A stretch of DNA of 64,000 bases from Gloeomargaritales cyanobacterium VI4D9 (lineage in GTDB: Bacteria; Cyanobacteriota; Cyanobacteriia; Gloeomargaritales; Gloeomargaritaceae): the NCBI GenBank assembly GCA_927797885.1, contig OV696605.1:3013157-3077156 (forward strand), given 5' to 3'. The notes under the pieces were generated by a model. That model was not told the origin of the DNA, made no database searches, and saw nothing but the letters and a program-made list of their open reading frames with translations. Below are positions 1 to 64,000 of this stretch, one piece after another. Position 1 is the first letter of the stretch. Each line of letters starts with the position of its first letter. A program made the translations under genes and the position numbers.

Positions 1-211
1 CTTGGCGGCCACCTATACCTTGACCCGGGCGGTGGCGGTGCCGGTGGTGTGTGCCTCCGGGCTGTCGGTGGTGACGGTGCCGATGGCGCAGGCGGCGGGG
101 GCGGCTGGGGTCGGGATTGGTCGAGCCGTCAATCGCCTGGAGGACGAATGGGCCATGACGGCGGCGGTGCGAGCCATCGTAGAAGCCCTGGTGCCAACGG
201 CGGTGGTATGA
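1..211 (+). CDS. 3' end of an unidentified protein (cut by window edge)
   Basis: The frame is open from the left edge and stops at TGA 209-211. About 69 residues are visible. They are rich in Ala, Val and Gly, with an Ala/Gly-rich helix-like stretch (QAAGAAGVGIGRAVNRLEDE) and an amphipathic C-terminus. I do not recognise the family. The stop overlaps the ATG of the next gene (ATGA at 208-211), so the two are probably translationally coupled and belong to one operon. GC-rich third codon positions match the neighbouring genes, which supports real coding. Confidence 0.6.
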   Translation, partial: LAATYTLTRAVAVPVVCASGLSVVTVPMAQAAGAAGVGIGRAVNRLEDEWAMTAAVRAIVEALVPTAVV

Positions 212-1335
212 TGCCTGTGGCAACTGCCATTCCCCAATTTGACCTCACCCGCCAGTACCAACAATTGCAGGATGTGCTAACCCCCCTTGCCCAGAAGATG
301 TTGGCAGGGGGGGCGTATGTAGGAGGGGAAGCCGTTGTTCGGTTTGAACAGGCGTTTGCGGCTTACATTGGCGTACCCTACTGCGTCAGTTGCAATTCCG
401 GAACGGATGCCCTGTATCTGGCTCTGCGGGCGTTGCAGATTGGGGCAGGGGATGAGGTGATTACCCCGGCGTTTTCGTTCATTGCCACGGCGGAAGCCAT
501 CAGTTTGACCGGCGCTACGCCCGTATTTGTGGATGTGGAACCGGAGACGTTTAATTTAGATTTAACCCAGGTGCAACAACGGTTGACCCCCCGCACCAAG
601 GCGGTGATGCCGGTGCATCTGTTTGGTCGCCCGGTGGATATGACGGCGTTGCAAGAGTTGGCGCAGGCGCATGGTTTAGCGATCATTGAGGACTGTGCCC
701 AAGCGACCGGCAGTGCTTGGCAGGGGCGACCGGTGGGGAGTTGGGGCACCCTGGGCTGTTTTAGCTTTTATCCCACCAAAAATCTGGGAGCGATGGGGGA
801 TGGGGGAGCGGTGACCACCCACGACCCGCAGTTGGCGCAACGGTTGCGGGAATTGAAAAACCACGGGCAACGGGAACGGTACTGTTCGGTGACGGTGGGG
901 GTGAACAGCCGTTTGGATGCCTTACAAGCGGCGTTGTTGACGGCGAAATTAACCTATTTGCCCGAATGGCTGACCCGGCGACGGCGGTTGGCGGTGCGCT
1001 ATCAGGAATTGCTGGGGCAGATGCCGGGGTTGACCTTGCCCCAGGATTGCCCTGGTCACAGTTGGAACCAGTACACGGTGATTTGCCAAAGTCCGACCCT
1101 CAGGCGGGATGACCTGCGGGCGAAATTGCACCAGGCGGGAATTGGTACAGCCGTGTATTACCCGATGCCCTTGCCCCTGCAACCAGTGTATGAATTTTTG
1201 CAGTACGATAAAACGGCTATTCCCCAGGCGGTCGCCCTGAGTGAGCGGGTTTTATCCCTGCCCTTGTTCCCGGAGTTGACCCTGGGGGAGCAGGAGCAGG
1301 TGGCGGCGGCGGTGCGGCGGGGAGTCGGGTTATGA
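208..1335 (+). CDS. DegT/DnrJ/EryC1/StrS family PLP-dependent sugar aminotransferase
   Basis: This 375-residue protein belongs to the family that transaminates nucleotide-linked keto-sugars for surface polysaccharides or antibiotics. Visible family marks are the N-terminal FDLTRQYQQL region, SCNSGTDALYLALRALQIG near residue 60, the EDCAQATGS stretch, and the PLP-lysine region SFYPTKNLGAMGDGGAV, where the Lys should form the internal aldimine. NSRLDALQAALL follows, as is usual. I chose ATG 208 because it overlaps the upstream stop; ATG 211 is equally possible. It shares an ATGA overlap with the CPBP protease gene at 1332. The sugar substrate cannot be read from the sequence. Confidence 0.9.
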   Translation: MMPVATAIPQFDLTRQYQQLQDVLTPLAQKMLAGGAYVGGEAVVRFEQAFAAYIGVPYCVSCNSGTDALYLALRALQIGAGDEVITPAFSFIATAEAISLTGATPVFVDVEPETFNLDLTQVQQRLTPRTKAVMPVHLFGRPVDMTALQELAQAHGLAIIEDCAQATGSAWQGRPVGSWGTLGCFSFYPTKNLGAMGDGGAVTTHDPQLAQRLRELKNHGQRERYCSVTVGVNSRLDALQAALLTAKLTYLPEWLTRRRRLAVRYQELLGQMPGLTLPQDCPGHSWNQYTVICQSPTLRRDDLRAKLHQAGIGTAVYYPMPLPLQPVYEFLQYDKTAIPQAVALSERVLSLPLFPELTLGEQEQVAAAVRRGVGL

Positions 1336-2783
1336 CCGAGGTGGGCATCCCCCGGTGGCGGCGGTTGGGGTTGCCATTGTTGACCCTGGTGGTGGCGGCG
1401 TTGCTGGGCTTGTCCTTACTAAATAGTTGGCAACAGCCCCAGACCCAGAATCTATTGCAACTGCGGGCAGTGGATTTACAATTGCAGGCCAGTGTCTGGC
1501 AGGGACAGGCGACATTTCCCCAATGGTTCAGCCAATCCACTCTGGCGCAGGCGGAACAGATTTATCAGCGGCAACAGCAGGTGGGGCAAAAAGCCCTTGA
1601 CCCGACAGAACCGGAGCAATTGGTGCAATTACTGGGGGTGAACCTGCGTTTGGGGGTGATTCAGGCGGAACGGGGGGAGGTGGCGCAGGCGCAAAGGACG
1701 TGGCAGGAAGTAGTACAACGTCAGCCCGAGGGAACGTTGGGTCAAACGGCGCAGGTGTTGCAGGGGTTGTGGGGGGAACCAGCGCTGATTTACCCCGATG
1801 CGGAAGTGCTGTTGGCGGAACATCTGTCGGGCTGGTTTGAACAGGTGGCTTTACTGCGTTTGTACCGCTTACAACAACGGCAGGCGGAGGAAATGGCTCT
1901 GCTGGAGGAACAACAGGAGTGGGCGGCGGATGCGGTGAATCGCCTGGTGGTGCTGGTGGGACTGCCGGTGGTGGGGGGTATCCTGGGAACTATTCTCCTG
2001 CTGGGGTTGGGGGTGCAATGGCTACTGCGGGGGCGGCAGTCGCTGTTGGGGCGGGGGGAACCGCCGGGGTGGTCGGTGCCCTGGGGGCTGGAGGTGGTAC
2101 TCCAGGTCATGGTGCTGTGGTTTGTCGCTTTTTTCGGTCTGGGGCAGGTGGGGGTGCCCCTGCTGGTGCGCCTGTTGGGTGGGGGGGGCTGGGTGCAGAC
2201 CTCCCTGGGCAAGGCGGTGTACGTTTTAGTGAATTACACTACCTTGATCGCCGCCGGGGTGGGGATTTTGGTGGCGAATTTGCGGAGTTATCAACCCCTG
2301 GACAGCCATTGGTTTGACCTGCGGATGCGGGGGCGGACGTGGGTGTGGGCGGTGGGGGGCTATCTGGCGGCGCAACCCCTGGTGTTTGTGGCTTCCTGGG
2401 TGAATCAATCCCTCCTGCAGGGGCGGGGGGGTGGCAATCCTTTGCTCCCGCTGTTGGTGCAGACCCAAGACCCCTGGGTGGTGGCGATTTTTGCCCTGGT
2501 GATCGTGGTCTTGGCACCCCTGTTTGAGGAAACGATTTTCCGGGGGTTTCTCCTGCCTTCGTTAACCCGGAATTTGCCAGTGGCGGTAGCGGTGGTGGTG
2601 AGTGGGTTGGTGTTTGCCCTGGCGCATCTGAGTGTGGCGGACTTGCTACCCCTGACGGTGCTGGGCATCCTTTTAGGTTTTGTTTATACTCGGGAGCGGG
2701 GGCTGTGGGCACCCATTGTGTTGCATAGCCTGTGGAATGGGGGGTCGCTGGTGGCGTTGCTGGTGTTGGGGCATGGTGGGTGA
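1332..2783 (+). CDS. CPBP-family intramembrane metalloprotease
   Basis: This 483-residue membrane protein has a C-terminal CPBP (CAAX protease/bacteriocin-processing, Abi) domain. The diagnostic motifs are present: EETIFRGFLLP (glutamate pair plus Arg), FALAHLS, and LWAPIVLHSLWN near the C-terminus. The N-terminal third has a single membrane segment followed by a Gln/Glu-rich soluble region that may be helical and repeat-like. Multiple hydrophobic segments then precede the catalytic domain. The start ATG overlaps the preceding stop (ATGA). The family cleaves prenylated proteins or acts in immunity to bacteriocins. The cyanobacterial substrate is unknown. Confidence 0.88.
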   Translation: MTEVGIPRWRRLGLPLLTLVVAALLGLSLLNSWQQPQTQNLLQLRAVDLQLQASVWQGQATFPQWFSQSTLAQAEQIYQRQQQVGQKALDPTEPEQLVQLLGVNLRLGVIQAERGEVAQAQRTWQEVVQRQPEGTLGQTAQVLQGLWGEPALIYPDAEVLLAEHLSGWFEQVALLRLYRLQQRQAEEMALLEEQQEWAADAVNRLVVLVGLPVVGGILGTILLLGLGVQWLLRGRQSLLGRGEPPGWSVPWGLEVVLQVMVLWFVAFFGLGQVGVPLLVRLLGGGGWVQTSLGKAVYVLVNYTTLIAAGVGILVANLRSYQPLDSHWFDLRMRGRTWVWAVGGYLAAQPLVFVASWVNQSLLQGRGGGNPLLPLLVQTQDPWVVAIFALVIVVLAPLFEETIFRGFLLPSLTRNLPVAVAVVVSGLVFALAHLSVADLLPLTVLGILLGFVYTRERGLWAPIVLHSLWNGGSLVALLVLGHGG

Positions 2784-3360
2784 GCAAAAGGTAACAGTAC
2801 GCTCCCGCATTCTCGGGGCGCTCCTGGTCTTCGTCGGGTTCTATGCCCTGGCGGTCATCGTCTTACGCTGGCTGGGGGGAGTGGCACCAGTGCAGGCGTG
2901 GCTGGCGCAGTTTGGGATATTCTCCTGGCTAGTCTTTATCTTCCTCTCGGCGGGCAGTCTAATCCTGGCTCCCTTGAGTGGTAGTTCCCTGTACGTGGTA
3001 GGGGGCACATTGTTTGGACAAAATCTGGCATTTGTCCTGAGTGTGGTGGCGACCCTGTTGGGATGCAGTGTGAATTTTTGGCTGGGGCGGTGCTGGGGGC
3101 GGCGGCTGGTGACCCGGTTGGTGGGCACCAAGCAGGTGGCAACCCTCGACCGCTGGTTTCAGGATTTGCAGGCGCACCACAGTATTTTTTATATGTTCTT
3201 GGTGATGCACCTATCGCAAGATATTGTCAGTTATGCCTTGGGTTTGACCCGCATTCCCTATCGGGATTTTGCCATCGCCTTGAGTTTCAGTGCTTTAACG
3301 ATTGTGGGTTTTTATATCTATTTGGGCAGTGGGCTGTTGAATTGGCTGGTGGGGATTTAA
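2773..3360 (+). CDS. TVP38/TMEM64 (VTT/DedA-like) membrane protein
   Basis: This protein of about 195 residues has the SNARE-associated/VTT domain signature: a hydrophobic re-entrant region rich in small residues (LSAGSLILAPLSGSSLYVVGG), the FGQNLAFVLSVVATLLGCSVNFWLGR segment, and a C-terminal membrane helix. The family is linked to lipid scrambling and membrane homeostasis. I prefer ATG 2773, which overlaps the end of the CPBP gene by 11 nt; an upstream extension in the same frame lies inside that gene. The stop overlaps the convergent fur-type gene by 4 nt. Confidence 0.8.
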   Translation: MVGEQKVTVRSRILGALLVFVGFYALAVIVLRWLGGVAPVQAWLAQFGIFSWLVFIFLSAGSLILAPLSGSSLYVVGGTLFGQNLAFVLSVVATLLGCSVNFWLGRCWGRRLVTRLVGTKQVATLDRWFQDLQAHHSIFYMFLVMHLSQDIVSYALGLTRIPYRDFAIALSFSALTIVGFYIYLGSGLLNWLVGI

Positions 3361-3881
3361 CTTTCGGTGATCACCCCGGTGACGGTGCCGTTTAAGGTGC
3401 GGGGGCAGACCCAATGGGCAGGGAGCAGGGAGGGCCAACCCCGGCGCAGGGCTTCAGGACAAATGGCATGGATGGTCAACTGACAATCCAGTAAATGTAA
3501 ACCCTCTTTTTCCGCTTGTTTGATGCCGGTTTTGAGAATGGACGTATTGGTAAATTCAATGGTGCGGTTGCATTGCACACAGACCAAATGGTGGTGATGG
3601 TGCGGGTAGGGCTGGTTGAGTTCGTAGTGTTTGTGCCCTTCCGCCAGTTCCAGTTCCCGCAGTAACCCCATCCGTGCCATCAATTTCAAACTGCGGTAGA
3701 TCGTGGACAGACTGATATTCTCCCCCCGCTGGCTGAGGGCATGGTACAGGTCTTCCGCACTGAGGTGATTGCCCTGGGGTAAATTCTGGAAAAACTTGAG
3801 AATTTTTTCCCGTTGGGGGGTCAAACGACAACCAATTTGATGTAACTCGGAGCGCAGGTCAGCGGCATCATACAGTGCCAT
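3357..3881 (-). CDS. Fur-family (Fur/PerR-type) transcriptional regulator
   Basis: The 174-residue protein starts with a winged helix (RLTPQREKIL; LSAEDLYHALSQRGENISLSTIYRSLKLMARMGLL). A dimerisation/metal domain follows, carrying a His-rich cluster (YPHHHHHLVC) and one CxxC pair (CVQC). The second Cys pair usual for the structural Zn site is reduced to one visible Cys (HAICPEALRR), which is odd. ATG 3881 is preferred over an upstream TTG at 3905 because an ATG directly precedes the conserved DNA-binding region. A palindromic AT-rich box lies about 110 bp upstream. Whether it senses iron (Fur) or peroxide (PerR) cannot be decided here. Confidence 0.88.
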   Translation of the reverse strand: MALYDAADLRSELHQIGCRLTPQREKILKFFQNLPQGNHLSAEDLYHALSQRGENISLSTIYRSLKLMARMGLLRELELAEGHKHYELNQPYPHHHHHLVCVQCNRTIEFTNTSILKTGIKQAEKEGLHLLDCQLTIHAICPEALRRGWPSLLPAHWVCPRTLNGTVTGVITES

Positions 3882-3990
3882 AGGAATACCTAATTGTGCT
3901 ACCAATCTATCGGGCTTTTGGAGATGACTTATCCCTACCTAATACCTTACTAAAAAAAATATAAATTGGCAACAAGCTCAATTTATTGCG

Positions 3991-4007
3991 AATAATTATA
4001 GATTATT
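3991..4007. promoter_or_regulatory. Candidate Fur/PerR box
   Basis: The 17-bp sequence AATAATTATAGATTATT is an inverted repeat: AATAAT, 5-nt spacer, ATTATT. It matches the AT-rich palindromic style of Fur and PerR boxes and lies upstream of the minus-strand regulator gene, so autoregulation is plausible. This is inference from pattern and position only. Confidence 0.4.
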
Positions 4008-4032
4008 AGGATGCTTTACTCCTTTGCATCAT

Positions 4033-4478
4033 CTGGAGGTTATCTCACTACAATGCTGAGAAGTCCAGGGGCAGTGTCCCTGCGACCCCGTATTCTGCCC
4101 TAGGATTTTAGTCTTGGGCTGTCGCTAGGTTTCTCACTTCGCTCATGTCCCTGCCCCCTTGGTTACACTGGCTCGATGAATGTCCCAGTACCAACACCTG
4201 GGCATTACAATCGCTGGACAGATTAGCCCAGGGGGATGTGGTCTTTACCCCCCGACAGACGGCGGGACGGGGACAACAGGGACGTTCTTGGTATGCGCCA
4301 CCGGGAGTTTTAACCGCTTCATTTGTCCTGCAACCACTTGCCCCACAAGAATTGCCTTGGCTGAGTTTGGCGGCGGGGTTGGCGGTGATCCATGCGGTCG
4401 AGGATTTACTGCCCTTGCCTGCCCTGGCGCTGGGCATCAAATGGCCGAACGATGTCCTGCTCTGGGGGCGGAAGGTGG
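4033..4478. repeat. Duplicated segment R1, copy A (birA upstream and 5' half)
   Basis: About 446 bp are repeated at 17679-18124 with roughly 90 percent identity or better by eye. The segment starts at CTGGAGGTTATCTCAC and ends inside birA at GAAGGTGG. It includes a short GC-rich palindromic stretch (GTCCAGGGGCAGTGTCCC) related to the core of the small repeats found elsewhere in the window. Copy A is the parental locus because birA is intact here. Confidence 0.9.
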
Positions 4479-4912
4479 CGGGGGTGCTGTGCGAAGCCCG
4501 GTTGCCCAAAGCGGTGGTTGGGGTGGGGCTGAATCGGCAGGTGGATTGGCCAAGGGTTTTGGCAGGGGGCACGATGGATTTATCCCCGACCCAGGTGGCG
4601 AGTCTGTCGGAGGTGAGCGATACGCCGCCAGAAGTAATGCTTTTGTTAACACAATTGCGGAATTATCTCCTGCAGGCTCATGGGGTGATTCGGCGGCAGG
4701 GGTTGACCGGGCTTTTGCCCCAACTGTGCCAGCGGGATGTGCTGTCCGGTTGTCCGCTGGTTGTCCATACATCGGACGGGATGCTTAGCGGGGTGGGGGC
4801 GGGGATTGACATTTGGGGACGGTTACAGGTGCAACGGGCCGATGGAACCGTGCAAGCTTTGGCCGTCGGGCGGGTGGTGCGCTGGGAGCCTTCACGCCGC
4901 TGGGATGAGTAA
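4145..4912 (+). CDS. birA: Biotin--[biotin carboxyl-carrier protein] ligase
   Basis: This 255-residue monofunctional BirA has no N-terminal DNA-binding domain. Family motifs are present: STNTWALQS at the N-terminus, the biotin/ATP loop GRGQQGRSWYAPPG, and IKWPNDVLLWGRKVAGVLCEA with the catalytic-domain KWPND motif. A C-terminal SH3-like domain covers the last 50 residues. It attaches biotin to acceptor lysines, and the carboxylase encoded convergently right next to it ends in a biotin-acceptor domain, so that enzyme is a likely client along with acetyl-CoA carboxylase. The 3' ends of the two genes overlap by 21 bp. A broken second copy lies at 17791-18124. Confidence 0.93.
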   Translation: MSLPPWLHWLDECPSTNTWALQSLDRLAQGDVVFTPRQTAGRGQQGRSWYAPPGVLTASFVLQPLAPQELPWLSLAAGLAVIHAVEDLLPLPALALGIKWPNDVLLWGRKVAGVLCEARLPKAVVGVGLNRQVDWPRVLAGGTMDLSPTQVASLSEVSDTPPEVMLLLTQLRNYLLQAHGVIRRQGLTGLLPQLCQRDVLSGCPLVVHTSDGMLSGVGAGIDIWGRLQVQRADGTVQALAVGRVVRWEPSRRWDE

Positions 4913-7900
4913 AAGCACGATTTGTCCCGCTGTCACGGCTTGCCCCGGCTGACAGAGAATCTGGGCAACGGTAGCGTCTAGGGGGCTAAGCACCTCAATT
5001 TCCGTTTTCATCGCTTCGATAATCATCAACTTTTCCCCGGCATGAACCACTGCTTGCGGGGTGACCACCACCTGCCAAACCGTACCGCTGACTTCCGCCC
5101 GCACCGCCACCTGTCCTGGGGGAATGGGAATTTCCGTCGCCTCTAGCGGAGCAGTTGCCGCTTCCGTGTCGGGTCGGTCAAATTCCCCAGCCGCTACCCA
5201 CCGTTCCCGTTCGGCATGAAAGGCGTTTTGTTGCTGGGTTTTGAAAGCCTGAATGGATGCGGCATGGTCTTGCAAAAATTGCTGATAGTCCCCCAGATGA
5301 AACGTTTCCTCGTGAATGTCTAATTTCACCCGCCCGTAGGTCACATCCTCTCGGTAGCGCTGGAGTTCTGCCCCGGTGACCGGGAAAAAGCGAATTTGGT
5401 CAAAAAACCGCAACAGCCAGGGCTGGGTAAAATCCGCAGTTCGGTAATAGCGATTCCACACGGGCACCGTGCGCCCCACCAACTGATACCCCCCTGGTCC
5501 TTCCATGCCGTAAATGCACAGATACGCCCCGCCAATGCCCACCGCATTCTCCGGCGTCCAGGTGCGGGCAGGGTTGTATTTGGTCGTGACCAGCCGATGC
5601 CGCGGGTCAAGCGGGGTGGCCACCGGTGCCCCCAGATACACATCCCCCAACCCCAGCACCAAATAACTCGCCCCAAACACAATGTCATACACCTGCTGGA
5701 TGTCTGCCAAGCCATTCACCCGCCGGATAAATTCTAAATTGCTCGGACACCAGGGCGCATCCGGTCGCACCGACTGCATATATTTGGCAATCGCAAGCTG
5801 GATGGATTCATCGTTCCAGGACAGGGGTAAATGCACAATGCGGGTGGGGACAGTCATCTGCGCCACGTCGGGTAATTCGGCTTCCGCCGTTGCTAATATA
5901 TCCAAAAGTTCAGAACGGGGCAGTCGCTGGTTATCATAATGCACTTGTAATGAGCGAATGCCGGGGGTCAGGTCAATAATGCCGGGAATCTTTTGCGCTT
6001 GCAACCAGGTCATCAACCCATGCACCCGAAACCGCAGGGTCAAATCCAAAGTTAACGGCCCGTATTCGATCAATATATATTTGTCCCCCGCTTGCCGGTA
6101 GGTCACCCCCACCGGATGGGCATCCGTCACTCGCTTGAGCACTGGTTCCGTAACCACCGGTACGGCGGGGATAGAGGGTAGGGGCGTCAGGCGAGCCAAT
6201 TCCTGTTCTTGTCGCTGTTCCCAAGCACGGGCAGTCGGTTCATCAATGGGAAAAAACCGCACCCGGTCCCCCGGTTTCAACTGCCCGATTTTCCATAGTT
6301 CCGCCTGCACAATCGTCGCCGGACAGACAAACCCCCCCAAACTCGGCCCGTCGTACCCCAAAATGATCGGCATATCCCCGGTAAAGTCAATCGTGCCGAT
6401 GGCGTAGGCGTTGTCGTGGATGTTGGAAGGGTGCAGACCCGCTTCCCCCCCATCCGGTCTGGCCCAGGTGGGTGCCGGGCCAATCAGCCGTATCCCCGTG
6501 CGAGCCGAATTGTGATGCACCACCCAGGCATGGCTCAACAGCATCTCCATATCCTGCGGGGTAAAAAAATCCGGTGCCCCGTGGGGACCCACCATCACGC
6601 CGATTTCCCAGGCATCCGGGTATTGGGGAATTAATGCCGGGGGCAAAACCGCCGGTTGATCCTGTCCATCCCAGGGCGTTAGCGGCAACCCATCCCCCGC
6701 CCGCAACGCTCTGCCGCCATGCCCGCCAAATTGCCCCAGGGTGAAGGTCGCCCGACTGCCCAAATACTCCGGCACCGGCAACCCCCCCTGCACCGTAATA
6801 TAAGTGCGATACCCTGCCCCCTGCACCGCCTTCAGGGTCAACACACTCCCTGCCTGTACCGTCACCGTCTGCCAGTAGGGAACCGGTTGCCCGTCCAGAG
6901 TCGCAGGCATCATCGCGCCGGTCAGGCAAATGCGGGTAGGGGCATTAAAGCGCAGGGTCGGCCCCGCCATCGTACATTCCAGCCCAGCCGCCCCCAGGGG
7001 GTTGCCCAGCAGACGATTGCCCCAGCGAAACGCCAGGTGGTCCATCGGCCCGGAAGGCGGCACCCCCACATCCCAATACCCCAACCGCCCCGGATAGTCC
7101 TGCACGGTAGTAAACGTACCAGGTGCCAACACGTCAAGGGTCTGGGGGTGATAGGTGAATTGGGAGAGCCACTGGGTACTCACCTCGCCCCGCTGAAACA
7201 CTGGGTCTGCCAAAACCTGTTGCAGGTACGCCAAATTGGTGGCAATCCCCGCCAGGGTGGTTTGGGCTAAAACGGTTTGTAATTTATCAATCGCCTCTGT
7301 CCGGTTTGCCCCATGCACAATGGCTTTCGCCAACAGGGGGTCGTAGAACGGGGTCACTTCCGTCCCAGGGCGAATCCAGGCATCCCACCGGGCACCTTCA
7401 GCCAATGCCACATGGGTCAGTACCCCGGCGCTGGGCTGGTGGTTTTTGTGGGGGTCTTCGGCATAAATCCGTACTTGGATGGCATGACCCTGGGGCTGGT
7501 GGGGATAACGGTCGAAAAAATCCCGTTCCCCGGCAGCCAAACACACCATCCATTCCACCAAATCCATGCCGTAGACCAACTCCGTCACCCCGTGTTCCAC
7601 CTGCAACCGGGTATTGACCTCCAGGAAATAGAATTCCCCCGTTGTCCCATCCACAATAAATTCCACCGTGCCTGCCGACTGGTACTGCACCGCTTCCCCC
7701 AACCGTTGCGCCGCTTGGAGCAACCCCTGCCGCACCGATTCTGGCAACCCCGGCGCTGGCGTTTCCTCGATCACCTTTTGGTTGCGCCGCTGGCTGGAAC
7801 AATCCCGTTCCCCCAGGGTCAACACCCGTCCCTGCCCATCCCCAAAAATTTGCACCTCCACATGGCGGGCCACAGGCAGGTATTTCTCCAGGAACACCCC

Positions 7901-8482
7901 ACTATCCCGGAAATTAGCCTGGCTCAGTCGTTGCACCTGATCGTAAGCCGTTGCCAATTCCTCCGCATCTTCACACCGACGCATCCCAATTCCCCCGCCC
8001 CCCGCTGTACTTTTCAGCATCACCGGATAGCCGATCTGCGCTGCTGCCGCCTGCGCCTCGGTGAGACTACTTAATAAAGGCGTGCCAGGAACCAGGGGAA
8101 TCCCCTGACGGGTAGCTAGATCACGGGCAAGGTGCTTGCGACCAAACTGGCGAATGTGTTCCGGCTTGGGTCCGATAAACACCAGCCCCCGTTGGGCACA
8201 GGCAGTGGCAAAATCCGCATTTTCGCTGAGAAACCCGTACCCTGGATGAATTGCCGCCGCCCCCGCCTGCACCGCCAGGTTCAACACCCGCTCCCCTTGC
8301 AGATAACTCTCGCTAGCCAGAGTTCCCCCCAACGCTAGCGCTTCCGTCGCCGCCTCCACGTGGGGACTGTGCCGATCCGGTTCCGAATAAACCGCCACAC
8401 TGGCAATCCCCAGCCGGTTTAAGGTGCGGATAATCCGCAGGGCAATTTCCCCCCGATTGGCGACCAGGACTTTGGCGAACAT
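4892..8482 (-). CDS. Biotin-dependent guanidine carboxylase (urea carboxylase family)
   Basis: This 1196-residue multidomain enzyme has a biotin carboxylase at about 1-450 (ATP-grasp loop KSTAGGGGIGMRRCED; EVNTRLQVEHGVTE). A KipA/AHS2-type domain covers about 455-790 (VGVPPSGPMDHLAFRWGN), a KipI/AHS1-type domain about 800-1030, and a C-terminal biotinyl domain carries the acceptor motif EAMKTEIEV with Lys near residue 1159. This architecture is shared by urea carboxylase and guanidine carboxylase. I favour guanidine because the gene lies directly downstream of two DUF1989 genes and a guanidine-I riboswitch; in this family that context marks guanidine use (established work on CgdAB). ATG 8482 overlaps the upstream TAA by one base (TAATG). 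The longer in-frame start lies inside the upstream gene and is rejected. Confidence 0.9.
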   Translation of the reverse strand: MFAKVLVANRGEIALRIIRTLNRLGIASVAVYSEPDRHSPHVEAATEALALGGTLASESYLQGERVLNLAVQAGAAAIHPGYGFLSENADFATACAQRGLVFIGPKPEHIRQFGRKHLARDLATRQGIPLVPGTPLLSSLTEAQAAAAQIGYPVMLKSTAGGGGIGMRRCEDAEELATAYDQVQRLSQANFRDSGVFLEKYLPVARHVEVQIFGDGQGRVLTLGERDCSSQRRNQKVIEETPAPGLPESVRQGLLQAAQRLGEAVQYQSAGTVEFIVDGTTGEFYFLEVNTRLQVEHGVTELVYGMDLVEWMVCLAAGERDFFDRYPHQPQGHAIQVRIYAEDPHKNHQPSAGVLTHVALAEGARWDAWIRPGTEVTPFYDPLLAKAIVHGANRTEAIDKLQTVLAQTTLAGIATNLAYLQQVLADPVFQRGEVSTQWLSQFTYHPQTLDVLAPGTFTTVQDYPGRLGYWDVGVPPSGPMDHLAFRWGNRLLGNPLGAAGLECTMAGPTLRFNAPTRICLTGAMMPATLDGQPVPYWQTVTVQAGSVLTLKAVQGAGYRTYITVQGGLPVPEYLGSRATFTLGQFGGHGGRALRAGDGLPLTPWDGQDQPAVLPPALIPQYPDAWEIGVMVGPHGAPDFFTPQDMEMLLSHAWVVHHNSARTGIRLIGPAPTWARPDGGEAGLHPSNIHDNAYAIGTIDFTGDMPIILGYDGPSLGGFVCPATIVQAELWKIGQLKPGDRVRFFPIDEPTARAWEQRQEQELARLTPLPSIPAVPVVTEPVLKRVTDAHPVGVTYRQAGDKYILIEYGPLTLDLTLRFRVHGLMTWLQAQKIPGIIDLTPGIRSLQVHYDNQRLPRSELLDILATAEAELPDVAQMTVPTRIVHLPLSWNDESIQLAIAKYMQSVRPDAPWCPSNLEFIRRVNGLADIQQVYDIVFGASYLVLGLGDVYLGAPVATPLDPRHRLVTTKYNPARTWTPENAVGIGGAYLCIYGMEGPGGYQLVGRTVPVWNRYYRTADFTQPWLLRFFDQIRFFPVTGAELQRYREDVTYGRVKLDIHEETFHLGDYQQFLQDHAASIQAFKTQQQNAFHAERERWVAAGEFDRPDTEAATAPLEATEIPIPPGQVAVRAEVSGTVWQVVVTPQAVVHAGEKLMIIEAMKTEIEVLSPLDATVAQILCQPGQAVTAGQIVLLLIPAA

Positions 8483-9132
8483 TAGCCCGCCGCATCCCAA
8501 ATCAGCAACCGCACTGGCGTGGGGTGGTAGGCATTACAGGGGTTGTTGATCTGGGGGCAATTGGAAATCAACACCAGCACATCCATTTCCGCCCGCAAAT
8601 CCACATATTTCCCCGCCTCGGAAATCCCGTCCACAATCTCCAACGTGCCATCCGCCGCCACCGGCACATTCATAAAGAAATTGATATTGCTCACCAAATC
8701 CCGCTTGTGCATCCCGTACTGGCTCAACTCCAGCAGGTAATTTTCCACACAGGCGTGCAGATGCTTCTTGTGCAGACCATAGCGCACCGAATTGCTCTCC
8801 ATACTGCACGCACCCCCCAGGGTATCGTGACGACCACAGGTATCGTTCAGCACCGTCATCAGTACATTGCCCACATTGGACAACAACTGCGTCCCCGCCG
8901 TGATAAAGATATTCCCCTGGCGCACCACCGTATCCGGCGCACTGTAGCGCTCCGAGGTATCGGCGGCATTGTAAATCAGGGTGTCCACCGCCTGATTCCC
9001 CTCCACATCCACAATCCGTAAAATTTGCCCCTTGTGCACCACCTTCGACCAGGGCTGGCGGGCAGGCAATTCGTAGTCGTAAATCGCCTGGGTGGGGTCA
9101 AGGGTGGGGGTCGCCATCGTCATCGTCGCCAT
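8482..9132 (-). CDS. cgdB: Carboxyguanidine deiminase subunit (DUF1989, urea carboxylase-associated protein type 2)
   Basis: This 216-residue DUF1989 protein carries the motif series QAVDTLIYNAAD, RQGNIF, NDTCGRHDTLGGACSMESN and NINFFMNVPV, and ends with a segment with conserved Asn-Cys-Pro (LVLISNCPQINNPCNAY). His, Asp and Cys residues in the HDTLGGAC region are likely metal or active-site residues. Established work shows that paired DUF1989 proteins beside the carboxylase form the deiminase CgdAB, which turns carboxyguanidine into allophanate and ammonia. Start 9132 is set by an AGGAGG-like site (GGAGGCACGAAGGTT) just upstream. It lies 68 bp behind cgdA and overlaps the carboxylase start. 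The A/B assignment is by similarity pattern and could be swapped. Confidence 0.83.
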   Translation of the reverse strand: MATMTMATPTLDPTQAIYDYELPARQPWSKVVHKGQILRIVDVEGNQAVDTLIYNAADTSERYSAPDTVVRQGNIFITAGTQLLSNVGNVLMTVLNDTCGRHDTLGGACSMESNSVRYGLHKKHLHACVENYLLELSQYGMHKRDLVSNINFFMNVPVAADGTLEIVDGISEAGKYVDLRAEMDVLVLISNCPQINNPCNAYHPTPVRLLIWDAAG

Positions 9133-9200
9133 AACCTTCGTGCCTCCTGAGAAATGTTTACTGCAAATGTTAATACAAAACAATGACCAATTCTGTTGTT

Positions 9201-9980
9201 TTACAGGGCGTAATGGGGAGCCAGCGGTCGTTGCCGCCACCAGGTATCCGTGTTGATAAACCCCCGCACCACCTCCTCGTTCGCCGTGCGACAGGGGTCA
9301 TCAGCCGCCGGTTCCGGGGAACGCCACACCGTCAATTGGATGGGTTGCGGTCGGTACACCGTATCCGGGTGCAGGACATGGGGGCAGTTGGCAATCACCA
9401 CCAGCACATTCATTTCCGCCCGCAAATCCACATAAGCACCGGGTTTAGCCGCCCCGGCATCGTACTGCAAATCCCCCGTCGGTGTCACCGTCACCCGGCT
9501 AAAGAAATTCACATTCGGCATCAAATCCCGGCGGGACATCCCCCACTTGCCCAACGCCCGCAGAAACTGATCCTGGGCACTGTGAAAATCCTGGCGACCC
9601 TGAATCTCCGTGCCCGTGCCCCCATGCCCGTACTTGGCTCGATTGGTCGCCGCCGTACTGCAACCGCAGATCAGGTCATGACCGTTGGACGTATCCGCCG
9701 TGATGGAAAACAAAATCCGCCCCATATCCGAGTACAGCACCATCCCCTGGCGCAAAAAGGCGTTGAACTGGATTTTGGCTGTATCCGCCACATTCAAGCG
9801 CTCCATCGGGCGGTCAGCGTTATAGCCAATCATCGCCACTCCCTGCGACCCCCCCAAATCCGTAATCCGCAGGGTCTGCCAGCGGGGAATTACCCCATGC
9901 CAATAGCCTCCCCCCGGCACCTTCTCCGACCAAACCACCAATTCCGGGCGAATGTCCGTTTCTGCCACCGTTGCCACCAT
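9201..9980 (-). CDS. cgdA: Carboxyguanidine deiminase subunit (DUF1989, urea carboxylase-associated protein type 1)
   Basis: This 259-residue DUF1989 protein is paralogous to the next gene. It shows WSEKVPGGGYWHGVIPRW, GGSQGVAMIGYNADRP, TADTSNGHDLICGCSTAATN, NVNFFSRVTV and YVDLRAEMNVLVVIANCPH. It lacks the GGAC of its partner but keeps His-Asp and Cys residues, fitting an unequal heteromeric enzyme. Start 9980 is decided by a strong AAGGAGGT site with good spacing; the longer frame starting near 10010 would begin before this site. It is the first gene of the minus-strand operon and lies 83 bp downstream of the guanidine-I riboswitch, which should induce it when guanidine is present. Confidence 0.85.
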   Translation of the reverse strand: MVATVAETDIRPELVVWSEKVPGGGYWHGVIPRWQTLRITDLGGSQGVAMIGYNADRPMERLNVADTAKIQFNAFLRQGMVLYSDMGRILFSITADTSNGHDLICGCSTAATNRAKYGHGGTGTEIQGRQDFHSAQDQFLRALGKWGMSRRDLMPNVNFFSRVTVTPTGDLQYDAGAAKPGAYVDLRAEMNVLVVIANCPHVLHPDTVYRPQPIQLTVWRSPEPAADDPCRTANEEVVRGFINTDTWWRQRPLAPHYAL

Positions 9981-10062
9981 GACGCCTACCTCCTTGACTG
10001 GGTTACTCAACGACGAAGCCCCGGAGATAACGCAACTTAGCCTGTCTCTCAGACTAATCGCA

Positions 10063-10178
10063 CGACCTCCCGGGCTTTTATCCCGCCGTGTAACCGCACC
10101 CGCCAGGGCAACGGTCTGCCTCTCTCGGACCAGCCGCAGTAGTTTGTCCCACTGCCGGAACCCTAGAAGCTCTCCTGT
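10063..10178 (-). promoter_or_regulatory. Guanidine-I (ykkC) riboswitch
   Basis: Read on the minus strand, the three hallmark conserved blocks of the ykkC RNA occur in the right order. They are TCTAGGGTTCCG (10156-10167), CTGGTCCGAGAGA (10121-10133) and ACACGGCGGGATAAAAGCCC followed by GGGAG (10067-10091). The blocks are joined by segments that can pair. The riboswitch binds free guanidinium and normally turns genes on. I see no clear intrinsic terminator between it and cgdA, so control may act on translation or through an unrecognised terminator. Confidence 0.93.
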
Positions 10179-10307
10179 TGGCTCATAACCCTATCCTAAT
10201 CCTCCCCCTGTAAAAAACAGTTACTTTTGCTACTTTTTACAAAAATTTACAATCTTTTTCTTGGGGATTGTTCCTATGTATGCCCACAGATTTCTGTCCG
10301 CAAAAGT

Positions 10308-10321
10308 GTATCTTAAGATAC
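10308..10321 (+). promoter_or_regulatory. NtcA-binding site upstream of the ABC transporter
   Basis: GTATCTTAAGATAC is a perfect 14-bp palindrome and an exact GTA-N8-TAC NtcA box. NtcA is the global nitrogen regulator of cyanobacteria and activates from boxes centred near -41. A -10 element is expected about 20-24 nt downstream; only a weak candidate (GATGCT, 10346-10351 region) is seen. The location 130 bp before the substrate-binding-protein gene fits activation of guanidine uptake under nitrogen limitation. Confidence 0.7.
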
Positions 10322-10452
10322 TGTTTTCCCTGATTTGCTTTGGGGATGCTGAAGCAGTACCGGAAGCGTCGGTATCGGGGGTAAAATCATCAGGATTTCC
10401 CAGACGCTTTGCTGGTGATAAATGGTTCGTTTTTCGGGAGTTTACGGGTGGC
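10322..10452 (+). other. Unassigned structured 5' leader of the transporter operon
   Basis: This non-coding stretch can form two overlapping stems. One pairs TACCG (10358-10362) with CGGTA (10370-10374). The other pairs AGCGTC (10365-10370) with GACGCT (10403-10408). They share bases, so they exclude one another. It matches no riboswitch class that I can recognise, and it is not a second ykkC RNA. An upstream reading-frame extension exists here (ATG 10276) but has no ribosome-binding site or signal-peptide logic. Confidence 0.3.
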
Positions 10453-11514
10453 ATGAAATGGAAATCTCACGCTTGGAATGGGTTGTTTTTTGTGTTGGCA
10501 ATGATGCTAGCCGTCAGTTGTGTCAGCCCTACGGCAGAGAATCAAGCTCCCATCGTACGCCTGGGTTTTAGTGCCTGGCCGGGCTGGTTCCCCTGGCAGG
10601 TCGCCCAGGAAAAAGGAATTTTTACCGCCCAAAATGTGCAGGTAGATTTGAAGTGGTTTGATAGCTATTTGGATTCCATTAATGCTCTAACGGCACAACA
10701 GTTGGATGCCAATTCCCAGACCCTTAATGACACCATTAGCGCCGTAGCCGGTGGTGCGGATCAGGTGATTGTTTTGGTGAATGATAATTCGACGGGAAAT
10801 GACAAAATCATCGTCCGGGCAGGCATTAATACCATTGCGGATTTGAAGGGGAAAAAAGTCGCTGCTGAAGAGGGCACGGTGGATCATTTTCTCCTGCTGT
10901 TGGGCATGGAACAAGCGGGATTAAAACCCTCGGATATTACCTTTGTGCCCTTGGAAACCGGGAAAGCCGCCACCGCCTTTGTCGCCGGACAGGTGGATGC
11001 GGTGGGGGTGTTTGCGCCGTTTACCACCCAAGCCTTGAAACGTCCGGGCAGTAAGGAATTATTCAGTTCCAAGGATTTTCCGGGGGCGATTTCTGACCAT
11101 TTGGTATTTACCCGGAGCTTTGTGAATGAGCATCCCGAACAGGTGCAGGCGCTGGTGGATGCCTGGTTTGCGACGACGAAATTTCTGGAAACCAATCCCG
11201 AGGAAGCCACTGCCATTATGGCGAAAAAAGCCAATGTTTCGGTGGAAGAATACAAGCAATATGCAGGCGGCACCCGCATTTTTACAGTGCAGGAAAATAT
11301 CACTGCTTTTCAACCTGGCAATGATATGTCCTCGTTGCCTTTTGCCGCTAAGAAAATCAGTGCCTTTTTAACACAAGTCGGTTTAGCCAAAACGCAACCG
11401 GATTTAAGCAAATTGTTCGACGACCGATTTGTGAAAGCCCATGCCCAAGCCCAAATGTCCCCCGTTCCAGTCACTTCCCATGACCGATCCAGCCCGTTCC
11501 CAGCGCATTCGTGA
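10453..11514 (+). CDS. ABC transporter substrate-binding lipoprotein, probably for guanidine
   Basis: This 353-residue NMT1/TauA-like periplasmic binding protein starts with a signal peptide and a probable lipobox (LAVSC, Cys near residue 23). The mature part opens with VRLGFSAWPGWFPWQVAQEKG, typical of the nitrate/sulfonate/bicarbonate-type family. DLKGKKVAAEEGTVDHF and GQVDAVGVFAPFT follow, also typical of that family. ATG 10453 is chosen because it gives the signal peptide at residue 1. The permease gene overlaps its 3' end by 35 nt. Substrate guanidine is inferred from the divergent riboswitch-controlled operon and the allophanate hydrolase downstream; a sulfonate, urea or related nitrogen compound would be the alternative. 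Confidence 0.85.
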   Translation: MKWKSHAWNGLFFVLAMMLAVSCVSPTAENQAPIVRLGFSAWPGWFPWQVAQEKGIFTAQNVQVDLKWFDSYLDSINALTAQQLDANSQTLNDTISAVAGGADQVIVLVNDNSTGNDKIIVRAGINTIADLKGKKVAAEEGTVDHFLLLLGMEQAGLKPSDITFVPLETGKAATAFVAGQVDAVGVFAPFTTQALKRPGSKELFSSKDFPGAISDHLVFTRSFVNEHPEQVQALVDAWFATTKFLETNPEEATAIMAKKANVSVEEYKQYAGGTRIFTVQENITAFQPGNDMSSLPFAAKKISAFLTQVGLAKTQPDLSKLFDDRFVKAHAQAQMSPVPVTSHDRSSPFPAHS

Positions 11515-12328
11515 CCAGTTACAGCCCCGGCGACTGCGCCCGTCGGTATTTTGGCGGCTGGCTGAGGACATTCCCCCCCGGTTGTACTGGCGGTTGGTGA
11601 CCCTCTCGATCCTGTTTCCCCTGGCGGTGTGGGGGTTGGTGACCTGGGTGGGGGCGGTTGACCCGACGTTTTTGCCCTCGCCGGGACAGGTGGTGCAGGC
11701 GGCGATTCGGCTGGGGCGTTCGGGGGAATTGTGGCAGGATACCTGGGCAAGTGTGGGGCGCATCGGGGTCGGGTTTACCCTCTCGGCGTTGGTGGCGATT
11801 CCGGTGGGATTGTTGATGGGAAGTTTTGCCAGTGTGCGGGCGTTGTTGGAACCCTTGTTTGGGTTGATGCGCTATATGCCTGCTCCGGCGTTTATTCCCC
11901 TCTTGATTTTGTATCAGGGGGTGGGGGAAGCACCGAAAGTAACGCTGATTTTTATTGGCACGTTTTTCTTCAATGCGTTGATGGTCATGGATACGGTGAA
12001 ATTTGTGCCGAAGGAGTTAATTGAAACGACTTATATGCTAGGAGGAAATCGGGTGGCAACGGTGATGCAAGTGATTTTTCCCCATGTGTTGCCGGGGGTT
12101 TTGGATGCCTGTCGGATCAATTTGGCGGCGGCTTGGCAGTTGGTGATTGTGGCGGAATTAGTGGCGGCAACGGAGGGGTTGGGGCGGCGCATTAGTTTGG
12201 CGGGAAGATTTTTACGGACGGATGAAATTTTTGTGGGGATTATCGTGATTGGACTAATCGGGTTGGGGTTGGATTTGTTGTTTCAATATCTGGTGCGGTT
12301 GACCTGTCCTTGGGCGGATGCCAAATGA
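11480..12328 (+). CDS. ABC transporter permease (SsuC/TauC family)
   Basis: This 282-residue protein has about six hydrophobic segments and the EAA loop that docks on the ATPase (ETTYMLGGNRVATVMQVIFP, then HVLPGVLDACR). It is a single permease of the nitrate/taurine type, expected to act as a homodimer. The preferred start is ATG 11480 (MTDPARS), which overlaps the upstream gene; an earlier ATG at 11441 in the same frame would overlap more and lacks a site. Its stop overlaps a possible ATG of the ATPase gene (ATGA at 12325). Confidence 0.87.
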   Translation: MTDPARSQRIRDQLQPRRLRPSVFWRLAEDIPPRLYWRLVTLSILFPLAVWGLVTWVGAVDPTFLPSPGQVVQAAIRLGRSGELWQDTWASVGRIGVGFTLSALVAIPVGLLMGSFASVRALLEPLFGLMRYMPAPAFIPLLILYQGVGEAPKVTLIFIGTFFFNALMVMDTVKFVPKELIETTYMLGGNRVATVMQVIFPHVLPGVLDACRINLAAAWQLVIVAELVAATEGLGRRISLAGRFLRTDEIFVGIIVIGLIGLGLDLLFQYLVRLTCPWADAK

Positions 12329-12360
12329 GTTTTTTCGATTACCAATTGGGAGGTTCATTC

Positions 12361-13155
12361 ATGTTTTTACAGGTGCGACAGTTGAGCAAACATTTCCCGA
12401 CCAAGCGGGGCACATTGGTGGCGCTGGAGGATATTAATTTCTCTGTGGCTGCTGGGGAGTTTGTCTGTGCGGTGGGGGCTTCGGGTTCTGGTAAATCTAC
12501 TCTCCTGCGGCAGATTGCGGGGTTGGATCAGCCGACGTGTGGGGGGGTGTGGATTGATGGACAGCGGGTGACGGGTCCAGGGGCGGATCGGGGGATCGTC
12601 TTTCAGCATTACAGTTTGTACCCCTGGATGACGGTACAGGAGAATGTGGAGTTTGGCTTAAAATTGCACGGGATTCCCCCCCGGGTGCGGCGGGAACAGG
12701 CGCAGTACTACCTGGAGGTGGTGGGATTGACGGCGTTTGCCCAGGCGTTGCCCCGGCAGTTGTCTGGAGGGATGAAACAGCGGGTGGCGATTGCCCGGGC
12801 GTTGGCGGCGGAACCCCGGATTTTATTGCTCGATGAACCCTTTGGGGCGTTGGATTTGCACACCCGGGAAACCATGCACGAATTTATGGTGCAATTGTGG
12901 CAACGCACCCGTTTGACCGTGTTTATGATCACCCACGATGTGGAGGAGGCGGTATTTTTGGCGAATCGGATTTTGGCGTTGAGCGCTCACCCGGGGCGCA
13001 TCTGTCGGGAGATGCAGGTGGAATTGCCGGATCGGAGTTTGGGGGTGATGGCAATCAAACGCCATCCGGCTTTTCATGACTACCGGGATGAATTGGTGCG
13101 GCTGTTGCGGCAACAGGGACGGGCGGATGCGCCTACCCCGGCGTTGGTGGCATAG
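12361..13155 (+). CDS. ABC transporter ATP-binding protein (SsuB/TauB family)
   Basis: The 264-residue ATPase has Walker A GASGSGKST, Q-loop IVFQHYSLYPWM, signature LSGGMKQRVAIARAL, Walker B ILLLDEPFGALD and switch His MITHDVEEAVF. Start 12361 is set by a GGAGG nine bases upstream; ATG 12325 would add 12 residues not conserved in the family. It completes a one-permease, one-ATPase importer with the two preceding genes. The next gene (atzF) follows after 219 bp, so a separate promoter there is possible. Confidence 0.9.
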   Translation: MFLQVRQLSKHFPTKRGTLVALEDINFSVAAGEFVCAVGASGSGKSTLLRQIAGLDQPTCGGVWIDGQRVTGPGADRGIVFQHYSLYPWMTVQENVEFGLKLHGIPPRVRREQAQYYLEVVGLTAFAQALPRQLSGGMKQRVAIARALAAEPRILLLDEPFGALDLHTRETMHEFMVQLWQRTRLTVFMITHDVEEAVFLANRILALSAHPGRICREMQVELPDRSLGVMAIKRHPAFHDYRDELVRLLRQQGRADAPTPALVA

Positions 13156-13374
13156 GGTCATCCTTCCAGGTCAGAAGTGTGGAACCCTGCAACAAAAGTT
13201 CATAAATTTGAGGCAGGTACAACGCTTTATGATGACAAATCTTTTCGTTATCAATGAGAATCTGGCTCTCAAATGGTAATGGTTTTCGTTGTCAGACTAG
13301 ATGCACATTCTGGCACAAACCTTCAAAATCTCCTCAAAATCTTAGGATTCGACACTTCTGCTTCTAAGTGACTT

Positions 13375-14754
13375 ATGATCTCAAGCCTCGATTTGCCATC
13401 CTTGCGTCAGGCGTACAGCACGGGGCAGGTGACCCCGGTTGACGTTGTCGAAACGGTGTACGAACGGATTGAACGCTATGCTGACCCGGCGGTGTGGATT
13501 TATTTGGCGCCCAAGGAGGAGAGTTTACGGCGGGCGCAGGCGTTGACCCCAACCGAACCGAGCCAGTTGCCCCTGTACGGCATTCCCTTTGCCATCAAGG
13601 ACAATATGGATTGGGCGGGGGTGCCCACGACGGCGGGGTGTCCCAGTTTTGCCTATGCGCCCCAACAGTCGGCGACGGTGGTGAACCGGTTAATCTTCGC
13701 CGGGGCAATCCCCATCGGGAAAACCAATTTGGATCAGTTTGCGACGGGGTTGGTGGGCACCCGTTCTCCCTACGGCATTTGCCGCAATCCCTTTCACCCG
13801 GAGTACATTCCGGGGGGGTCGAGTTCCGGGTCGGCGGTGGCGGTGGCGGCGGGGCTGGTGAGTTTTAGTTTGGGGACGGATACGGCGGGGTCGGGGCGGG
13901 TGCCAGCGGCGTTTAACCAGATCGTGGGTTTGAAACCGACCCGGGGTTATCTCAGTACCCAGGGGGTGGTGCCCGCCGTGCGGAGTCTGGATTGTGTGTC
14001 CATCTTTGCCCTCACCTGCCGGGATGTCCAGGCGATTCTCCGGGTAGCCGCTGGGTTTGACCCGCTTGACCCCTTTTCCCGGTCGCCCCAGTGGACGGAT
14101 CAACCGCCGGGTCTGCGGGTGGGGGTGCCGCCGAGGGAACAGTTGGAATTTTTTGGGAATCAGGCGGCGGCAGAAAATTATCAGCAGGCGTTGACCCGGC
14201 TGGCAGGGTTGGGGTGTACCTTGGTCACGGTGGATGTTATGCCCTTTTTGACAGCGGGTGACTTATTGTATGAGGGGGCGTGGTTAGCGGAGCGGACGGC
14301 GGCGGTGGGGGAATTTCTCCGCCAGACTCAGACCGGGGTTGACCCGGTGGTGCGGCAAATTATCCTGGCAGGTGAGGCGATTTCCGGGGTGCGGGTGTTC
14401 CAGGATATGTACCGTTTGGCGGCGCTGAAACGGAAAACGGAAATGCAATGGGCGCAGATGGATATGCTGGTTCTGCCCACCACGGGGACGATTTACCGGA
14501 TAGCGGAAGTGCTAGCTGAACCCATCGCCCTGAATCGCCATTTGGGACGGTACACCAACTTTGTGAATTTACTCGACCTGTGTGCCTTGGCAGTACCGAG
14601 CGGCAGGCAACCCAACGGTCTCCCGACCGGCATCACCCTCATGGCTCCGGCGGGGTGGGATCAATGGCTGTGCCACTGGGGGCAACGGTATCAAGCGGCG
14701 TTGGGGGAAATGTTAGGAGCGACTGCAATGGCTGAGCAGGAGGTGTCCCCATGA
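13375..14754 (+). CDS. atzF: Allophanate hydrolase, amidase domain only
   Basis: This 459-residue amidase-signature enzyme hydrolyses allophanate. The Ser-cisSer-Lys triad context is visible: FAIKDNMDWAGVPTTAGCPS (Lys), PGGSSSGSAVAVAAGLVSF (cis-Ser), and GTDTAGSGRVPAAFNQIVG (nucleophile Ser). Full-length AtzF or DUR1,2-type hydrolases carry an extra C-terminal domain of about 130-150 residues; here that domain is a separate downstream gene, overlapping by ATGA (14751). The protein finishes the guanidine route: carboxyguanidine, allophanate, then CO2 and ammonia. Its last third (from 14109) is duplicated at 18125. It could in principle serve a urea amidolyase route instead. Confidence 0.9.
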   Translation: MISSLDLPSLRQAYSTGQVTPVDVVETVYERIERYADPAVWIYLAPKEESLRRAQALTPTEPSQLPLYGIPFAIKDNMDWAGVPTTAGCPSFAYAPQQSATVVNRLIFAGAIPIGKTNLDQFATGLVGTRSPYGICRNPFHPEYIPGGSSSGSAVAVAAGLVSFSLGTDTAGSGRVPAAFNQIVGLKPTRGYLSTQGVVPAVRSLDCVSIFALTCRDVQAILRVAAGFDPLDPFSRSPQWTDQPPGLRVGVPPREQLEFFGNQAAAENYQQALTRLAGLGCTLVTVDVMPFLTAGDLLYEGAWLAERTAAVGEFLRQTQTGVDPVVRQIILAGEAISGVRVFQDMYRLAALKRKTEMQWAQMDMLVLPTTGTIYRIAEVLAEPIALNRHLGRYTNFVNLLDLCALAVPSGRQPNGLPTGITLMAPAGWDQWLCHWGQRYQAALGEMLGATAMAEQEVSP

Positions 14755-15850
14755 CCGAACCCTACCGCTTGGCGGTCGTCGGTGCCCATTTGACCGGACA
14801 ACCCCTGAACTATCAACTCCAGGAATTACAGGCTCGGTGCCTGCGTACCTGTACCACCGCACCCCTCTATCGGCTGTACGCCCTTGCCGGTGGGGAGATA
14901 CCCAAACCCGGTCTGGTGCGCCAAGGGGCAGGGCAACCGGGCTATGCCATCGAAGTGGAAGTGTGGGCTTTGTCAGCTACCAGTTTTGGGCACTTTGTGG
15001 CGCAAATTCCCTCACCCTTGGGGATTGGCACGCTGATTTTAGAAGACGGGGAAACGGTCAAGGGCTTTGTGTGTGAGTCGTTTGCGGTGGCGGATGCCCT
15101 GGATATTTCCCATTACGGCGGCTGGCGGGCGTATCTGGCGGCGCAGGCGAGAAAAAATTCCTCAGAACCCCTAGACAAATCCAGAGATTCAGTCTAGTAT
15201 TTTAGATTGTGTCGCTAATCCACTGACCCGGTTGACCCTGGAACAGTGGGAGATACTGCATACCTTGGTAGTAATTTACGGGGGAATGTAAGTCTCGGGG
15301 CGACTGGGATAGAGTTTGGTTTGTGCATGGGTTTACTCCTATCGTGTTTCCTGTTCGGGAAATGCGGTTGAACCTGTGGGATTGATGGCGTTGTGGAGGC
15401 CAGTCGTGGCATTGGGAATCCTGGGAACCAAGTTGGGCATGACCCAGCTTTTTGATGAAACGGGCAAGGCGGTGCCGGTGACGGTGGTGCAGGCGGGGTC
15501 TTGTACGGTGACGCAGTTGAAAACCACCGCCACGGATGGCTACGATGCGGTGCAACTGGGGTTTGGGGTGACCCGGGAAAAGACCCTGAGCAAGCCGGAG
15601 CGGGGACATTTGCAAAAGGCGAACGCCCCGTGGGTGAAGCATCTGCGGGAATACCGGTTGGACAATCCCACCCAGTACCAGGTGGGTCAGCAGATTACGG
15701 TGGCATTGTTCCAGCCGGGGCAACGGGTGGACGTGGTGGGCACCAGCATCGGGCGGGGCTTTGCAGGCTACCAACGGCGGCACCATTTTGGGCGCGGGCC
15801 AATGGCGCACGGTTCCAAAAACCACCGCCAGCCCGGTTCGATTGGGGCGG
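14109..15850. repeat. Duplicated segment R2, copy A (atzF 3' end, C-domain gene, rplC 5' part)
   Basis: About 1742 bp are repeated at 18125-19867, with a near-constant offset of 4016-4017. By eye the rplC part (from about 15200) differs at only a handful of positions, whereas the atzF 3' end carries more substitutions. The breakpoint at 15850/15851 lies inside rplC. Confidence 0.95.
14751..15197 (+). CDS. Stand-alone allophanate hydrolase C-terminal domain (gamma-glutamylcyclotransferase-like fold)
   Basis: This 148-residue protein matches the C-terminal domain of AtzF/DUR1,2 allophanate hydrolase: LAVVGAHLTGQPLNYQL, YRLYALAGGEIPKPGLVR, and SPLGIGTLILEDGETVKGF, ending in ISHYGGWRAYL. In fused enzymes this domain is reported to process the N-carboxycarbamate product of the amidase domain. 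An AGGAGGT site precedes ATG 14751, which overlaps the atzF stop, so the two halves are made together and may form a complex. A second, nearly identical copy is at 18768-19214. Confidence 0.85.
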   Translation: MTEPYRLAVVGAHLTGQPLNYQLQELQARCLRTCTTAPLYRLYALAGGEIPKPGLVRQGAGQPGYAIEVEVWALSATSFGHFVAQIPSPLGIGTLILEDGETVKGFVCESFAVADALDISHYGGWRAYLAAQARKNSSEPLDKSRDSV

Positions 15851-15909
15851 CCATGAATCCCAGCCAAAACAGCGACCAGTACGGGGTTGTGCCGCCAATG
15901 ACCATATGA
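15406..15909 (+). pseudogene. Truncated duplicate of rplC (ribosomal protein L3)
   Basis: It starts with the same GTG, GGAGG site and upstream region as the intact rplC at 19423 and encodes the first 148 residues of L3 (start [15 protein letters not shown]). At 15850 the homology ends abruptly and 19 unrelated residues follow before TGA. The C-terminal third that completes the L3 core is missing. The full promoter region is duplicated, so a truncated L3 could be made; it may equally be silent or unstable. Confidence 0.9.
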
Positions 15910-15986
15910 ATTACCCCCGCCGTGACCACCACGCTGACCACCGGGTAACGACTGTAGTAGGAACGGATGCGCCGGGACAGGGACAT
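15851..15986 (-). pseudogene. 5' part of a small membrane protein gene, cut by the duplication breakpoint
   Basis: Reading from ATG 15986 gives about 45 residues starting MSLSRRIRSYYSRYPVVSVV, followed by a hydrophobic segment. The frame then runs into rplC sequence, so the 3' end is lost. It lies 38 bp downstream of an hli gene on the same strand. In Synechocystis a small LilA gene is cotranscribed with an hli gene; a similar partner is possible here but I could not confirm the identity. Confidence 0.5.
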
Positions 15987-16024
15987 GGGCACACCAAAGG
16001 CAAAGAGTGTGTCTCAATCTTAGC

Positions 16025-16200
16025 CTAGTGAATCAAGCCCAACCACGTCAGCACCCCTTTGTCGGTGACCAACTCAATGACAATTGCCACCACAAAGCCC
16101 ATCCTAGCGGCCGTCCGTTGAGGCGCTCGCTGTAGAGATTAAACCCGAATTTCGGCTCATCCAACTGGGGGGTTTTGCTGGGTTGAGGAACTTGAGTCAT
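16025..16200 (-). pseudogene. High-light-inducible protein (hli) gene with a one-base frameshift
   Basis: From ATG 16200 the frame reads MTQVPQPSKTPQLDEPKFGF and NLYSERLNGR, then breaks. Adding one base near 16113 (GGACGG-CCGCTAGG) restores AARMGFVVAIVIELVTDKGV and a final TWLGLIH with TAG at 16025. ERLNGRAARMGF is the chlorophyll-binding helix motif of HLIPs, which bind pigments in thylakoids under light stress. As read, the gene cannot make a normal product unless the base is a sequencing error. Confidence 0.75.
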
Positions 16201-16240
16201 CGGTTAGCCCTAATCGTGGTTTTGTTATCTAATTGCTGTT

Positions 16241-17476
16241 TTATCGTGTTTGTGAAACAGGTGAATTTTTTACCTGCTGATAAAGTGCCATATACCGTCG
16301 GGCTTGTTGTCCCAAGTCGTACTCCTGTAGGGCAACTTCTCGGCAGTTGCGGGCAATTTGTTGACGATACCCCTCATTGACAAGCATCTGCTCAATTTGA
16401 TGGGCTAAGTCCTGGGGATTTTCGGGTTCGGCTAACAAACCAGTAATACCCGGTCGCACCAATTCTGGCACTCCCCCCACCGCAAAAGCAATTAGGGGTG
16501 TTCCACAAGCCATTGCTTCTTGAAGAACTAGGGGTAAGTTATCTGCCCGGGTTGGTAGAATAAACACATCAGCGGCGGCAAAAATCCCGGCTTTTAATTG
16601 GTCTAACTGAATGTAACCTAGGGGATAAACTGCCATATCTACCCCTGTTTTTAATACATTACCCGCTGTACCCATTGCCATTACAATAGTTTCTTTTTTG
16701 AGGGTAATTGGCAATAAATTTAATGCTTGGATCAATAAACGGCTACCTTTTCGGGGGTCATGAAAATTGAGGGAAGAAGTGAGTAAGACATATTTTTTAT
16801 CACCAATGCCTAGGAAATAACGACACCATTCCTTTTCCATAGGGCGATAGGTTTCCAGGTCAACGCCGTTAGGAATATGATGAATCTCCAAATGATTTAA
16901 CATACTGGACTGGACTTGATTCATTAACCAACGGCTGGGGGTAACAATCGTTAAATGGGCGTGGTGATAGACCCAATTTTTGAGTCGCCATTCGATGGCG
17001 GTACTATCCCGTTTAATCGCTGGATAAATGTTCAAGTAAGGGCAGCAACCACAGCCTTTTTGCCAGCGATTGCAATCAAAGCTATAGCTACAATGCCCTG
17101 TAAAACTCCACATATCATGCAGGGTATAAATTCCCGGTTTATGGCGGGTTAAATAGGGCAAAAACAAATAATTAAAGTAGCCCCCATGTAAATTATGGAA
17201 ATTCAAAACATCTGCCTCTTGATAAAAGGGATGTTTGACAATCGCTTGCGTACCCCATTGGGTGACATAATTTAAGCCTAAAATATCTGCGAGGTTCTGT
17301 AATTTTTTCCGAAAGGGAGTCCTGGGGATGGCTACTATGAAAGGGTCTGTTTGGGTCACCTGACCAACCAAAAGTTTGGAGGCAATTCCCTGGCGCAACA
17401 AACCCTGGTGCAGGCGGTAGGCGGCAATCGCCCCTCCGCCAAGGCAATCTGACTGATTGATGTGTAAAACATTCAT
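16241..17476 (-). CDS. GT4-family glycosyltransferase
   Basis: This 411-residue GT-B fold enzyme starts with MNVLHINQSDCLGGGAIAAY, which holds the glycine-rich acceptor loop. Its nucleotide-sugar site shows PSRWL, IPNGVDLETYRP, LPTRADNLPLVLQEAMACGT (EX7E-like motif) and GLLAEPENPQDLA. A cysteine-rich stretch (CNRWQKGCGCCPYL) near residue 140 is typical of the WcaC-like subgroup. It probably adds sugars to surface polysaccharide; donor and acceptor are unknown. It stands alone between the two copies of the duplicated block, with lower GC than the ribosomal genes, suggesting later arrival. Confidence 0.85.
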   Translation of the reverse strand: MNVLHINQSDCLGGGAIAAYRLHQGLLRQGIASKLLVGQVTQTDPFIVAIPRTPFRKKLQNLADILGLNYVTQWGTQAIVKHPFYQEADVLNFHNLHGGYFNYLFLPYLTRHKPGIYTLHDMWSFTGHCSYSFDCNRWQKGCGCCPYLNIYPAIKRDSTAIEWRLKNWVYHHAHLTIVTPSRWLMNQVQSSMLNHLEIHHIPNGVDLETYRPMEKEWCRYFLGIGDKKYVLLTSSLNFHDPRKGSRLLIQALNLLPITLKKETIVMAMGTAGNVLKTGVDMAVYPLGYIQLDQLKAGIFAAADVFILPTRADNLPLVLQEAMACGTPLIAFAVGGVPELVRPGITGLLAEPENPQDLAHQIEQMLVNEGYRQQIARNCREVALQEYDLGQQARRYMALYQQVKNSPVSQTR

Positions 17477-17570
17477 GGCTTAAATCCTACAGCAATCCCA
17501 CCGGATAGGGTCGGCGGCGAAATCATTGAGGGGATAAATATTTTTGGAGCATGGAAGGGAGGGACATTCT

Positions 17571-17680
17571 AAAGCACCTCTGTAAATTCAAAGTTAGCGG
17601 TCGCACGCCCTTGGTTCTCAATAATATTGATATTCCAGCGAGATAACCTTCTGGTAATGCAAATAACATAGAAGTGCCCT
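17571..17680. repeat. 110-bp miniature element with IS5-like ends, copy 1
   Basis: The ends AAAGCACCTCTG and TAGAAGTGCCCT form imperfect inverted repeats that resemble the ends of the complete IS5-family element at 59510-60752 (GGGCACCTCTATT). It has no reading frame. The middle (AAAGTTAGCGGTCG) recurs, inverted, in the copy at 48578-48686. Its right end abuts the start of duplicated segment R1 copy B almost exactly. Confidence 0.7.
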
Positions 17681-18124
17681 GAAGGTTATCTCACTACAAG
17701 GCTGAGAAGTCCAGGGGCGGTGTCCCTGCGACCCCGTATTCTGCCCTAGGATTTTAGTCTTGGGCTGTCGCTAGGTTTCTCACTTCGCTCATGTCCCTGC
17801 CCCCTTAGTTGCATTGATTGGATGAATGTGGGAGTACCAACACCTGGGCATTACAATCCCTGGACAAATTAACCCAAGGAGATGTGGTCTTTACCCCCCG
17901 ACAGACGGCAGGGCGAGGACAACAGGGACGTTCTTGGCATGCCCCAGCAGGGGTTTTCACCGCCTCGTTTATTTTAGAACCGCTGGCTCCCCGGAATTGC
18001 CCTGGTTGAGTTTGGCGGCGGGGTTGGCAGTGATCCATGCGGTCGAGGATTTACTGCCCCTGCCTGCCCTGGGGTTGGGCATCAAATGGCCGAATGATGT
18101 ATTACTCTGGGGGCAGAAGGTGGG
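17679..18124. repeat. Duplicated segment R1, copy B
   Basis: Second copy of 4033-4478. It ends inside birA at GAAGGTGG, where the sequence switches to the middle of atzF (R2 copy B) across a short G-rich microhomology. Confidence 0.9.
17791..18124 (+). pseudogene. Broken duplicate of birA (5' half)
   Basis: The start ATG matches birA, but codon 6 is a TAG stop (TGG in the intact gene). A one-base loss near 17995 shifts the frame, and the 3' half is replaced by atzF sequence at 18125. No ligase can be made from it. Part of it is read in frame as the N-terminus of the chimeric reading frame described below. Confidence 0.9.
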
Positions 18125-19214
18125 GGGTCTGCGGGTGGGGGTGCCGCCGCGGGAGCAGTTGGATTTTTTTGGCAATCAGGCGGCGGCGGAGAATTACCAG
18201 CAGGCGTTGACCCGGCTGGCAGGGTTGGGGTGTACCTTGGTCACGGTGGATGTTATGCCGTTTTTGGCGGCGGGTGACTTATTGTATGAGGGGGCGTGGT
18301 TAGCCGAGCGCACGGCGGAGGTGGGGGAATTTCTCCGCCAGACCCAGGCGGGGGTTGACCCGGTGGTGCGGCAGATTATCCTGGCAGGTGAGGCGATTTC
18401 TGGGGTGCGGGTGTTCCAAGATATGTACCGTTTGGCGGCACTGCAACGGAAAACCGAGATGCAATGGGCGCAGATGGACATGCTGGTTCTGCCCACCACC
18501 GGGACGATTTACCGGGTAACGGAAGTGCTGGCTGAACCCATCGCCCTGAATCGCAATTTGGGACGGTACACCAACTTTGTGAATTTACTCGACCTGTGTG
18601 CCTTGGCACTACCGAGCGGCAGGCAACCCAACGGTCTCCCGACCGGCATCACCCTCATGGCAAGGGCGGAGCGGGATCAATGGCTGTGCCACTGGGGGCA
18701 ACGGTATCAAGCGGCACTGGGGGGAATGTTGGGGGCGACTGGGATTCCTTGGGGGGGGGATTGCCTCATGACCGAACCCTACCGCTTGGCGGTCGTCGGT
18801 GCCCATTTGACCGGACAACCTTTGAACTATCAACTGCAAGAATTACAGGCTCGGTGCCTGCGTACCTGTACCACCGCCCCCATTTACCGCTTGTACGCCC
18901 TTTTTGGTGGGGAGATACCCAAACCCGGTCTGGTGCGTCAAAGGGCAGGGCAACCGGGCTATGCCATTGAAGTGGAAGTCTGGGCTTTGTCAGCTACCAG
19001 TTTTGGTCAATTTGTGGCGCAAATTCCCTCACCCCTGGGGATTGGCACGCTGATTTTAGAAGACGGGGAAACGGTCAAGGGCTTTGTGTGTGAGTCGTTT
19101 GCGGTGGCGGATGCCCTGGATATTTCCCATTACGGCGGCTGGCGGGCGTATCTGGCGGCGCAGGCGAGAAAAAATTCCTCAGAACCCCTAGACAAATCCA
19201 GAGATTCAGTCTAG
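17826..19214 (+). CDS. Chimeric open reading frame: birA fragment, amidase fragment and allophanate hydrolase C-domain
   Basis: A 462-codon frame runs through the junction. Its first 50 or so residues are out-of-frame birA. In-frame BirA residues follow (LSLAAGLAVIHAVEDLLPLP to IKWPNDVLLWGQKVGG), then AtzF from about its residue 246 to the end, then the complete C-domain. The amidase catalytic Lys and Ser residues are absent, so the amidase part is dead. Notably, the stop that separates atzF from the C-domain gene in copy A is gone, so the two are fused as in ordinary AtzF proteins. Whether it is translated from 17826 is doubtful; no good ribosome-binding site is seen there. Confidence 0.4.
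   Translation: MWEYQHLGITIPGQINPRRCGLYPPTDGRARTTGTFLACPSRGFHRLVYFRTAGSPELPWLSLAAGLAVIHAVEDLLPLPALGLGIKWPNDVLLWGQKVGGLRVGVPPREQLDFFGNQAAAENYQQALTRLAGLGCTLVTVDVMPFLAAGDLLYEGAWLAERTAEVGEFLRQTQAGVDPVVRQIILAGEAISGVRVFQDMYRLAALQRKTEMQWAQMDMLVLPTTGTIYRVTEVLAEPIALNRNLGRYTNFVNLLDLCALALPSGRQPNGLPTGITLMARAERDQWLCHWGQRYQAALGGMLGATGIPWGGDCLMTEPYRLAVVGAHLTGQPLNYQLQELQARCLRTCTTAPIYRLYALFGGEIPKPGLVRQRAGQPGYAIEVEVWALSATSFGQFVAQIPSPLGIGTLILEDGETVKGFVCESFAVADALDISHYGGWRAYLAAQARKNSSEPLDKSRDSV
18768..19214 (+). CDS. Second copy of stand-alone allophanate hydrolase C-terminal domain
   Basis: The 148-residue frame from ATG 18768 is nearly identical to the protein encoded at 14751-15197; differences include Phe for Ala in the YRLYALFGGE region and Gln for His in SFGQFVAQ. 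The AGGAGGT site of copy A is replaced by a run of G (GGGGGGGGGATTGCCTC), so independent translation may be weaker. It is intact as a domain and could supplement the first copy, or it may be expressed only as the C-terminus of the chimeric frame. Confidence 0.6.
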   Translation: MTEPYRLAVVGAHLTGQPLNYQLQELQARCLRTCTTAPIYRLYALFGGEIPKPGLVRQRAGQPGYAIEVEVWALSATSFGQFVAQIPSPLGIGTLILEDGETVKGFVCESFAVADALDISHYGGWRAYLAAQARKNSSEPLDKSRDSV

Positions 19215-19248
19215 TATTTTAGATTGTGTCGCTAATCCACTGACCCGG

Positions 19249-19276
19249 TTGACCCTGGAACAGTGGGAGATACTGC
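19249..19276 (+). promoter_or_regulatory. Candidate promoter of the ribosomal protein cluster
   Basis: TTGACC (19249-19254) and TACTGC (19271-19276) are separated by 16 bp, about 150 bp before the rplC start. The same sequence is present at the truncated copy (15232-15259). The -10 match is weak. Confidence 0.3.
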
Positions 19277-19422
19277 ATACCTTGGTAGTAATTTACGGGG
19301 GAATGTAAGTCTCGGGGCGACTGGGATAGAGTTTGGTTTGTGCATGGGTTTACTCCTATCGTGTTTCCTGTTCGGGAAATGCGGTTGAACCTGTGGGATT
19401 GATGGCGTTGTGGAGGCCAGTC

Positions 19423-20064
19423 GTGGCATTGGGAATCCTGGGAACCAAGTTGGGCATGACCCAGCTTTTTGATGAAACGGGCAAGGCGGTGCCGGTGACG
19501 GTGGTGCAGGCGGGGCCTTGTACGGTGACGCAGTTGAAAACCACCGCCACGGATGGCTACGATGCGGTGCAACTAGGGTTTGGGGTGACCCGGGAAAAGA
19601 CCCTGAGCAAGCCGGAGCGGGGACATTTGCAAAAGGCGAACGCCCCGTGGGTCAAGCATCTGCGGGAATACCGGTTGGACAATCCCACCCAGTACCAGGT
19701 GGGTCAGCAGATTACGGTGGCATTGTTCCAGCCGGGGCAACGGGTGGACGTGGTGGGCACCAGCATCGGGCGGGGCTTTGCCGGGTATCAACGGCGGCAC
19801 CATTTTGGGCGGGGGCCAATGGCGCACGGTTCCAAAAACCACCGCCAGCCCGGTTCGATTGGGGCGGGTACTACCCCGGGGCGGGTCTATCCGGGGAAAC
19901 GCATGGCGGGGCAAATGGGCAACCAGCGGGTGACAATCAAAGATTTGAGCATCTTTAAGATTGACCCGGAGCGCCATTTGATCCTGATTCGGGGGTCAGT
20001 GCCGGGCAAACCGGGTGCCCTGGTGAGTGTCACCCCCGCCAAACTTGTGGGCGCAAAGGGGTAA
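19423..20064 (+). CDS. rplC: 50S ribosomal protein L3
   Basis: This 213-residue L3 has the usual cyanobacterial length. [20 protein letters not shown] opens it; the [20 protein letters not shown] and [20 protein letters not shown] loop is the conserved segment reaching toward the peptidyl transferase centre. GTG 19423 is selected because a GGAGG precedes it and the conserved N-terminus starts here; the upstream frame extension is leader. It is the first gene of the ribosomal cluster, with rplD 3 bp later. Its first 148 codons are duplicated at 15406. Confidence 0.96.
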
Positions 20065-20067
20065 ATC

Positions 20068-20718
20068 ATGGTGGCATTAGCGGTCAAAAATTGGCAAGGG
20101 GAAACCAGCGGCGAAGCGCCCTTGGAACTGCGGGTGGCGAAACCGGAGACGGCGAACCATATCCTGCATCGGGCAGTGGTGCGGCAATTAGCCCATGCCC
20201 GGCAGGGAACCGCCTGTACCAAAACCCGGGCGGAGGTCAGCGGCGGTGGACGCAAACCCTGGCGACAAAAGGGCACAGGGCGGGCAAGGGCGGGTTCCAA
20301 TCGCTCCCCCCTGTGGCGGGGTGGGGGGGTGATTTTTGGCCCCAAACCCCGGGATTACGAGTTGAAAATGAACCGGAAAGAACGCCGGTTGGCGCTTCGC
20401 ACCGCCTTGATGAACCGGGTCGAGCAGACCATTGTGGTGGAAGAATTTACGGAGCAATTGCCCCGCCCCAAAACCAAGGAAATGGTGCAAGCCCTGAGCC
20501 GGTGGGGGGCTGACCCGGAAGCCAAAATTTTGTTGATCGTGCCGGACATTACGGAAACCCTGGGGTTATCGGTGCGGAATTTGCCCCGGTTGACCCTCTT
20601 GCGGGCGGATCAATTAAATGTGTGGGACATTCTCCATGCGGACACCCTCGTGGTGACGGTGGGGGCGTTGCAAAAAATTCAGGAGGTGTACGGGGATGGG
20701 TCGGATCACCACGCTTAA
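20068..20718 (+). CDS. rplD: 50S ribosomal protein L4
   Basis: 216 residues. The extended loop [20 protein letters not shown] followed by [20 protein letters not shown] is the L4 signature that lines the exit tunnel. In E. coli L4 also represses its own operon; whether that holds here cannot be seen. It follows rplC by 3 bp, and its last 23 bases overlap rplW. Confidence 0.96.
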
Positions 20719-21022
20719 ACCCCGCCAGGATGACCCCCGTCGGTTGGTGGATTGTATTATCCGCCCCCTGGTGACGGAGAAGGCGACCCGGTTGTTGGAG
20801 CAGAACCAATACACGTTTGCCGTGCGTCCCCAAGCTACCAAGCCGGAGATCAAAGCCGCTATTGAACTGCTGTTTGACGTGAAGGTGGTGGCGGTGAATA
20901 CCCTGCATCCGGCGGAGCGCCGGAAACGGGTGGGGCGGTTTGCGGGGCAAAAACCCCATTACAAAAAGGCGATGGTGACCCTGGCCAAGGGTGACCAAAT
21001 TGTGCTGTTTCCGGAGGTGTAG
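20696..21022 (+). CDS. rplW: 50S ribosomal protein L23
   Basis: 108 residues. [20 protein letters not shown] and [20 protein letters not shown] are conserved L23 segments. L23 sits at the tunnel exit and docks trigger factor and SRP. A GGAGG lies before ATG 20696, within the rplD end, so the 23-nt overlap and the slightly long N-terminus are probably real. Confidence 0.94.
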
Positions 21023-21031
21023 GAGCGACCT

Positions 21032-21868
21032 ATGGCTTTACGTATTTATCGTCCTTTAACGCCAGGCACCCGGGAACGCTCGGTTTCAGATTTTGCCGAA
21101 ATTACTAAAACCAAACCGGAAAAATCCCTGGTCACCCACCACCATTCCCCTAAGGGGCGCAACAACCGGGGGGTGATCACCACTCGCCATCGGGGCGGCG
21201 GCCACAAACAGTTGTACCGGCTTGTGGATTTTCGGCGGGACAAGCGGGGGATTCCGGCGAAAGTGGCGGCTATTGAGTACGACCCCAACCGCAACGCCCG
21301 TTTAGCCCTGCTCTATTACCGGGATGGGGAAAAACGCTACATTTTGCATCCCCGCAAGCTGGCGGTGGGGGCGACGGTGATCGCTGGCCCGGATGCCCCG
21401 ATTGAGATTGGCAATGCCCTACCCCTGAGCAACATCCCTTTGGGGACGGAGGTGCATAACGTGGAATTGGTGCCCGGTAAGGGGGCGCAGATGGTGCGTG
21501 CGGCGGGTGCCAGTGCCCAGGTGGTGGCCAAGGAGGGGGATTTTGTCGCCCTGAAATTGCCCTCCGGGGAGGTGCGCCTGTTCCGGCGGGAAGGCTATGC
21601 CACCATCGGGCAGGTGGGGAATGTGGAACACAACAACATCACCCTGGGGAAAGCGGGGCGCAAACGCTGGCTGGGTCGTCGTCCCGAGGTGCGTGGTTCG
21701 GTGATGAACCCGGTGGATCACCCCCACGGGGGCGGGGAGGGGCGGGCACCCATTGGCCGCAGTGGCCCGGTCACCCCCTGGGGCAAACCCGCCTTGGGGC
21801 GCAAAACCCGCAAGCGCCATAAACCCAGCGATAAGTTGATTATCCGTCGTCGGAAAGGGAGGAACTAG
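21032..21868 (+). CDS. rplB: 50S ribosomal protein L2
   Basis: 278 residues. Conserved RNA-binding parts include [20 protein letters not shown] and the C-terminal [18 protein letters not shown] with the near-invariant His of L2 next to the peptidyl transferase centre. [20 protein letters not shown] closes the protein. It has the normal length and lies 9 bp after rplW. Confidence 0.97.
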
Positions 21869-21870
21869 CC

Positions 21871-22149
21871 ATGCCCCGGTCATTGAAAAAAGGGCCGTTT
21901 GTGGCCGACCACCTGCTCAGCAAAATTGAAAAGCTGAACGAGCGCAATGAGAAACAGGTGATCAAAACCTGGTCCCGGGCATCCACGATTGTGCCGGAGA
22001 TGATCGGGCATACGATTGCGGTCTATAACGGCAAACAGCACGTCCCCGTGTACGTCACCGACCAGATGGTGGGGCATAAATTGGGGGAATTTGCCCCGAC
22101 CCGCACCTTCAGGGGGCATACCAAAAGTGACAAGAAAGCCAAACGCTAG
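21871..22149 (+). CDS. rpsS: 30S ribosomal protein S19
   Basis: 92 residues starting [20 protein letters not shown], with [20 protein letters not shown] and [20 protein letters not shown], all hallmark S19 segments in the 30S head. It begins 2 bp after rplB. Confidence 0.97.
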
Positions 22150-22158
22150 GAGGAGGAC

Positions 22159-22536
22159 ATGGTGATTGCCACGGAAGGCCCGGAAGTGCGTGCCGTATTG
22201 CGCTTTACCCGTTTGGCTCCCAACAAGGTGCGGCGGGTGTTGGATCAGATTCGGGGGCGGAGCTACCGGGAAGCCCTGATGATCCTGGAATTTATGCCCT
22301 ACCGTCCCTGTGGGCCCGTGATGCAGTTATTGCGTTCGGCGGCGGCCAATGCGGAGCGCAATAACGGTTTGGATCGCACCAAGCTGGTGATTACCCAGGC
22401 GCGGGCGGACGGGGGGCCGATGCTCAAACGCTACCAACCCCGGGCTCGGGGGCAAGCCTACCGGATTCACAAACCCACCTGTCACATCACCATTGCGGTG
22501 CGGGAACGGGCGGACAACCAAGGGGAGGGCAAATAA
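22159..22536 (+). CDS. rplV: 50S ribosomal protein L22
   Basis: 125 residues. [20 protein letters not shown] opens the fold, and the tunnel loop [20 protein letters not shown] is the L22 beta-hairpin. The C-terminus is a little longer than the E. coli protein. AGGAGG precedes the ATG. Confidence 0.96.
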
Positions 22537-22538
22537 TC

Positions 22539-23273
22539 ATGGGACAAAAGACACATCCGGTGGGATTTCGGTTGGGGATTATCCGGGAGCACCAGTCCCG
22601 TTGGTTTGCCCCCCACCGCCAGTACCCGGAACTGTTACAGGAAGACCAAAAAATTCGGGAATTTATCATGAAAAAGCTGGGGAAAGCCGCCATCGCCCGG
22701 GTGCACATCCAGCGCAAGGCCGACCAAATCGAATTGGCGGTGCATACGGGTCGCCCGGGGGTGGTGGTGGGTCAGCGGGGTGCGGGGATCGAAGCCCTCC
22801 GCAAGGACGTGGAAAAACTCCTGGGGCGGCAACAGGTGAAAATCCGGGTGGTGGAAATCAACAAGGTGGATGCGGAAGCCCCCCTCTTGGCGGATTACAT
22901 CGTGGAGCAGTTGGAAAAGCGGGTTGCCTTCCGGCGGGCGGTGAAACAGGCGATCCAGCGGGCGCAACGGGCGGAAGTGCAGGGGATCAAAATCATGGTG
23001 GCCGGACGGCTGAACGGGGCGGAAATCGCCCGCAGTGAATGGGTACGGGAAGGCCGGGTGCCTTTGCAAACCCTGCGCGCTGACATTGACTTTGCCCAGC
23101 GCACCGCCAAAACCATCTACGGCATCCTGGGGGTGAAGGTGTGGGTGTTTCGGGGGGAAGTGGTGCCCGGTGTCCCGGAAGCCCCCGCCGTCCGTACCGG
23201 CAAACCCAACGCCCGTCCCCCCCGCCGTCGGCAACAGTTTGAAGACCGTTCAGGAGCCGAGGTACAGGAGTAG
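22539..23273 (+). CDS. rpsC: 30S ribosomal protein S3
   Basis: 244 residues. [20 protein letters not shown] starts the protein, followed by the KH domain ([20 protein letters not shown]) and the C-terminal [13 protein letters not shown] motif at the mRNA entry. The C-terminal tail is Pro/Arg rich. It begins 2 bp after rplV. Confidence 0.97.
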
Positions 23274-23279
23274 GAAACC

Positions 23280-23729
23280 ATGCTTAGCCCAAAACGTACC
23301 AAATTTCGCAAACAACAACGGGGCAACCGCCGGGGTGCCGCCAGCCGGGGCAACACGATTGTGTTCGGGGATTATGGACTGCAAGCCCAAGCCCCCGCCT
23401 GGATTACCGCCCGTCAGATCGAAGCCTGTCGGCGGGCCATGAACCGGTGCATCAAGCGGGTCGGCAAGATTTGGATTCGCATCTTTCCCGACAAACCCGT
23501 GACCCTGCGCCCGGCGGAAACCCGGATGGGTTCGGGGAAAGGCTCCCCGGAATTTTGGGTGGCGGTGGTCAAACCCGGCACCATCCTCTTTGAAATGGGC
23601 AATGGTGTCCCGGAGAGCGTGGCACGAGAAGCCATGCGGTTAGCCGCCTACAAACTGCCCATCAAAACCAAATTTATTACCCGTACAACCCAGGAGGTCT
23701 CCAGCGATGGCGTTCCCCAAAATGTCTGA
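23280..23729 (+). CDS. rplP: 50S ribosomal protein L16
   Basis: 149 residues. [18 protein letters not shown] and the strongly conserved [20 protein letters not shown] with [14 protein letters not shown] mark L16, which contacts tRNA in the A site. The C-terminal tail past residue 138 overlaps rpmC by 23 bp. Confidence 0.96.
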
Positions 23730-23916
23730 CATCCAAGCCCTGGACGACACCCGGTTGGCTGAGGAAATCCTGGCGGTCAAAAAGGAACTGTTCCAACTGC
23801 GGTTTCGCCAAGCCACCCGTCAGCCGGTGAAAGCCCATGAATTTCGCCATGCCCGGCATAAGCTGGCGCAGTTGCTCACCCTAGAACACCAACGGAGGCA
23901 GCATCATGGCGGTTAA
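23707..23916 (+). CDS. rpmC: 50S ribosomal protein L29
   Basis: 69 residues: two-helix L29 with [20 protein letters not shown] and [14 protein letters not shown]. It contacts L23 at the tunnel exit. An AGGAGG inside the end of rplP precedes the start. It overlaps rpsQ by 11 bp. Confidence 0.93.
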
Positions 23917-24163
23917 ACAACTGGTGGGGGTGGTGGTCAGCAACAAGATGGACAAAACCGTGGTGGTGGCGGTGGAAAACCGGGTGGCTCACCCCCGCTA
24001 CGGCAAAATCGTGGTGCGTACCAAGAAGTACAAAGCCCACGACGAGGAAAACCGTTGCCAGGAAGGCGACCGGGTGCGGATCGCAGAAACCCGTCCCTTG
24101 AGCCGTACCAAGCGGTGGCAAGTGATTGACATTCTCAGTACCACAGCCGGAGACACCCCATGA
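23906..24163 (+). CDS. rpsQ: 30S ribosomal protein S17
   Basis: 85 residues. [20 protein letters not shown] and [20 protein letters not shown] with [10 protein letters not shown] are diagnostic of the S17 OB fold. Its stop overlaps the rplN start (ATGA). Confidence 0.96.
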
Positions 24164-24561
24164 TCCAACCCCAGACCTATTTGAATGTGGCCGACAACAG
24201 CGGTGCCCGCCGGATCATGTGCATCCGGGTGCTGGGTTCTACCGTGGGCAGTAAGGGTTTAACCAAAGGCGGTGGGAGCAAAGTCACCGCTGGGATTGGC
24301 GATGTGATCGTAGCCGTGGTCAAGGATGCCGCCCCCAATATGCCTGTGAAAAAATCCGAGGTGGTGCGGGCGGTGGTCGTTCGTACCCGGAAAAATCTGC
24401 GGCGGGAAAGCGGCATGAGCATTCGCTTTGACGACAACGCCGCCGTGATCATTAACAAAGACGGCAACCCCCGGGGCACCCGGGTGTTTGGCCCCGTGGC
24501 GCGGGAACTGCGGGACCGTAACTTTACCAAAATTGTTTCCCTAGCACCGGAGGTCTTGTAA
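24160..24561 (+). CDS. rplN: 50S ribosomal protein L14
   Basis: 133 residues. [20 protein letters not shown] and [20 protein letters not shown] are classic L14 sequences; it binds at the subunit interface and silencing factor site. It is about 11 residues longer than the E. coli protein, at or near the C-terminus ([14 protein letters not shown]). TAA shares its last base with the rplX ATG. Confidence 0.96.
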
Positions 24562-24986
24562 TGGTACGGCGTTTGCAACCGGGGTTGGTGAAAAAGCTGA
24601 CCAAACAGGCGGGGATTCGCCCCCACCGCAACGGCCTGCGCTACAAGATGCACGTCCGCAAAGGGGACACGGTGCAGGTGATCAGCGGCGACGACAAGGG
24701 CAAAGTCGGGGAAGTGTTGCGGGTCTTGCCGGAAACCAGCCAGGTGATCGTGGCGGGGGTGAACATTCGCACCAAGCACGTCAAACCCCAACGGGAAGGG
24801 GAAAAGGGGCAAATTGTCCGGGCGGAAGCCCCTCTCCACAGCAGTAAGGTGATGCTCTATTCCAAAGAAAAAGATGTGGCCAGCCGGGTCTGTCACACCT
24901 ACACCGAAGACGGGCGCAAGGTGCGGATGCTGAAAAAAACCGGGGAACTGTTACTGCCCAAACCGACCAAGAAGAAGGGGAACTAG
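24561..24986 (+). CDS. rplX: 50S ribosomal protein L24
   Basis: 141 residues. The KOW motif is [20 protein letters not shown] followed by [20 protein letters not shown]. The first 29 residues form a basic extension, longer than usual; an internal ATG at 24648 would give the common length, but coupling with rplN (TAATG) favours 24561. L24 starts assembly of the 50S subunit. Confidence 0.93.
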
Positions 24987-24987
24987 C

Positions 24988-25533
24988 ATGGCACAACGAT
25001 TGAAATCCCAATACCAGGAAACCGTCATCCCCCGCCTGATGCAGGAATTTGGCTACACCAACGTGCATCAGGTGCCCAAATTGGTGAAAGTCACCGTCAA
25101 CCGGGGCTTGGGAGAAGCCGCCCAAAACGCCAAAGCCCTGGAATCCTCCCTCCAGGAAATCACCCTGATTACCGGGCAAAAGGCGGTGGTGACCCGGGCG
25201 AAAAAGGCGATTGCGGGGTTCAAAATCCGCCAGGGGATGCCCGTGGGGATGATGGTCACCCTGCGGGGGGAGCGGATGTACAGCTTTTTGGAGCGGTTGA
25301 TCCATCTGGCTCTGCCCCGGATTCGGGACTTTCGGGGGATCAACCCCAAGGGTTTTGACGGGCGGGGCAATTACAGTTTGGGGCTAAAGGAGCAGTTGAT
25401 TTTTCCAGAGATCGAGTATGACAAAATTGACAAAATTCGGGGCATGGACATTGCCATCATCACCACTGCCCGCACTGACCGGGAGGGGTTGGCCCTGCTC
25501 AAAGCCCTCGGGATGCCGTTTCGGGAGAACTAA
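24988..25533 (+). CDS. rplE: 50S ribosomal protein L5
   Basis: 181 residues. [40 protein letters not shown] and [20 protein letters not shown] are conserved L5 segments. L5 joins 5S rRNA to the central protuberance. It has normal length and is adjacent to rplX. Confidence 0.97.
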
Positions 25534-25535
25534 CG

Positions 25536-25934
25536 ATGGTTAACGACACCATTGCCGATATGCTCACCCGGATTCGCAACGCCGGTTTGGCTCACCACCA
25601 GACCACCCAGGTGCCCGCCACCCGCATGACCCGCAGTATCGCCCAGGTGCTGAAGTCCGAGGGGTTTATCCAGGACTTCCGGGAGGAGGGGGAAGGGGTA
25701 CGTAAGGTGCTGGTGATCACCCTCAAGTACAGTGGCCGCCACCGCCAGCCGGTGATTCGCACCCTACGGCGGGTCAGCCGTCCGGGTTTGCGGGTCTATG
25801 CCAACCACCGGGAACTGCCCAAGGTACTGGGGGGGATTGGCATTGCCGTCATTTCCACCTCCCAGGGGATCATGACCGACCGGGAAGCCCGTAAAAACGG
25901 CATTGGTGGAGAAGTTCTTTGTTATGTCTGGTAG
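25536..25934 (+). CDS. rpsH: 30S ribosomal protein S8
   Basis: 132 residues: [20 protein letters not shown] at the N-terminus and [20 protein letters not shown] near the end, both hallmarks of S8. It binds the central domain of 16S rRNA and, in E. coli, represses the spc operon. It begins 2 bp after rplE. Confidence 0.97.
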
Positions 25935-25942
25935 GAGCCGCC

Positions 25943-26512
25943 ATGTCCCGGATTGGTAAACGACCGATTCCTTTGCCCGCCAAGGTCACCGTCGCCCTCG
26001 ATGGTCAGCGGGTACGGGTCAAAGGCCCCAAAGGGGAACTCCAGCGGGAATTTCCCCCAGGGGTGGTGATCCAACAACAGGAGAATGTCCTACTGGTCAC
26101 CCGGGCGGACGACTCCCGCCAAAGTCGCCAACTCCACGGCCTGTGCCGCACCCTCATGGCCAACATGGTCGAGGGGGTGGCCAAGGAATTTGAGCGCAAA
26201 CTGGAAATCCAGGGGGTGGGCTACCGGGCGCAGATGTCCGGCACCAAATTAGTTCTCACCGTGGGCTACAGCCATCCGGTGGAATTTACCCCGCCCCCCG
26301 GCATCACCTTCAGCATCGAGGACGCCACCGGCAAAACTGTCAACCAGGGCACCCTGGTGGTGGTGCGGGGCATTGACAAGGAGCAGGTGGGCAATTTAGC
26401 CGCTAAGATTCGTTTTGTGCGTCCACCGGAACCCTACAAGGGCAAGGGGATTCGCTACCTGGGCGAAGCGGTGCGGCGCAAGGAAGGCAAAACCACTGGT
26501 AAGAAGAAGTAA
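25943..26512 (+). CDS. rplF: 50S ribosomal protein L6
   Basis: 189 residues. [20 protein letters not shown] starts at ATG 25943, chosen over an earlier in-frame start at 25919 because an AGGAG site lies just before it and the conserved N-terminus begins here. The two L6 domains end with [20 protein letters not shown] and a Lys-rich tail. Confidence 0.96.
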
Positions 26513-26529
26513 CCAATCGCATCAGGACT

Positions 26530-26895
26530 ATGAAACTCACCCGTATCGAAGCCGTTCAACGTCGTCACCGCCGCATCCGCCAGCGGGTGGTGGGCACCCC
26601 GGAACGTCCCCGCCTGGCGGTCTTTCGTTCCCACCAGCACATCTATGCCCAGGTGATTGACGACAGTCGGCACCATACCCTGGTGGCAGCCGCCTCCGTG
26701 GAACCCAGCCTGCGCCAGGAATTGGACAATAATGGTGCCACCTGTACAGCCTCGGCCAAGGTCGGCCAGTTGATTGCCGAACGGGCCCTGGCCAAGGGGA
26801 TTCAGCGGGTCGTCTTTGACCGGGGGGGCAACCTATACCACGGGCGGGTCAAAGCCCTGGCCGAAGCCGCCCGCGCCGCCGGATTAGAATTTTAA
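26530..26895 (+). CDS. rplR: 50S ribosomal protein L18
   Basis: 121 residues. [35 protein letters not shown] and [20 protein letters not shown] are typical of L18, which binds 5S rRNA. The length is standard. Confidence 0.96.
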
Positions 26896-26917
26896 GGGAA
26901 CGAAAGGAGGAATACCC

Positions 26918-27445
26918 ATGGCCAAAGAACGTCGTAGCAAAGCCGCCCGTACCCCGGAAAAAGACCCCGAATGGCAAGAACGGGTCGTGCAAACCCGCCG
27001 GGTGACCAAGGTGGTCAAGGGGGGGAAAAAGCTCAGCTTCCGTGCCATCGTCATCGTCGGCAATGAAAAAGGCCAGGTGGGCGTCGGAGTGGGTAAAGCC
27101 AACGATGTGAGCGGTGCCGTCCGCAAGGGGGTCGCCGACGGTAAAAAACACCTGATCACCGTGCCCCTGACCCGGGCCAATTCCATCCCCCATCCCACCC
27201 AAGCGGTTTCCGGGGCGGCCACGGTGATGATGCGCCCAGCGGCACCCGGTACCGGGGTGATTGCCGGGGGAGCGGTGCGTACCGTGTTGGAATTGGCCGG
27301 GGTGAAAAATGTCCTAGCCAAGCAGTTGGGTTCCAGTAGCCCCTTGAACAACGCCCGCGCCGCCGTAGCTGCCCTCTCCAGCCTGCGTACCTTCTCCCAG
27401 GTGGCCCAGGAGCGGGGCATTCCCCTCGAACAACTGTACGGTTAA
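26918..27445 (+). CDS. rpsE: 30S ribosomal protein S5
   Basis: 175 residues. [20 protein letters not shown] and [20 protein letters not shown] are the S5 dsRNA-binding-like domain; [20 protein letters not shown] follows. AAAGGAGG precedes the ATG. S5 contributes to decoding accuracy and mRNA unwinding. Confidence 0.97.
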
Positions 27446-27484
27446 GCGTTTCCCCCATCTTTTCCCTAATTCCAGGTAATAACG

Positions 27485-27949
27485 ATGAACTTACATGATT
27501 TACACCCCCAACCCGGTTCCCAGCATCGGCGACGGCGGATTGGCCGGGGCATCAGTGCGGGGCAGGGAGCCAGCGGCGGCTTTGGGATGCGGGGGCAAAA
27601 ATCCCGTTCCGGTCGCCCCACCCGGCCGGGATTTGAGGGGGGGCAAAACCCCCTGTACCGGCGGATTCCCAAACTGCATGGTTTCCCTGTGGTCAACCCC
27701 ACCCGCTACACCATCCTCAACGTGGGGGATTTGGCTCGCTGGGAAGGCGAACAACCCGTGACCCTGGAAGCCTTACGGGCGGCGGGCTGGGTGAAGCAAC
27801 CCCAGGGGGCGTTGAAAATTTTGGGCAAGGGGGACATTACCCACCCCATTCGGGTGGTAGCGGCGGCGTTCAGTGCCTCTGCCGAAGCCAAAATTACAGC
27901 GGCGGGGGGCACCTGTGAACGGCTGGAAGGGCATTCCGCTCCCAGCTAA
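27485..27949 (+). CDS. rplO: 50S ribosomal protein L15
   Basis: 154 residues, slightly longer than typical. [20 protein letters not shown] with [20 protein letters not shown] forms the Gly/Arg-rich N-terminus of L15, and the C-terminus has [17 protein letters not shown]. It is the last gene of the ribosomal cluster here; secY, adk and infA, which commonly follow in cyanobacteria, are absent. Confidence 0.95.
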
Positions 27950-28016
27950 CGTCCAGCACTGCTTGTCTTGACCCGACAAACCTGGTCTAATAACGGTGGT
28001 CACATGCGGGGGTGGT

Positions 28017-28601
28017 ATGCAGGAAAAAATTAAACTTTTGAAGGCGGTGGCGGTGACCAATCGGGGTCTGCTGGCCTCCTCTCGGTTCCAGGCGGAACTG
28101 GATCAACTGATTCGCCAACTGGAAGCCCATAACCCGACTGCCAACCCGGCGCAGGCTCCCGAATTGCTCAGCGGCTGTTGGCAGTTGCTCTACACCACCA
28201 GCGTGGATGTGATTGGTCTGGGACGGGTACCGGGGGTGACCCTGGGGCAAATTTATCAGGTCATTCAAGCCGACAAAAATCGGGTGTACAATCTCGCCGA
28301 AGCCCAGGGAATTCCCTTTTTAGAGGGGTTATTGGCGGTCAAAGCCCGGTTTGAGGTGGTGAATCCCAGCCGGATTGCCATTTATTTTGAACAAAGTATG
28401 CTGGCACTGCAACGATTGGTGGACTATCGCCATCCCACCCAATGGCTCGAGCGTTTGGAGCAGGAAGAACCTTTACCTTTGATCCAAATTCCTCTGGACA
28501 GTAGCCGTTCCCAGGGTTGGTTGGACATTACCTACCTGGACATTGACCTACGGATTAGCCGGGGCGACAAGGGTAATGTGTTTGTCCTGGCACGGGTGTA
28601 G
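28017..28601 (+). CDS. PAP/fibrillin-family protein
   Basis: About 194 residues with the plastid-lipid-associated (fibrillin) domain: [40 protein letters not shown] and the C-terminal [20 protein letters not shown]. Family members bind lipophilic molecules on thylakoids and plastoglobules and help in photoprotection. ATG 28017 is preferred to GTG 27996. It lies 67 bp behind rplO, where secY would normally be expected. Confidence 0.85.
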
Positions 28602-28673
28602 ATGCAGGGGCTTTGGGCACAAGTCCCCATTGCTTGGATAACCTACGGTGCATAACTGACAGCGCCTGCGACC

Positions 28674-28760
28674 TATCGCAATCCCACTTGATTGGCGTTA
28701 GCTTGTGTGCCGTAGGCATACAAAAATTTCCCAGAACCCCGATGCCATTCTCATTAATGA
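28674..28760 (+). repeat. Degenerate small repeat (ATAGCAATCC family)
   Basis: It begins TATCGCAATCCCACTTGATT and contains GTTAGCTTGTGTGCCGTAGG and the CATACAAAAATTTCCCAGAACC segment also found at 61577-61716. The right end (CATTCTCATTAATGATC) is decayed. Confidence 0.6.
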
Positions 28761-29023
28761 TCAGCCAACCTATTACAATTCAACAAAAACAAAATATGCT
28801 GTGAATTCCCGGGCATGAGTCGCAAAGTGCCAAATATTTAGGGGTTGTAGTCATTTCAAACAAGTTTGCAACATTCGCCTTTACCTACAAACCCTCTCCT
28901 GGAAGCGAATAGAGCGATTGCAAATACCTAAAAAGTGTCGCATTCTAAAACGGAATGACTACATAACGAAAAAACTTCTCATTAAGCACTTGCCTCCAAT
29001 TTATGTACTTTTGTTGCAGAGTT

Positions 29024-29097
29024 CAACTAGATCGCAGGGGCACTGCCCCCGTCCTTGATTTTGGGAAATTTCTGTTGATAAATAGGATTCCTATACT
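29024..29097 (-). repeat. Degenerate small repeat (ATAGCAATCC family)
   Basis: Reverse-oriented copy: the core GATCGCAGGGGCACTGCCCC is followed by the TTGATTTTGGGAAATTTCTG segment and a decayed end (AATAGGATTCCTATAC). Confidence 0.6.
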
Positions 29098-29225
29098 TTG
29101 AAGGAATATGCTGAATCAGAACCCTAATTGTAACTCCCTGAAGTCAAACCGAGGGCGGGAGAAATAAAACTGAACAAATGGTTCAGCCCCATCCCCCCAC
29201 CCGGTTACTCATGGGGAATGCCGAC

Positions 29226-29525
29226 TTAGTCGCTCAAATTCACTTCCTGCGGGGGCGCACTTGCCCCATTTTGGGAAGCCGCCCGTTCTGCCCTCGCCTC
29301 TGCCACCAAATCCTGGAACGATTCTCCCGCTTCTGCCACCGCACTTTGGGCTTTGTCAAAGGCTTCAAAAACCATTACCAAGCCTTTTTTGGCGGTTTCC
29401 CGGGCGGAATCTGCCAACTCACTCTTGGTCGCCATCCCCACCAAGGGAGCCAGCGCCAAAACCCCCACCCCCACAGCCAGAGCCGTCACCGGTTCCAAGC
29501 CCAAAAATAAAGCCTCAAATTCCAT
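29226..29525 (-). CDS. Small hypothetical protein with one membrane helix
   Basis: 99 residues. The N-terminal half is hydrophobic (LGLEPVTALAVGVGVLALAP), followed by an acidic, Ala-rich helical tail (SAVAEAGESFQDLVAEARAE). This layout resembles small DUF5132-like proteins, but I do not assign a function. ATG 29525 is preferred over an upstream start because the hydrophobic segment then begins near residue 8. It lies 34 bp downstream of miaB on the same strand and may be cotranscribed. Confidence 0.65.
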   Translation of the reverse strand: MEFEALFLGLEPVTALAVGVGVLALAPLVGMATKSELADSARETAKKGLVMVFEAFDKAQSAVAEAGESFQDLVAEARAERAASQNGASAPPQEVNLSD

Positions 29526-29559
29526 CCTGCACCCCCACCAAACGGATTGCTCCTCCATC

Positions 29560-30912
29560 TTAACCGACCTGTCCAGCCCTGGAAAGGCAAGCCACCGGCA
29601 CCCCCGTCAGGCTAAACGCCCGCACCTCCGTAATGCGCACCGGCACCAACCGCCCCACCTGGGTTTCCCCCGCCACAAAGGTCAGCCGATTCGTGCGGGT
29701 ACGCCCCATCCCCTGGGTGGCATCCTTGGGATTGACCCCCTCGATGAGAATTTCCGCCACCCGCCCCTGATAGCGTTGGGAGCGTTGCGCCGCCACCTGT
29801 GCCACCAGATGATTCAACCGTTGCAGGCGGTCCTGTTTCACCTCCTCAGGAATTTGCCCTTCCCAAGTCGCCGCCGGGGTGCCAGGACGAGGGGAATAGG
29901 CGGCTGTATTCAATTGGTCAAAGCCAATCTGCGCCACCAAGTCCAAGGTCTGCTCAAACTGGGCTTCCGTCTCGCCGGGAAACCCCACAATCGCATCGGC
30001 ACTGATGGCGGCATCGGGCAAATAATGGCGAATTTTGTCAATAATTTGGCGGTACTTTTCCCGGGTGTAGCCCCGCTGCATCCGCCGCAAAATCTCATTG
30101 TCCCCGGACTGAAAGGGAATGTGAAAATGCTCGCACACCTTGGGCAGTTCCGCACAGGCTTGGATCAACCGCTCGGTAAAATACCGGGGATGGCTGGTGA
30201 CAAACCGAATCCGCTCGATGCCCGGCACGTCATGGATAAAATACAGCAAATCCGTCAACGTCACCCGATAACGCCCATCCGGTCGCGTGCCCAAATCCCG
30301 CCCATAGGCATCAATATTTTGCCCTAACAATGTGATTTCTTTGTACCCCTGTTCTGCCAGCCCGATAATTTCCTGTTTAATCGCTTCCGGTTGGCGGGAT
30401 TGTTCTTTCCCCCGCACCTGGGGCACGACGCAATAGGTACAGTGTTCATTGCACCCGTAAATCACGTTCACCCAGGCGGTCACCCGACTGTCCCGGCGGG
30501 GTTTGGTGATGTCTTCCATAATATCAATCGCTTCCGTCGCCACCACCTGCTGTCCCTGTTCCACCTGCGCCAAAATATCCCCCAGGCGGTTGGCATACTG
30601 GGGTCCCATCACCGCATCCAACTCCGGCACCCGGCGCAGTAACCGTTCCCCCTCCTGTTGGGCAACACAGCCCGCCACCACCAGGGTCAAACCGGGGTTT
30701 TGGTGCTTGCGTTTCGCCTGCCGCCCCAGATAGGAATAGACCTTTTGCTCGGCGTTGTCCCGAATCGTACAGGTGTTGTACAAAATCAAATCCGCCTGGT
30801 TTTCATCGGCGGTTGCCTCCCAGCCCAAATCCTCTAAAACCCCCGCCATCCGCTCCGAGTCGGCACGGTTCATCTGACAACCAAAGGTGACAATGTGATA
30901 ACGACGGGTCAT
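29560..30912 (-). CDS. miaB: tRNA-2-methylthio-N6-dimethylallyladenosine synthase
   Basis: This 450-residue radical SAM methylthiotransferase adds the 2-methylthio group at A37 of tRNAs. The N-terminal domain holds the three Cys of the auxiliary cluster ([36 protein letters not shown]). The radical SAM motif is [16 protein letters not shown], and a C-terminal TRAM domain is present. [20 protein letters not shown] supports MiaB rather than RimO or MtaB. ATG 30912 is used; a TTG at 30918 lies just upstream. Length is normal. Confidence 0.95.
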
Positions 30913-31027
30913 GGGCAAAGGGTTACTAAAAATTACTAAAGGGGAATTCCTGGGAAATTAAGCTCAGAGAACTATTATATGCCATGCCCAGGGATGGGAA
31001 GGGAGATGGGATTTCCCATGAGGGTTC

Positions 31028-31651
31028 CTAGGGCAGGGGCAACGACCTGATTTTTTGGCGGAAACTGCGTAGGGTGATGCTCTGGTTCAGGAGTTCCGGC
31101 ACCCAGACTAAGATGGGCAGATTGGGGAAGATAGCACTGCCCTCAGAACGTTGATATTGCCCCGATTGCAAAACATAAATCGTTAGCTCAGCCTCCCCAT
31201 AAACCCATAATTCCGGCACGCCCAACCGGGTATAGGCTTCCGTCTGGGAGGTGACATCTCCTTCAATGGCGAGGTCGGGTGGGGGGTCAATCGCTAAGTT
31301 GAGCCGGTTGTTACCAATCATGGTGTGATGATTTTGGATGTAAAAACATTGATCCGGTTCAATGCCAAAGTTCATTTCTTGGCGTTTGCAGGTGGTTGAC
31401 CCAAAACACTCGCAGTCCATCCCTAATTCTTCTAACAGGATTTTCACCAGATCGCCTAGCAGTGATTTCTCTCGTTCATACTTGGGTAATGGCATTCTAA
31501 TCTTCAAAACTCCATCCCAATAGGCAAGGCGGCTGGCTCATTTTTCGCCCAAGTCAGCCATAATCGCCTCAAATTCAGACCATGTCAGCCCATGAATGAG
31601 TAAGCGTTGATCAAGGGGAATATCCAGTTATCGGAATTGTAACGTAACCAT
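31028..31651 (-). pseudogene. Uma2-family (DUF820) gene with two in-frame stops
   Basis: From ATG 31651 the frame reads MVTLQFR, TAA, then LDIPLDQRLLIHGLTWSEFE and ADLGEK, TGA, then SRLAYWDGVLKIRMPLPKYE. It continues through PPPDLAIEGDVTSQTEAYTR and GVPELWVYGEAE to the stop at 31028. This is a complete Uma2 (restriction-endonuclease-like) protein interrupted by two nonsense codons, each one C-to-T change from CAA and CGA. The remaining open frame (from about 31507) would lack the N-terminal beta strand. These proteins are often multi-copy in cyanobacteria and of unclear role. Confidence 0.8.
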
Positions 31652-31763
31652 TCTTATAGAAGTGGGGTAAAGGTTCACAGTCCCGATGAAGCTAATTCTG
31701 GCATTCCCTGAAGGTTAATTCTCTTTTATAATAAAAAATCATTTTCTCATGGGAGCATCAATC

Positions 31764-32099
31764 ATGGGGCTTGAATTGCATAATTTTTATTGGGATCAGG
31801 AACGGTTGGTGCAGGTGGAAACCCAACCCCATCATGTGGCGGGTTTGTTGGCGAATATCCGGGAAAGTCTAGCGGATTCAGATGCGGAATGGGAGGATAT
31901 TTACTCCGCTTACTATGAATGTCCAGAGGATGGCACCACCACGTTTTACGAGGCGGAATCGGCAACGGCGGGCAAACCGGGCATTTGGACGTATATGGTT
32001 TACGAATGCGCCCCTGGGGAAGAAACGGTGCTGACCAATGCCGATATTGACACCTACCAGCCGGTTTTGGCACTGCGGGCGTTGGCTGGTCAAGCATGA
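31764..32099 (+). CDS. Small conserved-looking hypothetical protein
   Basis: 111 residues, acidic and soluble, rich in Glu and aromatic residues (LHNFYWDQERLVQVETQPHH; DSDAEWEDIYSAYYECPEDG; GIWTYMVYECAPGEETVLTN). No family recognised. ATG 31764 is preceded by GGGAGC with suitable spacing; ATG 31749 is an alternative. The stop overlaps the start of the gamma-carbonic-anhydrase-like gene (ATGA at 32096), so the two are translationally coupled. Confidence 0.65.
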   Translation: MGLELHNFYWDQERLVQVETQPHHVAGLLANIRESLADSDAEWEDIYSAYYECPEDGTTTFYEAESATAGKPGIWTYMVYECAPGEETVLTNADIDTYQPVLALRALAGQA

Positions 32100-32620
32100 A
32101 TGCCGTTCCCCAGGTGGATTTAGCCGCCTTTGTGGCTCCCAATGCGACCTTAATTGGGGATGTACGCCTGGGGGTGGAGGCCAATATCTGGTATCAGGCG
32201 GTACTGCGGGGGGATTACAGCCCGATTCTCGTAGGACAGGGCACAAATATCCAGGATGGCTGTATCCTGCACGGCGACCCAGGAGAACCCACGATTCTGG
32301 GGGATTGGGTGACAGTGGGACATCGGGCGGTGATTCACAGTGCGACCATTCACACCGGGGCGTTGATTGGCATCGGGGCAATTGTTCTGAATGGGGTGAC
32401 GGTGGGCACGGGCTGTATCGTGGGGGCAGGGGCGGTGGTGACCAAATCTTTGCCGGATTATTCCCTAGCGGTGGGGATTCCCGCCAAGGTGGTACGGGAG
32501 GTGACCCCCCAGGAGGCGGCGAACCTAATCACCCATGCCCAGGAGTACGTTATTCTCGCCCGCCAGCACGCCCGTCAGGTTTTGGAGGGAAAGGGTTCCC
32601 CAAAAATGGGGCTGAGGTAG
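32096..32620 (+). CDS. Gamma-carbonic-anhydrase-like hexapeptide-repeat protein
   Basis: 174 residues of left-handed beta-helix repeats (NATLIGDVRLGVEANIWYQA, ILVGQGTNIQDGCILHGDPG, TVGHRAVIHSATIHTGALIG). The three His expected to hold the metal in gamma carbonic anhydrases are present: one in CILHGD and two in VGHRAVIHS. It is shorter than CcmM and lacks its RbcS-like repeats, so it belongs to the YrdA/PaaY-type group. Activity may or may not be retained. Its 3' end overlaps the convergent TPM-domain gene by 46 bp. Confidence 0.87.
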   Translation: MNAVPQVDLAAFVAPNATLIGDVRLGVEANIWYQAVLRGDYSPILVGQGTNIQDGCILHGDPGEPTILGDWVTVGHRAVIHSATIHTGALIGIGAIVLNGVTVGTGCIVGAGAVVTKSLPDYSLAVGIPAKVVREVTPQEAANLITHAQEYVILARQHARQVLEGKGSPKMGLR

Positions 32621-33372
32621 GCGACCAAGGCACCGATGGCAAACCCAGCGACGTTCCGCACGACGGGCAACCAATCGCTGGTGCGGCTGAGCACTGGGCC
32701 CAAACCGAAGGAGATAAACAGCATTCCCCACAGGGGCGAGAAAATCAATACCCATTGCCAGGCGATCACCTGCCCTTGGCGACGGGGTTGGGCGGCAAAC
32801 CCGCAAATCACACCCCCCACCAGGGAGGTAATCAGGGTCAACAGCCATTGCTCCTGGGGTAAACCGGGCACCACTTTGCATCCCTCTTCCCGCACCAAAC
32901 AGGTTTCTACCGAATGCAGGGCTTGGATAATCGCCTGGTCTTCCCCGTGTTCCCGGACGTAAAACATATTCCCAAACCGGGCTTGCAGTTCAATCCAAAA
33001 CAGGCGGGGCATTTTTTCATAAACCGCATCCCCGACGTTGAAACTCAGCAAATTGCCGCCCCGGGGGTCTGCTACCAACAACACACTCCGGTCATCCAAA
33101 CCCCAAAAATCCTTGACTGCCTTGCCGGGGGTGCGGTCGTACTGGGTCACCACCCGCAGTTTCCAGCCATGTTCCTGCTCAAATTGCTCCAACTCCTGCG
33201 CCAAAGCCATTTCCTGGACATCGGTGAGGGAACGATTCAGGTCAATAATCGGCGTGGGCTGGCTGGGCAAAAGGTCGGGATTATCGTAGGCAAAGGCGGG
33301 CGACACCCACAGCCCCCAACCCAATACCACCGCCAACACCCACCCCATTACCCAGGAACATGACTTAAACAT
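32575..33372 (-). CDS. TPM-domain (TLP18.3/Psb32/YgcG-like) membrane-anchored protein
   Basis: 265 residues: signal peptide (GWVLAVVLGWGLWVSPAFA), a TPM domain (DLNRSLTDVQEMALAQELEQ; VVTQYDRTPGKAVKDFWGLD; RSVLLVADPRGGNLLSFNVG), and two or three C-terminal membrane segments. Plant TLP18.3 and cyanobacterial Psb32 of this family help in photosystem II repair. ATG 33372 is chosen because it places the signal peptide at the N-terminus; the longer frame from 33477 lacks support. Confidence 0.8.
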   Translation of the reverse strand: MFKSCSWVMGWVLAVVLGWGLWVSPAFAYDNPDLLPSQPTPIIDLNRSLTDVQEMALAQELEQFEQEHGWKLRVVTQYDRTPGKAVKDFWGLDDRSVLLVADPRGGNLLSFNVGDAVYEKMPRLFWIELQARFGNMFYVREHGEDQAIIQALHSVETCLVREEGCKVVPGLPQEQWLLTLITSLVGGVICGFAAQPRRQGQVIAWQWVLIFSPLWGMLFISFGLGPVLSRTSDWLPVVRNVAGFAIGALVAYLSPIFGEPFPSKT

Positions 33373-33526
33373 CGCTGGCATCACTCCGTAGAAAAACCGT
33401 AAATTAACTAATCGCTCAACAAAATTTACATTTTGTAACTTGCCTTTAATTTTAGAAAGTTTTGGGGCTTGCGTCAAATGGGGGGTTGGTTAGACTGGGG
33501 GAGTAGGGTTATGCCGCAGGTGACGG

Positions 33527-34483
33527 GTGGAAATCACGTTTTTGGGAACCAGTTCGGGGGTGCCGACCCGGGGGCGGAATGTATCCAGTATCGGGTTAAA
33601 GTTGCCCCAGCGGGCGGAGGTGTGGCTGTTTGACTGTGGGGAGGGCACCCAGCACCAACTGTTACGCAGTGAGTTAAAAACCAGTCAAATTCGCCGGATT
33701 TTTATCACCCACATGCACGGGGATCATATTTTTGGCTTGGTTGGGTTGCTCGCCAGTTGTGGCTTGGCGGGGGACAATCACCGGGTGGACATCTATGGTC
33801 CGGCGGATTTGCAGGGGTATATCAAAGCCTGTTTGCGCTACAGTCAGATGCGGTTTGCGTTTCCGGTGGAGGTGCATCCGGTGTCGCCGGGGTTGGTCTA
33901 TGAGGATGGGGAATTTCAAGTGACCTGTGCACCGTTGAAGCATCGGGTGCCCGCCTTTGGCTATCGGGTGGGGGAACGGGAACGGGCGGGGGAATTTAAC
34001 GTGGCGAAGGCGCAGGCGTTGGGGATTCCACCGGGACCGGTGTATGGACAGTTGAAACGGGGGGAAACGGTGACCCTGCCGGATGGACGGGTGATCGATG
34101 GGCGGCAGTTCTGTGGTTCGCCGCAACCGGGACGGCATTTTGTGTACTGCACGGATACAATTTATTGCGACCAGGCGGTGGCGTTGGCGCAGGGGGCGGA
34201 TGTGTTGGTGCATGAGGCGACCTTTGCCCACCAGGATGCGGCGTTGGCGTTTGAACGGCTCCATTCCACATCCACGATGGCGGCGCAGGTGGCTCTAGCG
34301 GCGGGGGTCAAGCAGTTGATTCTCACCCATTTCAGCCCCCGTTATGCTCCGGGTAATCCCCTGCAATTGAGCGATTTATTGGCGGAAGCCCAGGCGATTT
34401 TCCCCAATACGGTGCTGGCGAGTGATTTTTTTACCTACAGCATTCCCCGTGCCCAAACGACAACTACAGTGCCGGTGGGGTGA
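33527..34483 (+). CDS. rnz: Ribonuclease Z
   Basis: 318-residue metallo-beta-lactamase-fold RNase Z, which removes 3' trailers from tRNA precursors. FLGTSSGVPTRGRNVSSIGL, FDCGEGTQHQLLRS, the metal motif THMHGDHIFGLVGLL, and YCTDTIYCDQ and LILTHFSPRYAPG are present. GTG 33527 begins the conserved MEITFLGTSSG. The length fits the bacterial short form. Confidence 0.95.
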   Translation: MEITFLGTSSGVPTRGRNVSSIGLKLPQRAEVWLFDCGEGTQHQLLRSELKTSQIRRIFITHMHGDHIFGLVGLLASCGLAGDNHRVDIYGPADLQGYIKACLRYSQMRFAFPVEVHPVSPGLVYEDGEFQVTCAPLKHRVPAFGYRVGERERAGEFNVAKAQALGIPPGPVYGQLKRGETVTLPDGRVIDGRQFCGSPQPGRHFVYCTDTIYCDQAVALAQGADVLVHEATFAHQDAALAFERLHSTSTMAAQVALAAGVKQLILTHFSPRYAPGNPLQLSDLLAEAQAIFPNTVLASDFFTYSIPRAQTTTTVPVG

Positions 34484-34803
34484 TGAGGCATATCACCACT
34501 ACTAGACATCTCCGGAAAATATAGCAATCCTATCGGAGATTGAAACAGAAGTCACACGGAAAGCCCGTTGGAAACTGATTTCTGTCAGGGCTTATTGCGT
34601 AATCATTTAGGATTGCTATAGTTTACCTGTGATAAAACCATAGTTTTAACTGAAAGTTACAGTCTATTTATCAATTAAAGGACACAAAAGGCCGCGATGA
34701 TCCTAAAGGCTTGGCATGATTGACCTACAGCAAGTGGGGTTCGACTGTATCCCATAACCACTCAAAAGACTGCAGCCTCAATTCTACGGGTTGATAAGTG
34801 GGT
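34484..34803. other. Intergenic region with one small repeat
   Basis: This region holds the repeat at 34520-34620. On the minus strand, between the repeat and the HAD gene, a 28-codon reading (PTYQPVELRLQSFEWLWDTV and EPHLL, stop near 34726) runs on from the HAD gene in another frame; I cannot say whether it is a gene remnant. No promoter or RNA gene is clear. Confidence 0.5.
34520..34620. repeat. Small inverted-repeat element (ATAGCAATCC family), variant core
   Basis: Ends TATAGCAATCCT and AGGATTGCTATA are perfect 12-bp inverted repeats. The core differs from other copies and contains its own pairable parts (CAGAAGTC and GATTTCTG; AAGCCC and GGGCTT). Confidence 0.8.
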
Positions 34804-35544
34804 TTAGGATACCACCTGAATTTGGCTCCAATCGGTGATCACCGTGTCCGCAAGGGGGGCTAAACCCTGGCTGGGATGGAACCCCCAACTCACCCCGATG
34901 GCTCCGGCACAACCCGCCCGTCGTGCCATTTCCAAATCCACCGGCGAGTCCCCCACCATCACCACCTCAGCAGGTTCTAAACCCAGGGCAGTACAGACTT
35001 TGTACAGAGGTTCCGGGTCAGGTTTTGTTGGTCCTGTATCAATACCTGTGTGGTAGTCCAGTAGCTCATGTAATTCGTTATGCTGTACAAAAGCCTGAAC
35101 ATTGACGGTTAAATCCGCCGAGAGAATTGCCTGTTTATACCCCGCTTGGGCGATTTGCCCTAAGGTTTTCCGCCCCCCCAAATGAATGGGGATGGTTTTG
35201 ATCTGCGGGCATTCCTGCTCCACCTGGCGAAATACGTCCTGCGCCATTTTCAAGGCACTACGCCAGTCCCACCCTTGTTCAGCGATATAGGCGGCGGCGG
35301 CAATTTCATTTTCGTAGCGACTGCCCACCGCTAGCAGTCCCCCCGGTGCCAGGGTGCCATCGCTCAATCCAAAGGCGGCTTGCAAAGGTGCCCCTATCCC
35401 CGGAATTTGGGCATCCAACCGCCGTACCCGCTGATGTCCGACCACCCGCCAGTATTCCACCGTGTCCGCCAGGGTGCCATCCTTATCCCAGATGACGGCT
35501 GAAATATCGGGAAATGGGATACCGTTAAATAGGATGGTTGGCAT
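34804..35544 (-). CDS. HAD-superfamily phosphatase (phosphoglycolate-phosphatase-like)
   Basis: About 246 residues. HAD motifs in order: IWDKDGTLADT (nucleophile Asp pair), ILSADLT (Ser), GPTKPDPEPLY (Lys) and VVMVGDSPVDLEMARRAG (Asp), with a helical cap after motif I. Substrate unknown; phosphoglycolate or a sugar phosphate is plausible. ATG 35544 is used, but ATG 35592 (16 residues longer) cannot be excluded. Confidence 0.83.
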   Translation of the reverse strand: MPTILFNGIPFPDISAVIWDKDGTLADTVEYWRVVGHQRVRRLDAQIPGIGAPLQAAFGLSDGTLAPGGLLAVGSRYENEIAAAAYIAEQGWDWRSALKMAQDVFRQVEQECPQIKTIPIHLGGRKTLGQIAQAGYKQAILSADLTVNVQAFVQHNELHELLDYHTGIDTGPTKPDPEPLYKVCTALGLEPAEVVMVGDSPVDLEMARRAGCAGAIGVSWGFHPSQGLAPLADTVITDWSQIQVVS

Positions 35545-35600
35545 AAATTGGGGGGAAATTTGTTCTCTTTTAGGGTAGCCCAGAAATGACATGGACGCAC

Positions 35601-37070
35601 CTAATGATTATGGATCAGATGGGTTAAATGGCGATGAATTTCCACCATTGCTAAGGTGTCTTGATAGCAGTATTCCCTGAGTTCTTGCCAGGTTTGCGCC
35701 TGAATTATTAAATCCCCAGAGTTTATAGCAGTTTCCCAACGATTTTTTGCCATATCCCCTTGATTAATCGCTAGGTCTTTGTAGCTCAAATGGGGAACGA
35801 GAACGGGTAGAACTTTTTTCAAGGATATGGAACCCAAAAAATCCGGGTGTTGATAATGATGTTGAAAAATCACCATTTGATCCCACAGACGGTTAACCAT
35901 ACTGTGAAGTTGGGGTGCAAATTCTGGGGTAAATTCCGCTAATTCCCGTAAAACTGACTTTTCATAGGGTTGATTGTAAACAATGATGGAACCCTGCCCC
36001 CCAATGGCACTTATTAGGGCTTGGGTGAGTGGTGGACGGGGGTCTTCCCGATCTGTGTGCAGGTATTCACAGTGGCTCAATTCCCCTGTTTCCCTTAAAA
36101 TGTGACAGCTAAATTGGAAGGGAATACGTTGGTAGGGACGGGTTCCGTTGAATCTAGGAATAGCAGGATTAGTCGCTTCAAAATCAAAGAAATACAGGGG
36201 ATAAACTAACTCATTGAGTAGTTTTTTAATCTCGTCATGGTTGATATAAATTTCCCGCTGAAGATACCGATGGATGAATGTCTGCTGAGGTGTAGATAAA
36301 GTGCTAATAAAATCTGGGGATAGCTTTTCAATATAAAAATTCTTCTCAGCAATTAACGCCTCTTTTTTCTTCTTATCCAGGCGGGAAATTTGAAAGATAG
36401 ATACTTCGGGAACCTCTCGCCAGCAGTAGTCCTTAAAATTGCAGATATAGGGTTGAGTACAATGATCCCCGATGGGATAGTCCAATTCCGTAGGTTGGTT
36501 CAATAATTCCTGAAATGCTTGTAATCTTTGGGGCATTTGGGCAACAATATGTTGCACTTGTTCGGTAACATCTGTTTGGGTAAATAAATTACTCAAATCG
36601 GGATAAAAACAATCTTGACTATTGATGTGCATAACCTGGGCTTTCACCAAAGGAATGCCACTCATGGACACCACATACCATTGAATCGCTAAATCTTCAA
36701 TATGCTCATCTTTGGGCTTCGTGCTGGATTTAATTTCAATGATTTCCCAGTCCTGGGCATTAATTTTGCGGAGTACATCACATTTAACGATAATTCCTTC
36801 CCATTTGAAGGTCGCCTCAAATAAACATTCCACCCCTTGAGCAAGTAAATGTGCGGTTTTTTCTTGACATTTTTGGTTGCCAAAACCATTCACCAAGACT
36901 CCCCCAGGAAAATAGGTGCGTCCCAAGATACCGACCTCAGTTCCCTGTTGAAATTGGCTTTTTTGGGTATCAGATGGGGGGCTGGCTTTACTGGGGTCAT
37001 GAAAATCCAGCCATAGGGATTTGGGACATTGTACGCCTTTCATGTAACGGGATTTGGTTAAATGCTCCAT
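35601..37070 (-). CDS. DUF2779 protein: RecB/Cas4-like nuclease fused to a DEDD exonuclease-like domain
   Basis: 489 residues. N-terminal Cys in GVQCPKSLWLDF and the cluster CTQPYICNFKDYC near residue 230 look like the four Cys of a Cas4/AddB-type iron-sulfur cluster. Between them the PD-(D/E)XK core is visible (VKCDVLRK, then WEIIEIKSST). The C-terminal half has YFFDFEATNPAIPRF, IVYNQPYEKSVLREL and CYQDTLAMVEI, fitting a DEDD 3'-5' exonuclease fold. ATG 37070 (MEHLTKSRYMKG) is preferred to the much longer upstream frame, which crosses into cobQ. No CRISPR or repair genes are nearby, so its role is open. The divergent cobQ starts 37 bp away. Confidence 0.82.
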   Translation of the reverse strand: MEHLTKSRYMKGVQCPKSLWLDFHDPSKASPPSDTQKSQFQQGTEVGILGRTYFPGGVLVNGFGNQKCQEKTAHLLAQGVECLFEATFKWEGIIVKCDVLRKINAQDWEIIEIKSSTKPKDEHIEDLAIQWYVVSMSGIPLVKAQVMHINSQDCFYPDLSNLFTQTDVTEQVQHIVAQMPQRLQAFQELLNQPTELDYPIGDHCTQPYICNFKDYCWREVPEVSIFQISRLDKKKKEALIAEKNFYIEKLSPDFISTLSTPQQTFIHRYLQREIYINHDEIKKLLNELVYPLYFFDFEATNPAIPRFNGTRPYQRIPFQFSCHILRETGELSHCEYLHTDREDPRPPLTQALISAIGGQGSIIVYNQPYEKSVLRELAEFTPEFAPQLHSMVNRLWDQMVIFQHHYQHPDFLGSISLKKVLPVLVPHLSYKDLAINQGDMAKNRWETAINSGDLIIQAQTWQELREYCYQDTLAMVEIHRHLTHLIHNH

Positions 37071-37106
37071 GATGGTAAGGGAAAATTTGCAAGATACGTT
37101 CCCATT

Positions 37107-38567
37107 ATGCCTGCTTTGATGGTGGTTGGTTGTACGTCCAATGCGGGGAAGTCGTTGTTGGTGACGGCACTCTGCGGTTGGTTGGCACAACAGGGCTATC
37201 GGGTCGCTCCGTTCAAGGGGCAAAATATGGCACTCAATGCCTATGTCACGGCGGATGGGGGCGAAATGGGTTATGCTCAGGCGGTGCAGGCATGGGCGGC
37301 AGACATTGTCCCGACAACTGCTATGAATCCGATCTTGCTCAAACCTCAAGGGGATATGACTTCCCAGGTGATCATTCGGGGGCGGGCGGTGGGCGTAACC
37401 CGGGCGGCGGATTATTACCAAAATTACTTTGAGCAGGGGTGGCAGGCAATCACTGAGGCATTGGCGGAATTACAACAGGAATACGACTATATTGTGTGTG
37501 AGGGGGCGGGTTCGCCAGCGGAAATTAATCTGAAGCATCGGGATTTAACCAATATGCGGGTGGCAAAATATCTGCAAGCGAAAACGATTTTGGTAGGGGA
37601 TATAAATCCAGGGGGCGTGTTTGCCCATATCATTGGCACATTGGCGTTGTTAGAACCAGAAGAACGGGCATTAATTAAAGGTTTGATTATCAATAAATTT
37701 CGGGGGCAAATTTCGATTTTACAACCGGGATTGGATTGGTTGGAAAATACCACCGGAATTTCTGTGTTGGGTGTGATCCCTTGGCTGGAATCGGCATTAC
37801 CGGCGGAAGACTCCTTGAGTTTATTCACCCGCCAAAAAAATCATACGGATTTACAAATTGGGATTATTCACTTACCGAAAATGAGTAACTCTACCGATTT
37901 TGACCCCTTAATTTTCGAGCCGACCGTGCAGGTACATTACATTCACTCAGAGCAAGATTTTGGTACCCCGGATGCGGTGATGATTCCTGGGAGTAAAACC
38001 ACCCTTTTAGATTTAGATTGGTTGCACAAAATAGGTTTGGCAGAGCGGCTCAAAACCTATTACCAAAAGGGGGGATGGGTCTTAGGAATTTGCGGCGGGA
38101 TGCAGATGTTAGGAATGGATGTGGGTGACCCGGATCGTTTAGAAAGTGATTTGACCCAGGGGCAAGGTCTGGGATTATTACCTATCAAAACCACGATTAC
38201 TGGGGCTAAAATCACACAACAACGGGAGGTTTTATCAGTTGCTCCCCTACCCAATTTAATGGTTAGGGGTTATGAAATTCATCAGGGTTTTACCCAAGTT
38301 ATTGGTGAAATTAACCCCTTATTGACTGATCCCCATTTGGGCTATGTAGATAGTACTGGGCGCATTTGGGGCACTTATTTGCATGGGATATGGGAAAATG
38401 GGGCATGGCGTAGAGCTTGGTTAAATCAACTCCGTTCCCGGCGGGGATTAGCCCCTTTATCCCTCAACGTGCCGGATTTTCCCCACCAGCGGCGGCAGAT
38501 GTTGCAACAACTCACCCAAACGGTGGCGGAGTTTATTCCCTGGGCGCAATTCTTAAAGGATTCCTAA
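37107..38567 (+). CDS. cobQ: Cobyric acid synthase
   Basis: 486 residues. The N-terminal dethiobiotin-synthetase-like ATPase has MVVGCTSNAGKSLLVTALCG and PFKGQNMALNAYVTADGGEM. The C-terminal glutamine amidotransferase domain has the catalytic Cys in WVLGICGGMQMLGMD and the His in VRGYEIHQGF. The enzyme amidates four side chains of adenosylcobyrinic acid diamide in cobalamin or pseudocobalamin synthesis. ATG 37107 begins the conserved MPALMVVGCTS. No cobalamin riboswitch fits in the short divergent space. Confidence 0.95.
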   Translation: MPALMVVGCTSNAGKSLLVTALCGWLAQQGYRVAPFKGQNMALNAYVTADGGEMGYAQAVQAWAADIVPTTAMNPILLKPQGDMTSQVIIRGRAVGVTRAADYYQNYFEQGWQAITEALAELQQEYDYIVCEGAGSPAEINLKHRDLTNMRVAKYLQAKTILVGDINPGGVFAHIIGTLALLEPEERALIKGLIINKFRGQISILQPGLDWLENTTGISVLGVIPWLESALPAEDSLSLFTRQKNHTDLQIGIIHLPKMSNSTDFDPLIFEPTVQVHYIHSEQDFGTPDAVMIPGSKTTLLDLDWLHKIGLAERLKTYYQKGGWVLGICGGMQMLGMDVGDPDRLESDLTQGQGLGLLPIKTTITGAKITQQREVLSVAPLPNLMVRGYEIHQGFTQVIGEINPLLTDPHLGYVDSTGRIWGTYLHGIWENGAWRRAWLNQLRSRRGLAPLSLNVPDFPHQRRQMLQQLTQTVAEFIPWAQFLKDS

Positions 38568-38705
38568 TGGGGTCAGGGGTAAAATTCTCAAGAAAATCCC
38601 TGTAGCATCCCTGGGTGAGCCGCCCTAACGGTTTCTTTGGTCACAGAGGCTACTCTAGACTTATGGCACAATGTTAACGGTTTTGTCCCAGCGTGCAGGA
38701 TACTT

Positions 38706-40706
38706 ATGGAACAAGCGCTTTATCAATACGCCTGGTTGGTTCCCGTCCTTCCCTTACTGGGGGCAACCCTGGTGGGCACCGGGCTGATTACCTTCGGGGA
38801 ATGGACTAGTCGCCTGCGGCGGGGGAATGCGGTGTTGATTTTGCTGTTGATGGGGGTGTCCTTGACCCTGTCGGTGGCGTTGTTCTGGAGTCAGGTTTTG
38901 GGGCATGACCCCTACACGTGGAATTTCACCTGGGCGGTGGCGGGACCGTTTCACCTGGAGATGGGGTTGGTGGTGGACCGCTTGAGCAGTTTGATGCTGG
39001 TGATTGTGACCACGGTGGCGTTGCTGGTGATGATTTACAGCGATGGCTACATGGCGCATGACCGGGGCTATTCCCGCTTTTTTGCCTATTTGAGTTTGTT
39101 CAGTGCCTCGATGTTGGGGTTGGTGCTGAGTCCCAATTTGGTGCAGGTGTATGTGTTTTGGGAATTGGTGGGGATGTGTTCCTACCTGTTGATTGGGTTT
39201 TGGTATGACCGGGTGGCGGCACGGGAGGCGGCGCAAAAGGCGTTTGTGGTCAACCGGGTAGGGGATTTTGGCTTGTTGCTGGGGATTTTGGGGTTCTATT
39301 GGGCGACGGGGCAGTTGGAATTTACCGGGATTGCCGACCGGGTGGCGGAATTGCTGGCGGCGGGTGCCTTGCCGATGTGGGTGGCGACGGGGTTTGGGAT
39401 TTTGGTGTTTTTGGGTCCGGTGGCGAAGTCAGCCCAGGTGCCTCTGCACGTGTGGTTGCCGGATGCGATGGAAGGTCCAACCCCGATTTCGGCGTTGATC
39501 CATGCGGCGACGATGGTGGCGGCGGGGGTGTTTTTGCTGGCACGGATGATGCCGGTGTATGAGCATTTGCCGGTGACGTTGCAGGTGGTGGCGTGGACGG
39601 GGGCGTTTACCGCGTTTTTGGGGGCGACGATTGCCCTGACCCAAAATGACATCAAAAAGGGGTTGGCGTATTCCACCATTTCCCAGTTGGGCTATATGGT
39701 GATGGCGATGGGGGTGGCGGTTCCGGCGGCGGGGATGTTCCACCTGATGACCCATGCGTACTTCAAGGCAATGCTGTTTCTTGGCTCTGGGTCAGTGATT
39801 CATGGTATGGAAGCGGTGGTGGGGCATGACCCTATTAAGGCGCAGGATATGCGAAATATGGGCGGTTTGCGGAAATATATGCCGATTACGGCGGCGACGT
39901 TTTTAATTGGTACGTTGGCGATTTGTGGCATCCCCCCGTTTGCGGGATTTTGGTCGAAGGATGAAATTCTCCACGTGGCGTTTGAGGCGAATTGGGGCTT
40001 ATGGCTGGTGGGTTGGCTGACGGCGGGGATGACGGCGTTTTATATGTTTCGGATGTACCTGCTCACCTTTGGCGGGGAATTTCGGGGGTTGGCGTTTGGT
40101 CCGGGGGCGATGCAGGTGGAGGAGTTGGCGCATACGGAAACCCACGGTCATGCTTCGGAACCCCATGAGTCCCCCTTGACTATGACCTTGCCGTTGGTCA
40201 TTCTGGCGGTGCCGTCGGTGCTGGTGGGGTTGGTGGGCTTGCCCTTTGCCAATTACTTTGAGCATTTTCTGGAGGAACCGGGGTCGGCGTTGCAGGTGGT
40301 ACCGGAGTTGGCGGGGTTTGATTGGGGTGAGTTTCTGCTGATGGCGGGGTCGTCCGTGGGGATTGGGTTAATTGGCATTACCCTGGCGTTTGTCAGCTAT
40401 GGGGGCAAGTTTACGGGGGTGGAACCCCTGGCGGAGCGGTTCCCAACTTTGTACGAATTTTCCCTGAATAAGTGGTATCTGGATGAATTGTATGAGCGGT
40501 GGTTTGCCTTGCCTCTGCGCCGGTTGGCTCGGCAAGCCCTGGAAACCGATTACCGGATCATTGATGGGTTGGTGAATTTGACCGGGTTGGTGACGTTGGT
40601 GACGGGGGAGGTGTTGAAATACCTAAATAATGGGCGGGTGCAGACCTATGCCCTGGTGATTTTAGTGGCAGTGCTGGGTTTGGTGTTGGTGTCCGGCTTG
40701 AGTTGA
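38706..40706 (+). CDS. ndhF: NAD(P)H-quinone oxidoreductase subunit 5 (NDH-1L, NdhF1 type)
   Basis: 666-residue proton-pumping membrane subunit. [39 protein letters not shown] and [18 protein letters not shown] are core antiporter-like motifs. [20 protein letters not shown] and the C-terminal lateral helix region follow. ATG 38706 ([13 protein letters not shown]) matches the conserved start. In cyanobacteria it serves respiration and cyclic electron flow. ndhD follows 25 bp later. Confidence 0.95.
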
Positions 40707-40731
40707 TAACCCTTTGGTGGAGGTAGGGCTT

Positions 40732-42324
40732 GTGGTGGCGGATTTTCCCTGGTTGACGACGGTGATTCTCCTGCCGGTGGTGGCATCCTTGCTGATCCCG
40801 GTACTGCCGGATAAGGACGGGCGGACGGTGCGGTGGTATGCCCTGACGGTGGGGTTGGTGGATTTTGCTTTGATTGCCTATGCCTTTTGGCAGGGGTATG
40901 ACCTGGATTCGGCGGAGTTGCAGTTGGTGGAACGGTATGCCTGGTTGCCCCAAATTGGACTGGATTGGTCGGTGGGGGTGGATGGGTTGTCCATGCCGCT
41001 GGTGTTACTGACCGGTTTTATTACGACCCTGGCGATTTTGGCGGCTTGGCCGGTGACCTTGAAACCCCGCCTGTTCTATTTCCTAATGCTGGCGATGTAT
41101 GGCGGGCAAATTGCCGTGTTTGCGGTGCAGGATATTTTGCTGTTTTTCCTGGTGTGGGAGTTGGAATTGATCCCGGTGTATCTCCTGCTGGCGATTTGGG
41201 GCGGCAAAAAACGGCAGTATGCAGCCAATAAGTTCATTGTCTATACGGCGGTGGGGTCTTTGTTTATCCTGGTGGCGGCGCTGGCGATGGCGTTTTATGG
41301 GGATACCATCAGCTTTGATATGCGGGATTTAGCCCTCAAGTCCTATCCTGTGGCGTTGCAGTTGTGGTGCTATGCGGCGTTTTTGATTGCCTATGCGGTG
41401 AAGTTGCCCATCTTTCCTTTGCATACCTGGTTGCCCGATGCCCACGGGGAAGCCACGGCGCCGGTGCATATGTTGCTGGCGGGGATTTTGTTGAAGATGG
41501 GGGGCTATGCCCTGGTGCGGATGAATATGGGGATGCTCCCGGATGCCCATGCCTTGTTTGCGCCGGTGCTGGCGATTTTGGGGGTGGTGAATATCATCTA
41601 TGCGGCGTTGACATCCTTTGCCCAGCGGAATCTGAAGCGCAAAATTGCCTATTCGTCCATTTCCCACATGGGGTTTGTCCTGCTGGGGATTGCTTCTTTT
41701 ACCACCACGGGCTTGAGCGGGGCGGTGTTGCAAATGGTCTCGCATGGGTTGATCGGGGCGAGTTTGTTTTTCCTGGTGGGGGCAACCTACGACCGTACCC
41801 ATACCCTGATCCTGGAGGAGATGGGCGGGGTGGGGCAAAAAATGCCCAAAATTTTCGCCATGTTTACTGCCTGCTCCCTGGCATCCTTGGCACTGCCGGG
41901 GATGAGTGGGTTTGTGGCGGAATTGATGGTGTTTATTGGGTTTGCCACCAGCGATGCCTATACGTTGCCGTTTAAGGCGTTGGTGCTGTTGTTGGCGGCG
42001 GTGGGGGTGATTCTCACGCCCATTTATCTGCTGTCCATGTTGCGGCAAATTTTCTTCGGTCCTGAGAATGAGGAATTGGTCAGCCATGAAAAACTGGTTG
42101 ATGCGGAACCCCGGGAGGTGTTTATCATCGCCTGTCTGCTGGTGCCGATCATTGGCATTGGGCTGTATCCCCGCTTAGTGACCAGTATCTACGATGCCAA
42201 GACAACGGCGGTGACCGCTCTGGTGCGACAATCCGTGCCCCGTCTCCAGGCACCTGTTGGTATGTTGACCATACCCATATCCCCCCCCTACCCCTTGATT
42301 TTATGGCGGTTTGGGGTAAGATAA
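40732..42324 (+). CDS. ndhD: NAD(P)H-quinone oxidoreductase chain 4 (NdhD1 type)
   Basis: 530 residues. [60 protein letters not shown] and [20 protein letters not shown] are the NdhD signature. GTG 40732 is selected: GGAGGT lies 8-10 bases before it, while the earlier TTG 40714 overlaps that site. Pairing with ndhF1 indicates the NDH-1L (respiratory and cyclic) type rather than the CO2-uptake type. The last 20 residues look unconserved. Confidence 0.94.
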
Positions 42325-42379
42325 GACCAGGGTGGGTGGAAGCAAAACCATTGCCATTGGGTGTTGAGGAGTAAAAAAT

Positions 42380-43672
42380 ATGACCAGCCAGGTTGGGGAA
42401 TTGCTCAAGGCGGATGCGGTTCTGCGTATCCGGGGGGGTGTGCCTCTGCGGGGGGAAGTGACGGTGAATGGGGCGAAAAATTCTGCCCTGGCGATTATGG
42501 CAGGGGCGTTGCTGTGTTCCCAGGAATGTCGGATTCGCAATGTGCCCAACTTGGTGGATGTGCATCGTATGGGGCAGGTGTTGACCGCCCTGGGGGTGAA
42601 GGTGCATTATGACCGGGGCATTTTGGACTTGGATGTGACCCATTTGCACCGTTCCCTGGCGCCCTACGAGATTGTCAGCCAATTGCGGGCGAGTTTTTTT
42701 GTGATTGGTCCCCTGCTCGCCCGGTTGGGGGTGGCGCGGGTGCCGATGCCGGGGGGCTGTGCGATTGGGGCGCGCCCGGTGGAACTGCACGTGCGGGGGC
42801 TACAGGCGCTGGGGGCGGTGGTGCAGATTGAGCATGGGATGGTGCACGCCTATGCCCGCAAGTTGAAAGGAGCCAATATCTATCTGGATTATCCCAGTGT
42901 GGGGGCGACGGAAACCCTGATGATGGCGGCGACGTTGGCGGAGGGGGAAACGGTGATCGAAAATGCCGCCCAGGAGCCGGAGGTGGTGGATTTGGCAAAT
43001 TTCTGCCGTAGTATGGGGGCAAAAATCCGGGGGGCGGGCACCAAAACGATTACGGTGGTGGGGGTGCCCCGTTTACACAGTACGGAGTACAGCATTATTC
43101 CTGACCGGATCGAGGCGGGGACGTTCATGGTGGCGGCGGCGATTACCCGTTCGGAGGTGTGGATTTCGCCGGTGATTCCTGAGCATGTAACCCCGGTGAT
43201 TGCCAAATTGAACGAGATTGGTTTTCAGGTGACGGTGGAAGCTCCCAATGTAGTGCGGGTGCATCCGGGGGTGGGGGTGTATTCCGGCACGGATATTGAA
43301 ACTCTGCCCTTTCCCGGCTTTCCGACGGATATGCAGGCGCAGTTTATGGCTCTATTGACCCTGAGCGAGGGGAGCAGTGTGGTGACGGAGACCGTGTTTG
43401 AGAACCGTCTGCGCCATGTGGCGGAACTGCAACGGTTGGGGGCGAATATCCGGGTGAAGGGCAACCATGCGGTGATCCAGGGGGTGCCATTTCTCTCCGG
43501 GGCGCCGGTGACGGCGACGGATTTACGGGCTTCGGCGGCGTTGGTGTTGGCGGGGTTGGCGGCGCAGGGGGAAACGGTGATCAGCGGATTGCACCATCTG
43601 GACCGGGGTTACGAACGATTGGAGGAAAAATTGCGGGGGTTGGGGGCGGATTTGGTACGGGTGGCGGCTTGA
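42380..43672 (+). CDS. murA: UDP-N-acetylglucosamine 1-carboxyvinyltransferase
   Basis: 430 residues. It catalyses the first committed step of peptidoglycan synthesis. [20 protein letters not shown] holds the catalytic Lys-Asn pair, the active-site Cys lies in [15 protein letters not shown], and [13 protein letters not shown] and [16 protein letters not shown] complete the fold. GAGGAG precedes ATG 42380. It is about 10-15 residues longer than E. coli MurA at the N-terminus. Confidence 0.96.
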
Positions 43673-43689
43673 AATTCTATAGCCATCAC

Positions 43690-43772
43690 ACTTGAATTGT
43701 GAGATAAAACCTTTTACTCAAAAAGTTAAGGGTTGTAGGGCACTGCTCCCGTAGATCGTTCGAGATTGCTAT
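43690..43772 (-). repeat. Partial small repeat (ATAGCAATCC family)
   Basis: Contains the decayed core TAGGGCACTGCTCCCGTAG and the right-end sequence GAGATTGCTATA. The other end is not clear. Confidence 0.5.
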
Positions 43773-43773
43773 A

Positions 43774-43905
43774 TACTAATCCTAACTAACTAAGTTTAGA
43801 ACAGGGGTCGCAGGGGCGCCGCCCCCGTCAAAGAAGCACCTGCGATATATGGTTCTGGAGAATTTCTGTATGCCTACGGCACGCAAGCTAACGCTAATCA
43901 AAATA
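43774..43905 (-). repeat. Small repeat, long variant (ATAGCAATCC family)
   Basis: Core GGTCGCAGGGGCGCCGCCCC is followed by GTCAAAGAAGCACCTGCGAT, GGTTCTGGAGAATTTCTGTA and TGCCTACGGCACGCAAGCTA. This is the same order, inverted, as the copy at 61577-61716. The outer ends are decayed. Confidence 0.7.
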
Positions 43906-43913
43906 TTTAATAT

Positions 43914-44276
43914 TTATTTTCCAGCCAGGGTACGTTGATGGAGGATGATCACAGCCAGCCCACACCACAGGCAAAAAACCACCATGCCGAATCCCCAGCG
44001 CATCCACAGCCGGGGTAAAGGTGCCAGCGTCGCCAGGGCGTAACCCACGGGGATACCAAACGGCCAGAGAAAAGAGAGCACCAATCCCACCCCCCAATAA
44101 ACCGTACCGGGCGGACTGGTGGATTGGTCTAGGTCTTTGAGGCTCGGCCAGCCCAACAGTCCAATTATGAAATCGTAGAGAAACAAACCGGGCAATCCCA
44201 ACAGAACTAAACCCATAACCCCTGGGATGAGGACACCACCCAGCAATGCCATGAACAATCCCGGTCGGAAATACAT
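43914..44276 (-). CDS. Hypothetical membrane protein
   Basis: 120 residues with three or four hydrophobic segments (FMALLGGVLIPGVMGLVLLG; YWGVGLVLSFLWPFGIPVGY; GFGMVVFCLWCGLAVIIL). No family recognised. The C-terminal end lies next to the small repeat. It is divergent from ftsH, about 210 bp away, and shows normal GC for the genome. Confidence 0.6.
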   Translation of the reverse strand: MYFRPGLFMALLGGVLIPGVMGLVLLGLPGLFLYDFIIGLLGWPSLKDLDQSTSPPGTVYWGVGLVLSFLWPFGIPVGYALATLAPLPRLWMRWGFGMVVFCLWCGLAVIILHQRTLAGK

Positions 44277-44448
44277 GGTTATCTTTGCCCCAAAACACCC
44301 CTTATCATTAATTATTGTTCAACCATTCAGCAAACCCACAGGAGTCACAAGCCAATGGACTCGCTTCCTCCAAGAGAACGCCCCCACGGCACAATCCCTT
44401 CTCAGGATTTGTAACAATTGTTCATAATTCCTGAGATTGGGTTACTAT

Positions 44449-44469
44449 GGAAAAAAACCATTTTTTTCC
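44449..44469 (+). promoter_or_regulatory. Hairpin in the ftsH leader
   Basis: GGAAAAAAA, CCA, TTTTTTTCC is a perfect 9-bp inverted repeat with a 3-nt loop, ending just before the AAGGAG ribosome-binding site of ftsH. It could hide the site or stabilise the mRNA 5' end. A palindrome AACAATTGTT lies 27 bp upstream (44413-44422). Confidence 0.35.
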
Positions 44470-44490
44470 GTTCGCAAAGGAGTCGAGCCG

Positions 44491-46326
44491 GTGAATAAGA
44501 GGTGGCGCAACGTAGGTTTGTACGTGTTGCTGGCGATTGTGGTGGTGGCTTTGGGCACTGCCTTTTTTGACCGTCGTCCCCAGGTGGAGGTATGGCGTTA
44601 CAGCCAATTTGTGGATGCGGTGCAGGCGGGGCAGGTGGCGAAGGTAAGTATTACCTCAGACCGGACGCAGGCGGAAGTGGTGCGCCAAAACGGGGAACGG
44701 GTGATGGTGAATCTGCCCAATGACCCGGATTTGATCAACATTCTCACGGACAAAAATGTGGATATTTCCGTGATTCCCCGGCGAGAGGAAGGGTTTTGGT
44801 TCCGGGCGGTGAGCAGTTTGTTCCTGCCGGTGTTGTTGTTGGTGGGGTTATTCTTCCTACTGCGGCGGGCGCAGGCGGGGCCGGGTTCCCAGGCGATGAA
44901 TTTTGGCAAGTCCCGGGCGCGGGTGCACATGGAACCCCAAACCCAGGTGACCTTTGCGGATGTGGCGGGGATTGACCAGGCCAAGCTGGAGTTGGCGGAA
45001 GTGGTGGACTTTTTGAAAAATGCCGACCGGTTTACGGCCGTCGGGGCGAAAATTCCCAAGGGGGTCCTGCTGGTGGGGCCGCCGGGGACGGGGAAAACCC
45101 TGTTGGCACGGGCGGTGGCCGGGGAAGCGGGGGTGCCGTTTTTCAGCATTTCCGGTTCCGAATTTGTGGAAATGTTTGTCGGGGTCGGTGCATCCCGGGT
45201 GCGGGATTTGTTTGAGCAGGCCAAGCAAAATGCCCCTTGCATTGTGTTTATTGATGAAATTGATGCGGTGGGTCGCCAGCGGGGAGCCGGTTTGGGGGGT
45301 GGCAACGACGAGCGGGAGCAAACCCTGAACCAGCTTTTGACGGAAATGGACGGCTTTGAGGGCAACACGGGGATCATCATCATTGCGGCTACCAATCGCC
45401 CGGATGTCTTGGATGCGGCCTTGTTGCGGCCGGGGCGGTTTGACCGGCAGGTGGTGGTGGACCGTCCCGACTACAAGGGGCGGTTGGAGATTTTGCAAGT
45501 CCACGCCCGGGGGAAAGTCTTGGCTCCCGATGTGGATTTGGAGAAAATTGCCCGTCGCACGCCGGGGTTTACCGGCGCGGATTTGTCCAATTTGCTGAAT
45601 GAAGCGGCCATTTTGGCGGCGCGCCGTTCCTTGAACGAAATTTCGATGGACGAAATCAACGATGCCATTGACCGGGTGTTGGCGGGGCCGGAGAAGAAAG
45701 ACCGGATGATGAGCGAGCGGCGCAAAACCCTGGTGGCCTACCACGAAGCGGGTCATGCCCTCGTGGGGGCGTTGATGCCGGATTACGACCCGGTGCAAAA
45801 AATCAGCATCATTCCCCGGGGGCGGGCGGGGGGACTGACCTGGTTCACCCCCAACGAGGACCGCATGGATTCGGGTTTGTACAGCCGCAGTTATCTGCAA
45901 AGCCAGATGGCGGTGGCCCTCGGCGGCCGAGTAGCGGAAGAAATCGTCTTTGGGGAGGAGGAAGTCACCACCGGGGCGGCCAACGACCTGCAACAGGTGG
46001 CACGGGTGGCGCGGCAGATGGTGATGCGTTTTGGCATGAGCGACCGGGTGGGGCAGGTGTCCCTGGGGCGCAGCCAGGGCGGGATGTTCCTGGGGCGGGA
46101 AATTGCGATGGAGCGGGACTTTTCCGAGGAAACGGCAGCTCTGATTGACGAGGAGGTGCGCCTGTTGGTGGATGCGGCCTACAAACAGGCCAAGCAAGTC
46201 CTGACCAGCAACCGGGCGTTGTTGGACAAACTGGCGCAAATGCTGGTGGAAAAAGAAACCGTCGATGCGGAGGAACTGCAAAATCTGCTCGACAGCCATG
46301 AAGTGGTAATGGCGCCCATGATTTAA
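44491..46326 (+). CDS. ftsH: ATP-dependent zinc metalloprotease FtsH
   Basis: 611 residues. Two N-terminal membrane helices flank a small lumenal domain. The AAA domain has Walker [21 protein letters not shown], Walker [17 protein letters not shown] and [23 protein letters not shown]. The zinc site is [12 protein letters not shown] 44491 is selected because AAGGAG precedes it and the membrane helix then starts near residue 9; an upstream ATG lies in the hairpin region. Cyanobacterial FtsH complexes degrade damaged D1 or regulate Fur; which paralogue this is cannot be fixed, though the N-terminus looks like the Slr1604/FtsH3 group. Confidence 0.95.
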
Positions 46327-46376
46327 TCCCATTTTTGGGGAATGGGAGGGGTGACGTGGCGAGCGTTGCCCCTATT

Positions 46377-47483
46377 TTATTTTTGATAAATTTCTAACAG
46401 CGTTGTCCCCAATTTTTCTAAACTCAAATGACTTTCTGCAAACCGACGGCCATTCTGTCCCAGGCTTTGCCGTTCCGCTTGGCTGAAATTGGCTAACGTG
46501 ACGATGCGTTCTACTAAAGTTTCCGGTCGGGTGGGGTCAAAAATCAAACCGCACTGTGCCTGTTCAATAATCAACCTTTGGTCACTTACATCAGAAGCAA
46601 TAATCGGTCGTCCAGCGGCCAAATAATAGGAGAGTTTATAGGGGTATTGGCTCTCGGTGACGGCTCCCCCAATGCGACTGGAAATCAAAGCCTGACATTG
46701 ACTAAAAAAATGATTTTCTGCCCCCACAGGCACCCTGGGGATCACAGTGAGATTGCTAGGCAGGGGATCAGGGAGTTGAATTTTATAGAGATCAGGTTGA
46801 ATGCCCCCTAAGATGAAGTGGATATGCGGGTGATTTTTCAAGGTTTCAACCGCCTGTAGAATCAAATCAATTCCCTGCCAAAAACTGCCATTTCCCAGGT
46901 AGCCAAGGGTCAGGGTTTCACCACTAGGCCAGGGCATGGGTTGAATTACATTTAAGTCCACCGGCCCCCAAAGAACAGAAATTTTTTTCTCCAAATTCTG
47001 CCCAAACAATTGCATGATTAATTTCTTTTGACTGTAACTCATCGCAATAATATGATGGGCAAAACGCAGACTTAAAAAGTCTAAAAACTGAAATAGATTC
47101 CGAGCCAACCAACTCCCACGGGTCATTTCGTAACAGGTCAAGCCATGAATTTCCGTAATAATTTTTACCTGGGGATGGCACATTTTATAGAGCAGAGCGC
47201 TGAGAATTCCGGTGGGAGTCACTAGGTGAATCACATCCGGTTGGAATGCCTGGAGGGCGTGTAAAACCTGTGCAGTAAAACGGTCTAAACGAAAGCGGGG
47301 TTGCCGATGAGGACGGGGTTCCCAAACTTCGGAAATCACTTTGACATAAGCATCTCTACCCCCCGTAGCACAGACCAGTAATTCACAGTGATTATTCAGC
47401 ACTTGAGCCGTTATATTTGCCCGCACCGGTGTCCCTGATAATCGTGCTAAATCAAAGGGACAAATTAGAGCGACTTTAAGCAT
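46377..47483 (-). CDS. GT4-family glycosyltransferase
   Basis: 368 residues with a GT-B layout: LKVALICPFDLARLSGTPVR at the N-terminus, VIHLVTPTGILSALLYK, and a C-terminal donor site AAGRPIIASDVSDQRLIIEQ. The strict EX7E motif is weak. Together with the two upstream genes it forms a run of three glycosyltransferases, likely for an exopolysaccharide or glycolipid. It overlaps the preceding gene by 8 bp. Confidence 0.78.
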   Translation of the reverse strand: MLKVALICPFDLARLSGTPVRANITAQVLNNHCELLVCATGGRDAYVKVISEVWEPRPHRQPRFRLDRFTAQVLHALQAFQPDVIHLVTPTGILSALLYKMCHPQVKIITEIHGLTCYEMTRGSWLARNLFQFLDFLSLRFAHHIIAMSYSQKKLIMQLFGQNLEKKISVLWGPVDLNVIQPMPWPSGETLTLGYLGNGSFWQGIDLILQAVETLKNHPHIHFILGGIQPDLYKIQLPDPLPSNLTVIPRVPVGAENHFFSQCQALISSRIGGAVTESQYPYKLSYYLAAGRPIIASDVSDQRLIIEQAQCGLIFDPTRPETLVERIVTLANFSQAERQSLGQNGRRFAESHLSLEKLGTTLLEIYQK

Positions 47484-48576
47484 GGGTCAATTGCTGAAAT
47501 AACTGGAGTAAATTCTGAATAAGCCGGTCTAAACTATGGTATTTAATAATTTGTTGCCGGAGATAATCACCAATCATTTGCCGTTGTTTTTCCTCTAGTT
47601 CAAGAATCGCTGTTAATTTCTGTGCTAAATCCTGCGGGTTGGCGTGGGTGAATAATAACTGCTCCGCATAGATGCCCAAGGTTTCCCGAAACCCGGTATT
47701 TGCCGCCAAACAGACCTTGCCACAGGCCATTGCTTCTAGGGCTACCTTATCCCCAAAACCCGTTGGGGTTAGATTCACATAAACCGTACAACGCCGATAA
47801 ATCTCTGGTAATTCATACATCGAAACTGCTGGTTGAAATGTGACTACAGATGCTAAGTTTAATTGCTGGACTTGCGTGTAAAGAGATTGCACATAAATTT
47901 CATCCTGAGTGTTCGTAGGATTGCCCACAATCAGTAATTTAACCCGGTGGGATGTCTGAGAAATCAAATGACTGACTGCGGTAATTAATGTGCCGTAATC
48001 CTTCACCGGCGAAAGACGACCGACCGCTAAGATCAAAGGGCATCTTTCACTTATATTATTGGTAGTTGCCTGGTTAGTAAGTCTATTACTTAATGGTGCG
48101 AATAAATCCGTATCAATCCCCTGACCAACGACAACTAATTTATCAGGGCGATAGGGATAGGCAGTGGGAATACTGGTCACCATGCGGGTTGAAAAATGAT
48201 GCGCTAGTTTCAGGTTATTGGTTAAACTCGGATGGGCGTACCAGGTTACGATAGGAATGCCTAAAACGTTTAAGATAGGGGCGGCTAAATTGGTAAAAAT
48301 TGGGGTCATGTGCGAAAAACATAAATCAATGGATTGAGAGCGGAGAATTTGATATAAAAATCTGTAAAAACGCATGGCTCGCCGGGGTTCACTATAACCC
48401 CATTCCTTGCCTAGGGAATAGACCGTGATATTCTCTCGCAATTTTAATGCCCCGGAACGCATGGTAATCACATAAATCGTTGATACCTTTTCAGCTAGTT
48501 TATTTAACCAAAGTGTTGTAAATCCCAGGATCGGGTCATGGGCATCGGTCGCTAAGTTAAATACTAAAAGATTCAT
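47476..48576 (-). CDS. GT4-family glycosyltransferase
   Basis: 366 residues from ATG 48576 (MNLLVFNLATDAHDPILGFT). Donor-site features: GQGIDTDLFAPL, ILAVGRLSPVKDYGTLITAV and PTGFGDKVALEAMACGKVCL with the EX7E-type Glu. A 109-bp miniature element ends 1 bp upstream of the start codon, so expression may depend on a promoter within it or further up. It overlaps the downstream glycosyltransferase gene. Confidence 0.85.
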   Translation of the reverse strand: MNLLVFNLATDAHDPILGFTTLWLNKLAEKVSTIYVITMRSGALKLRENITVYSLGKEWGYSEPRRAMRFYRFLYQILRSQSIDLCFSHMTPIFTNLAAPILNVLGIPIVTWYAHPSLTNNLKLAHHFSTRMVTSIPTAYPYRPDKLVVVGQGIDTDLFAPLSNRLTNQATTNNISERCPLILAVGRLSPVKDYGTLITAVSHLISQTSHRVKLLIVGNPTNTQDEIYVQSLYTQVQQLNLASVVTFQPAVSMYELPEIYRRCTVYVNLTPTGFGDKVALEAMACGKVCLAANTGFRETLGIYAEQLLFTHANPQDLAQKLTAILELEEKQRQMIGDYLRQQIIKYHSLDRLIQNLLQLFQQLTHA

Positions 48577-48577
48577 A

Positions 48578-48686
48578 AGGGCATCTCTATTTATTTGAGC
48601 CAATCATAAATCTCATCGTTAGCATAACCATAGTACCCAGAACCAAGGGTGCTACGACCGCTAACTTTAAATTGATAGAAGTGCCC
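48578..48686. repeat. 109-bp miniature element with IS5-like ends, copy 2
   Basis: Ends AGGGCATCTCTA and TAGAAGTGCCC are imperfect inverted repeats. The sequence is an inverted relative of 17571-17680 (shared CGACCGCTAACTTT and AGAACCAAGGGTGC). It sits between two glycosyltransferase genes and has no reading frame. Confidence 0.7.
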
Positions 48687-48697
48687 ATAAATTTAAT

Positions 48698-49888
48698 CTA
48701 CAATTCAGATTGCATACATAACTGGCAAATCTTTTGGTAACCCTGATAATAAATTTCTGGGCTGAAATAACTTTGGACAAACTCCCGTCCCCGTTGACCC
48801 ATTGCCACTACTTCATCAGGGTTTTCTAGTAAATAAATCATTTTTTCTGCTAGAGCATTGGCATCACCCGGTGGTACTAAAAAACCCGTTAGACCATCTT
48901 GAATAATATCAGGGATACCGCCAACATTAGTGCCAATTACAGGCGTACCTGCCGCCATTGCTTCGATCAAAACCCGCCCCAGACCTTCTGAGAGGGAAGG
49001 AAGCACTAAAACCGTACTTTGGGCAATTTGATGACAGAGTTCCTGTTGCGGCATTTCCGGTAAGAAAATCACCTTTGCTGATAATTGCTGTACGGTAATC
49101 TGCTGTTTGAGGGATTGGAAATAATCGGGATTTTCCGGGCGACCGATGATGTGTAATTCACTCGCTGGTACCCTGCCCACCACTTGAGCAAACGCTGTAA
49201 TTAGATGGGTTAATCCCTTACGGGGAATCAAAACCCCTACATACACAACGGTTAATTGTTTCGATGTCACTTGAGAACCCGCCGACCAAAAGGAACTTAT
49301 ATCTGTCCAAGCCATAAACTCGACGATTGGAGTATCCGGGTCATATCGTTTTAATTGTTCTCGCACCGCATGGGAAATCGAGCGTAGAACATCGGCTTGG
49401 TTAAGAGTAGTATAGGCAACGCTTTGCATAAGTTTTTTGTATAAATTCGCCAATAAAACCCGCCGTTGGAGAAATAAGTAGTTTTCAAAATCCCCATGAC
49501 TTTCCACCACTAAGGATAGGGAATAACCCCACCATTTAACTAAATTTTTTACCCAGACTGCCGCTAATGCCTCATAGGGACTTTGGGCAATAACAATTTG
49601 AATTTTATGGCGGATAACCAACCGGAGCAGAATTATAGGAGTAATCGTATAAAACTGAATGTATCGTAATAGGGGAACAGGTAAATTTGCTAATAGATAA
49701 AAGTTGGCTGACTGGTGAAAAAAATGGGGTCGCCAATCTATAGAAAATCCGATTACAAATAACGTGCCTAAATTTTTGAGTAACGCAAACTTTTTTTGAT
49801 AAGTAACACTCAACGGATAGGTATAACGGGCACCGCCAAGGAAGCAGATTTTGAAATTTTTTGGCTCTTGGTGACAATCGGTCATCAA
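48698..49888 (-). CDS. GT4-family glycosyltransferase
   Basis: 396 residues. The N-terminal domain is hydrophobic in places (IQFYTITPIILLRLVIRHKI), suggesting membrane contact. The C-terminal donor domain shows VVYVGVLIPRKGLTHLITAF, SLSEGLGRVLIEAMAAGTPV (clear EX7E) and GLTGFLVPPGDANALAEKM. Lower GC than the ribosomal genes. First of three consecutive glycosyltransferase genes on this strand. Confidence 0.87.
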   Translation of the reverse strand: MMTDCHQEPKNFKICFLGGARYTYPLSVTYQKKFALLKNLGTLFVIGFSIDWRPHFFHQSANFYLLANLPVPLLRYIQFYTITPIILLRLVIRHKIQIVIAQSPYEALAAVWVKNLVKWWGYSLSLVVESHGDFENYLFLQRRVLLANLYKKLMQSVAYTTLNQADVLRSISHAVREQLKRYDPDTPIVEFMAWTDISSFWSAGSQVTSKQLTVVYVGVLIPRKGLTHLITAFAQVVGRVPASELHIIGRPENPDYFQSLKQQITVQQLSAKVIFLPEMPQQELCHQIAQSTVLVLPSLSEGLGRVLIEAMAAGTPVIGTNVGGIPDIIQDGLTGFLVPPGDANALAEKMIYLLENPDEVVAMGQRGREFVQSYFSPEIYYQGYQKICQLCMQSEL

Positions 49889-50305
49889 AGTAGGGAACGA
49901 TGCTGTATTTCAGAACCATCATATAGTAATCTCATCCTATAGTACGGGTGGCAAAGCGGTAGTGCCATCCAAGTAATTGTTTTATTATTACAATTTTACT
50001 ACAGTTAGCATCATGCTTCGCTAACGGAATGGATGCCATTGCAGACGGTAAGCTTCGTACGGTAAATTGGGGGGTTGATTCCCGGCAAGCCTGATCTTAT
50101 TCGCATTTGAGCAATGTCTAACCCGACATTCACCCATGACTTCCAGAGGGTTCCCTGGAGAAGTAACGCTACCTAGCCCCTATGGCTCAGAGCCACACTA
50201 TTTCTGCGACACGCAGGCTATCGCTATCAGAGTCCTTGTTACCAGTTCCTGAGCATTACAAAGATAGTACTACCCACTGCTGTACCCTATTAATTTCAAA
50301 CCCAT
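49889..50305. other. Intergenic region, no gene seen
   Basis: 417 bases without a supported gene. It contains a hairpin GTTAGC (50004-50009) with GCTAAC (50020-50025) around ATCATGCTTC, and GTGCCATCCAAGTAAT near 49960, which resembles GTGCCGTCCAAGTAATC at about 51534. These look like decayed dispersed repeats. Confidence 0.55.
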
Positions 50306-51025
50306 TCAAGCCCCGACCAACAGAGCATATCGTTGCTCCACTACCGGCCAATTGGCCACTTGCCACCAGGCTTTGAGGTAATCCGCCCGCCGGTTTTGGT
50401 AATTGAGATAATAGGCGTGTTCCCAGACGTCATTGCCTAGTAGGGGTGTGAATCCCACACTCACTGGACTGTCTTGGTTGGGGGTCGTCATAATTTGTAA
50501 CTGGCCGGTTTTGTCCCCCACTAACCACACCCAACCACTGCCAAATACTCGGGTTCCCGCCTCGGTAAATGCCTGTTGAAAGGTCTCCAAATCCCCAAAA
50601 TTTTTTGCCAAAGCTGATGCCAATGCCCCGGTGGGCACACCCGTCTGCGGCGGTCGCATACTCTCCCAAAACAGGCTGTGATTGTAATGCCCGCCCCCGT
50701 GATTCCGCACGGCTGTCTGAATATCTGTCGGTATTTTATCTAAATTTTGTAATAACTGTTCTACCGATTGCGCCCCCAGTTCAGGATGTTTGGTAATGGC
50801 CGCATTCAGGGCTTTCACGTAAGCCGCATGGTGTTTGTCATGGTGGAACATCATGGTGCGCCGGTCAATCACCGGTTCGAGAGCATCATAGGTATAGGGG
50901 AGTGGGGGTACAGTGAAGGCGGAAATTTGCAATTGGGAGGTGTCTGCCCCAGCGGGTTTTGCGCCCAAACTCCCCAAACAGGCCAACGCCAATCCCCCAC
51001 AAAGCACCTGCCGCCGGTGTAGCAT
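50306..51025 (-). CDS. sodA: Exported superoxide dismutase, manganese type
   Basis: 239 residues. The N-terminus HRRQVLCGGLALACLGSL is a signal peptide (possibly Tat-type) ending near KPAGA. The SOD core has metal ligands in MMFHHDKHHAAYVKALN, GGGHYNHSLFW, and NDVWEHAYYLNYQNRRADYL. The GGGH motif together with Gln in NQDSPVSVG points to the Mn rather than Fe type (family knowledge). ATG 51025 is preceded by GAGGGAGAGG. It removes superoxide at the thylakoid lumen or periplasm. It is divergent from psaC. Confidence 0.9.
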   Translation of the reverse strand: MLHRRQVLCGGLALACLGSLGAKPAGADTSQLQISAFTVPPLPYTYDALEPVIDRRTMMFHHDKHHAAYVKALNAAITKHPELGAQSVEQLLQNLDKIPTDIQTAVRNHGGGHYNHSLFWESMRPPQTGVPTGALASALAKNFGDLETFQQAFTEAGTRVFGSGWVWLVGDKTGQLQIMTTPNQDSPVSVGFTPLLGNDVWEHAYYLNYQNRRADYLKAWWQVANWPVVEQRYALLVGA

Positions 51026-51135
51026 CCTTACCTCTCCCTCGGTTGAATACCCATCCCTAATGAATTGTAACTGGAGCCATTCGTTAAATTCCTTGAAGAT
51101 TCCTGACAGAATGTCCGGGTCACGCCTGGGAGTGC

Positions 51136-51141
51136 TATAGA
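51136..51141 (+). promoter_or_regulatory. Candidate -10 element of psaC
   Basis: TATAGA preceded by TGC (extended -10 style) lies about 40 bp before the psaC ATG. No good -35 is at the usual distance. Confidence 0.3.
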
Positions 51142-51161
51142 CTGGGATGCTAGAAACCTGA

Positions 51162-51425
<264 letters not shown>

Positions 51426-51601
51426 CGTCCTGGTAGGGGGTATGGTCGGAAGCTCCCGTCTGTACCCCACAACGGGATCAAGAAATCAAAGTTTCTAGCA
51501 ATTCCAGTCATAGATGGGGTACGTCCGTCAGTCGTGCCGTCCAAGTAATCATTGGCGGTTCCCCTGCGACCTCTGTTTTGTTCTCATTTGGGATCGCTCT
51601 A

Positions 51602-51712
51602 AGGGCACCTCTATTAATTCAGGGCTATTGAGAATGACCCCTGCGTTATTGATAATTGCCGAAGAAAGAATGGGGCTTCCGAGCCTGTCATGTAAGTACA
51701 AAAACCAATAAA
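51602..51712. repeat. IS5-end-like miniature remnant
   Basis: Starts AGGGCACCTCTATTAATTC. The part TTATTGATAATTG to GTAAGTACAAAAACCAATAAAT is related to 60757-60846, which ends in AGAGGTGTCC. The right inverted repeat has been lost where the small repeat begins. Confidence 0.55.
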
Positions 51713-51814
51713 TATAGCAATCCTATTTGATTAACCAACAAAAATTTCCCAGAACCAAGGACGGGGGCGGTGCCCCTGCGACCCTCTGTTCCATGCTCAT
51801 TTAGGATTGCTATA
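51713..51814 (+). repeat. Small inverted-repeat element (ATAGCAATCC family), well preserved
   Basis: Ends TATAGCAATCCTATTTGATT and TCATTTAGGATTGCTATA. The core GGGGGCGGTGCCCCTGCGAC follows CCCAGAACCAAGGAC. This is the clearest example of the family in the window. Confidence 0.85.
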
Positions 51815-51906
51815 GAGGTTCCCATAATTAATCCTAGTATGTACATATGAAACACGCTATAAAATTTAGGGTATTATTGGTGGTTGGGATGGTGGACTAA
51901 AAAAAT

Positions 51907-52731
51907 ATGAAGATTATCCATTACGATGGCGAGCGGTTGGTGGCAGAGACACTTTCTCTGAGTTTGCGTTGGAAATGGATTGTATTTATTTTTTTTAGTC
52001 TTTTATGGCTGGGGATAGGCGGGGGGATTATTGCCCAAACCCGCTCTATTCGCTGTGAAAAGATTGAACCCAATCTTACCAACTGTCAAATCATAAACAC
52101 TTTTTTTTGGGGGGCAATCCGACGAATCCAAAAGGTTAATGGTGTCCAGCGAGCGTTTGTGGATGAAGAAATTGGTTATAGTGATGCCAGTCAGTTTCCT
52201 ATCTATCGGGTATTTTTACAGATTAATGATGCCACAGAGGTTCCTGTCACGGATTGGGAACGGAGTTCTGATTATACAAACCAGGTCAAAAATTCCCTGG
52301 AAACATTCCTCAAATCCGAAAGAACAAACTATCAATTTGACCTGAATAATTATCGTAATATCGTGGGAGCGATATTTTTTATCTTTTTGAACTTTTTTAA
52401 TCTGATGTTTTTTATTGGCACTCCCTATCGAGAACGAATTATTTTGAGTAAAACCGATAACAGTGTCCTATTGATTACGTACTGTGTACTTGCTACCCTA
52501 AAAAAATCCCTTGTTTTAGACCAAGTTTCCCTACAGTTGAAAGAAGAAACGGACAGTGACAATGACACAGTTTATACGGTTGTCCTCAACACTCCTGGGA
52601 TTGGGGATAAAAGTTATCGGCTAAAATCCAGCGGCAATCGTCAAGAAGTTGAAGACTATTGGCGGTTTGATCCCGATATTCAAACACTCAAAGAATTTGT
52701 CCGATCTGAAGAACTCCTTCCGCCAACTTAA
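51907..52731 (+). CDS. Hypothetical membrane protein
   Basis: 274 residues. Two hydrophobic segments near residues 22-45 (WIVFIFFSLLWLGIGGGIIA) and 150-175 (IVGAIFFIFLNFFNLMFFIG) frame a soluble domain; a C-terminal soluble domain follows. No family recognised. Low GC compared with neighbours, suggesting acquisition or fast evolution. It lies 13 bp upstream of the tRNA-Leu gene on the opposite strand. Confidence 0.65.
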   Translation: MKIIHYDGERLVAETLSLSLRWKWIVFIFFSLLWLGIGGGIIAQTRSIRCEKIEPNLTNCQIINTFFWGAIRRIQKVNGVQRAFVDEEIGYSDASQFPIYRVFLQINDATEVPVTDWERSSDYTNQVKNSLETFLKSERTNYQFDLNNYRNIVGAIFFIFLNFFNLMFFIGTPYRERIILSKTDNSVLLITYCVLATLKKSLVLDQVSLQLKEETDSDNDTVYTVVLNTPGIGDKSYRLKSSGNRQEVEDYWRFDPDIQTLKEFVRSEELLPPT

Positions 52732-52744
52732 CCACATTTGACGA

Positions 52745-52824
<80 letters not shown>

Positions 52825-52836
52825 AGGCATTCTTTA

Positions 52837-53193
52837 TTATAAAGGCAACAAACGTAGGTTAAATTCGCAGGAGTGTTGCGCTTGTAAATGAGCCAATAGA
52901 CCTTGCCCCTGCTGAATTAATCCCTCAAAATCCCACCCAGACGGCAATTCCTGACAACGGCGCAACCGGCTCAACCCCTCCCCCAAAAGCAACATAGCTC
53001 CCCGCTGATTGCCATTGCCCAGGTGATAACCCGCCACCGCCATTTGCAATAGTCCTTGATAAAGCGTGCGTTCTGGCTCTATCGCTTCCATCCATAGGGC
53101 TTCCAGGGTGTCATGGCAGGCGTAGTATTCCCCTTGATTAAATTGGGCAATCGCCTGTAAAAATTCGGGGGGATAATGATTCCAATGATTCAT
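52837..53193 (-). CDS. DUF309-domain protein
   Basis: 118 residues, all-helical DUF309 fold with the signature [20 protein letters not shown] and [20 protein letters not shown]. Function unknown in the family. ATG 53193 overlaps the aspS stop (ATGA on the minus strand), so translation is coupled to aspS. Confidence 0.85.
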
Positions 53194-55043
53194 GAGGTGC
53201 TGGGCAATTCCGAACGCACATGGAGTTCCTTTAATTGTTCTGGCAGAACTGCCGCCGGAGCATCGGTGAGTAAATCCCGTGCCTGCTGCGTCTTGGGAAA
53301 AGCCATCACCTCTCGAATCGAATCTTCCCCGGCTAAGAGCATGACCCACCGATCCAAACCATAGGCAATTCCCCCATGCGGTGGTGCGCCATACTCTAAT
53401 GCTTCTAATAAAAAACCAAATTTCTCTTCATACTCAGCAGGGGATAAACCAATCAAATTAAAGATTTTTTCCTGGGTGGAACGTTGGTAATTCCGCAAAC
53501 TGCCGCCCCCAATTTCCGTGCCATTCCACACCAAATCATAGGCTAAGGCTCTGGCGGTTTCCAAATGCTCTAGATCGTCCGGGTGCGGGGCAGTAAAAGG
53601 ATGGTGCAATGCTTCGTAACGTTGTTGTTCTGGGTTCCATTCCACTAGGGGAAAATCTACTATCCACAAAAGGGAAACCGCTTGGGGATCAATTAAATCT
53701 AATTCTCTTCCCAGGTGTTGCCGCAAATGATCCAGGGATTTATTCACTAAATGGGCAGAGCCAGCCCCAAAGAGTAGTAAATCCCCCGGTTGGGCGTGGG
53801 TACGTTCTAAGATGGCTTGTTTTTGCGCCTCAGTTAAATGCTCTTTAATTGCCCCAATTGTATCAAGTTCAAATCCCTCTCGCACTCGAATATAGGCTAA
53901 CCCTTTGCCCCCTGCTTCTGTGACCAACTTGAATAAATCACCGCCGGGTTTGATCCGCACATTGGAAATTTTTTCATTGCCGCCAGGAACAGGTAAAATT
54001 TTTACCAATCCCCCATTTTGAACCGCTTCCCGAAAGACCCGAAATCCTGAGTCTGCTAATACATCGGAAACATTGACTAATTTCAGATCAAATCGGGTAT
54101 CGGGGCGGTCGGTGCCGTACCATTCCATTGCTTGCTGATAGGTTAAACGGGGAAAAGGTGCGGTTAATTCTATCCCCTTAATTTTATAAAACACATGGCA
54201 GACCAATTCTTCGTTAATTTGCAACATTGCTGGGAGGGAAATAAAACTCAATTCCATGTCCAACTGGGTAAATTCCGGTTGCCGATCCGCCCGTAAATCC
54301 TCATCCCGAAAACACCGGGCAATTTGATAGTAACGGTCGCACCCGCCCACCATCAGTAATTGCTTAAATAGCTGAGGGGATTGGGGCAACGCATACCACT
54401 GCCCTGGATAAATGCGGGAGGGAACCAGATAATCCCGTGCGCCTTCGGGGGTAGAACGGGTGAGCATGGGGGTTTCCACTTCCAAAAAACCCAGCCGGTC
54501 TTCCAAATAACGACGAATACATTGCACGACCCGATGACGCAGGCGGAGGTTCTGCTGTAATTTGTCCCCACGAATGGTCAAATAACGATATTTCAAACGC
54601 AATTCTTCCCGCACCGGATCACCCCCGGACGGCAAAAACGGCAAAGGACGGGTCACGGGGTTCAAAACTACCAACTCAGTCGCATAGATTTCCAGGGCAC
54701 CGGTGGGTAAACGGGGATTTTCCGAACCCGACGGTCGCTGACTGACTGTGCCGCCAATCTGCACTACTGATTCCAACCGCAATTGTTGCGCCACCGGGTA
54801 GGATGCTGGCGTGCGTTCCGGGTCACTGACAATCTGTACCCGGCCGGTGTAATCCCGCAGGTCAAAAAAAATTACCCCTCCATGATCCCGGTAATATTCC
54901 ACCCAGCCACATAGTTGCACCGCTTGCCCCACCTCGGCTGAGCTAATCTGGCCACACAAATGACTACGCACGGAATTTTCCCCTTGGGATGGCTTTCCTA
55001 TGGTAACTCGTAGGTGAGAAGCTGGATCATCGGGTTGCCTCAA
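53190..55043 (-). CDS. aspS: Aspartyl-tRNA synthetase
   Basis: 617 residues, bacterial-type AspRS. OB-fold anticodon domain ([20 protein letters not shown]), class II motif 2 [18 protein letters not shown], a GAD insert, and motif 3 [34 protein letters not shown] and [15 protein letters not shown] are conserved. ATG 55043 gives a leader of about 20 residues; a GTG near 54975 would begin nearer the conserved core and is a real alternative. Whether it also charges tRNA-Asn is not visible. Confidence 0.94.
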
Positions 55044-55163
55044 TAGGGCAGTCCCAGAAGATTTCCGTGAATCATGACATCTCTTAGAATCAAATATGGG
55101 GACAGCGCCCCTGCAACCCTTTCATAATGATAGCGTGGCGTAATCATCCTTAGTTAGGATTCC

Positions 55164-55250
55164 TATAACAATCTTATTTGATAATTCCCCAGAACCAAAG
55201 ATGGGGGCGGTGCCCCTGCGACCAACGTTCCAAACTCATTTAGGATTACT
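55164..55250 (+). repeat. Small inverted-repeat element (ATAGCAATCC family)
   Basis: Starts TATAACAATCTTATTTGATA, core GGGGGCGGTGCCCCTGCGAC, ends CTCATTTAGGATTACTG. The right end joins directly to the interrupted IS630 reading frame. Confidence 0.75.
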
Positions 55251-55691
55251 GTCTATCCTCTACGGGAATATTCCTGACTTCTTGACTATAGGCTAATCGC
55301 TCTCTTTGTACCTCCTCTTCTTTGACCTTGGCACTGCGGTAGGTCTTTTTTTTAGAGTCATTCCTTGCTTTTTCAAAAAGTTGTGTACTGTGACGGTACT
55401 CACATCAATGCCTAACCGTTCCCGTAACAGTTCTTGGTACTGCCACAGGTAGAAGTCTGGGTGTTCTTGGATGATTGCCATTACTTCTTGTCGATGTTGT
55501 TCGAGGATACCGACTCGCTTTGTGCCTACTTTTTTGGGTGTTAAGTCCTGAGTTTGTCGGTACTGTTGCACCCAGCGATGAACGGTTCTTTTGGTTACCA
55601 TAAACCGTTCGGCCACCTGGCGGATAGATGTCTTTCCTGCTTCATAAGCCGCCACAACTCTTTGCCGCAAATCTAACGAATGAGTTGGCAT
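55251..55691 (-). pseudogene. Truncated IS630-family transposase (N-terminal part)
   Basis: The frame from ATG 55691 encodes a 132-residue helix-turn-helix region (PTHSLDLRQRVVAAYEAGKT; IRQVAERFMVTKRTVHRWVQ; QELLRERLGIDVSTVTVHNF). At an A8 run near 55350 a -1 shift leads to KKKTYRSAKVKEEEVQRERL and AYSQEVRNIPVEDRQ, the expected continuation. This suggests programmed slippage as in many IS630 elements. The catalytic DDE half is missing: homology stops at the small repeat. Confidence 0.8.
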
Positions 55692-55724
55692 ATCCCTCTC
55701 TCCTTCCGCTCGAATACTTGTATC

Positions 55725-56531
55725 CTACTTTAAATTAATAGGCAAATTAATAGGCTGTAACTGGCAGTCATGAGGCTTTGAGGGTGCAATTTTTACCCCA
55801 GCTTTAGTGAGTGCCTCGCGGATTTGGCGCGCCAGTTCCAGTGCATTAGGACTATCGCCATGAATGCAGATTGTATCTACCTCAATGTGGATGCTTTCGC
55901 CTTGCAGGGTCTGCACTGTGCCTTCACAAGCGAGTTTTACGGCTTGACGTGCCGCATCATCAGCGTTTGAAATCAAGGCGTTAGGCTGTTGGCGAGAGGT
56001 CAGGGAGCCATCAGGTTGGTAGGTGCGGTCGGCAAAGGCTTCGTTTGCGGTCTTCAAGCCTATGGCTTTGCCTGCTTTAATCAGTTCACTACCCGATAGT
56101 CCTACCAGCGTGAGGCTGTCGTCAAATTTTGCGACGGCTTTGGCAATCGCATCAGCGATGGTGCGCTGTTTTGCCGCCTGCGTGTAGAGTGCGCCATGTG
56201 GCTTGACGTGAGTAAGCTGACCGCCCTCTGCTCTGACAAATGCGTAAAGTGCCCCCAGTTGATAAAGCACCAAGTCGTAAGCCTCATCGGCGGTAATCTC
56301 CATAGCCCGCCTGCCAAAGCCCATCAAATCAGGCAGACTCGGATGTGCGCCAATAGCCACATTTTTCTCTAAAGCCAGTCGAACGGTTTTGCGCATGGTG
56401 GCTGGGTCTCCAGCATGAAAGCCGCAGGCAATGTTTGCAGAGGAGACTACATCCAGTAAGGCTTCATCGTTGCCCATGGTGTAGGCGCCAAAACTTTCGC
56501 CCATGTCAGCATTGAGGTCAATTGTAGTCAT
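55725..56531 (-). CDS. pxpA: 5-oxoprolinase subunit A (LamB/YcsF family)
   Basis: 268 residues. TIDLNADMGESFGAYTMGND, SSANIACGFHAGDPATMRKT, GAHPSLPDLMGFGRRAM, VKPHGALY and ICIHGDSPNALELARQIREA are the PxpA hallmarks. With PxpB and PxpC it cleaves 5-oxoproline to glutamate using ATP (established for B. subtilis and E. coli). The C-terminus is slightly long and ends next to the IS630 remnant. It starts 2 bp after pxpC. Confidence 0.92.
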   Translation of the reverse strand: MTTIDLNADMGESFGAYTMGNDEALLDVVSSANIACGFHAGDPATMRKTVRLALEKNVAIGAHPSLPDLMGFGRRAMEITADEAYDLVLYQLGALYAFVRAEGGQLTHVKPHGALYTQAAKQRTIADAIAKAVAKFDDSLTLVGLSGSELIKAGKAIGLKTANEAFADRTYQPDGSLTSRQQPNALISNADDAARQAVKLACEGTVQTLQGESIHIEVDTICIHGDSPNALELARQIREALTKAGVKIAPSKPHDCQLQPINLPINLK

Positions 56532-56533
56532 GG

Positions 56534-57544
56534 CTATAGCATGTTCAGTTTTAGGTCAAGATGGGCTTTGCAGAGCCGCATGGCACGCTGTTGGGCACGA
56601 TACAACTCTTGGGCTTCCTGCAACGCAATCGCTTGAAAATAGATTTGGGTATTGACCTTTGCTTGCGCCACTTTTGGCAAATCCACGCTGGCTACAACGG
56701 CAATGATAGGATAGCCACCGACCGTTTGCCGATCTGCCAGCAAAATGATGGGCTGACCGTTGGGCGGCAGTTGAATTGCCCCGTTGACTGTGCCAGATGA
56801 CAGCTGCTCTTCGTAGTGCTGAAATTCTAATGGTTTGCCGCTCAACCGATATCCCATTCGGTTGGAATGCGCCGATACTGTAAATGGCGATTGAAAAAAT
56901 TGTATGTGACTTTCGGATTTGAGCTGTTTGAATTCTTCTGTTAGCACCACCCGCACTACAAGCGGCGATGTTGGGATGTGGCATATCGTTGGGCTTATGA
57001 AAAATGGAGTTGTTGCGATGGCTTTTCCCTTGCCTTGGGCTTTCAGCGTAGCGATGAGCTTTTGTGCCTGTGGGGAACTTTTACCAATGTAAAGCCTATC
57101 ACCGCGTTGCAACGCGCGCCCTTCCATGCCGCCAAAGCGTGCCGTTAAGTTAGTGCTATGGCTGTTCATCACTTTAGGCACATCAATTCCGCCCGATACA
57201 GCCAAGTATAACCGTGCCCCTACTTCTGCTCTGCCGCATGCAACTTGACTGCCAGCGCTGACCAACACAGGTCGGTAGAGTGGGAGTGGTCGTCCGTTTA
57301 CCGTTGCCGAGAACTTTCCGCCGCAGAGCGCCATGAGTGTATCTGCCTCAAACTGCAGTGTTGCCCCAACGAGGGTCATTTCCAGCACAGCGGCGGCGGC
57401 GTCATTGCCCACTAACCAATTTGCCAGCGTCGATGCACAGGTATCCATCGCACCAGTTGGTGCAATGCCCAAATGCTGCATGCCCCACCGTCCCAAGTCC
57501 TGCACCGTGCTGAGCAGACCTGCCTCTTGAACGTCAATGCTCAT
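56534..57544 (-). CDS. pxpC: 5-oxoprolinase subunit C (KipA/AHS2 family)
   Basis: 336 residues. EAGLLSTVQDLGRWGMQHLG, PTGAMDTCASTLANWLVGND and NRMGYRLSGKPLEF are typical. The same fold forms the AHS2 domain of the carboxylase at 4892-8482. It overlaps pxpB by 4 bp (ATGA). Codon use and AT content are unlike the ribosomal and photosynthesis genes, which points to transfer. Confidence 0.9.
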   Translation of the reverse strand: MSIDVQEAGLLSTVQDLGRWGMQHLGIAPTGAMDTCASTLANWLVGNDAAAAVLEMTLVGATLQFEADTLMALCGGKFSATVNGRPLPLYRPVLVSAGSQVACGRAEVGARLYLAVSGGIDVPKVMNSHSTNLTARFGGMEGRALQRGDRLYIGKSSPQAQKLIATLKAQGKGKAIATTPFFISPTICHIPTSPLVVRVVLTEEFKQLKSESHIQFFQSPFTVSAHSNRMGYRLSGKPLEFQHYEEQLSSGTVNGAIQLPPNGQPIILLADRQTVGGYPIIAVVASVDLPKVAQAKVNTQIYFQAIALQEAQELYRAQQRAMRLCKAHLDLKLNML

Positions 57545-58221
57545 CGCACATGTTGAGAACGCTCCAAAAATTCCCGTTCTGAAATTGGATAAAACTTGAC
57601 CAAGTCGCCACTTTGTAGCACGGTAGGCGGCTCTGCATCAGGGCGAAAGAGCTTGATGGGCGTGCGTCCAATCAACTGCCAGCCGCCCGGTGTTTCAAGA
57701 GGGTAAATGCCTGTCTGTTTTCCTGCCAGCCCCACAGAACCAGCGGGTACTGCCAGACGCGGCGAGGCATGGCGCGGGGCATAAAGTTTTTCAGGCAGTC
57801 CAATCAAGTAAGGAAACGCAGGCACAAAGCCAATCATAGCAACTTCGTATAGCGGTTGCGTATGCAAGTCTATGATGTCCTGCACGCTAAGGTTGAGATA
57901 TGCGGCAAGGGCTTTGAGGTCAGGGGCGAAGGCTTCCGCATAGCACACAGGAATTTCCACAGTGCGTTCGGCGCGCAAATCTGCTTCTGGAATAACTTTC
58001 AGCATTTCGGATAGATATGCTTCCGCTTCAGAGTAAGTTATCTTTTGCAGGTCGTATAGCACCGTAATACTTGTAAAAGCCGGAACAGCTTCCACGAAAC
58101 CTTTGAATGGCGATGTTTGCAACGTTGCCGCTACTGCCCTCATGCGCTGGCGTATTTCTGGCGAGGTATCTTTGCCAAACTCTATAACCAATGCCGCATC
58201 ACCGAATGGGTATATTCTCAT
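57541..58221 (-). CDS. pxpB: 5-oxoprolinase subunit B (KipI/AHS1 family)
   Basis: 226 residues. RIYPFGDAALVIEFGKDTSP, IPVCYAEAFAPDL, MIGFVPAFPYLIGLPEKLYA and SVGLAGKQTGIYPLETPGGW are PxpB motifs. First gene of the minus-strand operon. Only about 70 bp separate it from the end of the IS4-family element, so the original promoter may be lost or supplied by the IS. Confidence 0.92.
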   Translation of the reverse strand: MRIYPFGDAALVIEFGKDTSPEIRQRMRAVAATLQTSPFKGFVEAVPAFTSITVLYDLQKITYSEAEAYLSEMLKVIPEADLRAERTVEIPVCYAEAFAPDLKALAAYLNLSVQDIIDLHTQPLYEVAMIGFVPAFPYLIGLPEKLYAPRHASPRLAVPAGSVGLAGKQTGIYPLETPGGWQLIGRTPIKLFRPDAEPPTVLQSGDLVKFYPISEREFLERSQHVR

Positions 58222-58301
58222 TTACCTTGTGTAGCTGGTAGGCTATCCACAGGGTTGCCATTATTACCAGGCTACCTTTGTTGATCCAAAATATAGCAAT
58301 C

Positions 58302-59409
58302 CAGAAGTGTTGAAAGGTAGGTAAAGGCAGAAAAAGAGGGGTCAAAATATGGTATTCTAATTCATATAAACCAAAACATGAAACAACTATGAAATTCAAT
58401 TCTTTTCCCGGGATTGTCAAATTTTTACTCAAAGACCTGCCAACTAATGATTATCCAGTTCTAAATTCTCGCTTATTTTGTTCAATCTGGTTTGCTGGCA
58501 TTTTAGACAAAGGAATCAACAGTTTACGGGACTTATTTTACCAATTAAATCATGCGGGCATTAAGGTTGACTTATCCACGTTTTCTAAGGCGAACAAGAC
58601 AAGAGACCCACAAATTTTTATGCATCTTTATCATAAATTATTGCATTATATTGAGGAAGCTCATCCTGAAAAGAGGTTGGTTTTATGTCCTTTTGATGCT
58701 ACCGTAATACCGCTGATGAGTAAGTTATTTTGGCTCCAAGGCTATCGCCAAGTAAAGTTAATAACCACTTTGAATCAAGATACGAAATCTACTGGTCATT
58801 TAATTGTTAGTCCTGGACAGGCACATGAGATTAATTTTGGTGAAGATATTGTGAAAATGCTACCGGAAAATGGAGTCGCAGTCGGGGATAGAGGGTTTTG
58901 CAGTCACAAAGTATTTGAACAATTTATCGAAAATGATGCCCTTTTTATTATCCGTATTAAGTCGAATTGGAAATGGGATGAAAACTATCATATCACCACA
59001 GAACGAGGTAAGGCGAGAGTAGTTTGTTTTGGCAATGTTCAACAGAAAGTAGACTATTATTTAGCTACCAATATTCCTGAGGATGTAATGAGTAATGAAG
59101 AGATAGGGGAAGCCTATAGACAACGCTGGGCGATAGAGGTACTATGGAAATTTCTAAAGATGAACTTAAAGCTCGATAAAATGATGAGTAAAAATTTGAA
59201 TGGAATTACCATTCAAATTTATGTAATTTTAATAGTTTACTTGATATTGCAACTGTTAAAAGTTCCACGGATGTACGGAAGTAAATTGGCAGATAAGTTC
59301 CGATATATACAAATCTTAATACGGCAGGAGTGGAATTTTGTCCATTGGCTCAATCGGGTCGTCCCACGCCTAAATATGTAAAGTTTTATTGCAGGATTCA
59401 ACACTTGTG
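58302..59409 (+). mobile_element. Complete IS4-family insertion sequence
   Basis: 1108 bp. Ends CAGAAGTGTTGAA and TTCAACACTTGTG are inverted repeats with 12 of 13 matches. It is flanked by the direct repeat ATAGCAATC (58293-58301 and 59410-59418), a 9-bp target duplication. The target is the end of a small ATAGCAATCC-type repeat. One intact transposase gene fills it. Confidence 0.88.
58389..59381 (+). CDS. IS4-family transposase
   Basis: 330 residues. DDE residues are visible: first Asp in LCPFDATVIPLM, second Asp in GVAVGDRGFCSHKVFEQF, and Glu in the YREK motif YRQRWAIEVLWKFLK. No frameshift; the element may still be active. Low GC compared with the chromosome. Confidence 0.92.
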   Translation: MKFNSFPGIVKFLLKDLPTNDYPVLNSRLFCSIWFAGILDKGINSLRDLFYQLNHAGIKVDLSTFSKANKTRDPQIFMHLYHKLLHYIEEAHPEKRLVLCPFDATVIPLMSKLFWLQGYRQVKLITTLNQDTKSTGHLIVSPGQAHEINFGEDIVKMLPENGVAVGDRGFCSHKVFEQFIENDALFIIRIKSNWKWDENYHITTERGKARVVCFGNVQQKVDYYLATNIPEDVMSNEEIGEAYRQRWAIEVLWKFLKMNLKLDKMMSKNLNGITIQIYVILIVYLILQLLKVPRMYGSKLADKFRYIQILIRQEWNFVHWLNRVVPRLNM

Positions 59410-59509
59410 ATAGCAATCCCAAATGAGTTTAAAACAAGGGTCGCAGGGGCACCGCCCCCGTCCTTAGTTCCGGGGAATTTTTGTTGGTTAATCAAATAGG
59501 ATTGCTATA
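59410..59509 (-). repeat. Small inverted-repeat element (ATAGCAATCC family) hit by two insertions
   Basis: Reads ATAGCAATCCCAAATGAG, core GGTCGCAGGGGCACCGCCCC, ends AAATAGGATTGCTATA. The IS4-family element entered its left end (9-bp duplication), and the IS5-family element abuts its right end. Confidence 0.85.
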
Positions 59510-60752
59510 GGGCACCTCTATTTATTCAAAATATGAGAACGAAACACAAAAACAGCATAGCATTGCTCAGTACTTTTTTGTACTAAGATGACTGGGTTTT
59601 ATAGATTGCTGTAGATATGATTGAAAAGAGACTTAGTAGGGGGTCAAAACTCACAGATTATCGGCCAGGGACTGCCGCTCCCAAAACGCATAACGGCGGA
59701 AATTATAAGCCAGATTTTTCAAACCAATTGCCGCTTCTACTCTGGTTTTACCAATCAGACGCATGAATTTACCCCCAAGACACATCACCCACTGACCAAA
59801 TACGTGTTCCACCTTGGCTCTCACTTTAGATTTGATGCGATTCTTTTCATTTTGCTCTGCGGTTAGGGGCTGATTTCGGTAGCCTTTTTCATGGATGTGA
59901 CTGGTAAATCCAATCCTGGCTAACGTCCATTCTAAATCCGTGCTGTGATAGGCACTATCTCCCCAGATTTCCGACCCATCAATATCCACCAGTTGACTGA
60001 ATACTTGTGAGTCATGCACGGAGGCATCCGTGACCACATAATGACGCACAAAACCATATTTTACATCCACACTGATATGATTTTTATAGCCAAAATAGCT
60101 GACACCATTTTTCTTTACCCAACGGGCATCTCTATCCTTTTGCCGTAAAACCTGGGGTTTTTCCTCCCATTGCTTAGGAATTTTCCCTTCCTTTACTTCT
60201 TGATTTTCTTGCCGAGTATTTCGTTGGACTGGCACGGGAATGAGAGTGGCATCCACAATCTGACCAACTTCGACAATATATCCTTTTTCTCTCAGGTAAT
60301 TATCAAAGTGAGCAAATACTTCTTTGACTAGATCGTGCTTGGCGAGATTATCCCGAAATAGCCAGACCGTTTTGGCATCAGGGATAGCGTCTTCGATACC
60401 CAATCCTAGGAATTCCATGAACGAGATACGGTCATTCACTTGAAACTCGAGTTCATCGTCACTAAGGGCATACATTTGTTGGAGAATCAACAATTTAAAC
60501 ATCACAATGACGTCGGTGGGTTTTCGACCCGCATTACTCTTTCTTTCCTTGTCATATATGGTTTCTAATATGGGTCGGAAATCTTCCCAGTTAATATTTT
60601 CATTGAGCCACTTCAGCATGGGCTTTTTCTGATTGAGTTTTTCCCGCCGCTCTTGCTCATCCCAAAATCCTTTTTGACCCATTTTTTCTCTCCACGTCGT
60701 TAATACTAATTATCTCACAAATCCCTCCCAAAATCAATTAATAGAGGTGCCC
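59510..60752 (-). mobile_element. Complete IS5-family insertion sequence
   Basis: 1243 bp. Ends GGGCACCTCTATTTATT and AATTAATAGAGGTGCCC are inverted repeats. The flanking TATA at 59506-59509 and 60753-60756 is a likely 4-bp target duplication. A partial second copy lies at 61860-62016, and several miniature relatives share its ends. Confidence 0.88.
59651..60682 (-). CDS. IS5-family transposase
   Basis: 343 residues. N-terminal DUF772-like domain (KSNAGRKPTDVIVMFKLLIL; DRISFMEFLGLG) and DDE domain with Asp in IVDATLIPVPVQ, Asp in GDSAYHSTDLEW and Glu in RAKVEHVFGQWV. Uninterrupted, so possibly active. Confidence 0.93.
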   Translation of the reverse strand: MGQKGFWDEQERREKLNQKKPMLKWLNENINWEDFRPILETIYDKERKSNAGRKPTDVIVMFKLLILQQMYALSDDELEFQVNDRISFMEFLGLGIEDAIPDAKTVWLFRDNLAKHDLVKEVFAHFDNYLREKGYIVEVGQIVDATLIPVPVQRNTRQENQEVKEGKIPKQWEEKPQVLRQKDRDARWVKKNGVSYFGYKNHISVDVKYGFVRHYVVTDASVHDSQVFSQLVDIDGSEIWGDSAYHSTDLEWTLARIGFTSHIHEKGYRNQPLTAEQNEKNRIKSKVRAKVEHVFGQWVMCLGGKFMRLIGKTRVEAAIGLKNLAYNFRRYAFWERQSLADNL

Positions 60753-60756
60753 TATA

Positions 60757-60846
60757 GTTATTGATAATTCAAAGGAAGGAATAGGACTCATGGCTGCACT
60801 ATCAGACCTGCTGTGTAAGTACACAAATCAATCAATAGAGGTGTCC
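60757..60846. repeat. IS5-end-like miniature remnant
   Basis: TTATTGATAATTC to GTAAGTACACAAATCAATC, ending AGAGGTGTCC. It is related to 51602-51712; its left end is replaced by the complete IS5 element. Confidence 0.5.
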
Positions 60847-60956
60847 TTAAGACTTACTGAAAAATCTATAGCAATCCCAGTTTGCTCTAGAACAGTTGGG
60901 TGGGCTATACTAATGGAATGAATTAAAGCGTGAGAAGCATAACTAGGGAGGTAGGA

Positions 60957-61523
60957 ATGCTGACCTATACAAAGTCAGAAATGGTTGCTCTTTTAGGAGA
61001 ATTTATCCGCAGTACTTCTGATGCAAGAGAACTGAAGCGCGCCTTAGCAGTAAGAATGGCCATAGCAGGTAAACCTTATGGTGAAATTGCCGAATTATTA
61101 GAAGTCTACAAGTCATTTATTACTCGCTGGAAACAAGAATTTTATGAAAAAGGAATCGAGGGAATTAAACTCGGTTACCACGGTAGAAAAAGCTACCTAT
61201 CAGAAGAGGAAAAACAGGAAATCATTGACTGGCTGAAAACAAAGGATTATTGGAATTTAGATGAACTAATCACTCATATTGACATGAATTATGATGTAGT
61301 CTATCAATCTAAACAAAGTTATTACGACTTGTTTTCAGAAGCGGGCATTACCTGGAAGAGGTCTCAGAAAGTAAACCCCAAAATAGAGCAGAAGTCGTAA
61401 AAAAAACAAGAAGAAATTCAAAAATTTATATGAATCAATCAGCATGAAATCCAGTCAGGGCGGTTAGTAGTGCTATTTTCAGATGAGTGTCATCTGTGTT
61501 GGGGCGGTCAGATGTTAGGATAG
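60957..61523 (+). pseudogene. Degenerate IS630-family transposase
   Basis: ATG 60957 follows GGGAGGTAGGA. The first 148 codons encode helix-turn-helix domains (ARELKRALAVRMAIAGKPYG; YKSFITRWKQEFYEKGIEGI). After the stop at 61400 the start of a catalytic half is recognisable in another frame (VLFSDECHLCWGGQMLG, TAG at 61521). The rest of the DDE domain is absent. It belongs to a different subgroup from the remnant at 55251. Confidence 0.75.
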
Positions 61524-61576
61524 AAGTTCTTATCTCAAATGAAAGAAATAGACACACTTATTTTAGGGTCTTAAAC

Positions 61577-61716
61577 TATAGCAATCCTACTTGATTTGCA
61601 TTAGCTTGCGTGCCGTAGGCATACAAAAGTTTTCCAGAACCATACACCACAGGTGCTTCTTTTGCGGAGGCGGTGTCTCTGCGACCCCCGTTCCATTCTC
61701 ATTTAGGATTGCTATA
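61577..61716 (+). repeat. Small inverted-repeat element, long variant (ATAGCAATCC family)
   Basis: Ends TATAGCAATCCTACTTGATT and CATTTAGGATTGCTATA. It contains the extra segment TTAGCTTGCGTGCCGTAGGC and the insert TACACCACAGGTGCTTCTTT compared with 51713-51814. The copies at 43774 and 28674 carry parts of the same extra sequence. Confidence 0.8.
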
Positions 61717-61806
61717 TCAGAATGAAAGAATTCGTTTTCCGGAAATATGATGTGGCGAATGGAACGAGTGCTATCGAGTTTATTTTATCTCGTTGGGTCG
61801 AATACC

Positions 61807-61846
61807 CCGCCCTTCTAGGGCGGACTAAGTCCCGGGGTTTACCCCG
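61807..61846 (+). other. Two adjacent GC-rich hairpins resembling an IS200/IS605 end
   Basis: CCGCCC-TTCTA-GGGCGG (61807-61823) and CGGGG-TTTA-CCCCG (61833-61846) are perfect stems. Such subterminal hairpins with CTTCTAGGGCGG are typical of the right ends of IS605-type elements. No tnpA or tnpB is left here. Confidence 0.4.
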
Positions 61847-61859
61847 TGGGTTCATACCC

Positions 61860-62016
61860 TTGATTGAGTTGTTCGCGCCGCTCTTGCTCATCCCAAAATC
61901 CTTTTTGACCCATTTTTTTCTCTCCACGTCGTTAATGTCGTTAATACTAACTATCTCACAAATCCATCCGATAGCGTAGTGTAGCGTTAGCCATAAGTCA
62001 ATTAATAGAGGTGCCC
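61860..62016 (-). mobile_element. IS5-family fragment (right end)
   Basis: Matches the 5' end of the IS5 transposase gene and the right end of the complete element. CGCCGCTCTTGCTCATCCCA is shared, as are the duplicated GTCGTTAAT and the final AATTAATAGAGGTGCCC. A short stretch (ATAGCGTAGTGTAGCGTTAG) is inserted near the end. Confidence 0.85.
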
Positions 62017-62030
62017 TTAAGATTAACATT

Positions 62031-62618
62031 TCACTTGGGCAAGGCATCAGTTAACTCGTTCACGACCTTTTGTAAATCGTTTGCCAGTTGGGATGGGCGG
62101 CGGCGGTTGAATAGTTCTGCCAAATTTTGGTAATACCACAATGTGCCCGTTTTGCCAGCCGTAAATCGTGACCAAAGGGTTTCTCCCAAGTTTTGATAAT
62201 CCCGCCAAATACATTGGGCATTGTGAAATTTATCCGCATTTGATACAAGCAAAACCGCATCATCCATCGCTTCTAAGTGTTGAAGATAAGCCTTTTTTCT
62301 TTCCCACCAATCCTCTTTGTGTCCTTCACTATTGGTATCGGTGCAACTTAATACGATTTTTAATACCTGTGTGCCAAATTGGGTGGCAATTTCCTGTTCA
62401 ATCATACGCCGGGAACGACCACTATATTGGGGGGCATCCTCTAAACTATCGTGTAAAAGAGCAGCAATCGCCTGGTCTTCATTCGCCCCATGTTCTAGGG
62501 CAATCGCACTGACAGCCATCAAATGACTGATGTAAGGAATAGATGTACCTTTACGCACCTGATTTTGATGCAATTCATGGGCATAAACCAAGGCTTGGGA
62601 AAAACGAGAACCGAGCAT
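62031..62618 (-). CDS. HD-domain phosphohydrolase (RelA/SpoT-hydrolase-like, small)
   Basis: 195 residues. HD signature: YISHLMAVSAIALEHGANED with His, AALLHDSLEDAPQYSG with His-Asp, and a later Asp in LLVSNADKFHNAQCIWRD. The order and spacing are those of the (p)ppGpp hydrolase domain, without synthetase or TGS domains, so it looks like a small alarmone hydrolase. A GAGGTGG site precedes ATG 62618; the NYN gene ends 10 bp upstream, so the two are cotranscribed. The true nucleotide substrate is unknown. Confidence 0.82.
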   Translation of the reverse strand: MLGSRFSQALVYAHELHQNQVRKGTSIPYISHLMAVSAIALEHGANEDQAIAALLHDSLEDAPQYSGRSRRMIEQEIATQFGTQVLKIVLSCTDTNSEGHKEDWWERKKAYLQHLEAMDDAVLLVSNADKFHNAQCIWRDYQNLGETLWSRFTAGKTGTLWYYQNLAELFNRRRPSQLANDLQKVVNELTDALPK

Positions 62619-62628
62619 GATGACCACC

Positions 62629-63567
62629 TCATGAATGAGCATATCTGCGGGTTTGTTTTGCCGGTAGCGGGATGACCTTACCAGCGGTTAGGCAACATTT
62701 GGTTAAATCCCGGAAGGGAAAGTTTTGCTGTAACTCTTGATTGGTATTGTTCCCAAAAGCCGCCACCGTGATCTGCACCCCTTGATCTCGTAGATATTTC
62801 AAGGCAGGCACAAAGTCCCCATCCCCACTCATGAGGATCACATGGGCAAAAGTATTGGTTAGTAAATCCACAATGATCTGCCCATCCAAATTGGCTTTGG
62901 TGTCACCATTTGCAAATTGTGTGATTTCTTTAAGATGCAGTTCCATCCCGATTTGTTGTAAATCCCGATGTAGCCGCCGTTGTTGTAAATTATTCCGGTC
63001 ATAACCGCTGTAAAAGTGAATGGCACTGGCGGGGGTATTCTTAGGCAATAACCGGGGAAGTAGTTGAGCGTAGTCCAAATCCACCCCCATTTGTCGGGCA
63101 CTGGCGTGGAGATTTGCCCCGTCAATAAATACGCCCACCCCTTGGCGAGGAATCATCCCCTGTGCCAGCATATCCACTTGAGCGTGTAATTGCATCAGTT
63201 GGTCGTTTAACTGTTGCACTTGGGGCGTTGTTGCCACTTCCATTTGGTGCAACCGTTGCTGAAGTGAATGAATTTGCTGAATAATCGGGACAGTATGTTG
63301 CCGAATTGCCGCAGGGGTATGACCATTGGTAGTTAAATCATTCACTTGGATTTGTAGCCCGTGAATTTGGTCAGCCAGTTGTGTCATTAGATGCTGATTG
63401 GTTCCCAATTTTTGGGCGATCTTTTGGTCAACAATATCATGAATTTGTTGCCATTGCCGCCGCTGGAAAAGAACTGCTACCGGCAACAGCCCAAACACCA
63501 CTTGTCTCGTCCACAGGGTCAGCAACAGCGCACCACCCCACCATCCTACTTTTGCGACCGCATTCAT
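62629..63567 (-). CDS. Membrane-anchored NYN-domain (LabA/DUF88-like) ribonuclease
   Basis: 312 residues. An N-terminal hydrophobic segment (WWGGALLLTLWTRQVVFGLL) is followed by a long Gln-rich coiled coil (residues about 45-140), then a NYN/PIN-like domain. That domain shows GVGVFIDGANLHASARQMGV with the first acidic site, GQIIVDLLTNTF, and VILMSGDGDFVPALKYLRDQ with the conserved GDGD. Such domains cut RNA. AGGAGGAACT precedes ATG 63567. It lies between the Csx3-like gene and the HD gene on the same strand. Confidence 0.86.
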   Translation of the reverse strand: MNAVAKVGWWGGALLLTLWTRQVVFGLLPVAVLFQRRQWQQIHDIVDQKIAQKLGTNQHLMTQLADQIHGLQIQVNDLTTNGHTPAAIRQHTVPIIQQIHSLQQRLHQMEVATTPQVQQLNDQLMQLHAQVDMLAQGMIPRQGVGVFIDGANLHASARQMGVDLDYAQLLPRLLPKNTPASAIHFYSGYDRNNLQQRRLHRDLQQIGMELHLKEITQFANGDTKANLDGQIIVDLLTNTFAHVILMSGDGDFVPALKYLRDQGVQITVAAFGNNTNQELQQNFPFRDLTKCCLTAGKVIPLPAKQTRRYAHS

Positions 63568-63631
63568 AGTTCCTCCTAAAATAGAACTGTCACAACAATC
63601 CCTTTATACCTTTAATTGGAAATATACGTTT

Positions 63632-64000
63632 CTAATGAATAGGTAGAGCCAGATTGCGGATCAGGTTGACTAGAAGAGGCGGCACCGGATCAGGGGGCAT
63701 TCCCAACTCGATTTCCAAATAGGGAAGCTCCTGGCGCACCCGTTGACCTTTGCCCAAATAAGTATGAACAATGCCCAGCAGTTGTAAATTGCCCCGTTCG
63801 GCACAAAATTCATGCCAGATGGGGATGGCTTGGGGTTCACAACTAACGATGAGATAGTGGGTACAGGCTTCCAGAATCGGTTGTTTGGCTGGGTCAACCT
63901 TACCCCCCACATCCACAATCACCAGTTGTTTTCGCCGTCGTAGATTGAGAATCGCCTGCGCCTGAAACGGGAAAAACTCTTGGGTTTCCGCCCCCCGATA
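63632..64000 (-). CDS. C-terminal part of a possible Csx3-fusion protein (cut by window edge)
   Basis: The frame is open to the right edge; the visible 122 residues end at TAG/TGA near 63632. VIVDVGGKVDPAKQPILEAC, HYLIVSCEPQAIPIWHEFCA and LQLLGIVHTYLGKGQRVRQE resemble, from memory, the C-terminal NTPase-like half found fused to Csx3 in cyanobacteria. The Csx3 part itself would lie outside the window, so this call is tentative. It could be another P-loop or mutase-like protein. No CRISPR array is in the window. Confidence 0.4.
   Translation of the reverse strand, partial: YRGAETQEFFPFQAQAILNLRRRKQLVIVDVGGKVDPAKQPILEACTHYLIVSCEPQAIPIWHEFCAERGNLQLLGIVHTYLGKGQRVRQELPYLEIELGMPPDPVPPLLVNLIRNLALPIH

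Follow-up and report, generated by a model that had tools for sequence, protein, structure and literature searches.

The guanidine-use genes in the 64,000-nucleotide stretch of DNA analysed here (the window), which belongs to a 3.16 Mb complete cyanobacterial genome, form two divergent arms, one with the presumed importer and one with enzymes of guanidine breakdown. This layout raises the question of which signals each arm obeys. A first-pass annotation had answered it with a clean division of labor, in which the enzymes respond to guanidine through a riboswitch and the transporter to nitrogen starvation through an NtcA box. We examined this proposal using the signals between the arms, their conservation in the genus, and the equivalent loci of other cyanobacteria.

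Gene content of the two arms

About 472 bp separate the start codons of the two arms (ATG at 9980 on the minus strand and ATG at 10453 on the plus strand), a distance at the top of the range of 330-470 bp previously estimated for this gap. The minus-strand arm encodes two carboxyguanidine deiminase subunits, of the UAAP1 (9201-9980; TIGR03425, 295 bits) and UAAP2 (8482-9240; TIGR03424, 347 bits) families, and a carboxylase (4892-8500; TIGR02712, 1831 bits) whose annotated family is that of urea carboxylases. Guanidine rather than urea carboxylases have been distinguished by an Asp at K. lactis position 1584 together with an Asp, and not an Asn, at position 1330 (PMC11410670), and the window carboxylase has Asp at both, as in a guanidine carboxylase. 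The same signature is present in 25 of 26 cyanobacterial "urea carboxylases" (the window protein and those of loci L040-L147), the one from L084 having Asn. In light of this distribution, the compound behind the early urea catabolism inferred for Gloeobacter and Gloeomargarita (PMC6737895) may have been guanidine, and the signature suggests that the published urea carboxylase assignments in these two genera should be corrected. A search of the genome for a urease alpha gene found none, which fits the carboxylase route. Within the genus this gene is present in G001, G002 and G006, the genomes with a Rieske oxygenase gene at the locus (see below), and absent from the well-completed G000, G003 and G004.

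The plus-strand arm begins with a substrate-binding lipoprotein of the SsuA family (10453-11514), followed by an ABC importer permease (11441-12328) and ATPase (12310-13155). We infer guanidine as the substrate of this importer, the homologues of the lipoprotein being found mostly behind Guanidine-I riboswitches. The arm ends in an allophanate hydrolase encoded as two separate ORFs, an amidase part (13375-14754; TIGR02713, 585 bits) and a C-terminal part (14751-15197; TIGR02713, 183 bits). The earlier division into enzymes and transporter therefore needs restating, because the importer arm also carries this hydrolase: the division is one of "import plus last step" versus "first two steps". The gap between the ATPase and the allophanate hydrolase is 220 bp in the window and 16-53 bp in four relatives, so the hydrolase could have a promoter of its own; a search of the 220-bp gap found no convincing one.

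Several rearrangements were seen around these genes. In locus L119 (G004) the carboxylase gene lies apart from the deiminase genes, with ORFs resembling a restriction-modification system in its place. In the window, a 1.7 kb block containing part of the allophanate hydrolase is duplicated (14109-15850 and 18125-19867, 95% identity), as is a piece of a biotin ligase region (4033-4483 and 17679-18127, 89% identity), and the duplicated pieces are fused as a single ORF (17826-19214) in what looks like a recent, rearranged duplication. An ORF inside the duplicated block (15316-15909) resembles ribosomal protein L3 by eye, with its C-terminal end apparently truncated or altered.

Signals between the arms

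The leader of the enzyme arm contains a Guanidine-I (ykkC) riboswitch aptamer on the minus strand (10065-10177), bearing out the earlier reading. It matches RF00442 over the full length of the model (1-107 of 107) at 79 bits (E 2e-12), the gathering cutoff being 63, and is the single copy in the genome. The importer arm (10185-10500) gave no match to a Guanidine riboswitch, not even a decayed copy, at E-values up to 10. Overlapping the aptamer is an expression-platform hairpin on the same strand (10016-10077; fold z-score -3.6). As the conserved 3' end of the aptamer also serves as the 5' strand of the hairpin stem (AAGCCC-GGGAG), the two structures would be mutually exclusive, a layout as expected of an ON switch. 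The hairpin is kept in all members of the genus that carry the locus, with 99% of cells paired across five distinct genus sequences; a covariation test found almost no covariation, the stem being too invariant to inform. Its tail is U-rich in some relatives and poorly so in the window, and sigma-70 and terminator scans of 9900-10500 called nothing. We infer that switching is transcriptional rather than translational; it could also be translational or of another kind, given the hairpin without a good U-tract and the uncalled terminator.

On the importer side, the predicted perfect GTA-N8-TAC palindrome was recovered on the plus strand as GTATCTTAAGATAC (10308-10321), which is palindromic over all 14 nt. 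With nine copies in the window where 5.3 are expected, the bare pattern is at chance level and not significant, and we dropped it as evidence by itself. A genome-wide scan for strict GTA-N8-TAC plus TA-N3-T was likewise set aside as non-discriminating (44 matches versus 218 for a reversed control pattern). A composite motif was trained only on named nitrogen genes, using the promoters of glnA, nirA/narB, amt and ntcA in the genus. When all 127,954 window positions were scored with this independently trained motif, GTATCTTAAGATAC ranked first. It is also a one-base variant of the genome's glnA site (GTATCTCAAGATAC). Each of the six genus genomes with the locus, including the three whose arms are separated by a Rieske gene, keeps a GTA-N8-TAC before the importer. 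Conservation, motif rank and near-identity to the glnA site together place it above chance. The -10-like box that follows after 23 nt (GATGCT, 10345-10350; predicted start near 10357) is weak: against TA-N3-T at 20-24 nt downstream it has the A at position 2 and the T at position 6 and misses the first T. It is conserved in the genus as (G/T)ATG(C/G)T at N23-24, and some -10 boxes of the nirA and amt promoters of the genus likewise begin with a base other than T. The genome encodes NtcA, and four other proteins match the NtcA model weakly. Overall, an NtcA-type promoter without a riboswitch is supported for the importer arm.

Upstream of the riboswitch on the minus strand lies a further site, GTAGCAAAAGTAAC (10220-10233), in the arrangement GTAGCAAAAGTAAC-N21-TAGGAT. 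Its form is GTA-N8-AAC, which departs from the strict GTA-N8-TAC and retains GT-N10-AC; since one half site is imperfect, we term it NtcA-like and do not count it as a confirmed NtcA site. It ranks third of the 127,954 positions, and a site that is imperfect in the same manner (GTTACAAGGGATAC) occurs in the genome's own ntcA promoter. TAGGAT (10193-10198, 21 nt after the site; predicted start near 10186) conforms to TA-N3-T at 20-24 nt, and GTA-N8-(A/G)AC is found on the enzyme arm in six of six genomes with a TANNNT box at N21-22. This site argues against a nitrogen control confined to the importer.

Two nucleotides upstream of the enzyme-arm site we detected TTTACAAAAATTTACAAT (10236-10253, plus strand), a perfect match to the HLR1 motif of RpaB, whose consensus we take to be (G/T)TTACA(A/T)(A/T)NN(G/T)TTACA(A/T)(A/T). 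The presence of this HLR1-like element between the arms is a new observation. Its 15-nt core, TTTACAAAAATTTAC, is invariant in every aligned copy from six genomes and both arms, while the final bases of the element differ in G004 and in some of the copies on the enzyme arm. The 16-mer is found only at the guanidine locus save for one match in G003, and the end of the core lies 57, 57, 55, 57, 57 and 57 nt before the importer box in the six genomes. Each arm has one copy of the element in the three genomes that possess the Rieske gene. Five strict matches to the motif are present in the genome versus about 0.05 expected, and RpaB itself is encoded there. The same strict instances are found again in other members of the genus; close to them lie genes for a polyprenyl synthase and an ABC1 kinase, an ORF resembling a transporter and an uncharacterised ORF of 89 aa (L159-L162 and their genus equivalents). 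None of the other strict matches examined precedes an obvious photosystem or high-light gene, and the element is absent from 106 riboswitch upstreams outside the genus. A light or redox input at this element is offered as a hypothesis only.

Comparison across cyanobacteria

Loci were collected by importer homology and by riboswitch and then mapped. A same-strand Guanidine-I riboswitch precedes the importer in 76 of the 96 importer loci, either directly or at a distance of up to 4.5 kb, where the two presumably share an operon; 13 loci lack one and 7 are truncated. All nine divergent loci outside the genus, apart from those of Chamaesiphon, have a riboswitch on each arm. The layout in the window is thus unusual, as first suspected. 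A riboswitch on the enzyme arm only was found just in this genus and in two Chamaesiphon loci, for each of which Rfam gives one riboswitch. The genus and Chamaesiphon form two separate groups in the importer tree; as the sister of the Chamaesiphon importers is a locus with two riboswitches, the importer-arm riboswitch was likely lost in Chamaesiphon. Two separate lineages that have importers without a riboswitch amount to a natural experiment on what determines whether an importer is induced by its substrate.

The same comparison bears on the enzyme-arm site. GTA-N8-TAC occurs within 200 bp upstream of 63 of the 106 Guanidine-I riboswitches outside the genus versus 3.4 expected from dinucleotide shuffles, these upstreams not being independent (several are from Microcoleus and Nostoc). 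A correctly spaced -10 box accompanies it in 27 of the 106 (0.3 expected), and in the whole set of 112 riboswitch upstreams the share with a composite motif score of at least 15 is 51%, versus 2-3% of shuffled or random sequences. Because of this excess, an NtcA site and a riboswitch in series look to be a general arrangement in cyanobacteria. If it is as general as the excess suggests, guanidine use would be part of the nitrogen regulon throughout the phylum, a point unstated in the open-access literature covered. A rule by which an importer without a riboswitch should have an NtcA box fails: an NtcA-type box lies within 400 bp of three of the eight importers that have neither riboswitch nor divergent enzymes. 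The Rieske oxygenase gene between the arms in L116, L117 and L120 is accompanied by an NtcA-like site of its own and by a copy of the 15-nt core, hinting at a role in guanidine or methylguanidine metabolism.

A probable two-level control and its alternatives

Taken together, these features make it probable, in our estimate, that this is a divergent guanidine-assimilation locus under two-level control, with nitrogen acting on both arms and guanidine added on the enzyme arm. The aptamer, its alternative hairpin, the gene content and the conserved sites with their spacings can be read directly from the sequences. In nitrogen shortage, NtcA with 2-oxoglutarate would activate both arms, each through its own site. 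Nitrogen hunger alone would suffice for the importer arm (binding protein, permease, ATPase and allophanate hydrolase); since only the first-step enzymes have a guanidine-sensing riboswitch, the importer is apparently made on hunger alone, and guanidine would be scavenged before the cell senses any. The enzyme arm (carboxyguanidine deiminase and guanidine carboxylase) would additionally be gated by the Guanidine-I riboswitch in its leader: when guanidine is absent the 10016-10077 hairpin would form and expression would stop, and when it is bound the aptamer would be held and expression would proceed. The enzyme arm would then require both nitrogen hunger and guanidine, and the importer arm nitrogen hunger. 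Binding and activation by NtcA, like the start sites of both arms, are predictions from these motifs, whose weak points are the single perfect half site of the enzyme arm and the weak GATGCT box of the importer. The resulting picture is testable: guanidine would serve as a nitrogen source whose uptake follows hunger and whose breakdown is gated by substrate.

What stands of the split first proposed is the riboswitch on the carboxylase/deiminase arm and the NtcA-type promoter without a riboswitch on the importer arm; its exclusivity does not, given the conserved enzyme-arm site and the frequency of such boxes upstream of riboswitches. A clean split, with enzymes responding to guanidine only, the importer to nitrogen only and the 10220-10233 site non-functional, would account for the AAC in place of TAC at that site and for an importer box much nearer the consensus. 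Nevertheless we think it unlikely, as both the site and the distance to its -10 box are kept in six genomes, the site ranks third in the window, the series arrangement is common in cyanobacteria, and the ntcA promoter of the genome also has an imperfect half site. That one NtcA dimer on the palindrome at 10308-10321 serves both arms, the enzyme-arm site being incidental, appears very improbable. The palindrome is indeed perfect and lies 131 bp from the start of the aptamer, but its minus-strand reading has no fitting -10 box, and in three genomes, where the Rieske gene puts about 1.3 kb between it and the enzyme arm, each arm still keeps its own site. That the importer box stays with the importer in these genomes speaks for two-level control. 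We give hardly any credence to the palindrome being a chance match or the site of another CRP-family regulator: the window count of the pattern and the four weak matches to the NtcA model would allow it, but not readily the near-identity to the glnA site, the conservation in six genomes and the fixed spacing to the HLR1-like element and the -10 box.

A tentative extension, compatible with two-level control and in our judgement somewhat unlikely, is that RpaB acts at the HLR1-like element and links guanidine use to light or redox state. The perfect match, the excess and recurrence of strict instances, the invariant core, the almost locus-specific 16-mer, the fixed 55-57 nt to the importer box, the presence of an RpaB gene and the adjoining NtcA and HLR1 sites of Synechocystis scpB (PMC6331805) all favor such an input. 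However, the element is confined to the genus among the riboswitch upstreams compared, the other strict matches examined lack obvious photosystem or high-light genes downstream, and the site could belong to another OmpR-type regulator. The full version of a three-input hub, with NtcA on both arms, RpaB sensing light or redox at a shared HLR1 element and the riboswitch on the ATP-consuming enzyme arm only, is doubtful; if true, import would be a scouting response and costly breakdown would wait for substrate.

Among known systems, the gdmH-ghaA-ghaB-importer operon of Synechocystis PCC 6803 (sll1077-1082) resembles the window locus in lying behind a Guanidine-I riboswitch and in having a homologous kind of ABC importer (PMC12186494, PMC10094980), and its repression by ammonium (PMC10094980) agrees with NtcA and riboswitch acting in series. 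It differs in that a single operon holds both the importer, placed behind the riboswitch, and a nickel guanidine hydrolase, whereas the window locus has the carboxylase pathway, two divergent arms and an importer without a riboswitch. The divergent loci of Nostoc, Pseudanabaena and others (L040, L048, L049, L057, L060, L079, L084, L092 and L096) share the arms and gene sets, most with NtcA-type boxes, but have a Guanidine-I riboswitch of their own on both arms. The Chamaesiphon loci (L091 and L113) come closest in having the riboswitch on the enzyme arm only and NtcA-type boxes facing both arms, but belong to a separate lineage of the importer tree and lack the HLR1-like element. Finally, the scpB and scpE promoters of Synechocystis also combine adjoining NtcA and HLR1 motifs (PMC6331805), there in front of high-light genes and with no riboswitch.
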